Source: Gemmatimonadales bacterium (GTDB taxonomy: Bacteria; Gemmatimonadota; Gemmatimonadetes; Gemmatimonadales; GWC2-71-9). From it: 36,910 nucleotides of DNA. The notes below the pieces were generated by a model. It ran no database searches. It had not been told where the DNA came from and saw nothing but the letters and a program-made list of their open reading frames with translations. Positions 1 to 36,910 of this stretch are shown one piece after another. The DNA is taken from NCBI GenBank assembly GCA_025935995.1, contig JAICUF010000015.1, forward strand, positions 1 through 36,910. Reading direction: 5' to 3'. The translations under genes were made by a program, and so were the position numbers. Numbering within the stretch: position 1 is the stretch's first letter; each line of letters starts with the position of its first letter.

Positions 1-1
1 C

Positions 2-694
2 TATGCCTATCGTCTCTACGAGCGGGAGGAATGGGTCAAGCTCTTCGGCTCGATCACGCAGCCGTATGAGGAAGAATATCATCCCGAGCCGTTCAGCCGC
101 CGCTACGTGCGTCACCTGCCGGGCTGGTACGCGCAGAAGCATCCCGACGAGGACTGGGCGGAGACCTTCGCCGTCTGGATGACGCCGGGCGCCGACTGGA
201 AGGGCGAGTACGGCGGCTGGCCGATCGCCTGTGCCAAGCTCGAGTACTGCGCCCGCGCGATGGCCGAGCTGGGCGACGCCGAGCCGGCGGTGACGGATGA
301 CGAGCTGGACGAGGACGTGGGCGAGCTCGAGTACTCGGTGGAGCAGTTCTACCGCTCGGCGCAGGCCGAACGGGTGGACCTGCCGCCGGGCCTCGACGGC
401 GCGCTCAAGGCGATCTTCGAGGACCTCGACGATCCCGACGCCGAGGTGGCGGTGCTCCGCGAGGCGAGCGGGCTGATCGCGCGCTACGAGACGGAGCTGA
501 TGGCGAACGTGTACCGCTGGACCGGCCACTTTCCCGAGCGCACCCGCCCGCTCGTGCGGCATCTGGGCGAGCGCGCGAAGCAGCTCCGGCTGGGGTATCC
601 GGAGGCGCGCGAACAGTCGGCCATCGTGGCGCTCACCACGCTGGTAACGGCGCTGGCGATGAATCATGTGCATCGGGGGAGGTATCTGCCGTAG
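2..694 (+). CDS. putative zinc-binding metallopeptidase, C-terminal part (5' truncated by window)
   Basis: Frame is open from base 2: YAYRLYEREEWVKLFGSITQPYEEEYHPEPFSRRYVRHLPGWYAQKHPDEDWAETFAVWMTPG... The HPxEDWAExFAxWM motif resembles the putative zinc-binding peptidase family; the start lies outside the window. Confidence 0.7.
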   Translation, partial: YAYRLYEREEWVKLFGSITQPYEEEYHPEPFSRRYVRHLPGWYAQKHPDEDWAETFAVWMTPGADWKGEYGGWPIACAKLEYCARAMAELGDAEPAVTDDELDEDVGELEYSVEQFYRSAQAERVDLPPGLDGALKAIFEDLDDPDAEVAVLREASGLIARYETELMANVYRWTGHFPERTRPLVRHLGERAKQLRLGYPEAREQSAIVALTTLVTALAMNHVHRGRYLP

Positions 695-781
695 CGAAAC
701 AGGCCGACCGGCGGATGGGCAGCAGGGCCGCGGCCTGGGGAGGAGCTTGCGGACCTCCCGGACCGTCCGCATGTTGGCACG

Positions 782-2044
782 ATGCATCGGCGCCTTGCGT
801 CGGTCCTCCTGCTCGCCGCCTGCCTCGCGACCGGGTCCTGTGCGGACCCGGTCGAGCCGCCCGGCGGTGATCTGCCCGGCGATCCTCCAGCCAAGCCGCC
901 CGTGGGCCCGCCGGGCACCGGGCCGGAGTCACTCGTCGCGCTTCACATCACAGCCCCCGGCGTGCTCGAGCTGCATGGTGCCGAGCTGCTCACCATCACC
1001 GGCATCACCAGAGCGGGCTATAGCGTAGTACTCCCCGGACCGCCGGTCCTGTCATCGAGCGATCCTGCCACGGCATCCGTCTCCCCCGCCGGTGTGGTGA
1101 CGGGCCTGCTGAGGGGAACCGCCACGATCACCGCCCGCTACGGTGCGCTGGTGAGCACGCTGGCCCTCACGGTCCGCACACGCGTCCGCATCGAGCCTGG
1201 GTACAGCGGAAACACCTACTGGCCGATGGCGGCCGGCGACACTCTGCAGTTCACGGCCGCGCTGGTGGACGCGAATGGCATCGTCGTCGAATCGGCCCCG
1301 GCCGTGACCTGGGCATCGAACAATCCCACGGTGAGCGTGAGTGCGGCGGGCCAGGTCATCAGCTCGCAGGTGAATGAGGCGGCGACCATCACCGCGACGG
1401 CTGCCGACGGCTCCGCGTCGGTGGACGTCGTGGTTTCGGATGTGCTCGCCGGACAGCCGGCAATAATCCGGTTCGCGCACGCGGCGCTTGGCGTAGGTCC
1501 GATCACGTTCGTGCCAAGCCGTGGGGAGCCGGTCACGCTCACGTACGGTCAGGCGATCGAGCGGCCGGTGATGTCGGGGAGTTTCACCGTCCAGACCACC
1601 GGATTGCCCGCGCCCGCGCCCTTCGGGATACCATCGGGATTCGTCGGCGTAATTCGGGGAGGCGACCATCTGACGCTGTTCGCGGTCGGAGGCGCCAATT
1701 ACGCGAGCGTTGCACCCATCTGGACCACGCCCGCCAGCGTTGCGCCCGACTCGGGGCTCGTCCGCATCGTCCAGGGCTGGACGCCGTTTCCGGTTGTCTA
1801 CATCCGGCCGACCGGCGCCGCGGCCGACGGGCTGCCCGAGCAATGCTACTTCGATCCGATGAACGCCAGCCCGTACTACCCGCTGGCGGCCGGGGGCTTC
1901 GATCTGATTCTGCAACAGAAATACGGCTCACCCACCGCGCCGGTCCGGCTGCCCGTGGCGGCCACGGCCGGCCACGGCGTGACGATGGTACTGGTCGGCG
2001 ACTCTCCGGCGACCGCGGGCGTCGTGACGTTCGCCGACTTCTAG
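782..2044 (+). CDS. Big2 (bacterial Ig-like) domain lipoprotein with a DUF4397-like C-terminal region
   Basis: Lipoprotein signal (LLLAACLATGSCADP), then ATASVSPAGVVTGLLRGTATITARYG and NNPTVSVSAAGQVISSQVNEAATITATAADG, typical Big2 strands. Confidence 0.7.
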   Translation: MHRRLASVLLLAACLATGSCADPVEPPGGDLPGDPPAKPPVGPPGTGPESLVALHITAPGVLELHGAELLTITGITRAGYSVVLPGPPVLSSSDPATASVSPAGVVTGLLRGTATITARYGALVSTLALTVRTRVRIEPGYSGNTYWPMAAGDTLQFTAALVDANGIVVESAPAVTWASNNPTVSVSAAGQVISSQVNEAATITATAADGSASVDVVVSDVLAGQPAIIRFAHAALGVGPITFVPSRGEPVTLTYGQAIERPVMSGSFTVQTTGLPAPAPFGIPSGFVGVIRGGDHLTLFAVGGANYASVAPIWTTPASVAPDSGLVRIVQGWTPFPVVYIRPTGAAADGLPEQCYFDPMNASPYYPLAAGGFDLILQQKYGSPTAPVRLPVAATAGHGVTMVLVGDSPATAGVVTFADF

Positions 2045-2049
2045 CCACC

Positions 2050-3189
2050 ATGCGACTAGGTACCATGCGACGCCGCGTCCTGCTCGCAGCGCCGCTACTG
2101 CTCGCGGCCTGTGAGCCCGCGAAGCATCGTGCGGCCGGCGGGGATCGACCCGGCAGCTGCGATCCCCTGCTCCCGGCCGAGCGGTATTCCTACTCAGATG
2201 GCGACGCTCCGGTGCCCGGGCACTTCCTCTCCTCGCCCGCCGGAACCGTGCGATTCTCGGACAACACCCCGCGCGACAATCCCATCACCAACGCCGGCGC
2301 GGCGCTCGGCCGGGTGCTCTTCTACGACCGGCGGCTGTCGGTGGACGGCCGTGTCGCATGCGCATCATGTCATCAGCAGGCGTTCGGATTCGGCGACACG
2401 GCGCGATTCAGTCCCGGCGTCCATGGCGGACATCGTCCGCGGCGCAGCATGGCGCTGGCAAACGCGCGCTTCAATGCCACCGGCCGCTTCTCCTGGGATG
2501 AGCGCGGCACCTCGCTCGAGGCCCAGGTCCTCCAGCCGATCCAGGACACGAGCGAGATGGCGATGGGCCTGGACACGCTCGAGCACCGACTCGCCGCGCT
2601 GCCGTACTACCGCGGCCTCTTCGCGGCGGCATTCGGCTCGCCCGACGTGACGCGGGACCGCATCGCCGCGGCGCTCGCGCAATTCGTGCGCGCGCTCATC
2701 TCTTCAGGGTCGCGCTTCGACGCCGTGTTCCTGACGGGCGGCGCGCCGGACTACGGGCGGCTCACCGACGACGAGCGCCGGGGCCTGCGGCTATTCACTA
2801 CCGCCGGATGCGTCAACTGCCACCGCAGCATCACCCAGTTTGCGGACAAGGCGAGCAACAACGGGCTCGACGCGATCCCGACGGACACCGGGGCCGGCGA
2901 CGGCCGCTTCAAGCCCGCCTCGCTTCGAAACATTGCGGTACGGCCACCTTACATGCACGACGGCCGGTTCCGGACCCTCCGCGAAGTGGTCGAGTTCTAT
3001 GCCAGCGGAGTGCAGGACAGCCCCGACCTGGATCCGAGGCTGCGCGCGGCCGATGGCAGCCCCCGCCGGCTGCCTCTGGCGCCCGGTCAGGTGGACGACC
3101 TCCTCGCGTTCCTGCGGTCGCTCACCGATTCGGCATTCCTGCATGCCGCGCGATTCGCGGATCCGTTTCCGTGCCACCGGATGACGTGA
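2050..3189 (+). CDS. di-haem cytochrome c peroxidase / MauG family protein
   Basis: Two CxxCH haem motifs (CASCHQ, CVNCHRS), lipoprotein-like N-terminus (LLLAACEPAK), and the conserved 'FKPASLRNIAVRPPYMHDGRFRTLREVVEFY'. The listed ORF from 1843 overlaps the previous gene; ATG at 2050 or 2065 is more likely. Confidence 0.9.
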   Translation: MRLGTMRRRVLLAAPLLLAACEPAKHRAAGGDRPGSCDPLLPAERYSYSDGDAPVPGHFLSSPAGTVRFSDNTPRDNPITNAGAALGRVLFYDRRLSVDGRVACASCHQQAFGFGDTARFSPGVHGGHRPRRSMALANARFNATGRFSWDERGTSLEAQVLQPIQDTSEMAMGLDTLEHRLAALPYYRGLFAAAFGSPDVTRDRIAAALAQFVRALISSGSRFDAVFLTGGAPDYGRLTDDERRGLRLFTTAGCVNCHRSITQFADKASNNGLDAIPTDTGAGDGRFKPASLRNIAVRPPYMHDGRFRTLREVVEFYASGVQDSPDLDPRLRAADGSPRRLPLAPGQVDDLLAFLRSLTDSAFLHAARFADPFPCHRMT

Positions 3190-3201
3190 GCCGCCGAGGC
3201 C

Positions 3202-3465
3202 TCACCCATATCGCGCCTTTGCGGCGAGGATCGCCAGCGCCAGCAGGAGCACGGTGCTGTTGGTCCAGAAGAGCGGCGCGTTCCCGAGCAGCACGCCGTA
3301 GCAGGTCCAGGCCGCCGCCTGGATCACGAGCAGGATGAAGGTGCCGGCCGAAAGGTCCTGGGTCCGGTGCGACCGCCAGACTCGTATGGTCTGGGGCACG
3401 AATGACAGGACGGTGAGCGCGCCGGCCGCGGTGCCGACGACTGACGCCAGGTGCGAATTCGACAG
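3202..3465 (-). CDS. SemiSWEET-like PQ-loop sugar transporter
   Basis: LASVVGTAAGALTVLSFVPQTIRVWRSHRTQDLSAGTFILLVIQAAAWTCYGVLLGNAPLFWTNSTVLLLALAILAAKARYG has a PQ motif and three TM-like segments. No ATG/GTG is available nearby; CTG at 3465 is assumed, so the start is uncertain. Confidence 0.8.
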   Translation of the reverse strand: MSNSHLASVVGTAAGALTVLSFVPQTIRVWRSHRTQDLSAGTFILLVIQAAAWTCYGVLLGNAPLFWTNSTVLLLALAILAAKARYG

Positions 3466-3488
3466 TATTGCGCTCCGATGCGAAGGGG

Positions 3489-5324
3489 CTATGACCCCTG
3501 ATGGAAGTACGTCAGCCCGCCTCCCGCATTCCCCACCAGCACGTCCAGCCTTCGATCCCCATCCAGATCCCCGAAGGCCGGCGCCGAGAACGGCGGCCAG
3601 TCCACCATGACGGACTCCGCCGTGAACACCGCCGCGGTCCGTGTCCCCGTGTTCCGGTACACGAGCGGCGCCCCCGCCTGCGTGCCCACCACCAGGTCGA
3701 TTCGTCCGTCCCCGTTCACGTCCACCAGCCGGGGCACCGCCCGCGCCCCGGCCTTCACGCCGAGCCATTCGTCGCTCACGAGGGTGAACTTCGGCGCGGT
3801 GCGCGTCCCGTCGTTCCGGTAGTAGTTGAGCGAGCCCGAGGACTCCCCGACGACCATGTCGAGGTCGCCGTCGCCGTCCAGATCCGCCAGCGCCGGCGTG
3901 GTGTGGCTTCCGCGCGTGATGCGGATCAGCGCGCTGTCGGCCAGCGCGAAGTGCGGCGCGGCGGGTGACCCGTCGTTCCGGTACCAGCGCACCATGTCGC
4001 GCCAGGTGCCGAGGATCAGGTCGGGCTTCCCGTCGCCATCGAGGTCGGCCAGCGCCGGCGCGAAGTGATAGCCGGGCTCGACCGCGATCGTCCCCTCGCT
4101 CCGGAACGACGGCGCCTTCGCGGTGCCCACGTTGCGCAGGAAATAGAGCGACCCGCTCTGCGCCGATCCCGGCTCGATCTTGTTGCCGATCACGAGGTCG
4201 AGATCGCCGTCGCCGTCGATGTCGCCCAGCGCCGGGCTGCTCTCGCTCCCGACGTCGAGCATGTCGAGGAACTGGCGGGTCCGCACCGTCCAGGCCCCCG
4301 GCGTCGGCTGCGTGAGGAGATAGAGATTCGCGCGCGAGGTGGTGGTCGGATCGTACGCGCCGCCGATCACGCCGACGAGCATGTCGAGACGCCCGTCCCG
4401 GTCGAGATCCGCCACCGCCGGCGCGTTGTAGCCGCTGGTGCGGAGCGGGTTCCCCGGCGGGAAGGGGATCGGCGTGTCCCGCATGTTGGTCGCGGCACAG
4501 CTGCCGTTGTTCCGGATCCAGAGGAGGCCGGGCTCGAAGTAGTCTCCCCAGAGGATGTCGCGGTCGCCGTCGCCGTCCACGTCCACCAGCGCCATGGTGT
4601 TGGCGCCGTGCAGCGTCGGGCCCGGCGGGCCGTTCTGGTTGGCGTCGCCGCCGATGATCTGGATGCCCTCGAAGCGGTCCACCAGCTTCCGGAACCTGGG
4701 CCCCGAGGCGGGATCGAGCGACGCCATCTCGAAGCGCGTCACCGTCCCGTCGACGCGGCCGAGCATGAGGTCGAGTCTGCCGTTGCAGTCGAGGTCGGCG
4801 AACTGGGGGATGTTCTGGCGATCCGCGAAGATCGGGACCCCGGTCTCGTCGCGCACGCTGTCCGCGGCCATCACGAGCCGCGCCGCGCGCGGCCCGCCGT
4901 CGTTCCGGTACCAGCGCATGTAGCTGTAGGGAGACTCGGCGAAGAGATCGAGATCGCCGTCGCCGTCGGCATCCACGAACCGGCTCCACTCGCCGACATC
5001 GAGGTTCTGCCAGCGGTCGGTGCGCCAGGTGTAGCTCACCGGGCTCATCGCGTCGGGGCCGGTGCGCTCGAAGAAGATGAGGCGGCCGGGGTATTCCTGG
5101 ATGAAGAGATCGAGGTCGCCGTCGCCGTCGATGTCGACGAGCTGCGGGCGCGGATGCTCGAACCCACCGAGGAAGGGGAAGGTGTAGGTGTGGCCGCTGT
5201 CGTCGGCGACCGGGAAGCCGGCGACGAGCCGCTCGAACGAAGGCCAGAACGCCGGATCCCGCGGTGCCGCGGCGGGGAGCGCGGCGCAGGCGACGAGCGC
5301 CAGCGCCGCACCCAGTCGCTTCAA
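3489..5324 (-). CDS. secreted FG-GAP/VCBS repeat protein
   Basis: Signal peptide MKRLGAALALVACAALPAAA and many DLDGDGDLDLVIG-type calcium-binding FG-GAP motifs. Confidence 0.9.
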   Translation of the reverse strand: MKRLGAALALVACAALPAAAPRDPAFWPSFERLVAGFPVADDSGHTYTFPFLGGFEHPRPQLVDIDGDGDLDLFIQEYPGRLIFFERTGPDAMSPVSYTWRTDRWQNLDVGEWSRFVDADGDGDLDLFAESPYSYMRWYRNDGGPRAARLVMAADSVRDETGVPIFADRQNIPQFADLDCNGRLDLMLGRVDGTVTRFEMASLDPASGPRFRKLVDRFEGIQIIGGDANQNGPPGPTLHGANTMALVDVDGDGDRDILWGDYFEPGLLWIRNNGSCAATNMRDTPIPFPPGNPLRTSGYNAPAVADLDRDGRLDMLVGVIGGAYDPTTTSRANLYLLTQPTPGAWTVRTRQFLDMLDVGSESSPALGDIDGDGDLDLVIGNKIEPGSAQSGSLYFLRNVGTAKAPSFRSEGTIAVEPGYHFAPALADLDGDGKPDLILGTWRDMVRWYRNDGSPAAPHFALADSALIRITRGSHTTPALADLDGDGDLDMVVGESSGSLNYYRNDGTRTAPKFTLVSDEWLGVKAGARAVPRLVDVNGDGRIDLVVGTQAGAPLVYRNTGTRTAAVFTAESVMVDWPPFSAPAFGDLDGDRRLDVLVGNAGGGLTYFHQGS

Positions 5325-6448
5325 CGAACGCCCCCGAGACCCATCCCCGCCGCGTAGCGGCCAACGGGAATCACGCGGGTGACCTTGTCGGTGCGCGCAT
5401 CGATGAACGCCAGCGTGCCGCCGGCGCGCGGGGCGTTCATGCCGGCGTGCATTCCGCCGTGCATCGTGTCCGCCGCCGTAACCGGCACGGCCGCCGTCTC
5501 CGGCCCGTGGCTCGACACATAGACCGTCCGGCTGTCGGGTGAGACGACGACGCCATGCGGCTCGCTGAAGGCCGAGTCGCGAATGACCGCCGCCACCGTC
5601 CAGGTCGCGGTGGAGACTTCGGTCACCGCCCCGCTCCGCTGGTCACCCAGCCAGACGCCGCGGCCATCGGGCGAGTAGGCGATCTGGTACCCGAACGGCA
5701 GCACACTGGCGGAGCCCAGGAGCTTCGGCGTGCCGGTGGTCACGTCGAGTCCGAGAAGCCGCGCGGTGAGCTGCGTGGAGGCGGCGAGGGTGCGCCCATC
5801 GGGCGAGAGCGCGAAGGTGACGTACGCGTTGAGCGGGCCCTCGAGCGTGGTCAGGGTGACGTGCTCGTCCGGCGTGATGGTCGCGATCCGGTTGTCGCCC
5901 AGGCCGGCGACGTACACCCGGCCGGTCACCGTGTCCGCCGCGATCGCGTGCGGCCGCGGCAGGATCACGTCCAGCTCGTCCAGGAGCTTCATGTCGCTCC
6001 GGCGGATGACGCCGATGCTCGACGGGGCGTTCACCGCGCCCATCGACCGCGACGCATAGAGCCGGTCGTGCACGTGGTCGAGAGACAGCATCCCCGGCGT
6101 CTCCATCGCGATCTGGCCGGTGAGATGATTGTCGCGGTCGAACCTGGCCACCGCGTTGCCGCCGATCAGCGACACGTACCATGCCGACCCGTCCGGCTCG
6201 GCCACGATCGAGTGGGGCTTGGAGTCCGCGGTGAACCCGGCGGCCTTGAGATCCACCGTGGCGATGAGCCGGCCGGTGGCGGCGTCCACCACGCTCACCG
6301 TGGCGTCGCTCTGGTTGGGGACGTAGACCCGGGCGCCGGTGAGCGCCGCGTGCGCGGGGGCCGTGCCACCCGGCTGCTGGCCGCCCGAAGCGCAGGCGGC
6401 CGAGAGAAGGAGCGCCGCGAGCGCGGCGCCCCGGGAGTGCGTGCTCAT
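5321..6448 (-). CDS. YncE-like beta-propeller lipoprotein
   Basis: Start MSTHSRGAALAALLLSAACASGG (lipobox), then repeats such as VYVPNQSDATVSVVDAATGRLIATV and DSRTVYVSSHG. Stop overlaps the next ATG (ATGA). Confidence 0.85.
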   Translation of the reverse strand: MSTHSRGAALAALLLSAACASGGQQPGGTAPAHAALTGARVYVPNQSDATVSVVDAATGRLIATVDLKAAGFTADSKPHSIVAEPDGSAWYVSLIGGNAVARFDRDNHLTGQIAMETPGMLSLDHVHDRLYASRSMGAVNAPSSIGVIRRSDMKLLDELDVILPRPHAIAADTVTGRVYVAGLGDNRIATITPDEHVTLTTLEGPLNAYVTFALSPDGRTLAASTQLTARLLGLDVTTGTPKLLGSASVLPFGYQIAYSPDGRGVWLGDQRSGAVTEVSTATWTVAAVIRDSAFSEPHGVVVSPDSRTVYVSSHGPETAAVPVTAADTMHGGMHAGMNAPRAGGTLAFIDARTDKVTRVIPVGRYAAGMGLGGVR

Positions 6449-8829
6449 GGAACCGGTGCCACTTCCTGGTCGCGGAGAACGAAGACGCCTTCCGCTCCGC
6501 TGGTTACGACGATCGTGCCGCTCTTGAAGAACGGATAGTTGCTCCACGACCCGCCGAAGCCCGGCGCCTCGGCTCCCACCGGCACGGTGTCGAAGTAGGC
6601 GACTTCCTTCGGCTTGAGGCGATCCTTGATGTCGATCACGCGGAGCCCGCTCACGTAGTTCGACTCGTACATCCGGTCGCCCTTGATGTAGAGGTTGTGG
6701 TCAGTCGCGTCGATCGCCGCCGTGTACTCGCCGGCGAGCACCGGCTCGTCCAGCTTCTGCAGGTCCCAGATGAGCGTGCGCGTGCCCTTCACCTTGCCCT
6801 GCAGCTCGTCCAACTCGTCATTGGAGTAGAAGTAGCGCTGGTCCTCGGTCAGCCACCCCTGGTGGGTGTAGCCCACGTTCGGGTAGGTGCTGCGGCCGAT
6901 CGTCTTCGGGTTCGACTTGTCGCTCACGTCGTCGATGCTGATCGCCGTCTCGTTGGCGGAGAAACAGACCTCGTGGCCGGTGTAGCGGCTGTCGGGACCC
7001 TTGTAGACGGTGCACTGCGCGTCATGGGTGTAGCCGGTGCCCGCGCGGCCGGTGGACTTGTCCTGGAAGCAGCCGGCGAATTCGGGGTTCAACGGGCTCT
7101 TGATGTTCACCATGTGCAACCCGCCGCCGCAGGTCTCCCCGCCGCTCGCGGTGCCCACGAGGAAAGCGTAGCCGGTCAGCGTGTCGATCACGATGTTGTG
7201 CACGCTGCCGGCGTTGCTGTAGTGCGCATCCTCGGTGAACGTCTGCGGCGTGGTGACCTTCCGGAGCCGGGTGAGGTCGAAGATCTGCACGCCGTGATTG
7301 GGCGAGCCGTCCGCCACGATGAAGGCGTGGTTCTTGTACACCTTGATGTCGCGCCAGGCCGAAGTCGGCGTCCCCTTGGTGCGCGGCAGGTTGCCGAGGT
7401 AGCGGGGGTGGTTCGGGTTGGAGACGTCGATGAACCCGGTGCCGTCGGTCCGGCCCACCAGCGCGTACTCCTTGTTCGTCTGCGGATCGGTCCAGCCCCA
7501 GAGATCGTTCATGTGCGTGCCGCGTCCGCCGCCGACGGCCTCGACCGGCATGAACGCCTGCAGCGTGACCTTCTCGCAGCCGAAGATGCTGGCCTTGCCG
7601 CTGGTGCACTGGACGTCCCGGCCGCTCACGGCGGCGGGGCGGCTGACCGGCGCGGAGACGGTGGTCTGGCGCCAAGCACCGGCGGGGGTGCGGGTGAGGA
7701 GAGCGGCGAGCCCCTGTCCGTTGTCGGCGAAGGGGAGCCCGACGACGGCGACCTTGCCGTTCACGATGATGCCGAGACCGAAGGCCGCCTGCACGGCGGA
7801 ATCGGACGAGATCGCGGCGACGGCGCTGAAGCGGCCGCCGGTATCGGCGGTGAAGCGGTGGACCTGGCCCTCGAAGCGGTTGGCGCCCGGCGCTCCGACC
7901 CACACCTCCTTGCCCGACGCGGCGAGCGAGGCGCCGAACTGGGTGCCCGGCTGCGCGGCGAAGGGGAAGAGCGTCGCGGCCGGATTCCAGTGGCCGGAGG
8001 CGCTGTCGTGATCGAAGGCGACGACGGCGCCCAGGTTCTGGTTGATGCCGGGCGCGCCGACGTAGATGCGGTCGCCCGCCACCAGCACCGACTGCCCGAA
8101 GCGGCCGGCCTTGGCGAGCTCGGGGCGGCCCGGATACGCGAGACGCGCCTCCTGCTTCCAGCTGCTGCCGGCGCGGCGGAAAACGTAGGCGGCGCCGGTG
8201 CCGGAGTCGGTGGGCGCGGCGCCCACGACGAGGACGTCGCCCGCGGTGGAGACGGGGCCGCCGAAGGCGCTGCCGGCCTTCCGGTCGTCGGGATGCAGCG
8301 TGCTCTCGAGCGTCCACGCGGTTCCGTTCCGGCGATAGACCATGAGCGCGCCCGCGAGGCTGTCGACTCCGGTGGCGCCGATCAGCGCCATGTCGCCGCT
8401 CAGGGCCAGCGTACGACCGAAGCGGGAGTTGGAGTCGGCGCCGGCGATGATCGACACGTGGGTCCAGCCGCCGTTCGCGCCACGCTGATAGACGTGCACC
8501 TTGCCCGGGGCTTCGATCGCCGCGGTCTCGGTGACCAGGAGCGTGTTGCCGTCGGTCGCGAGGGTGCGGCCGAAGCCGTCGGCCTGGGCCGAGTCGGGGG
8601 CCGCGAGCCTGCCGACCTGTCGCCAGGCTCCCTTGGCGTCCTGGCTGTACACGTAGACATAGCCGGGCGAGTAGGTGTTGCCGGGCTGGCCGATGAAGAC
8701 CTGACGGCCGTTCATCGCCAGCGAGCCGCCGAAGTTGAGGCTGTTCTGCGCCGCGGCCGGCGTGGCCGGAGCTGCGGCCAGGACGGCGGCGGCGCCGAGC
8801 GGGATGGCGCGTGAGAGGACACGGAACAT
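6445..8829 (-). CDS. choice-of-anchor B family protein (FG-GAP N-terminal half, LVIVD-type propeller C-terminal half)
   Basis: Start MFRVLSRAIPLGAAAVLAAAPATPAAAQ (signal peptide). Contains RGTHMNDLWGWTDPQTNKEYALVGRTDGTGFIDVSNPNHPRYLGNLP and HDAQCTVYKGPDSRYTGHEVCFSANETAISIDDV. Confidence 0.88.
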   Translation of the reverse strand: MFRVLSRAIPLGAAAVLAAAPATPAAAQNSLNFGGSLAMNGRQVFIGQPGNTYSPGYVYVYSQDAKGAWRQVGRLAAPDSAQADGFGRTLATDGNTLLVTETAAIEAPGKVHVYQRGANGGWTHVSIIAGADSNSRFGRTLALSGDMALIGATGVDSLAGALMVYRRNGTAWTLESTLHPDDRKAGSAFGGPVSTAGDVLVVGAAPTDSGTGAAYVFRRAGSSWKQEARLAYPGRPELAKAGRFGQSVLVAGDRIYVGAPGINQNLGAVVAFDHDSASGHWNPAATLFPFAAQPGTQFGASLAASGKEVWVGAPGANRFEGQVHRFTADTGGRFSAVAAISSDSAVQAAFGLGIIVNGKVAVVGLPFADNGQGLAALLTRTPAGAWRQTTVSAPVSRPAAVSGRDVQCTSGKASIFGCEKVTLQAFMPVEAVGGGRGTHMNDLWGWTDPQTNKEYALVGRTDGTGFIDVSNPNHPRYLGNLPRTKGTPTSAWRDIKVYKNHAFIVADGSPNHGVQIFDLTRLRKVTTPQTFTEDAHYSNAGSVHNIVIDTLTGYAFLVGTASGGETCGGGLHMVNIKSPLNPEFAGCFQDKSTGRAGTGYTHDAQCTVYKGPDSRYTGHEVCFSANETAISIDDVSDKSNPKTIGRSTYPNVGYTHQGWLTEDQRYFYSNDELDELQGKVKGTRTLIWDLQKLDEPVLAGEYTAAIDATDHNLYIKGDRMYESNYVSGLRVIDIKDRLKPKEVAYFDTVPVGAEAPGFGGSWSNYPFFKSGTIVVTSGAEGVFVLRDQEVAPVP

Positions 8830-8872
8830 CGTCGTGGGACTCCGGGATGAGAGGGCTGAGCTGCCGGCATTC

Positions 8873-8878
8873 ATTATA
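8873..8878 (-). promoter_or_regulatory. candidate -10 element (TATAAT on the minus strand) for the 8829-to-5321 operon
   Basis: The + strand reads ATTATA at 8873-8878, giving an exact TATAAT about 44 nt upstream of the ATG at 8829. No good -35 was seen at 17 bp. Confidence 0.4.
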
Positions 8879-8968
8879 TGCGGGAGTCGCGCCGATGGGA
8901 GGGCGCACGGACTAACGAGACGTGGGTGCGGGACGGAAGGTTTCGGACGACGTCGGTGCCGGCGACCG

Positions 8969-9337
8969 TCAGGCTTTCCGGCTGCTCCGGCGAAACAGCA
9001 GCACGGCCGCGATGAGCGAGACGACAGTCGCTCCCACGCTGACCGCGTCGGCGAGCTGACCCGGCGGAACGAGGGTGTGGGCCACGCCGCCCACGGCGAC
9101 GGCGATGCCGAAGGCGGCGGCGGGAGCGCGGAGCGCGCGATCGCGCATCCCCGCGCCGAGTGCCGCCATGAGAGCGACGCACAGTCCGAGCACGATGGCC
9201 GCCCAGGCGAGGCCCTGGGGGCTGCCGGCCGCGGGATGGCCGGCAGCGAGGAACACGAGCGGAACCAGGACGACGCCGGCAAGGCCGGCGAGCGGTGCGA
9301 TGATCATGCGGCGGTCCCTCGACGATGCGGTCTTCAT
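8969..9337 (-). CDS. small integral membrane protein (about 4 TM), unknown function
   Basis: MKTASSRDRRMIIAPLAGLAGVVLVPLVFLAAGHPAAGSPQGLAWAAIVLGLCVALMAALGAGMRDRALRAPAAAFGIAVAVGGVAHTLVPPGQLADAVSVGATVVSLIAAVLLFRRSSRKA; 11 bp after the upstream gene. Confidence 0.65.
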   Translation of the reverse strand: MKTASSRDRRMIIAPLAGLAGVVLVPLVFLAAGHPAAGSPQGLAWAAIVLGLCVALMAALGAGMRDRALRAPAAAFGIAVAVGGVAHTLVPPGQLADAVSVGATVVSLIAAVLLFRRSSRKA

Positions 9338-9348
9338 GAGTGGACTCC

Positions 9349-10125
9349 TCAGAGCAGCCTGCATTGGTCGACCATGTCGGCATAGGCGCCGCTGTACGCC
9401 ACGATCGCCGTGACGCAGCCGGCCGCGAGCACCGGCTCGAGCGGCTCCGGAATGCTGGCCGCCGCGCAGGCGAGTCCCACGCTCGCCGCCGCAGCCACGC
9501 ACGTGATGGTGGCGCTCAGGCAGCTCATCTGGGCCTGCATGAAGGAGGCACCGCCCGCCGACTGCGCCTGGGTGACCGCGCCCGCGAACGAGAGGTCGCC
9601 GCGGACCTCGATCTCGCTGACCAGGCGGCCGGCCTGACGCCGGTCGATCGTGACGACGCCAGACTGCCCGCCGTCGAGCAGGGCGAACGTGACGGTGAAC
9701 TCCGCCCCGCCCCACAGCACGCTGACGACCTCGGGGGCGCCCTTCGACGACCAGCGCACGACCCGGGCCGTCATGGGACCGGCGGACGTGTTCACCGTGA
9801 GCTTCGCGCCGACATGGGGATCGAGGTAGTCCGACAGCTGCGCCGCGGGCATCCGGGTCAGCAATGCCGTCAGGTCCGACCGGGCCGCGGTCACGGTGGC
9901 GGTCTCGGGCGACGACCTCGCGGGCCGGGGCACGACCTGCGCGTCCGTGGCGATCACGTTTCCGGCGACGTCGAACCGGCGGGAGACGACGGTGATCGGA
10001 CCGGCGGGAGACGCCGCGGAGGTGGTGAGGTTTGCCGCCGGTGCGGTGGGTCCGGTCCCCGCCCCTTCGCATGCCATGAACATGGCGGCGAGTGCCGCAA
10101 GCGTCCAGCGTCGCATCTGTCGCAT
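9349..10125 (-). CDS. exported (lipo)protein with Cys-rich hydrophobic C-terminus; possible halocin-C8-like precursor
   Basis: N-terminal signal with lipobox-like FMAC (MRQMRRWTLAALAAMFMACEG). C-terminus is FMQAQMSCLSATITCVAAAASVGLACAAASIPEPLEPVLAAGCVTAIVAYSGAYADMVDQCRLL. Confidence 0.65.
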   Translation of the reverse strand: MRQMRRWTLAALAAMFMACEGAGTGPTAPAANLTTSAASPAGPITVVSRRFDVAGNVIATDAQVVPRPARSSPETATVTAARSDLTALLTRMPAAQLSDYLDPHVGAKLTVNTSAGPMTARVVRWSSKGAPEVVSVLWGGAEFTVTFALLDGGQSGVVTIDRRQAGRLVSEIEVRGDLSFAGAVTQAQSAGGASFMQAQMSCLSATITCVAAAASVGLACAAASIPEPLEPVLAAGCVTAIVAYSGAYADMVDQCRLL

Positions 10126-10227
10126 GTGCCGTCCCTCCCCCGGGAAGTGGTATGCAGCGTGAGTGACGGCAACGATATCAATGGCCCATCAACCGAGTCG
10201 CAAATCACTTCCCCGCCTCCGCTCCGG

Positions 10228-11454
10228 TCAGTAGATGTGCAGCTTCTCGAGCATCGCGAAGGTATCCCCGACGCACTCGAACAGATCCTTGTTGTGCTTG
10301 ATCATCTTGGTGCGCATGTACACCCGGAGCCACTGCTGATAGGCGAAGCGCTCGTACCGCTCCAGCACGTCCCCCACCGGCAGGTCGCGCTGCGCCAGGA
10401 GGCCCGAAAGGAACATGGCGCACTCGAAGCCGAGTGAGATCGACTGGAAATAGGGCGACCCCATGGCGGAATCGCCCACGAGGAAGACCGGCGTCCGGGC
10501 CAGAGGTTCGTCCCCCGCCGTCCGCCGCCGGAGCTCGAGGCTGGTCGCATGCCGGGCCCGGTACAGATCGAGCGGGATCCGGACGATCTCCAGGTCACCG
10601 ATGATCTCTCCGCCGGTCTCCGCCTTGACGCTGGCGATGAAGCGGTCCATCGACTGGGCCACCTGCGGGAAGTTCTCGCGCAGCCACGCGCCGTCGAAGC
10701 GCGGCGGCATCCGCTCGTAGTCGGCGGCGCTGATGTTGACGATGCCCGTCACGTGCGTGATGCGGCCGTCGTAGCAGGTGCGGTTGACCGCGGGAATGAA
10801 CTTGTAGTACGCGTTCTCGATATTCTTGGAATACTTGCAGTATTCGTTGCAGTCGTAGGCCTGGCCGTACAGAAAGGTGACGACGAGCGCGTATTCGAGT
10901 CGAAGCGTGAACGTGTTCGCGTCGGCGTCGCCGGGCGCCAGCCGGTCCCGCAGGAGCGACCTCGTGCCGGTGCAGTCAATCAGCACGTCGCCCGGCTGAA
11001 GCATGCTTGCCGCCTGCTCCGCGGTGACGATCGCCATCGTGCGCTCCACCCGGCGACCCCGGCGCCCGTCGATCAGATCGCTGAGGGAGCGCTCGATGTC
11101 GTTGAGCGGGCAGAACCCGCGGGTCCATCCCCGCAGCAGCCCCATCAGATCCGGCGGAATCGACCCGCGAAACGCGAGCCCTTCCGCGAGCTCCGACGGC
11201 TCGAAGATGGCCTCGACGCTCTCCCCATCGATGTAGTCGGTACAGTAGCTCGCGACCGTGTCGGCGACGAGGTAGGGCGCGAGCTGCACCATCCGGGTCC
11301 GGGTGTAGTCGCGTCGCTTCTCGTAGAGATGGACCGCGAACCGGTGGTTCGACTGGAGCAGCGCCGCGGTGACGAGACCGACAGGCCCCGCGCCGAGGAC
11401 GTGCACGCGCGTCGGGGAGGGCTCGACGCCCGGGGATTCGGCTTGAGAGAACAT
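10228..11454 (-). CDS. FAD-dependent monooxygenase / oxidoreductase
   Basis: N-terminal dinucleotide-binding motif VHVLGAGPVGLVTAALLQ, and C-terminal FLVGDSAMGSPYFQSISLGFECA typical of flavin monooxygenases. Confidence 0.82.
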   Translation of the reverse strand: MFSQAESPGVEPSPTRVHVLGAGPVGLVTAALLQSNHRFAVHLYEKRRDYTRTRMVQLAPYLVADTVASYCTDYIDGESVEAIFEPSELAEGLAFRGSIPPDLMGLLRGWTRGFCPLNDIERSLSDLIDGRRGRRVERTMAIVTAEQAASMLQPGDVLIDCTGTRSLLRDRLAPGDADANTFTLRLEYALVVTFLYGQAYDCNEYCKYSKNIENAYYKFIPAVNRTCYDGRITHVTGIVNISAADYERMPPRFDGAWLRENFPQVAQSMDRFIASVKAETGGEIIGDLEIVRIPLDLYRARHATSLELRRRTAGDEPLARTPVFLVGDSAMGSPYFQSISLGFECAMFLSGLLAQRDLPVGDVLERYERFAYQQWLRVYMRTKMIKHNKDLFECVGDTFAMLEKLHIY

Positions 11455-11605
11455 GCGGACCCTCGGCTGGCGCGGCTCGGTGGATGCGGGAGGTCGGAAT
11501 GGAGGCGTCCAGTCCGGCTGGAGAAGGATAGCGGAGCTCGAATCCGTCGGTGGGCGCCACCTCCGCCTGGAACTTTCGACACCCCCGCTTCGTCGGTCCT
11601 ATCCG

Positions 11606-12823
11606 ATGATCCGGACGCTCCTCCCCCCACTCCCTCTCGTCTTCGGCGTTCTCGCCGCGGGCTGCGCCGGTGCGCCGCCGCTCGAGCGCTACGGGTTCCT
11701 CGCCCGGCTCGGCCGCGACACGATTTCGGTCGAGAGCGTCGCGCGGTACGCCGACCACCTCGTGAGCGACGAAGTCGACCGCTTCCCCGAGGTGCGGCGC
11801 CGCCACACCGAGCTCCGCCTCGCGGCCGACGGCAGCCTCCGGCACATGGACATGCACGTGCTCACGCCGACCGCAGCAGCCCAGTCCCGCGACCGCCGCA
11901 TCGTGGCCGACATCACGCGCGACAGCGTCCGCGTGTCGCTCACCGACGGCAGCGGGACGCACGTGATGCGGCAGGCCACCGACGGGATGCTCACCATCCC
12001 GCACGTGCCGCAGATGTACGGCCTGATCGAGCTCTACCTCGCCGCCGCCCTCCAGCGCGGCGCCGCCCATCACGTCGCGCCGAGGACCGACATCCGGCTC
12101 CGGCAATTCTATCCCGACCGCGAATTCTCCCATTATCCCGCGCGGCTGCACCGCGGATCGGTCCGCCCCATGGGACACGACACGGTCGAGCTCCGGCACG
12201 ACTGGCTGGCCGGCATCGGCATCGCCATCGTGGACACGAACCGCCGGATGCTGTCCTACTCGGGCGACCGGACGACGTACAAGGTGCAGGTGACCCGCCT
12301 GTCGGATCCGCCCGACGTTCAGACGATCGGCGATCGCTTCGCCGCGACGGAGCAGGCCCGCGGCGGGGCCGTGGCGCTGAGCGTGCGCGACACCCTCCGC
12401 GCGAAGATCGGCCGCGCCACGTTCACCGTGGACTACGGCCGTCCGCTTGCCCGCGGACGCACGCTCCTCGGCAACGTCATTCCGTACGACTACACCTGGC
12501 GCACCGGCGCCAACGCCGCCACCCAGTTCACCACCTCCGCCGACATCAGGCTCGGCAGCATCGCGCTCGCGCCCGGCACCTATACGCTCTGGACCGCGCC
12601 GCACACCGATCGGGTCATGCTCGTCGTCAACCGGCAGACCGGGCAGTGGGGCACGGAGCACGACGCCAGATACGACATCGGCACGACGCCGCTCGCCGCG
12701 ACATCGCCCGCCTCGCCGGTGGAGAAGTTCACGATCGGCATCACTCCGCGCGACGAGCGATCGGGGGAGCTGGCGCTCGAGTGGGGAAGCTTCCGCTGGA
12801 CCGCACCGATCATCCTCAGGTGA
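11606..12823 (+). CDS. DUF2911 domain lipoprotein
   Basis: MIRTLLPPLPLVFGVLAAGCAGAPPLE (lipobox), then ATFTVDYGRPLARGRTLLGNVIPYDYTWRTGANAATQFTTSADIRLGSIALAPGTYTLWTAP, characteristic of DUF2911. Confidence 0.88.
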   Translation: MIRTLLPPLPLVFGVLAAGCAGAPPLERYGFLARLGRDTISVESVARYADHLVSDEVDRFPEVRRRHTELRLAADGSLRHMDMHVLTPTAAAQSRDRRIVADITRDSVRVSLTDGSGTHVMRQATDGMLTIPHVPQMYGLIELYLAAALQRGAAHHVAPRTDIRLRQFYPDREFSHYPARLHRGSVRPMGHDTVELRHDWLAGIGIAIVDTNRRMLSYSGDRTTYKVQVTRLSDPPDVQTIGDRFAATEQARGGAVALSVRDTLRAKIGRATFTVDYGRPLARGRTLLGNVIPYDYTWRTGANAATQFTTSADIRLGSIALAPGTYTLWTAPHTDRVMLVVNRQTGQWGTEHDARYDIGTTPLAATSPASPVEKFTIGITPRDERSGELALEWGSFRWTAPIILR

Positions 12824-12857
12824 GCCGGCAAGGTGAGCCGGCAAGGCTAGCCGGCAC
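12819..12857. repeat. short tandem repeat, 3 x 13 bp (GGTGAGCCGGCAA, third copy degenerate)
   Basis: Reads ggtgagccggcaa ggtgagccggcaa ggctagccggcac, spanning the stop of the DUF2911 gene. Confidence 0.8.
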
Positions 12858-12876
12858 ATCCCGGGGGGTAATCCCA

Positions 12877-13083
12877 ATGGCGCGATCGGGATCCGGGACG
12901 CAGATTCAGTTCCTTCACCACGATCGAACCCGCCTCACCCTCCCCCGACCGGAGGCCCCCTGCGGCGAGCCGCTCACCGATGAACCGCGCGCCGACGCCA
13001 GCCTCGGCCTCCTCCGCGGCGACGGGCAGTGGTATCGCGGACGGTCCTGCTGGCTGCCCCGGCCGGACACAGCGGAAGACTGA
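12877..13083 (+). CDS. possible short hypothetical protein (68 aa)
   Basis: ORF MARSGSGTQIQFLHHDRTRLTLPRPEAPCGEPLTDEPRADASLGLLRGDGQWYRGRSCWLPRPDTAED ends 3 bp before the DUF1330 start. No family recognised. Confidence 0.25.
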   Translation: MARSGSGTQIQFLHHDRTRLTLPRPEAPCGEPLTDEPRADASLGLLRGDGQWYRGRSCWLPRPDTAED

Positions 13084-13086
13084 GCC

Positions 13087-13392
13087 ATGCCCGCCTACGT
13101 GATCGTCGAGATCGACGTGCAGGATCCCGTGCCCTACGATGCGTACAAGACCATGGCGCCGCCGTCGATCGCGGCATACGGCGGCCGCTACCTGGTGCGC
13201 GGCGGGGCGGTCGAAACGCTGGAGGGCAACTGGCGCCCGCCCCGGTTCGTGATCCTGGAATTCCCCGACGCCCCCAGCGCGCGCGCCTGGTGGGCATCGC
13301 CGGAATACGCGGCGGCGAAGGCATTGCGGCAGAGCTGCGCCCGCACCGAGATGATCCTGGTCGACGGACTGCCGGCGGCCGGCACCCCATAG
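13087..13392 (+). CDS. DUF1330 family protein
   Basis: MPAYVIVEIDVQDPVPYDAYKTMAPPSIAAYGGRYLVRGGAVETLEGNW...VILEFPDAPSARAWWASPEY. Confidence 0.9.
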   Translation: MPAYVIVEIDVQDPVPYDAYKTMAPPSIAAYGGRYLVRGGAVETLEGNWRPPRFVILEFPDAPSARAWWASPEYAAAKALRQSCARTEMILVDGLPAAGTP

Positions 13393-13396
13393 CACC

Positions 13397-13693
13397 GTGT
13401 TCACCACCGCCTGGGAATACGATGTGCCGCCGGAGCACCGCGATGTATTCGTAGCCGTCTACGGCGCGAACGGCCGCTGGGCGGCTTTCTTCCGGGGGGC
13501 GGCCGGCTGGCGCGAGACCATCCTGTTCGAGGACGTCGATCGCGCCGGCCGGTTCGTGACCCTGGACCGGTGGGAATCGCGCGAAGCGTGCGAGGTATTC
13601 CTGGCATCGGAACGTGCGGCCTACGACGCCCTCGACGCCGAAACGGCGGGCCTCGCGCGCGCCGAGCATCACCTGGGAACGTTCGAGACCTGA
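13397..13693 (+). CDS. antibiotic biosynthesis monooxygenase (ABM)-like small protein
   Basis: GTG start; FTTAWEYDVPPEHRDVFVAVYGANGRWAAFF...ETILFEDVDRAGRFVTLDRWESREACEVFLAS. Confidence 0.7.
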   Translation: MFTTAWEYDVPPEHRDVFVAVYGANGRWAAFFRGAAGWRETILFEDVDRAGRFVTLDRWESREACEVFLASERAAYDALDAETAGLARAEHHLGTFET

Positions 13694-13710
13694 GACCGAT
13701 CGGAGGGAAG

Positions 13711-14115
13711 ATGCGGCTGGACGTGTACGTGAACTATCGCGGGACCTGCGAGGAGGCATTTCGCTTCTATCAGGAGCACCTGGGCGGCACCATCACCTCC
13801 ATGATCCGCCACGCCACGGCCCCCAACCCGAACATCCCGCCGGACTGGCGCGAGAAGATCCTCCACGCCCGCCTCGAGATCGGCGGCACCACCCTCATGG
13901 GCGCCGACATCCCCAATGCCGAGCCGATGCGGAGTTCCTACCTCACTCTCACCTTCGATGACGAGCAGGAAGCCGAGCGAACGTATGCGCTGCTCGCGGA
14001 CGGCGGCGAGATCTTCATGAAGCTCGGGACGACGCCGTTCGCCAACCGGTTCGCGATGCTGCGCGACCGGTTCGGCACGTCCTGGATGCTGCTGCAGGGG
14101 GCTGCCGTGCCGTGA
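13711..14115 (+). CDS. VOC / PhnB-like family protein
   Basis: MRLDVYVNYRGTCEEAFRFYQEHLGGTI...ILHARLEIGGTTLMGADIP...FGTSWMLL. Confidence 0.88.
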   Translation: MRLDVYVNYRGTCEEAFRFYQEHLGGTITSMIRHATAPNPNIPPDWREKILHARLEIGGTTLMGADIPNAEPMRSSYLTLTFDDEQEAERTYALLADGGEIFMKLGTTPFANRFAMLRDRFGTSWMLLQGAAVP

Positions 14116-14534
14116 CGGCCCGGTGGAGCTGCCCCGGCTGCCACCGGATCTTCCGGCGAGCACGCCAACGTCATGCCTGCGGCGTCGGTGATCGAGCCAG
14201 TCTCCTGCGCGATCGCCCCGCCACGCTGGTGCGGCTCTACGAGTCGCTCGAAGCGCGGATGCGCGGCCTCGGCGACGTCGAAGTCGTCACGCGCGACCGC
14301 TACGCACTCTTCCGGACGACGCGCATCTTCGCGGATCTCACCGTCATGCGCGACGCGCTGCGCGTCGTGATCCATCTCGACCGGAAGGTGGAGGCGCCAT
14401 GCTTCGTGAAAGTGGCGGACGGAACGGCGAAGCGGGTCTCCCATGTCGCGCTCGTGCGATCCGCCGCGGAGCTTCGCGCGATCATGCCCTGGCTCCGCGA
14501 GGCCAGGGGATTGGCGGCCGGTGAAGACGGGTAA
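14112..14534 (+). CDS. DUF5655-like protein with N-terminal zinc-finger-like motif
   Basis: GTG start overlapping the previous stop. SCPGCHRIFRRARQRHAC and VVTRDRYALFRTTRIFADLTVMRDALRVVIHLDRKV. Confidence 0.65.
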   Translation: MTARWSCPGCHRIFRRARQRHACGVGDRASLLRDRPATLVRLYESLEARMRGLGDVEVVTRDRYALFRTTRIFADLTVMRDALRVVIHLDRKVEAPCFVKVADGTAKRVSHVALVRSAAELRAIMPWLREARGLAAGEDG

Positions 14535-14928
14535 GCGGCGGCGCGACCCCTTCGACGCGGCGGAGCAGGCGCTCCGCACGCAGGGCCTCGGTTACCCCGA
14601 GACCACCGAGGTGTTCCCCTGGGGCCATCGCACGCTCAAGGTGCGGGGCAAGGCATTCGTGTTCATGAGCCGCGAGGACGGATTCAGTCTCTCGGTCAAG
14701 CTCCCCTCCTCATGCCACGTGGCGCTCGACCTCCCGTTCGCCGAGCCCACCGGTTACGGCCTTTCCCGCGCCGGGTGGGTGACGGCGCGATTCGCGCCAG
14801 GCGACCGCGTGCCGCTCGACGTGCTCGCGCTCTGGCTCGAGGAAAGCTATCGCGCCGTCGCGCCGAAGCGGATCGCGGCGCGGCTGGACGAGCCCGCGCC
14901 TCCGAAGCGACGTCGCAAGTCGGGCTGA
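14521..14928 (+). CDS. MmcQ/YjbR family protein
   Basis: GTG start; ALRTQGLGYPETTEVFPWGHRTLKVRGKAFVFMSREDGFSLSVKLP...AGWVTARF. Confidence 0.85.
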   Translation: MKTGKRRRDPFDAAEQALRTQGLGYPETTEVFPWGHRTLKVRGKAFVFMSREDGFSLSVKLPSSCHVALDLPFAEPTGYGLSRAGWVTARFAPGDRVPLDVLALWLEESYRAVAPKRIAARLDEPAPPKRRRKSG

Positions 14929-14937
14929 CCGGCCCGG

Positions 14938-15543
14938 TCAGTCCTTCGCCATCGCCGGCGGGTGCTCCGTGAAGGTGTAGCCGGTCGCGGGACACGAGAC
15001 CGCCGGATTGGTCGGGCTGAACACCCCGCTCGGGTTGTCCTTCCAGAGCCACACGTGCAGGTCCCAGTGATGCAGCGAGGCCGGAAGCAGTGGCTCGTGG
15101 CCCTCCATCGGCCCGGTGAGCGTCTGCCCGAAGATGGACGGGGCCGTCTTCGACACGGCGGTGGGCACGAACCATTCGGCCGCGACCAGCTTGAGCTTGT
15201 CACCCACCGGCTCGTAGATGAGGACCTGCGGCTTCTTCGGGTCCAGCACGGGCCCGATGTTCCCCATGTTGATGAAGTGGACGCCCATCCCGCCCGCCTT
15301 GTAGTCCATGCCGCCGTGGCCGCTCATCCCAGCCGTGTACGTGAGGCAGCCGAGGCTCGAGAGGTAGCCGTCGCGCACCGCCATCACGGGGTCCTGATAC
15401 TTGTCCAGCGACGTGCGGACGGCGGCCAGCTCGGGCGAGAGCTTGGGGCCGCCGGTCGCCTGCCCGATGGCGGGGACTGGCGTCGCGGCGGCGCCGAGCG
15501 CCAGCACGACGAGCATGGCGGTAATGCGGTGGATGCACGGCAT
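14938..15543 (-). CDS. secreted protein of unknown function
   Basis: Signal peptide MPCIHRITAMLVVLALGAAATPVPAIGQA, then a conserved-looking domain with HFINMGN...LIYEPVGDKLKLVAAEWFVP...HHWDLHVWLWKDNPSGVFSPTNPAVSCP. Confidence 0.75.
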   Translation of the reverse strand: MPCIHRITAMLVVLALGAAATPVPAIGQATGGPKLSPELAAVRTSLDKYQDPVMAVRDGYLSSLGCLTYTAGMSGHGGMDYKAGGMGVHFINMGNIGPVLDPKKPQVLIYEPVGDKLKLVAAEWFVPTAVSKTAPSIFGQTLTGPMEGHEPLLPASLHHWDLHVWLWKDNPSGVFSPTNPAVSCPATGYTFTEHPPAMAKD

Positions 15544-15811
15544 GGCCCACCTCCGGGGATGGTAACGCGGTTCGCTGCATCGGCTGGATCGGGGATCGAG
15601 GCGAGCTTACGGGACGGATGGAGACCCGTCAAGAGTGGTGGCCGTCCGATTGACCGCCGGGGCGCTCCGCGATATCGTGTCCGGGGCGCGCAGGGCGCCT
15701 CCCGTCCGCGGGAAGGACCGAGTCCACCTGTGATGTCGTGCAGGACGAAGCGTTCGCGCCACGAACCTCCTTCGCCCGGGCCAGCGGACCTCGGGCACCC
15801 GAGGAGGTCCC

Positions 15812-17116
15812 ATGCCCGTCCGCCGCCTGCCCGTCCGCCCCGATCTCACCCAGCTCAGGCACCAGGCCAGGGATCTGCTCCGCGCCTTCCGGCGAAGCGA
15901 GCCCGAGGCGCTCGCGCTCTTCGCGGAGTGGCAGCCCGCCGTCACGCCGGACACCGCGAAGCTCGCCGATGCGCAGCACGCCCTCGCGCGCTCGTACGGC
16001 GCCGCGAGCTGGAACCGCATGCGCGAGTCGTGCGAGCTGATCGACGCCATCTGGGAGGACGACGCCGAGACCCTCCGCCGCCTGGTCTCCGCCAACCCCG
16101 CCCTCCTGCACGAGAACGCCGGCATCGGGAACCGCAACTGGGGACCGCCGCTCAGCTACGCCGCCAACATCGGCCGGGACGACATCATCCGCCTCCTCCA
16201 CGCCCTCGGCGCGCGCGATCACGAGTTCGCCATGGATCGCGCCGTGCTCCAGAGCCGCGTGAGCACCGCGGCGCTCCTCCACGAGATGCTGGGCCGCCCT
16301 GCCCCGCCCGACGACGCCTTCGGCGGCGCCGCCTACACGCTGAGCGTGCCCGGCACCGAGTTCCTCTTCCGCCTCGGCGCGCGCGTCCGCTTCGAGGACG
16401 GCCGCCAGTCGGCGCCGGTCGAGACCGCCATCGGCTCCGACAGCCGGAACCCCGCCGCCAAGCGCCGCATCCTCGAGCTCTACGCCGAGCATGGCTACGA
16501 GTATCCCGACACGCCGGTCATGGCGTTCCATCGCGGCCGCTTCGATCTCCTGGAGCGGCACCTTGGGCAGGATCCCGGGCTGCTCGCCCGCCGCTTCGCG
16601 ATCGAGGAGATCTTCCCGCCCGCGGTCGGCTGCAGACCGCTGGCGTACCAGTGCATGGGGACGCCGGTGGACGGCGGCACGCTGCTGCATCTCGCGGTCT
16701 ACTGGGACGAGCTCGACATGGCCGAGTGGCTGCTGGAGCGCGGGGCCGATGTGAACGCGCGCGCGGCGCTCGATGGCGACGGGTTCGGCGGGCACACACC
16801 ACTGTTCAATGCGGTGGTGTCGCAGGCGGGATTCTGGATGAACTACCGGAAGGCATGGACCCAGCGGCCCGAGGACGCCCGGTTCGCCGAGCTGCTGCTC
16901 GATCACCGCGCCGATCCGAACGCGCGCGCCTCGATCCGCATGCGGCTCGGCGAGGGCCACGGCGATCCGCGGCTCCGGGAATTCCGGGACGTGACGCCGC
17001 TTGCCTGGGCCCGTCGCTTCGGCGCCGATACGCTGCCCGGGAGCAAGCACAGCGAGACGCTCTTCGTGAATCGGGCTGCCGTGCGGCTCCTGGCGGCGCG
17101 CGGCGGCCGGGCGTGA
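15812..17116 (+). CDS. ankyrin repeat protein
   Basis: WGPPLSYAANIGRDDIIRLLHALGA, GGTLLHLAVYWDELDMAEWLLERGADVNARA and RFAELLLDHRADPNARA are ankyrin repeats. Confidence 0.88.
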   Translation: MPVRRLPVRPDLTQLRHQARDLLRAFRRSEPEALALFAEWQPAVTPDTAKLADAQHALARSYGAASWNRMRESCELIDAIWEDDAETLRRLVSANPALLHENAGIGNRNWGPPLSYAANIGRDDIIRLLHALGARDHEFAMDRAVLQSRVSTAALLHEMLGRPAPPDDAFGGAAYTLSVPGTEFLFRLGARVRFEDGRQSAPVETAIGSDSRNPAAKRRILELYAEHGYEYPDTPVMAFHRGRFDLLERHLGQDPGLLARRFAIEEIFPPAVGCRPLAYQCMGTPVDGGTLLHLAVYWDELDMAEWLLERGADVNARAALDGDGFGGHTPLFNAVVSQAGFWMNYRKAWTQRPEDARFAELLLDHRADPNARASIRMRLGEGHGDPRLREFRDVTPLAWARRFGADTLPGSKHSETLFVNRAAVRLLAARGGRA

Positions 17117-17119
17117 CCC

Positions 17120-17148
17120 TTGACACCGGCCGCCACCTGCTGAATATT
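17120..17148 (+). promoter_or_regulatory. candidate sigma-70-like promoter of blaI: TTGACA-17 bp-AATATT
   Basis: TTGACA at 17120-17125 and AATATT at 17143-17148. The -10 lies inside the first palindromic operator. Confidence 0.6.
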
Positions 17149-17153
17149 CAGCA
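17138..17153. promoter_or_regulatory. operator O1, perfect palindrome TGCTGAATATTCAGCA
   Basis: 16-bp perfect inverted repeat (TGCTGA-N4-TCAGCA) upstream of the BlaI-type gene. Confidence 0.75.
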
Positions 17154-17156
17154 CTG

Positions 17157-17172
17157 TGTTGATTTTTCAGCA
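17157..17172. promoter_or_regulatory. operator O2, imperfect palindrome TGTTGATTTTTCAGCA
   Basis: Same half-sites as O1 with one mismatch, centred 19 bp downstream of it and 21 bp before the blaI ATG. Confidence 0.65.
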
Positions 17173-17193
17173 TCCATCTCCACCGGATCCCCG

Positions 17194-17577
17194 ATGACGC
17201 CGAGCGCCCCCGTCGCGATGAGCCGCCGTGAGCGGCAGATCATGGACATCCTCTACCGTCGCGGCCGCGCCACCGCCGCCGAGGTGCTGAGCGATCTGCC
17301 CGATCCGCCGTCGTACTCCGCCGTCAGGGCCGCGCTCCGGCTCCTCGAGGACAAGGGGCGCGTCCGGCATCAGCAGGACGGCCAGCGCTACATCTACGCC
17401 CCCACCGTCCCGCGCGACCGCGCCCGCAATTCGGCGCTCACCCACCTCGTCCGAACCTTCTTCGGCGGCAGCGCCGAGCAGGTGGTGAACGCGCTGGTGG
17501 AAGAGGAGAAGCTGTCGCCCGCAGAGCTCGACCGGCTTGCCGGCCTCATCGAGCGGGCCCGCCAGGAGGGAACGTGA
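17194..17577 (+). CDS. BlaI/MecI/CopY family transcriptional repressor
   Basis: SRRERQIMDILYRRGRATAAEVLSDLPDPPSYSAVRAALRLLEDKGRVRHQQDGQRYIYAPTVPRDRARNSALTHLVRTFFGGSAEQVVNALVEEEKLSPAELDRLAGLIERARQ. The listed 871-aa ORF is over-extended. Confidence 0.92.
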   Translation: MTPSAPVAMSRRERQIMDILYRRGRATAAEVLSDLPDPPSYSAVRAALRLLEDKGRVRHQQDGQRYIYAPTVPRDRARNSALTHLVRTFFGGSAEQVVNALVEEEKLSPAELDRLAGLIERARQEGT

Positions 17578-19817
17578 CCACCGCGCTCATCGCCTGGACC
17601 CTCAAGGGGTCCCTCATCCTGCTCGTCGCCTTTGCCGTGACGCGCCTCATGCGTCATGCCTCCGCCGCCGCGCGCCACCTCGTGTGGACCCTGGCCCTCG
17701 CGGGCGTCCTGGCCCTGCCCCTCCTCGGCGCGATCCTCCCCGCCTGGCGGATCGACGGCCTCTCCCGGGTCGCGGCCCCCGCGGCACCGTCCGCCTCGCC
17801 CGCCCCGCCCGCCCTCGCCTTCGCCTTCAAGGCGATCGAGCGCACCGGCGACGTCGTCCCTGCCGGGTCCACGCGCTACGACATCGTCCCGGTACGGCCC
17901 GCGATCGACTGGATCCGCGTGCTGCCGCTCATCTGGATGGCGGGCGCCGCCCTCGTCCTCCTTCGCCTCCTGGCCGGCCTCGCCGGCGTGTGGTGGCTCG
18001 GCCGCCACGCACGCATGATGACCGACGCGCGCTGGCTCCATGCCGCGCACTCGATCGCGAGCCGGCTCGGTCTCGGTCGCGGCGTCACGCTCCTTCAGGG
18101 CGATCGCGGCACGGTGCCGATGACGTGGGGCGTGCTGCAGCCGGTGGTCTGGCTCCCGGCCGACGCGGATACGTGGGACGACGAGCGCCGGACGGTGGTG
18201 CTCGCGCACGAGCTGGCCCACGTGCGCCGGCGCGACGCGCTCACCCAGTGGATCGCGCACCTGGCACTCGCCGGCAACTGGTTCAACCCGCTCGCCTGGG
18301 TCGCCATGAAGCGCTTCCGCGACGAGCGCGAGCGCGCCTGCGACGACGCCGTCATCGGCCTGGGCACCCTGCCGAGCGCGTATGCGGATCACCTGCTCGA
18401 CATCGTGCGCACCCACGGCGCCGCCGGCGGCCCGATGCCCGCCATGGCGATGGCGCGCCGCTCCCAGTTCGAGGGCCGCCTCCTCGCCATCCTCGACGGC
18501 GGCTCCCCCCGCGGCGGCCTCCGCGCCCGCAGCGCGCTCTGGGTCGGCGCGCTTGCCGCCACCGCCCTCGTTCCCATCGCCGCCATCGGCGGCGCCGCGC
18601 CGCGCCCGGTCACAGCGGTCGCACCGGAGCAGTCCGCTCCGACGCCCTCGGCGGCAAACGCGAACGACTCCGCCAAGCCGCCCGCCCCGCCCGCCCGGTC
18701 CGCCTCGTCCGCCGCGGCCCCCAGGCCGCTCCTCACCGACTCCACCCTCCGCCGCGTCATCGCCGCCGCCGCCTCGATGACCGACGACGGCGAGCGCGCC
18801 GACGTCCTCCGCGCCGTCCTGCGCCATCCGAAGCTGGATCGCGCTGACGTGGCCGCGCTCCTCAAGGCCACCCGGTCGATGACCTCCGACGGCGATCGGG
18901 CCGACGTGCTCCGCGCCGCCATTCCCCGGGTGGCGTTCGACGACCCCGCCCAGCGGGCGGCCTTCTTCGACAGCGTCTCGCGGTTCGCCTCCGACGGCGA
19001 CCGGAAGGACGTCCTCGCCGCCGCCTTCGATGCGGCGCCGCTGAGCGACGCGCCCGTGCGCGCGGCGTTCGTCTCGGCCATCGCCCCCATCACGTCGGAT
19101 GGCGACAAGGCCGACCTGCTCGTGCATCTCCTCGGCCGCACCCGCCTCGAGCCCGCGGCGCTGGCGGATGTCATCCGGAGCACCCGCTCCATCGCGTCCG
19201 ACGGCGACAAGGCGCGCGTCCTCATGACGGCGATCGCGCATCAGCCGATCGACGACGACGCGCGCGCCGCCATCGTGACGGCGGCCCAGTCGATCGCGAG
19301 CGACGGCGACCGCGGCACCGTCCTCCGCGCCATCCTGCCCGGCGGGGCGAACACGGCCACGAGCGCGAGCAGCATCACGAGCTCCATGATGCCGGTCGCG
19401 GGCAGCGGCGCCCGCGAGCAGCACTCGCAGCCGACCGTCGCGACCACCGCGGAGACCCGCGTCATCAACGGCACCCGCCGCTGGACCACCGACCTCGAGC
19501 TGAACGGCACCCACGGCGGCAGCCCGAGCTACGAAGTCCGGATCACCGCCCGGAAGGCCCTCGTGGATGCCGGTGCGCGGCACCTGGTCGGGTTCGAGCC
19601 GGGCGGTTCGCTCGAAATCGAGCACACCGTGCATCCCGACCCCGAGAATCCGGGCGTCACCGTCACCACGGTGCGCACGGCGAAGATCCGTCCCGCCGGC
19701 GGCGGGCGGTTCACCTATGACTACCGGATCGACGGCGTGTCGCATGCGTGGGACGACGCCGCTCAGCAGTGGCTCGACATGGTGGTGGCGCGGTGGGCCG
19801 GCGGCCAGTTGAAGTAG
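17574..19817 (+). CDS. BlaR1-like M56 family membrane metallopeptidase with a C-terminal SDGD-repeat array and terminal beta-type module
   Basis: GTG start overlapping the blaI stop. M56 motif VVLAHELAHVRRRDALTQWIAHLALAGNWFNPLAW, several TM segments, then six (S/D)DG(D/E)(K/R) repeats of 34-35 aa. Confidence 0.9.
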   Translation: MTTALIAWTLKGSLILLVAFAVTRLMRHASAAARHLVWTLALAGVLALPLLGAILPAWRIDGLSRVAAPAAPSASPAPPALAFAFKAIERTGDVVPAGSTRYDIVPVRPAIDWIRVLPLIWMAGAALVLLRLLAGLAGVWWLGRHARMMTDARWLHAAHSIASRLGLGRGVTLLQGDRGTVPMTWGVLQPVVWLPADADTWDDERRTVVLAHELAHVRRRDALTQWIAHLALAGNWFNPLAWVAMKRFRDERERACDDAVIGLGTLPSAYADHLLDIVRTHGAAGGPMPAMAMARRSQFEGRLLAILDGGSPRGGLRARSALWVGALAATALVPIAAIGGAAPRPVTAVAPEQSAPTPSAANANDSAKPPAPPARSASSAAAPRPLLTDSTLRRVIAAAASMTDDGERADVLRAVLRHPKLDRADVAALLKATRSMTSDGDRADVLRAAIPRVAFDDPAQRAAFFDSVSRFASDGDRKDVLAAAFDAAPLSDAPVRAAFVSAIAPITSDGDKADLLVHLLGRTRLEPAALADVIRSTRSIASDGDKARVLMTAIAHQPIDDDARAAIVTAAQSIASDGDRGTVLRAILPGGANTATSASSITSSMMPVAGSGAREQHSQPTVATTAETRVINGTRRWTTDLELNGTHGGSPSYEVRITARKALVDAGARHLVGFEPGGSLEIEHTVHPDPENPGVTVTTVRTAKIRPAGGGRFTYDYRIDGVSHAWDDAAQQWLDMVVARWAGGQLK

Positions 19818-19874
19818 CCGCCGCCTGCCGGGAGGCGTTGACCGCTGCCGACGCGCTCTTCGTGTGCCCTGAAG

Positions 19875-19890
19875 TGCTGAAAAATCAGCA
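19875..19890. promoter_or_regulatory. operator O3, TGCTGAAAAATCAGCA
   Basis: Same TGCTGA-N4-TCAGCA half-sites as O1/O2, 22 bp upstream of the ATG at 19913. Confidence 0.65.
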
Positions 19891-19912
19891 TCTATTCCAG
19901 AAGGAGAACCCG

Positions 19913-21085
19913 ATGAAGCCCACGCTCTTTGCCGCCGCCCTCTTCGGCGCCGGCGCCGCCGCCGCCCAGCCCCTCGCCTGCCAGGGCGGCTCCGGGACGC
20001 AGATCAGCCGCGTCTCCGAATCCACCGACGGTGGCCGCCAGCACACCCACATGATCTGGTCCGACGGGAAGCGGAGCGTCTCCGTCCTCCTCGACGGCGC
20101 CGTCGAGTTCAGCGACGACGATCGCTCGGTGGCGTCGCTCGAGCCTGGGAGCTCGCTCATCGTGGACGAGCAGATGCGCGGCGAGCCCCTCCGTCACATC
20201 GAGTTCCGGGGTGAAGGCGGTGGCGTGAAGAGCACCTACACCGTGAACGGCGTACCGCGCGCCGACGACGACGCCGACCGGCAGAGCTGGCTCGCGCGCA
20301 TCCTGCCCGAGCTGATCCGCGAGCAGGGGCTCAACGCGGGCCCGCGGGCCGAGCGGATCCTCCGGAAGGAAGGGCCCGACGGGCTGCTCGCCGAGAGCCG
20401 CCGGATCCGGAGCGACGGAGTGAAGCGGGTCTATCTCTCCGTCCTCTTCGACAAGGCGCGGCTCACGCCCGCGCAGCACGTCGCCGCACTCCGCATCATC
20501 GAGCGCGAGATCAGCTCCGACGGCGACAAGGCGAGCCTCCTCCGGTCGCTGGCGGGCTCGCTCGACATCGCGGCTGCCCCGATCCGGGACGGCTATTTCG
20601 CTGCCGCGTCCTCCATCTCCTCCGACGGCGACCGCCGGCTGGTCCTCCTGGCCGCCCTCCCCCGCGCCCGCACCGACGCCGCCGCGCTGACCGCGCTCCT
20701 CGTGTCCGCCGCACCGATCAGCTCCGACGGCGACAAGTCGAACGTCCTCGTGCGCTCCGCCGATGCCCCCGCGCTCGACGCACCCTCGGCGCGCGATGCC
20801 TGGTTCCGGGCGGCGGGGAGCGTGTCGTCCGACGGCGACCGCGCGCGCGCCCTCCTGGCCGTGCTGTCGCGCGAGAGCGAGCGGAGCGACATCGCCGTCG
20901 CCGCGCTCGAGTCGGCGCGGCACATCTCGTCCGACGGCGACAAGACGCGCGTGCTGCTCGCGGTCTCGCCGGAGCGGATGCACGATGCGCAGGTGGCGGC
21001 GGCCTACGACGCCGCGCTCGACAGCATCTCGTCCGACGGCGACCATCGCCGCGCGGAGCAGCACGTGCGCTCGGCGCGCCCGTGA
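19913..21085 (+). CDS. secreted SDGD-repeat protein
   Basis: RBS aaggag, signal peptide MKPTLFAAALFGAGAAAAQP, and seven repeats: IRSDGVK, ISSDGDK, ISSDGDR, ISSDGDK, VSSDGDR, ISSDGDK, ISSDGDH. Confidence 0.85.
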   Translation: MKPTLFAAALFGAGAAAAQPLACQGGSGTQISRVSESTDGGRQHTHMIWSDGKRSVSVLLDGAVEFSDDDRSVASLEPGSSLIVDEQMRGEPLRHIEFRGEGGGVKSTYTVNGVPRADDDADRQSWLARILPELIREQGLNAGPRAERILRKEGPDGLLAESRRIRSDGVKRVYLSVLFDKARLTPAQHVAALRIIEREISSDGDKASLLRSLAGSLDIAAAPIRDGYFAAASSISSDGDRRLVLLAALPRARTDAAALTALLVSAAPISSDGDKSNVLVRSADAPALDAPSARDAWFRAAGSVSSDGDRARALLAVLSRESERSDIAVAALESARHISSDGDKTRVLLAVSPERMHDAQVAAAYDAALDSISSDGDHRRAEQHVRSARP

Positions 21086-23673
21086 TCGCGGCGTTCCTGT
21101 TCGTGCTGGCCGCCGCACAGCAGCAGCCGGCTCCGCCGCGAAGCATCGCGGCCGTGCGCGTGGATGCGGCGCCGGTGATCGACGGCCGGCTCGAGCCGAT
21201 CTGGTCGACCGCCCCCGCGGCCGCCGGCTTCACCCAGCGGCGGCCCGCCGAGGGCGCGCCGGCGGTGGACAGCACGGAGGTGCGCTTTCTCTATGACGGC
21301 GACGCGCTGTACATCGGCGCGCGCATGTACAGCCGGGATCCCGCGCACATCGAGGCCGCCGTCGCCCGGCGAGATAATACCACCGGGGCCGAGCAGCTCC
21401 GGGTCTCGCTCGATCCGTACCTCGACCGGCGGACGGCCTACACCTTCGGCGTCACCGCCGCGGGCACGCGCCTCGACTGGTATCACCCCGACGACGACGA
21501 GGACACGATCGACGCCTCGTTCGACCCCGTCTGGTCCGCCGCGGTGCACATCGACTCGCTGGGCTGGACGGCGGAGATGCGGATCCCCTTCTCCCAGCTC
21601 CGCTTCAGTCAGCGCGCCATCCAGCGCTGGGGGCTCAACCTGCGCCGCACCGTTCCCGCGCGGAAGGAGCAGGACTACTGGGTCAGGATCCCGCGCTCGG
21701 AGGCGGGCTGGGCCTCGAGGTTCGGCACCCTCACGGGGCTCGACGACGTGCACCCCGCCCGCCACATCGAGCTGCTCCCCTACGTCGCGAGCGACGCGAC
21801 GATGCGCGGCTCGCCCGACCTCGCGAATCCGTTCGATGCGCGCACGCAGGTCGGCGCCAGGGCGGGCGCTGACATGAAGATCGGGATCGGATCGTCCACC
21901 ACCATCGCGGTCACGGCGAATCCCGACTTCGGCCAGGTGGAAGCCGACCCGGCGGAAGTGAACCTGTCGGCGTTCGAGTCGTTCTTCGCCGAGCGCCGGC
22001 CCTTCTTCACCGAGAACCGCCAGCTGCTCGAGGGGAACGGGCCCGCCTACTTCTACTCCCGCCGGATCGGCGGCGCGCCCCGCGGCGAGCTGGCCGACGG
22101 CACCTACAACGACGTGCCCACGACGAGCTCCATCCTGGGCGCGGCCCGAGTCACCAGCCGGTTCGCTTCGGGCGCCACGCTCGGCGCGCTCGCGGCGGTC
22201 ACCGACGACGAGCACGTCCGCACCTTCGACCCTGTGTCGGGCACGTTCGGCACCAGGCCGGCGGCGCCGCTCACCGCCTACGGCGTGCTCCGCGCCCAGC
22301 AGGAAGTCGGCGCCGCGGGCTCCACGATCGGTGTCAGCGCCACCGGCGTCCGCCGCCGGCTCGCCGACGGCGATCCGCTGTCGCCCTACCTCAATCGCAA
22401 CGCCGTCGCCGGGGGGGCCGACTGGCTCCTGCGCTTCGGTCACGGGAACTACGAGCTGTCGGGCCACCTGGGCGGAAGCCGGGTCGAGGGCGACAGTACC
22501 GACATCGCGCGGGTGCAGCAGTCGAGCGCCCGCTACTACCAGCGGCCGGACGCGAACTACGTGGAGCTCGACCCGTCGCGCACCTCGCTCACCGGCTACG
22601 CGGCCGCGCTCACCCTCGCCAAGCGCGGCGGCAAGCACTGGCTGGGCCAGGTGTGGGGCGACGTGCGGAGCCCGGGCTTCGAGATCAACGATGCCGGCCG
22701 CCTGAGCCAGGCCGACCAGATCTACGGCGGCATCCTCGGCGCGTATCAGGAGACGGAGCCGAAGGGAATCTTCCGCGAGTACAGCCTCCAGGCGGAGGCC
22801 GACGCGGCGGTGAACTACGGTGGGGCGCGGACCTTCTCGTTCTACCGGACCGACGCGGCGATCACCTTCCGGAACTACTGGTGGACCAACCTCACGGCGT
22901 GGACGGACCTCCGCGGCCAGAGCGACAAGCTCACGCGCGGCGGCCCGCTGATGCAGACGCCGCGCGACGTCACCGGCATCGTCGAGGTCGGCAACAACCT
23001 GCTGGGCAAGGTGCGCGTGCGCGGCCGGGTCTACTACGGCGACTACGAGCGGGGCGCCTACATCTATCGCATCAGCGGCGGCGTGATCGTGCGGCCGGGG
23101 CCGCGCTGGGAGCTCTCCTTCCTCCCGAACTATCTCCGCGTGCGCGACAACCAGCAGTACGTGACGACGCTCGCCGGCGGCCCCGCCGCGACCTTCGGCA
23201 ACCGCTACGTCTTCGCGACCATCGAGCAGAGCACGATCCTGGCGGAGATCCGGGCCAGCTACGCCTTCACGCCGAACCTGACGCTGGAGCTGTACGCCGA
23301 GCCGTTCGCGTCGAGCGGCCGCTGGAGTGGATTCGGCGAGCTGGCGGCGCCCAGGACCCAGGAGATGCGCCGCTACGGCACCGACGGCACGACCATCGAG
23401 ACCGGCGCCGACGGAAGCCAGACGGTCACGGCCGACGGACAGACCTTCGATCTGCCGAACCGCGACTTCCTGGTGCGCTCGCTCCGGAGCAACGTCGTCC
23501 TCCGCTGGGAGTGGCGGCCGGGAAGCACGCTCTTCCTCGTCTGGCAGCAGGACCGGTTCGGAGACGAGGTGAGCCGGGCCCTCGCCGGCCCGCGCGACGT
23601 GCTCCACGCCTTCGGCACTACGGGGGACAACATCCTGCTCGTCAAGGCGAGCTATTGGCTGTCGGTGAAGTGA
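21082..23673 (+). CDS. DUF5916 family protein (N-terminal CBM9-like domain, C-terminal beta-barrel-like region)
   Basis: GTG start overlapping the previous stop. APVIDGRLEPIWSTAPAAAGFTQRRPAEGAPAVDSTEVRFLYDGDALYIGARMY...AEMRIPFSQLRF and NPDFGQVEADPAEVNLSAFESFFAERRPFFTEN. Confidence 0.92.
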   Translation: MIAAFLFVLAAAQQQPAPPRSIAAVRVDAAPVIDGRLEPIWSTAPAAAGFTQRRPAEGAPAVDSTEVRFLYDGDALYIGARMYSRDPAHIEAAVARRDNTTGAEQLRVSLDPYLDRRTAYTFGVTAAGTRLDWYHPDDDEDTIDASFDPVWSAAVHIDSLGWTAEMRIPFSQLRFSQRAIQRWGLNLRRTVPARKEQDYWVRIPRSEAGWASRFGTLTGLDDVHPARHIELLPYVASDATMRGSPDLANPFDARTQVGARAGADMKIGIGSSTTIAVTANPDFGQVEADPAEVNLSAFESFFAERRPFFTENRQLLEGNGPAYFYSRRIGGAPRGELADGTYNDVPTTSSILGAARVTSRFASGATLGALAAVTDDEHVRTFDPVSGTFGTRPAAPLTAYGVLRAQQEVGAAGSTIGVSATGVRRRLADGDPLSPYLNRNAVAGGADWLLRFGHGNYELSGHLGGSRVEGDSTDIARVQQSSARYYQRPDANYVELDPSRTSLTGYAAALTLAKRGGKHWLGQVWGDVRSPGFEINDAGRLSQADQIYGGILGAYQETEPKGIFREYSLQAEADAAVNYGGARTFSFYRTDAAITFRNYWWTNLTAWTDLRGQSDKLTRGGPLMQTPRDVTGIVEVGNNLLGKVRVRGRVYYGDYERGAYIYRISGGVIVRPGPRWELSFLPNYLRVRDNQQYVTTLAGGPAATFGNRYVFATIEQSTILAEIRASYAFTPNLTLELYAEPFASSGRWSGFGELAAPRTQEMRRYGTDGTTIETGADGSQTVTADGQTFDLPNRDFLVRSLRSNVVLRWEWRPGSTLFLVWQQDRFGDEVSRALAGPRDVLHAFGTTGDNILLVKASYWLSVK

Positions 23674-23689
23674 TGCTTAACGTGCAGCC

Positions 23690-24091
23690 ATGCCGGCCAG
23701 CTATTCCGGAAAGCTCCTCAGCGAGAAGCTGGGCATCAGGCCCGGGCACCGGGTGGGGCTCGTGCATGCGCCGGCCGATGTCGAGACGATCCTCGGCCCG
23801 CTTCCTGAGGGAGTGACGCTCGGCCGGCGGGCGTCGAAGTCCGCCGGCGTCACCATCCTCTTCTCGACCGCCGCCGACGTCCTCCGCCGCGGCTTTCCTC
23901 GCGTCGCGGCCAGCCTCCCGGACGGCGCCATGGTCTGGGTGGCCTGGCCGAAGAAGAGCTCCGGCCGCGCCACCGATCTCACCGAGAACCTGATCCGCGA
24001 GATCTGCCTCCCGACCGGCTGGGTGGACGTGAAGGTCTGCGCCATCGACGAGACCTGGTCGGGGCTCAAGTTCCTCCGGCGGCGCGCATGA
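23690..24091 (+). CDS. DUF3052 family protein
   Basis: YSGKLLSEKLGIRPGHRVGLVHAP...VWVAWPKKSSGRATDLTENLIREICLPTGWVDVKVCAIDETWSGLKFLRRR. Confidence 0.88.
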   Translation: MPASYSGKLLSEKLGIRPGHRVGLVHAPADVETILGPLPEGVTLGRRASKSAGVTILFSTAADVLRRGFPRVAASLPDGAMVWVAWPKKSSGRATDLTENLIREICLPTGWVDVKVCAIDETWSGLKFLRRRA

Positions 24092-24906
24092 GCGGGAACG
24101 TCGACAGCCGGTTCGCGGGCTCGATCCCCGAGCTGTACGACACCTGGCTCGTGCCGCTCATCTTCCAGCCGTACGCGGCGGACCTGGCGGAGCGCGTCCT
24201 GGCACTCGCGCCGGAGCGCATCCTCGAAGTCGCCGCCGGGACCGGCGTCGCGACGCGCGCGATGGCCGCCTCCCTGCCCGCGCGGACGGCGATCACGGCG
24301 ACGGACCTCAACCCGACGATGCTCGACCGCGCGGCGTCCATCGGCACGAGACGGCCGGTCGAGTGGCGCGAGGCCGACGCCGAGCGGCTGCCCTTCGCCG
24401 ACGGCTCCTTCGATGCCGTCGTCTGCCAGTTCGGCGTCATGTTCTTCCCCGACCGCCCGCGCGCCTTTGCCGAGGCGCGGCGCGTGCTCCGGCCGGGCGG
24501 CACGCTGCTCCTGAGCACCTGGGACCGGATCGAGGACAACGAGTTCGCCGACGACGTGACCGCGGCACTCGCGACGCTCTTCCCGTCCGATCCACCTCGC
24601 TTCCTGGCACGGACGCCGCACGGTTACCACGACCCGCGCGCGATCGCGCACGACATCGCCGCCGGCGGCTTCACCTCGCCGGCGCGGATCGATATCGTGA
24701 CTGCGCGGAGCCGGGCGGTGAGCGCCCGCATTCCGGCCCTCGCCTACTGCCAGGGCACCCCGCTCCGGAACGAGATCGAAGCCCTCGACCCCGCCCGCCT
24801 CGGTGAGGCCACCGACGTGGCGGAAGCGGCGATCGCTCGCCGCTTCGGGGCCGGCGACGTGGACGGGAAGATCCAGGCGCTGGTGGTGACGGTGGACTCC
24901 GGCTGA
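24088..24906 (+). CDS. class I SAM-dependent methyltransferase
   Basis: ILEVAAGTGVATRAMAA (motif I), ATDLNPTMLDRA, LPFADGSFDAVVCQFGVMFFPDRPRAFAEARRVLRPGGTLLLSTW. Confidence 0.92.
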   Translation: MSGNVDSRFAGSIPELYDTWLVPLIFQPYAADLAERVLALAPERILEVAAGTGVATRAMAASLPARTAITATDLNPTMLDRAASIGTRRPVEWREADAERLPFADGSFDAVVCQFGVMFFPDRPRAFAEARRVLRPGGTLLLSTWDRIEDNEFADDVTAALATLFPSDPPRFLARTPHGYHDPRAIAHDIAAGGFTSPARIDIVTARSRAVSARIPALAYCQGTPLRNEIEALDPARLGEATDVAEAAIARRFGAGDVDGKIQALVVTVDSG

Positions 24907-24925
24907 TCCCCGCTCGATCGGTGCC

Positions 24926-26464
24926 TCATCGCCGCGCCTTCCGGGGCATCCGCGCCTCGCTCTGGGCCGCGTGCCAGGCGTACGACGCCATGATCACCGC
25001 GTTCTTCATGAGGTCCTCGGGCTGGATCGTGTCGTAGAAATCCAGGTTGGTGTGGCCGCCGGTGCCGGGGACGTGGTCCTGCAGGAACTGGAATCCCGGC
25101 AGCCCCGCCGCGTCGAACGCGACGTGATCGGTGCTGCCCACGCTCTGGTTCGACACGACCGTCATCCCCATGTCGTGAAACGGCTCCATCCACGCCGTCA
25201 GCAATGAGCGCGCGGCCTCGTTGCCCTGCAGGTAGATCCCGCGGTACTGCCCCGGCCCATAGTCCTGATTGAAGTAGGCGAAGAGGCGGTCGTACTCGGG
25301 CTTCTTCGGCGCGGCGGTGTCGCCCGGCATGCCGAAGTGCTGCCGCACGTATGCCCGCGAACCCCAGAGCCCCTGCTCCTCCCCGCTCCAGAGCGCGATC
25401 CGGATGGTGCGCCGGGGCTTCGCGCCGACGGCCTTGAGGATCCGCATGGCCTCGAGCGCCACGGCGACGCCCGACGTGTTGTCGCTCGCGTTGGGGCTCG
25501 CGTGCCAGGTGTCGAAGTGCGCGCCGATCATCACGACCTCGTTCCTGAGATCGCTCCCCGGAATCTCGGCCGTGATGTTCATCGCCTGCTCCACCTGCTG
25601 GCCGATCCGGTTCCGCACCTCGAGCTCGACCTTCACCGGGATCCCCCGCTTGAGGATCCGGTACATCCGGTTGTAGTGCTCCGGCGTCACCGCGATCATC
25701 ACCGGCGCCGCTGAATCCCCCGCCGCCGACCAGTGGTCGGTCCGCGTACCCGGCCGCGAATAGCCGCGCACCGCGCCCAGCCAGCCGCTCTCGCTCTGCA
25801 GCACCGCCGCGACCCCTTCGCCCTTGAAGAAGGCGGCCTTCTCTTCGCTGGTGAGGAGATCGGGATTCCGCGGCGGGCGCGGCGGCGCGGGTCGGGCCGG
25901 CGCGATCACGGTGTGCTCCAGCGCCTCCAGCTGCTGGTCGGTGTAGCGGGGAACGCCGTTGGTGAGCGGCGCCAGATCGATCGTGGCGGGCGGCGTGCTG
26001 AGGACCGCCATGCCGCGCAGCTTCCCGCGCCACGCGTCGAGGTCCGGCCGCGTGGCCAGCTCCACGATCACCGCCTGCGCGACCTGCCTCCCATCGGTGC
26101 CCGGCGTGTGCGCGAGGGGATAGGCCACGAGCGGCGAGTAGTCGGGCTCCAGCATGTGCACCGAGACATATTCGTTGTCCCACGCCACGCCGAAGTCCAT
26201 GAACGGCTCCGCCGTCACGTTCGCGAGGCCCAGCTCGCGGAGCTCGCCCTGGACCCAGGTCTGCGCCCGCTGCATGTCGCGGGAGAGGGTGAGCCGCGCG
26301 CCGAGGACGTCGGTCATGTAGCTCTCGAAGTCCATCACGCGGGAGTGCTGGAGCCCCTCCTCCCGGATGCGCGCGACCATCGGCCAGTCGACGGGCACGG
26401 GGTCGGCAAAGGCGGCGGCGGCGAGCAGCAGGACCGCGCCAAGCGGCCTCAGGCGGCGGATCAT
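24926..26464 (-). CDS. secreted M28 family metallopeptidase
   Basis: MIRRLRPLGAVLLLAAAAFADP (signal), VVMIGAHFDTWHASPNASDNTSGVAVALEAMRIL, RIALWSGEEQGLWGSRAYV and a C-terminal H within GGHTNLDFYDTI. Confidence 0.92.
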   Translation of the reverse strand: MIRRLRPLGAVLLLAAAAFADPVPVDWPMVARIREEGLQHSRVMDFESYMTDVLGARLTLSRDMQRAQTWVQGELRELGLANVTAEPFMDFGVAWDNEYVSVHMLEPDYSPLVAYPLAHTPGTDGRQVAQAVIVELATRPDLDAWRGKLRGMAVLSTPPATIDLAPLTNGVPRYTDQQLEALEHTVIAPARPAPPRPPRNPDLLTSEEKAAFFKGEGVAAVLQSESGWLGAVRGYSRPGTRTDHWSAAGDSAAPVMIAVTPEHYNRMYRILKRGIPVKVELEVRNRIGQQVEQAMNITAEIPGSDLRNEVVMIGAHFDTWHASPNASDNTSGVAVALEAMRILKAVGAKPRRTIRIALWSGEEQGLWGSRAYVRQHFGMPGDTAAPKKPEYDRLFAYFNQDYGPGQYRGIYLQGNEAARSLLTAWMEPFHDMGMTVVSNQSVGSTDHVAFDAAGLPGFQFLQDHVPGTGGHTNLDFYDTIQPEDLMKNAVIMASYAWHAAQSEARMPRKARR

Positions 26465-26553
26465 CGGTTCCTCTCCGGTTGGATTGTCGTCGTCCGGCCG
26501 GCGTTTCCGATTGACTGGTAAGGCCCCCCTTACCACGGACCGGAGAACGCACC

Positions 26554-27063
26554 ATGTCACGACGCGCCGAAGCACTCGCCCAGCGGCTGGAACAGGGCGC
26601 CAGCGATCTCACCGCCCTGGCCGCCTCGCTCACCGACGACGAATGGGAGCTGCGGCTGCCCGGGGACGGGCGGACCGCCGGCGTCGTCGTCCACCACGTC
26701 GCCTCGATGTACCCGCTCGAGATCCAGCTCGCTCAGGGCCTCGCCGAGGGTCAACCCATCGCCGGGGTGAGCTGGGATGCGGTGCACGAGATCAACGCGA
26801 CCCACGCCCGCGAGTACGCCGACGTCACCCGCGAGGCGGCGATCGAGCTCGTGCGGCGGAACAGCGCGGCCGCGGCGACCGCGATCCGCGGGCTCAGCGA
26901 CGCGCAGCTCGATCAGGCGGCTCCGATCTCGCTCTACTCCGACACGACGCTTACCTGTCAGTTCTTCCTGGAGGATCACGCCGTGCGGCACAGCTATCAT
27001 CACGCGGCGGCGATCCGGCGGGCGGTGGCGGGAGCGCGCGCGCCGGAGGGCGCCGCGGCCTGA
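26554..27063 (+). CDS. DinB superfamily protein
   Basis: MSRRAEALAQRLEQGASDLTALAASLTDDEWELRLPGDGRTAGVVVHHVASMYPLEI...EDHAVRHSYHHAAAIRRA. Confidence 0.8.
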   Translation: MSRRAEALAQRLEQGASDLTALAASLTDDEWELRLPGDGRTAGVVVHHVASMYPLEIQLAQGLAEGQPIAGVSWDAVHEINATHAREYADVTREAAIELVRRNSAAAATAIRGLSDAQLDQAAPISLYSDTTLTCQFFLEDHAVRHSYHHAAAIRRAVAGARAPEGAAA

Positions 27064-27092
27064 CGCGGGGGCCGGGCGGCTCGGCCGTGTCG

Positions 27093-29834
27093 CTAGCGGC
27101 CGAGCAGGTTCTCCGTCCAGACGACGCGCGACTCGGCCGCCTGGCCGGGGACCTGGCGTGCGGCGAGGAAAATGAAGTGGCCGTCGGCGGTCGTCTCGTA
27201 CGACTGGTGAAAGCCGTCGGGACGGAAGCCGGTCGCGTCGAACAGGTGCTCGATCCGCTCCACCGCGAGCCCGCCTGCCGTCGTCACCCGCGCCGCGTTC
27301 ATGTGCTTGCTCGCATCCAGGAAGAACAGGGTCTTCCCGTCGCGGGACCAGCGCGGCTCCGAGCCCCCGTTCACGGAGATCGAGATCCGGGCCGACTGGG
27401 TGGCGGGGAACGGCCGCACGTAGACCTCGAGTGTCCCCGACTCGTTCGAGGCGTAGGCCAGCCACTTTCCGTCGGGGGACACCGACGGCGAGAGGTCGAG
27501 GAAAGGGCTCGTCACCAGCGGCACCGGCGCCGGCTCGCTCCCGCCACCCGCCGCGCCATCCAGCGGCACGCCGAGCAGGTCGCCGGCGCCGGGGCTGCCG
27601 GAGTCGGTCCGGAGGATGAGCAACTTGCCGTCGGCCGACCACTCGATCTCCTGCGGCTGGTAGGGAAGCCGCGCCAGCACCCGCTCGGCGCTGCTGCCGT
27701 CGGCGGCGCGGGCCATCACGATGCTCGTGCTGCCGGTGTCGCGGAGAAAGGCGACGGTGCGCCCGTCCGGCGACCACGAGGGTCGGCGGTCGCGCCCGCC
27801 GAAGCTCAGCCGGGTGACGGGGCCCTTGTCGAGCTGCTTGATCCAGATGTTGAGATCGCCGTTGGTGGTGCCGGTGCCGACCGCCATCCGGCGGCCGTCG
27901 GGGGAGAGGTCGAAGGAATTGATGGCGCCGAACCAGTCGGGATCGATCGGGTCGAATTTCCCGTCGGCGGAGACGCGCACGACGACGTTCTGGCCGATGT
28001 TGCCGCTGCCGCGGATGTAGACCACCGTCCCGAGCGGCGAGACCGCGAGGTGGGCAAAGCCCAGGCCGATCTGCACGCCGTCGAACACCGGCGTCCCCTG
28101 CCCCTTCACCTCGAGCTTCTCGAGATCGAAGGCGGCCACGAGCGCCGTGCCGTCGCGGCGCACGTACAGCATCCGGCCGTGGCCCAGGTACACCGCCTGC
28201 GCCGCGTCGGGAAGGAGCATCTTCTGCCGGCCGGTTTTCAGGTCGAGCACGCGGATGCCCATGGTCACACAGCCCGAGGTGCAGCCCTGGAAGAGGACGC
28301 CGCGCGAACCCGGCAGCGCCACCGGCATGCCGAGCCCGACACTGCTCAGCGTGCTGTCGCGAAGCGCGCGGGTGACCGGCCCGCCGCTCGCGGCGACGCG
28401 CCGGAGCTCGTCGATCTGGGGCGGCACGAAGACGATCGTCCCGTCGTCGAGCCAGGTCGCTCCGCCGAATCCCGACGCCGCCGCCGAGTCGGCCACGATG
28501 GAGACGAGGCCGCCGGCGGCGCCCACCTTCTTGAGCCGGCCGTCCGCCACGAAGACGATCCACTGTCCGTCGGGTGAGAAGGCAGGATTGGTCGCGCGCT
28601 CGGTGCCGGCCAGTGCGACCGGCTGGAGCGCGTCGCGCCGCTTGAGCCAGAGCCCGCCGCCCGGTCGCACGTCCCGGAAGGCCAGCGTGCTGCCGTCGGG
28701 GGAGAGTGCGAGGGAGGGCGCGGCGGTGCTCGGCGCCGTGCTGTCGCCGAGCAGGACGTAGTTGTTGGAGACGGCGGCGGCGGGCGCCGTCGGCCGGGTC
28801 AGTGCCCAGCCGGCGATGGCCGCCGCCGCGAGGGCGGCCACGCCGGCAGCGATCGCGGCGAGGCGCCATCGGCCGTCCCGCGCCGCGGCCGGTGCGACCC
28901 TCACGGTGGAGGTCGCCGTCATGCCGACCGGTGTAACCCAGGTTTCCCCCGCCCCGGTCCCCCGGCCGCCGGTGAATGCCTCGGCGAAGGCGGCGGCGGT
29001 GGGAAAGCGGTCGGCCGGCAGCTTCTCCAGGGCGGTGAGCACCGCGGCCTCCATCGCGGGGGGCACGTTCTTCCGCTGGAGGGTGATGCGCCGCGGCTCC
29101 TCGGTCAGCACGCGGGCGACGATCGCCTGCGCGCTGCTCCCGGTGAAGGGCGGCTCGCCGGTGAGCATCTCGTAGGTGATGCAGCCCAGGGCATACACGT
29201 CGCTCCGCGCCGTGATCTCCCGCTCGCCCATCGCCTGCTCGGGACTCATGTAGTGCGGCGTGCCGAGCGACAGGCCCGTTTCGGTGAGGCGGCTGCCGCT
29301 CGCCTTGCTCGCGGCGAGCGCGATGCCGAAGTCGGCCACCAGCGCCTGGCCCTCGTGGAGGAGAATGTTCTCGGGCTTGATGTCGCGGTGGATCACGCCG
29401 TGGCGATGGGCGTAGTCGAGTGCCGAGGCGACGGCGACGGCGATCCGCACGGCGTCGCCGATGGGAAGCTGCTTCTCGCGATTGAGCCGGTCGCGCAGCG
29501 TCTCGCCCGGCACGTAGGGCATGACGTAGAAGAGCCAGGGGCCGGCGTTGCCCGAGTCGTGGAGCGGGAGGATGTGCGGATGCTGGAGACGCGCGGTCGT
29601 CCGGATCTCGGTGAGGAACCGCTCGGCGCCGAGCATGGCGGCGAGCTCGGGGCGGAGTACCTTCACCGCGACGTCCCGCTCGTGGCGCAGGTCCTGGGCG
29701 AGGTAGACGGTCGCCATGCCCCCCTGCCCCAGCTCGCGCTGGAGGTGGTAGCGATCGGAGATGGCGGCGGCGAGGGTGTCGGGGAGCACGAGGGATGATA
29801 CGGGGAAAGGGCGGAGGGACGGAAGGGCGCACAT
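27093..29834 (-). CDS. Ser/Thr protein kinase with C-terminal TolB/PD40-like propeller
   Basis: RYHLQRELGQGGMATVYLAQDLRH, HRDIKPENILLHEGQALVADFGIAL, TM segment, then repeated FSPDGQWIVFVADG / SWSPDGRTVAFLRD blades. The GTG at 29789 (VLPDTLAAAISDRYHL) may be the true start. Confidence 0.92.
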   Translation of the reverse strand: MCALPSLRPFPVSSLVLPDTLAAAISDRYHLQRELGQGGMATVYLAQDLRHERDVAVKVLRPELAAMLGAERFLTEIRTTARLQHPHILPLHDSGNAGPWLFYVMPYVPGETLRDRLNREKQLPIGDAVRIAVAVASALDYAHRHGVIHRDIKPENILLHEGQALVADFGIALAASKASGSRLTETGLSLGTPHYMSPEQAMGEREITARSDVYALGCITYEMLTGEPPFTGSSAQAIVARVLTEEPRRITLQRKNVPPAMEAAVLTALEKLPADRFPTAAAFAEAFTGGRGTGAGETWVTPVGMTATSTVRVAPAAARDGRWRLAAIAAGVAALAAAAIAGWALTRPTAPAAAVSNNYVLLGDSTAPSTAAPSLALSPDGSTLAFRDVRPGGGLWLKRRDALQPVALAGTERATNPAFSPDGQWIVFVADGRLKKVGAAGGLVSIVADSAAASGFGGATWLDDGTIVFVPPQIDELRRVAASGGPVTRALRDSTLSSVGLGMPVALPGSRGVLFQGCTSGCVTMGIRVLDLKTGRQKMLLPDAAQAVYLGHGRMLYVRRDGTALVAAFDLEKLEVKGQGTPVFDGVQIGLGFAHLAVSPLGTVVYIRGSGNIGQNVVVRVSADGKFDPIDPDWFGAINSFDLSPDGRRMAVGTGTTNGDLNIWIKQLDKGPVTRLSFGGRDRRPSWSPDGRTVAFLRDTGSTSIVMARAADGSSAERVLARLPYQPQEIEWSADGKLLILRTDSGSPGAGDLLGVPLDGAAGGGSEPAPVPLVTSPFLDLSPSVSPDGKWLAYASNESGTLEVYVRPFPATQSARISISVNGGSEPRWSRDGKTLFFLDASKHMNAARVTTAGGLAVERIEHLFDATGFRPDGFHQSYETTADGHFIFLAARQVPGQAAESRVVWTENLLGR

Positions 29835-29923
29835 TTCGCCGCCGGGGGACGCCGGGAGGACGGGCGGGCCGCATCCTGGCTCCGCACGGTGACGGCAGTA
29901 TCCACTCTGTTCATGGAGGCTGC

Positions 29924-30286
29924 ATGCCGGACTCACGAATGCGAATCTCACGCCATCTGATGCTCGCCCTCACGACCATCCAGCTCGCCGGCTGCACCCA
30001 TTGGGGCCAGCCGCTCGCCAGCCTGCCGGAGCCGAACGGGGGCGCCGTGCGCGTCTGGCAGGGCCGAACGCCGACTGTGCTCGGGAGTGCGACCTTCACG
30101 CCCGACTCGCTGATCGGCACCCATGGGCCCGGGAAGACACGGCTCGCCTTCGCGCGGGGAGAGATCGACTCGCTCAACGTGAGGCGCACCAACGTCGTCG
30201 GCACCGTCATCCTGCTCGCCGTCGGCGTCGGTCTGGTGAAGCTCATCGCCTTCGCCATCGACTTCAGCTCGTACGCCAACAACTGA
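29924..30286 (+). CDS. small lipoprotein, unknown function
   Basis: MPDSRMRISRHLMLALTTIQLAGCTHWGQ (lipobox LAGC) with a C-terminal TM-like VVGTVILLAVGVGLVKLIAFAI. Confidence 0.6.
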   Translation: MPDSRMRISRHLMLALTTIQLAGCTHWGQPLASLPEPNGGAVRVWQGRTPTVLGSATFTPDSLIGTHGPGKTRLAFARGEIDSLNVRRTNVVGTVILLAVGVGLVKLIAFAIDFSSYANN

Positions 30287-31050
30287 AGGTGCCGCGGCAC
30301 CACCGTGCTCGCCGCACCGGCGGCGTCCGGGGATCCGAGCTCACCGGCGCCGTTGTCTCCCCAGCAGCAGGTGGCGCCGGCGGCCGTGATGCCGCACGCC
30401 GCGGTCCCCGCGCCGTAGGACAGCGACGTGAAGTGGACGCCACCGCGCACCGCCGATGCCGACCAGAGGGTGAAGCTGATATCCTGGCTCCAGCAGGCGG
30501 CGTTGCCGGCCGCGTCGAGCCCGCACAGGCCGCCGTGCCCCAGGGCAACGATCGGCGCCGGTGTCGTCACCACCGCAGCCGGCGTACTCCGATGCCACCG
30601 GCGTCGTTCCGCCGGGGCCGAGCGCGTCGTGCTGTCCCCCGCAGGCGCCGAGAAGGAGCGCACCGGAGCCGAGCAGCCGGCGCCAGCTCGCGAGCCGCTC
30701 ACGCTGATGGACGAGAAGGCGGGGCCGCCGACCGCGGGTGCGGTGAAGGTCGCCCGGCGGCCGCCCTCGAGCTGCCGACGGCCACCGCGACGGCACTGAA
30801 GCGTCGCTCGACCCGGATCGCCGCGGTGCCGCGCTGGTCGGCCACGAGCGCCGTGATCGTGGCGTCGCCGCTCGCCCGTCCGGCCACCAGGCCATCGGGG
30901 GAGACCGAAGCGATGTCCGGGGCGCTGCTCGACCAGAGCACGGTGAACTGCCGCGACGCGCCCGCCGGCAACGTGTCTACGCCGGGGGACACGATGAGCG
31001 TGCCGGCGGGCAGCGGCGCCCCTGAGATTCAGAGCGGCCGCCATGGCGGC
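30287..31050 (-). pseudogene. degenerate Big2 / RCC1-like lipoprotein remnants in three reading frames
   Basis: Minus-strand fragments: Big2-like DTLPAGASRQFTVLWSSSAPDIASVSPDGLVAGRASGDATITALVADQRGTAAIRVERRF; lipoprotein-signal-like RRLLGSGALLLGACGGQHDALGPGGTTPV; RCC1-like GHGGLCGLDAAGNAACWSQDISF...CGITAAGATCCWGDNGAGELG. They are not in one frame. Confidence 0.7.
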
Positions 31051-31076
31051 GTGGGGCCGGCCTCTCCTGCCCGCCG

Positions 31077-32486
31077 TCAGCTCGCCGGTTCCACCAGGAA
31101 CTGCTCGATCCGGCCGTCCGGCACGGTGAAGGTCGAAAGATTGACCCGCTTCCCGCTCGCGAACTCCACCGCGAATCCCCGGTAGGTCATCCCGCCCCGA
31201 TCGAACTTCGTCGTCTCCCGGAGCGAGGCGATCGCGCCGAAGGGTGCCAGGCTCGTCCGGTAGTCGGCGATCGCCTGCGGATCGAAGTAGAAGTTGCCGT
31301 TGGACGTGAAGCGCGAGCGGTCGACGCGGCCGTGCTGCAGCCCGTCGAGCACCTGGCGGGCCCATGCCTCGCCCGCGCTGTCGGCGGCCTGCGCCACCCC
31401 GGGCAGCATGAGCGCGCTGAGCTGGCGCGCGATCGCGCCGGCCGCGGGGCTCGCCTCCTGGTTGGTGAGCACCACGACCGCAATCTTGTCGTCCGGAAAG
31501 ACGTAGTTGGCGGCGACGAAGCCGCCCACTTCCCCGCCGTGCGACACCAGACGATGCCCGTTCACCGCACCCAGGGTGAAGCCGAGGCCGTAGTTGCTCG
31601 TCTTCCCATCCTTGAGCTTCGTCGGCTTCTCCATCTCGGCGTACGACGCGGGCGAGAGGAGCGTCTGGTTCATCACCGCGATGTCCCAGGTGAGGAGGTC
31701 GCTTACGGGCATCGCGAGCTCGCCATCGGCGAAGTACCAGCCCGGCGCTTCGGTGAGCGCCGGGCGCAGGGGGCCGAGCGCGTGGCGGAAATAGCCGGTG
31801 GGCTCGAGCAGGTCGTGCCGGGTGTCGAGGTCGATGGTGTGGCTCAGGCCGAGCGGCTGGAGGACGCGGGACGAGAGGAACTGCCAGAAGGGCTGCCCGC
31901 TCACCTTCTCGATCACGAGGCCGACGATGTTGTAGTTGGTGTTGCTGTACTGGTACTGGGTGCCGGGGTCGAAGTCGAGCGGCTTGGTCGCCCACTCGTG
32001 CACGATCTTCTGCGCCGTGGTCGCGTGGGTCCAGGCCGGAATGGTGTAGTCCTGCGGCGCGTAGTCCTCGTAGCCCGAGGTGTGGGACATCAGGTTCCGG
32101 AGCGTCACCTCGCTCGCGCGCGTGAGCTCGGGGAACCAGGTGGCGAGCGGCTGGTCGATGGAGAGCTTCCCCTCCTGCTGCAGCAGCATCACCGCGGCCA
32201 CGGTGAACTGCTTGCTGATCGAGCCCACGGCGTAGTGCATGTCGGGCCGGGCCGCCACCGGCGGCGAGAGCCGCGCGTGGCCGAAGGCCTGGACGTAGAC
32301 GATGCGCCCGTCGCGCACGATGCCCACCGACGCGCTCGGCACCTGGGTGGCGCGGATGACGTCGTTCACCGCCGCCGCCGCTCGCGCCGAGAGATCGGCC
32401 GGCAGCGAATCGATGGCCTGGGCGGCGGCGGCGGCGGAGACCAGCAGGGCGATCGAGGCGAGCAGGGCGAGACAGCGGAGACGCAT
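31077..32486 (-). CDS. serine hydrolase, beta-lactamase / class C-like family
   Basis: MRLRCLALLASIALLVSAAAAAQ (signal), SxxK motif in YAVGSISKQFTVAAVMLL, YxN-type motif YSNTNYNIVGLVIEKVSGQPF, and RLVSHGGEVGGF. Confidence 0.92.
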   Translation of the reverse strand: MRLRCLALLASIALLVSAAAAAQAIDSLPADLSARAAAAVNDVIRATQVPSASVGIVRDGRIVYVQAFGHARLSPPVAARPDMHYAVGSISKQFTVAAVMLLQQEGKLSIDQPLATWFPELTRASEVTLRNLMSHTSGYEDYAPQDYTIPAWTHATTAQKIVHEWATKPLDFDPGTQYQYSNTNYNIVGLVIEKVSGQPFWQFLSSRVLQPLGLSHTIDLDTRHDLLEPTGYFRHALGPLRPALTEAPGWYFADGELAMPVSDLLTWDIAVMNQTLLSPASYAEMEKPTKLKDGKTSNYGLGFTLGAVNGHRLVSHGGEVGGFVAANYVFPDDKIAVVVLTNQEASPAAGAIARQLSALMLPGVAQAADSAGEAWARQVLDGLQHGRVDRSRFTSNGNFYFDPQAIADYRTSLAPFGAIASLRETTKFDRGGMTYRGFAVEFASGKRVNLSTFTVPDGRIEQFLVEPAS

Positions 32487-32610
32487 CGGGAAGCTCCGGG
32501 CCGGTTGTGGGAACGCCTTCAATCTACGCCCGGAGTCGAGCGCCGCGAGCGGCAGCAGGAGCCGGCGCACCGGACGGGCGGGGCGGGCGGGCGCCACCTC
32601 CCGAGCACTG

Positions 32611-32715
32611 ACTCGGCTTGAATACGACTGTACTCGGCTTGAGTACGACCGTACTCGGCTTGAGTACGACCGTACTCGGCTTGAGTACGACCGTACTCGG
32701 CTTGAGTACGATCGT
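32611..32715. repeat. 21-bp tandem repeat array, 5 copies of ACTCGGCTTGAGTACGACCGT
   Basis: Contiguous copies at 32611, 32632, 32653, 32674 and 32695. The three central copies are identical and the outer ones carry substitutions. Each repeat junction carries a GAGTAC-N4-GTACTC inverted repeat. Confidence 0.95.
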
Positions 32716-32831
32716 TCACAGATTGCGGAACACCGCTCGGAGCAGCCCCCGACGCCCCTTCAGGGCCCCTGGCCGAGCGGCGGCTTCAGCCGTCGATCCG
32801 TCGATCAGCCGTCATCGGCCGGGAAGTCCCC

Positions 32832-33335
32832 TCACATCCCGAACGGCGGCTCGTCGGCGGTCGGACCGTAGACCGACGGCAGCGAAATCCCGTTCAATCG
32901 CAGATACACCGTGAGCTGGCCGCGATGATGGTAGGAGTGGTTGAGGAGGATGGTCCGGAGCACCGCGCCGCGCGGCATCGCGAAGAGGACCTTCTCGCCC
33001 CGCATCACCTTCCACGGAATGTCGAGATCGGCGTCGGGCATGGTGCCGAGCGTCGCGCGGGCATACTCCATTCCCTCGTCGAACGTCGCGAGCAGCGCGT
33101 CGATGCCGGCGGGCGGCACGGGCGGCGGCAGCGCCCCGGGATCGAAGCTCGGTTGGAGGGATGCGGAGATGATCCCGAGCGGAATCTGCGCCAGATGGTT
33201 GGCGAGCTGGCCCATGGACATGGACCGCTCGTGCGGCCGCCAGTCGAGGCGGTCCCCGGGGACGCGGGCGAGCACCCGGCGCGTGGCGGGTGCCTCCTGC
33301 TCCAGCTCCTGCAGCAGCTCGCGAACGGACGTCAT
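32832..33335 (-). CDS. DinB superfamily protein
   Basis: MTSVRELLQELEQEAPATRRVLARVPGDRLDWRPHERSMSMGQLANHLAQIP...LLNHSYHHRGQLTVYLRLNGISLPSVYGPTADEPPF. Confidence 0.92.
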   Translation of the reverse strand: MTSVRELLQELEQEAPATRRVLARVPGDRLDWRPHERSMSMGQLANHLAQIPLGIISASLQPSFDPGALPPPVPPAGIDALLATFDEGMEYARATLGTMPDADLDIPWKVMRGEKVLFAMPRGAVLRTILLNHSYHHRGQLTVYLRLNGISLPSVYGPTADEPPFGM

Positions 33336-33612
33336 TCGATCTCCTCGCTGGTCCCGGACGTTGGTCGACCGCTCGAATCTGCCACGTGCGTCTGTGGCGG
33401 GCAACGGCCGGCGGATGCGCCTGATCGGCCTCGTCGCAGCCATTTCTGGCCGGCAGGGCTCGCGTTCTGGACCGCCTGCCTGGTGCCGGCGCGGGCGGCG
33501 CGGGTGGATCCGGTCGTGACGCTGCGGGCAGCGTAGGCGCGGAGCGGCGCTCGCGCTTCCCGCAATCCGCGCGGCGGGATACCTTCCGCGTATCCCCACC
33601 GAAGAGTCACCG

Positions 33613-36258
33613 CTGTCCGACCCGCGAGCTGGACTCGAGGCAGGTCTCGCCGGCCACTACACGATCGAGCGCGAGCTCGGCCGCGGGGGCATGGCGACCG
33701 TGTACCTCGCGCACGACGTCCGCCATGACCGGCCCGTCGCCCTCAAGGTCCTGCACCCCGACCTCGCCCATTCGCTCGGCCCCGAGCGCTTCCAGCGCGA
33801 GATCCGCCTCCTCGCCCGGCTCCAGCATCCGCACATCCTCACCGTCCACGATTCGGGCGACGCCGCCGGCCAGCTCTGGTTTACCATGCCCTTCATCGAG
33901 GGCGAGAGCCTCCGCCAGCGGCTGAATCGCGAGAAGCAGCTGCCGGTGGACGAGGCGGTCCGGATCGCGCGCGAGGCGGCGCAGGCGCTCGAGTACGCGC
34001 ACCAGCACGGCGTCGTGCACCGCGACATCAAGCCCGAGAATCTCCTGCTCACGCAGGACGGCAACACGCTGGTCGCCGACTTCGGCATCGCGCGCACGCT
34101 CACCGCCGGCGCCGAGCGCCTCACCGAGACCGGCCTCGCCATCGGCACGCCGGCCTACATGAGCCCCGAGCAGGCGAGCGGCGAGCACGACGTCGGCCCC
34201 CGGACCGACATCTATTCCCTCGGCGCCGTGCTCTACGAGATGCTCGCGGGCGAGCCGCCCTTCACCGGCCCGACGCCGCAGGCCGTGATCGCCAAGCGCT
34301 TCAGCGGCGAGGCGCCGAGCGTCCACCGTACGCGCCCCACGATTCCCGACGCTCTCGATCACGCCGTCGGCCGCGCGCTCGCGCTCGTGCCCGCCGACCG
34401 CTTCGCCACCGCTGCCGACTTGGCCCGCGCCCTTGCTGCCGGCGCCGCGACGACCGTCTCGCCCGGCCTGCCCGTCCCGCCCGTCGCATCCGGCGGCGCA
34501 TCGCGCCGCCGGATGCCCGTCGCCCTCATCACCCTCCTGCTCGGCTTCGCCGTCGGCCTCGGTCTCCTCTTCGCCTGGCGGCGGGGCCACGGCGGCGAGA
34601 CCGCCTCCGGCCCCCGGCTCGTCGCGGTGCTCCCCTTCGAGAACGTGGGCGCGCCGGCCGACGACTACTTCGCCGACGGGATGACCGATGCCGTCCGCGG
34701 CAAGCTGACGTCGCTGCCCGGGCTGCAGGTCACGTCGTCGGCCAGCTCCGCGGAGTTCCGCCACAGCACCCGCGCTCCGCGCGAGATCGCGCGCGCGCTC
34801 GGCGTGAATTACCTGCTGGTCGGGAAGGTGCGCTGGGAGAAGCACCCGGACGGCACGAGTCGGGTGCAGGTGAGTCCCGAGCTGATCGACGCCGCCTCGG
34901 GCGCGTCCCGGTGGCAGCAGCCGTTCGACGCCAACCTCACCGACGTCTTCCAGGTGCAGGCGGACATCGCGGGGCGCGTGGCCGGCGCGCTCGACGTGGC
35001 CCTGGGCGACAGCGCGAAGCGCCAGCTCGCCGAACGGCCGACGGCCAGCCTCGCGGCGTACGACGCCTATCTCCGCGGCATGGAGACCGCGAACGGGGTT
35101 CGCGGCAACGATCCTCCGTCGCTCCGGGTGAGCGCCACGGCGCTGGAGCAGGCGGTGGCGCTCGATCCGGCCTTCGGTGACGCGTGGGCCCAGCTGAGCC
35201 GGACCTATGCGCTGCTCAACGTCAACGGGGCCCCCTCGCCCGAGCTGGGCCGGCGCGCGCGGATCGCCGCCGATCGGGCGATCGCGGTGGCGCCGGCCAG
35301 CGCGGCCGGCTACTTCAGTCTCGCCCGCTATTTCCAGCTGGTGAAGCGCGAGTCCGATTCGGCGCAGGCCGCGCTGCAAGCCGGCCTCCGGCTGAATCCG
35401 GCGGACCCCGAAGCCCTCTCGGCGTCGGCGACGCTGCTCCGGGCGCGCGGCCAGTGGGACTCCGCGGAGGTGCAGCTGCAGCGCGCCGCCGACCTGGATC
35501 CCCGCTCGGCGATCCGGTTGTCGCAGCTGGCGGACAATGAGATCCGCCTCCACCGTCTGCCGGAGGCGCGAGCCAGCGCCGAGCGCGCCATGCAGCTGGC
35601 ACCCGGCAACGTGCAGATCATCCAGACGCGCATCACGGTCGAGCTCGCGGCCGGCGACCTTCCGGCCGCGCAGGCGATCTACCGCCGCGCGGCCGCGGCG
35701 AGCGCGGCGAATGCGGCGGCACTGCCCGCGTACATGGCCGGCTGGAACGAGCTGTACTGGGTCCTCCCCGATGCCGACCAGCAGGTCGTGCTCCGGCTGG
35801 GTCCCTCCGCCTTCGACGACGATCGGCTGACGTGGGCGCTTTCGCTGGCGGAGATCGAGAGCCTGCGCGGCGACCAGGCCCGCATGCGTGTGTACGCCGA
35901 CTCGGCGCGCCTCGCCGCGCTGGACGAGCTCAAGTCGGCACCGGACGACGGCCAGCTGCACTGTCTCTACGGCGTCGTGCTCGCCTACCTCGGACGAAAG
36001 GCGGAGGCGATCGCCGAAGGCCAGCGCGGCGTCGCGCTCTGGCCCATCAGCCGGGACGCGGTGAACGGGCCCTACATGGCCCACCAGCTGGTGCGCATCT
36101 ATCTGCTGACGGGCGAGCGCGAGCGGGCGCTGGACGGGATCGAGGCCCTGCTCACGCCGCGCTACTACGTGACGCCCGGGCGGCTCCGGATCGATCCAAC
36201 GTTCGCCTCGCTCAAGGGCGACCCCCGGTTCGAGCGGCTGGCGAGCGGAGGGAATTAG
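33613..36258 (+). CDS. Ser/Thr protein kinase with TolB-like and TPR C-terminal regions
   Basis: LSDPRAGLEAGLAGHYTIERELGRGGMATVYLAHDVRHDRPVALKVL, HRDIKPENLLL, DFGIA, TM segment, VAVLPFENVGAPADDYFADGMTDAVRGKL, then TPR-like helices. A CTG start at 33613 is inferred; the listed ATG at 33691 is inside the glycine loop. Confidence 0.9.
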   Translation: MSDPRAGLEAGLAGHYTIERELGRGGMATVYLAHDVRHDRPVALKVLHPDLAHSLGPERFQREIRLLARLQHPHILTVHDSGDAAGQLWFTMPFIEGESLRQRLNREKQLPVDEAVRIAREAAQALEYAHQHGVVHRDIKPENLLLTQDGNTLVADFGIARTLTAGAERLTETGLAIGTPAYMSPEQASGEHDVGPRTDIYSLGAVLYEMLAGEPPFTGPTPQAVIAKRFSGEAPSVHRTRPTIPDALDHAVGRALALVPADRFATAADLARALAAGAATTVSPGLPVPPVASGGASRRRMPVALITLLLGFAVGLGLLFAWRRGHGGETASGPRLVAVLPFENVGAPADDYFADGMTDAVRGKLTSLPGLQVTSSASSAEFRHSTRAPREIARALGVNYLLVGKVRWEKHPDGTSRVQVSPELIDAASGASRWQQPFDANLTDVFQVQADIAGRVAGALDVALGDSAKRQLAERPTASLAAYDAYLRGMETANGVRGNDPPSLRVSATALEQAVALDPAFGDAWAQLSRTYALLNVNGAPSPELGRRARIAADRAIAVAPASAAGYFSLARYFQLVKRESDSAQAALQAGLRLNPADPEALSASATLLRARGQWDSAEVQLQRAADLDPRSAIRLSQLADNEIRLHRLPEARASAERAMQLAPGNVQIIQTRITVELAAGDLPAAQAIYRRAAAASAANAAALPAYMAGWNELYWVLPDADQQVVLRLGPSAFDDDRLTWALSLAEIESLRGDQARMRVYADSARLAALDELKSAPDDGQLHCLYGVVLAYLGRKAEAIAEGQRGVALWPISRDAVNGPYMAHQLVRIYLLTGERERALDGIEALLTPRYYVTPGRLRIDPTFASLKGDPRFERLASGGN

Positions 36259-36383
36259 CGGCTGCTGCCACTGCTCGTCGCCGCAGTCCACGGCGAGCGA
36301 AGCCGGCGCGGACGGCGCGGGGAGCTTCCCGTTCGGCCCGGCGCGGCCTATGTTGCAGCTGTCCCCCCACCAACGAGCCATCG

Positions 36384-36910
36384 CTGTCCGACCCGCGAGC
36401 TGAGCTGGAAGCAGGTCTCGCCGGCCACTACACACTCGAGCGCGAGCTCGGCCGTGGCGGCATGGCGACCGTGTACCTCGCACACGACGAGCGGCACGAC
36501 CGTCCCGTCGCCCTCAAGGTCCTGCACGCCGAGCTGGCCCACGCCCTCGGCCCCGAGCGCTTCCAGCGCGAGATCCGCCTCGCCGCCCGGCTCCAGCACC
36601 CGCACATCCTCACGGTGCACGATTCCGGAAGCGCCGGCGGGCAGCTCTGGTTCACCATGCCCTTCATCGAGGGCGAATCGCTCCGGGACCGGCTGAACCG
36701 CGAGAAGCAGCTGCCGATCGAGGACGCGCTCCGGATCGCGCGTGAGGCGGCCGACGCGCTCGAGTACGCGCACCAGCACGGCGTCATCCACCGCGACATC
36801 AAGCCCGAGAACATCCTCCTCTCCGGCAACCACGCGCTCGTCGCGGACTTCGGCATCGCCCGGGCACTCACGGCCGGAGCGGGCGACCAGCACCTGACCG
36901 AGACCGGCAC
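36384..36910 (+). CDS. Ser/Thr protein kinase, N-terminal part (3' truncated by window)
   Basis: LSDPRAELEAGLAGHYTLERELGRGGMATVYLAHDERHDRPVALKVLHAELAHALGPERFQREIRLAARLQHPHILTVHDSG...HRDIKPENILLSGNHALVADFGIARAL runs to the window end. Confidence 0.9.
   Translation, partial: MSDPRAELEAGLAGHYTLERELGRGGMATVYLAHDERHDRPVALKVLHAELAHALGPERFQREIRLAARLQHPHILTVHDSGSAGGQLWFTMPFIEGESLRDRLNREKQLPIEDALRIAREAADALEYAHQHGVIHRDIKPENILLSGNHALVADFGIARALTAGAGDQHLTETG

Follow-up and report, generated by a model that had tools for sequence, protein, structure and literature searches.

What does a BlaI/M56 pair respond to when the extracytoplasmic part of its membrane protease is built from repeats that also occur in a co-located secreted protein? 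To our knowledge, BlaI/M56 pairs have been studied almost only as beta-lactam sensors. The question is raised by the window, i.e., the complete 36,910-nucleotide stretch of DNA analyzed here, which belongs to a Gemmatimonadota assembly (described as a soil-type bacterium) and carries, in this order, blaI, an M56 gene, a gene for a secreted SDGD-repeat protein and a DUF5916 gene. The locus very probably represents a regulatory circuit, and the reading preferred here, to which a probability of about 60% is assigned, is that of a BlaI/M56 circuit whose solenoid senses an extracytoplasmic ligand and whose activation leads to production of a soluble version of its sensor.

The initial annotation of a BlaI repressor, an M56 protease, a secreted repeat protein and an overlapping DUF5916 gene, all encoded on the forward strand, was confirmed, with Pfam matches for all but the secreted protein and a 4-nt overlap. 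The blaI gene (17194-17577; an alternative ATG start lies at 17218) encodes a 127-residue BlaI/MecI-family repressor (Pfam PF03965, Penicillinase_R, E=3e-28, above the cut-off), which is matched by the MecI structures 1sd6 and 1okr at E=3e-4 to 5e-4. It overlaps by 4 nt with the M56 gene (17574-19817), whose 747-residue product is a gluzincin membrane protease with a solenoid ectodomain (PF05569, Peptidase_M56, E=1e-32). The gene of the 390-residue secreted protein (19913-21085) is joined by the 4-nt overlap GTGA (21082-21085) to that of the 863-residue DUF5916 protein (21082-23673), which matches PF19313 at E=2e-47 (162.7 bits versus a cut-off of 22.6) and exhibits a weakly CBM9-like N-terminus (CBM9_1, E=0.0058, below the cut-off); its own assembly contains only five DUF5916 matches.

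The M56 active site is represented by a zinc-binding HELAH motif at residues 212-216 (18207-18221), the HExxH pattern being present in all 62 full-length M56 domains from related loci, and by ERACDD, with the third zinc ligand, at residues 253-258 (18330-18347). Foldseek searches returned Staphylococcus aureus BlaR1 (8ext, 8exs and 8exr; E=5e-5 to 3e-4), followed by a weak match to BepA. The NCBIfam model blaR1_generic aligns to residues 108-261 only (score 78 versus a cut-off of 400), and a Pfam search found no penicillin-binding or transpeptidase domain in the ectodomain. This ectodomain is modelled as an alpha-solenoid of six repeats (residues 389-596; 18738-19361), i.e., TDDGER, TSDGDR, ASDGDR, TSDGDK, ASDGDK and ASDGDR, with helices in the AlphaFold2 model (local pLDDT 79-95 for residues 391-580), and is followed by a C-terminal beta-rich domain (19437-19802; model strands 622-719). 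The secreted protein possesses a signal-peptide-like N-terminus, a beta domain (residues 30-116) and an alpha-solenoid (residues 121-386) with seven repeats, one SDGVKR and six SDGD[KRH] (AlphaFold2 pLDDT 87.6, pTM 0.80).

The counts of six and seven repeats given in the initial annotation were upheld, and the two repeat regions proved homologous (E=1.9e-16 and 1.5e-8). The beta-rich domain is likewise common to both proteins, a profile of the secreted version matching the M56 C-terminus at 1e-5, and the domain order is permuted: solenoid then beta in the M56 protein, beta then solenoid in the secreted one. By homology, the sensor ectodomain has a soluble paralogue in the secreted SDGD protein. 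The latter returned no Pfam match up to E=1, no NCBIfam match, no significant PDB sequence match and no fold match in the PDB at E<=1e-3. The SDGD repeats gave no significant match to HEAT, ARM or TPR models, and 15 aligned relatives gave none to HEAT; this supports the initial interpretation, against which a match to a named, characterized domain would have counted. One relative shows a hint of DUF4476 (E=0.053). The second shared domain, the operators, the two architectures and the motif variability described here go beyond the initial annotation.

A sigma-70-type promoter precedes blaI-M56 on the forward strand (17120-17148; -35 box TTGACA at 17120-17125, 17-nt spacer, -10 box AATATT at 17143-17148), for which a promoter scan gave 10/12 matches, with 0 in shuffles. 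Two copies of a BlaI-type dyad with the consensus GCTGAWWWWTCAGC were found at this promoter and one before the secreted gene: the perfect dyad O1 (GCTGAATATTCAGC, 17139-17152), which contains the -10 box; O2 (GTTGATTTTTCAGC, 17158-17171, one mismatch), 19 nt after O1; and the perfect dyad O3 (GCTGAAAAATCAGC, 19876-19889), 23 nt upstream of the SDGD start codon. These three dyads compare with 0.15 expected in the window and all lie at the two promoters, while the entire 2.86-Mb assembly has only five sites. The operator at the window blaI starts exactly 13 nt past TTGACA. An arrangement of TTGAC and operator separated by 13, 14 or 15 nt was present at 16 of the 16 blaI promoters compared (exactly 13 nt in 13), and the composite TTGAC-N14-GYTGAWWWWTCARC occurs six times in 101 whole genomes, in every case at a blaI promoter within an M56-solenoid locus.

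Paired dyads were also seen at the blaI genes of loci L144, L147 and L150-L153. Equivalents of O3 precede secreted genes at many loci; L077 has the identical site in the same place, and GCTA-type operators at the blaI genes of L040 and L041 pair with GCTA-type operators before their secreted genes. The predicted operator common to the blaI and secreted-gene promoters strongly supports membership of the secreted gene in the BlaI regulon. The promoter scan found no sigma-70 promoter before the secreted gene, and a comparison of -35 regions found no TTGACA at the usual distance from its operator, a point against the preferred reading. Extra operator sites elsewhere in relatives precede secreted peptidase-like genes (M1-like, S41 and S15), which fits a peptide ligand.

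Recurrent linkage to blaI-M56, which had been set beforehand as a refutation test, was indeed found: the SDGD family recurs in 36 of 295 genomes of the class, nearly always adjoining blaI-M56, and the linkage holds at nearly all of its loci not broken by a contig end. The family extends to Acidobacteriota and Verrucomicrobiota, a spread that is a minimum, as the scan used a narrower family alignment. A parallel version, in which an M56-HEAT protein, an operator at blaI and a second operator upstream of a secreted HEAT gene are combined, is present in at least 10 genomes; HEAT repeats (Pfam PF13646) also form an alpha-solenoid, yet the SDGD repeats match no HEAT or HEAT_2 model significantly. 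That one circuit is built with both the SDGD and the HEAT fold suggests a role for the soluble copy in sensor function. Approximately half of the SDGD sensors lack a separate secreted protein, which weighs against the preferred reading and indicates that signalling does not depend on the soluble copy. No description of the whole layout, i.e., a repeat-rod sensor with an operator-linked secreted copy, was found in the literature searched, nor was any paper on M56 with HEAT or on DUF5916 in the open literature searched, most subscription journals being outside its scope.

According to the preferred reading, BlaI dimers would occupy all three dyads, the pair that covers the -10 box of blaI-M56 as well as the one before the secreted gene. 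Once the M56 ectodomain has bound an extracytoplasmic ligand, the cytoplasmic zinc protease would be switched on and, by analogy with BlaR1, would cut BlaI and free transcription of the sensor operon and the SDGD-DUF5916 operon. Alpha-solenoids usually bind peptide or protein, and the secreted protein would most likely act in the periplasm by binding ligand of the class that the sensor recognizes (peptide or protein), thereby capturing it and exerting feedback on the sensor; the putative envelope protein DUF5916, made together with it, would handle the ligand. The role of soluble ligand binder with feedback is put forward tentatively, at somewhat less than even odds; sequence alone does not discriminate between decoy, adaptor and substrate roles. 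The circuit as a whole draws on gene content, domain homology, operators over promoters and recurrence, all read from sequence, and is favored by the family and structure matches to BlaI/MecI and BlaR1, the conserved active-site motifs, the operator placement, the co-varying operator type, the blaI-M56 linkage and the HEAT-built equivalent. Against it, the Asn101-Phe102 bond at which S. aureus BlaI is cut (PMC9834060) aligns with Ala-Leu in the window BlaI, a hydrophobic P1' residue being retained.

The alternative that survives best, albeit a doubtful one, is envelope surveillance, whereby the soluble solenoid would act as a periplasmic partner or chaperone of DUF5916 and the sensor would gauge its free amount, as CpxP does for CpxA. 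CpxP is a regulon-encoded periplasmic protein that feeds back on the membrane sensor CpxA, a feature also found in the preferred reading; CpxA, however, is a histidine kinase and CpxP no copy of its ectodomain, whereas the window combines a protease with a secreted ectodomain paralogue. The overlap of the SDGD and DUF5916 genes, which are neighbors in 19 of the 34 SDGD loci with room to tell, speaks for such surveillance, as do the lack of DUF5916 at all 20 beta-only or repeat-fragment loci and the weak structural match to BepA, a periplasmic protease that carries a helical-repeat domain and looks after outer-membrane proteins, but DUF5916 is missing from the other 15 of the 34 loci, and an incidental look at the HEAT loci revealed none there.

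Direct binding of sensor and secreted protein via matching repeats, the latter being a ligand or inhibitory partner, appears unlikely and was not supported in the form initially proposed. The SDGD motif, present in both window proteins as initially described, is not the defining one: it is one version of a variable motif (others being SDHE, SDYE, SDVE, SDTE, SSSS and more) that is defined by S-[D/S]-X-[D/E], where X is set per protein. X is near-uniform inside a protein and differs among proteins (identity 0.77 within versus 0.18 between). The two domains common to both proteins would suit homotypic binding, and X agrees more often for true sensor-partner pairs than for shuffled ones, weakly so (0.35 versus 0.20, p=0.02; by repeat position, p=0.02 at 21 and p=0.0004 at 25; kinship ignored throughout). 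However, X is entirely or almost entirely different in 6 of 12 sensor-partner pairs (G versus H, T versus V, L versus M), and the permuted domain order also argues against such binding.

As tandem repeats often homogenize, uniform X could stem from gene conversion over short tracts or from a recent duplication of repeats, without function, an improbable explanation. The within-protein excess reaches z=43 at X, repeat positions 3-13 showing none; synonymous codons at adjacent conserved residues reach a z of only about 1-4, much as at non-motif residues; and between L062 and L065, which are 79% identical, X has switched jointly in all listed repeats. Gene conversion as the source was thus unsupported by the synonymous-codon test, and protein-level selection is the likelier cause because synonymous codons were not homogenized to match. 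Such coordination is rare among natural repeat proteins and hints at a binding or packing rule. More speculatively, and with little confidence, the N-cap-turn strip (-1, +2, +3 and +6 relative to the conserved Ser) of every repeat may represent a per-protein code, in which a single residue type runs along the solenoid and has changed in every repeat at once during evolution, and which reads a periodic ligand or sets self/partner specificity of sensor and secreted copy.

An ordinary BlaI/BlaR1 beta-lactam resistance locus, suggested by the family membership of both proteins, is highly improbable, as the ectodomain lacks a transpeptidase or penicillin-binding domain match, which rules out a beta-lactam sensor by anatomy and supports the non-penicillin signalling unit initially proposed, and the operon lacks a beta-lactamase or penicillin-binding protein match. 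The S. aureus BlaR1-BlaI system (PDB 8EXP-8EXT; PMC9834060) resembles that of the window in its autoregulated BlaI-family repressor and in an M56 gluzincin protease (HExxH...E) with four membrane helices and a C-terminal extracytoplasmic sensor. It differs in that its sensor is a penicillin-binding domain rather than a solenoid plus beta domain, its output is beta-lactamase or PBP2a rather than an operator-linked secreted sensor paralogue and DUF5916, and its BlaI has Phe at P1', unlike the window BlaI. Described small BlaI regulons similarly have two inverted-repeat pairs at an autoregulated promoter, but with half-sites GTCTAT/GACTAT (TGCTGA in the window) and no reported sensor-ectodomain paralogue. 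The locus defines a testable class of solenoid sensors, whose regulon includes a soluble ectodomain copy and whose operator is readable from sequence. M56 proteins without a penicillin-binding sensor are common in these genomes.

The locus is a real and recurrent BlaI/M56-type regulatory unit, with a non-penicillin sensor and a soluble copy of that sensor encoded within its own regulon; its gene order, homology, operators over promoters and recurrence are established by sequence. The four genes were found on the forward strand where the initial annotation had placed them; they are blaI (17194-17577), the M56 gene (17574-19817), the secreted SDGD-repeat gene (19913-21085) and the DUF5916 gene (21082-23673). 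Three of the families are firm, as the encoded BlaI is a member of the BlaI family (Penicillinase_R, E=3e-28), while the protease and the last protein match M56 (E=1e-32) and DUF5916 (E=2e-47), all in Pfam; the secreted protein returned no family match in Pfam or NCBIfam. The annotated repeat counts, six in the M56 protein and seven in the secreted protein, were borne out, as was the claim of a common repeat, the two regions being homologous by search (E=1.9e-16). On the reverse strand, judged by sequence alone, a neighbouring gene at 24926-26575 resembles an M28-type secreted peptidase, and another at 27093-29951 looks like a beta-propeller-bearing Ser/Thr kinase.

HELAH and ERACDD motifs are both present in the M56 protein, whose AlphaFold2 model, only moderate overall (pLDDT 66, with 79-95 for solenoid residues 391-580), has predicted membrane helices at 2-25, 31-54, 113-144 and 319-336. 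The top fold-search match of this model is BlaR1 of S. aureus. Assignment of the protein as BlaR1 was rejected because, in contrast to BlaR1, it was found to possess neither a penicillin-binding domain nor a beta-lactamase output. The secreted protein is predicted (pLDDT 87.6, pTM 0.80; seven sequences) to combine a beta domain of nine strands with an alpha-solenoid, where the first helix of each repeat would be N-capped by the conserved Ser of the SDGD motif. Searches of the PDB with this protein gave no match by sequence, and none by fold at E<=1e-3.

A profile of its beta-rich N-terminal domain matches the M56 C-terminus at 1e-5. In the window, the sensor has its repeats before its beta domain (repeats-beta) and the secreted protein the reverse (beta-repeats), an arrangement that the sensor itself has in many relatives. 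The beta domain also occurs on M56 proteins that lack SDGD repeats, its distribution among M56 ectodomains being broader than that of the repeats. Loci L103-L120 encode such blaI-adjoining M56 proteins, some of which end in coiled-coil-like stretches. In a tree of 78 beta domains, weak on account of its few columns, most separate proteins cluster with sensors of beta-repeats order, and independent duplication seems to have occurred in at least one locus, L040.

The dyad GCTGAWWWWTCAGC, allowing <=2 mismatches, occurs at three sites in the window versus 0.15 expected, two upstream of blaI and one upstream of the secreted gene, while the 2.86 Mb assembly beyond the window holds only two more, both on the 4.3 kb contig C134. 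The first dyad at blaI encloses the -10 box of a sigma-70 promoter scoring 10/12. Over 16 blaI promoters the TTGAC-to-dyad spacing is 13 nt in 13 and 14-15 nt in three, and all six occurrences of the composite TTGAC-N14-GYTGAWWWWTCARC in 101 genomes lie at blaI promoters of surveyed loci. Position, symmetry and conservation point to BlaI binding at these putative operators. An autoregulated BlaI promoter of C. thermocellum is likewise reported to have paired dyads (PMC8457756). In L040 and L041, GCTA-type operators precede both blaI and the secreted gene. In three loci (L144, L147 and L152), the stretch from the M56 gene to the operator ahead of the secreted gene contains hairpins and T-rich runs that resemble intrinsic terminators, which suggests that the two genes may be transcribed separately there.

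Relatives of the secreted protein were found in 36 of 295 genomes and 23 of 121 genera of the class. Linkage to blaI and M56 is recurrent, both being present in nearly all examined loci uncut by a contig end, with the exceptions of L080 (Verrucomicrobiota), L115 and L118; Acidobacteriota members also exist (L078, L079). DUF5916 follows directly in 19 of the 34 loci with room, and the closest relative (L077, Gemmatimonadales, 79% identity) exhibits the order M56 end, operator, SDGD and DUF5916 exactly as in the window. At L080 (7848-9152), the free SDGD protein lies amid MacB/FtsX-like ABC-permease-like genes, without nearby blaI or M56. A tandem pair of secreted SDGD proteins stands between M56 and DUF5916 at L039 (7538-10021), with an operator only at the second.

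The third motif residue, X in S-[D/S]-X-[D/E], is nearly uniform within proteins, its identity being 0.77 within versus 0.18 between proteins (301 repeat units, 52 proteins; z=43 against label shuffles, which ignore phylogeny, with relatives among the between-protein comparisons, which counts against the effect). Positions -1, +3 and +6 from the Ser exhibit a similar excess (z 21-26), and repeat-unit positions 3-13 none in the same units. Synonymous codons reach just z 1-4, favouring selection at the protein level over DNA conversion as the probable cause. Between L062 and L065, which are 79% identical, X differs in all repeats listed. X agrees only weakly between sensor and secreted partner, which speaks for tuning within each solenoid more than for a common interface of the proposed homotypic kind. 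In L045 (8948-11845), His alternates with Tyr/Phe at X along ten repeats, like a two-repeat unit.

In BlaR1, an ectodomain ligand activates the cytoplasmic zinc site and BlaI is cut (PMC9834060). By analogy, a relay from ectodomain ligand to zinc protease to BlaI cleavage would operate here. The secreted solenoid may bind the ligand class of the sensor and feed back. Other operators in relatives (L161, L163, L167 and L173) lie ahead of secreted peptidase-like genes (S15, E=6.5e-48; S41, E=4.5e-12; M1-like, E=1.4e-5, slightly under its cut-off) and one gene for a small membrane protein, all possible extra outputs of these systems; the three operator sites before peptidase-like genes hint at a peptide signal.

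A parallel version uses HEAT repeats. Contig C134 (4319 bases) of the window's assembly encodes BlaI and an M56 protein with HEAT repeats; an operator comes next, ahead of the gene for a secreted HEAT protein. Over a stretch of 2,027 bases, C134 shares 99.95% identity with L154 (G110:C231), a contig whose genome belongs to the same family but a different genus, suggesting that one of the two may be mis-binned, and it is therefore not counted as firm evidence on the window's organism. Whatever its origin, recurrence of the HEAT version stands, the same order being shared by ten genomes or more, where dyads lie at blaI and ahead of the secreted HEAT gene. A third locus in the window's assembly (L143, 5455-9549, on contig C153) comprises BlaI and M56-HEAT followed by a HEAT protein, without a GCTGA-type operator.
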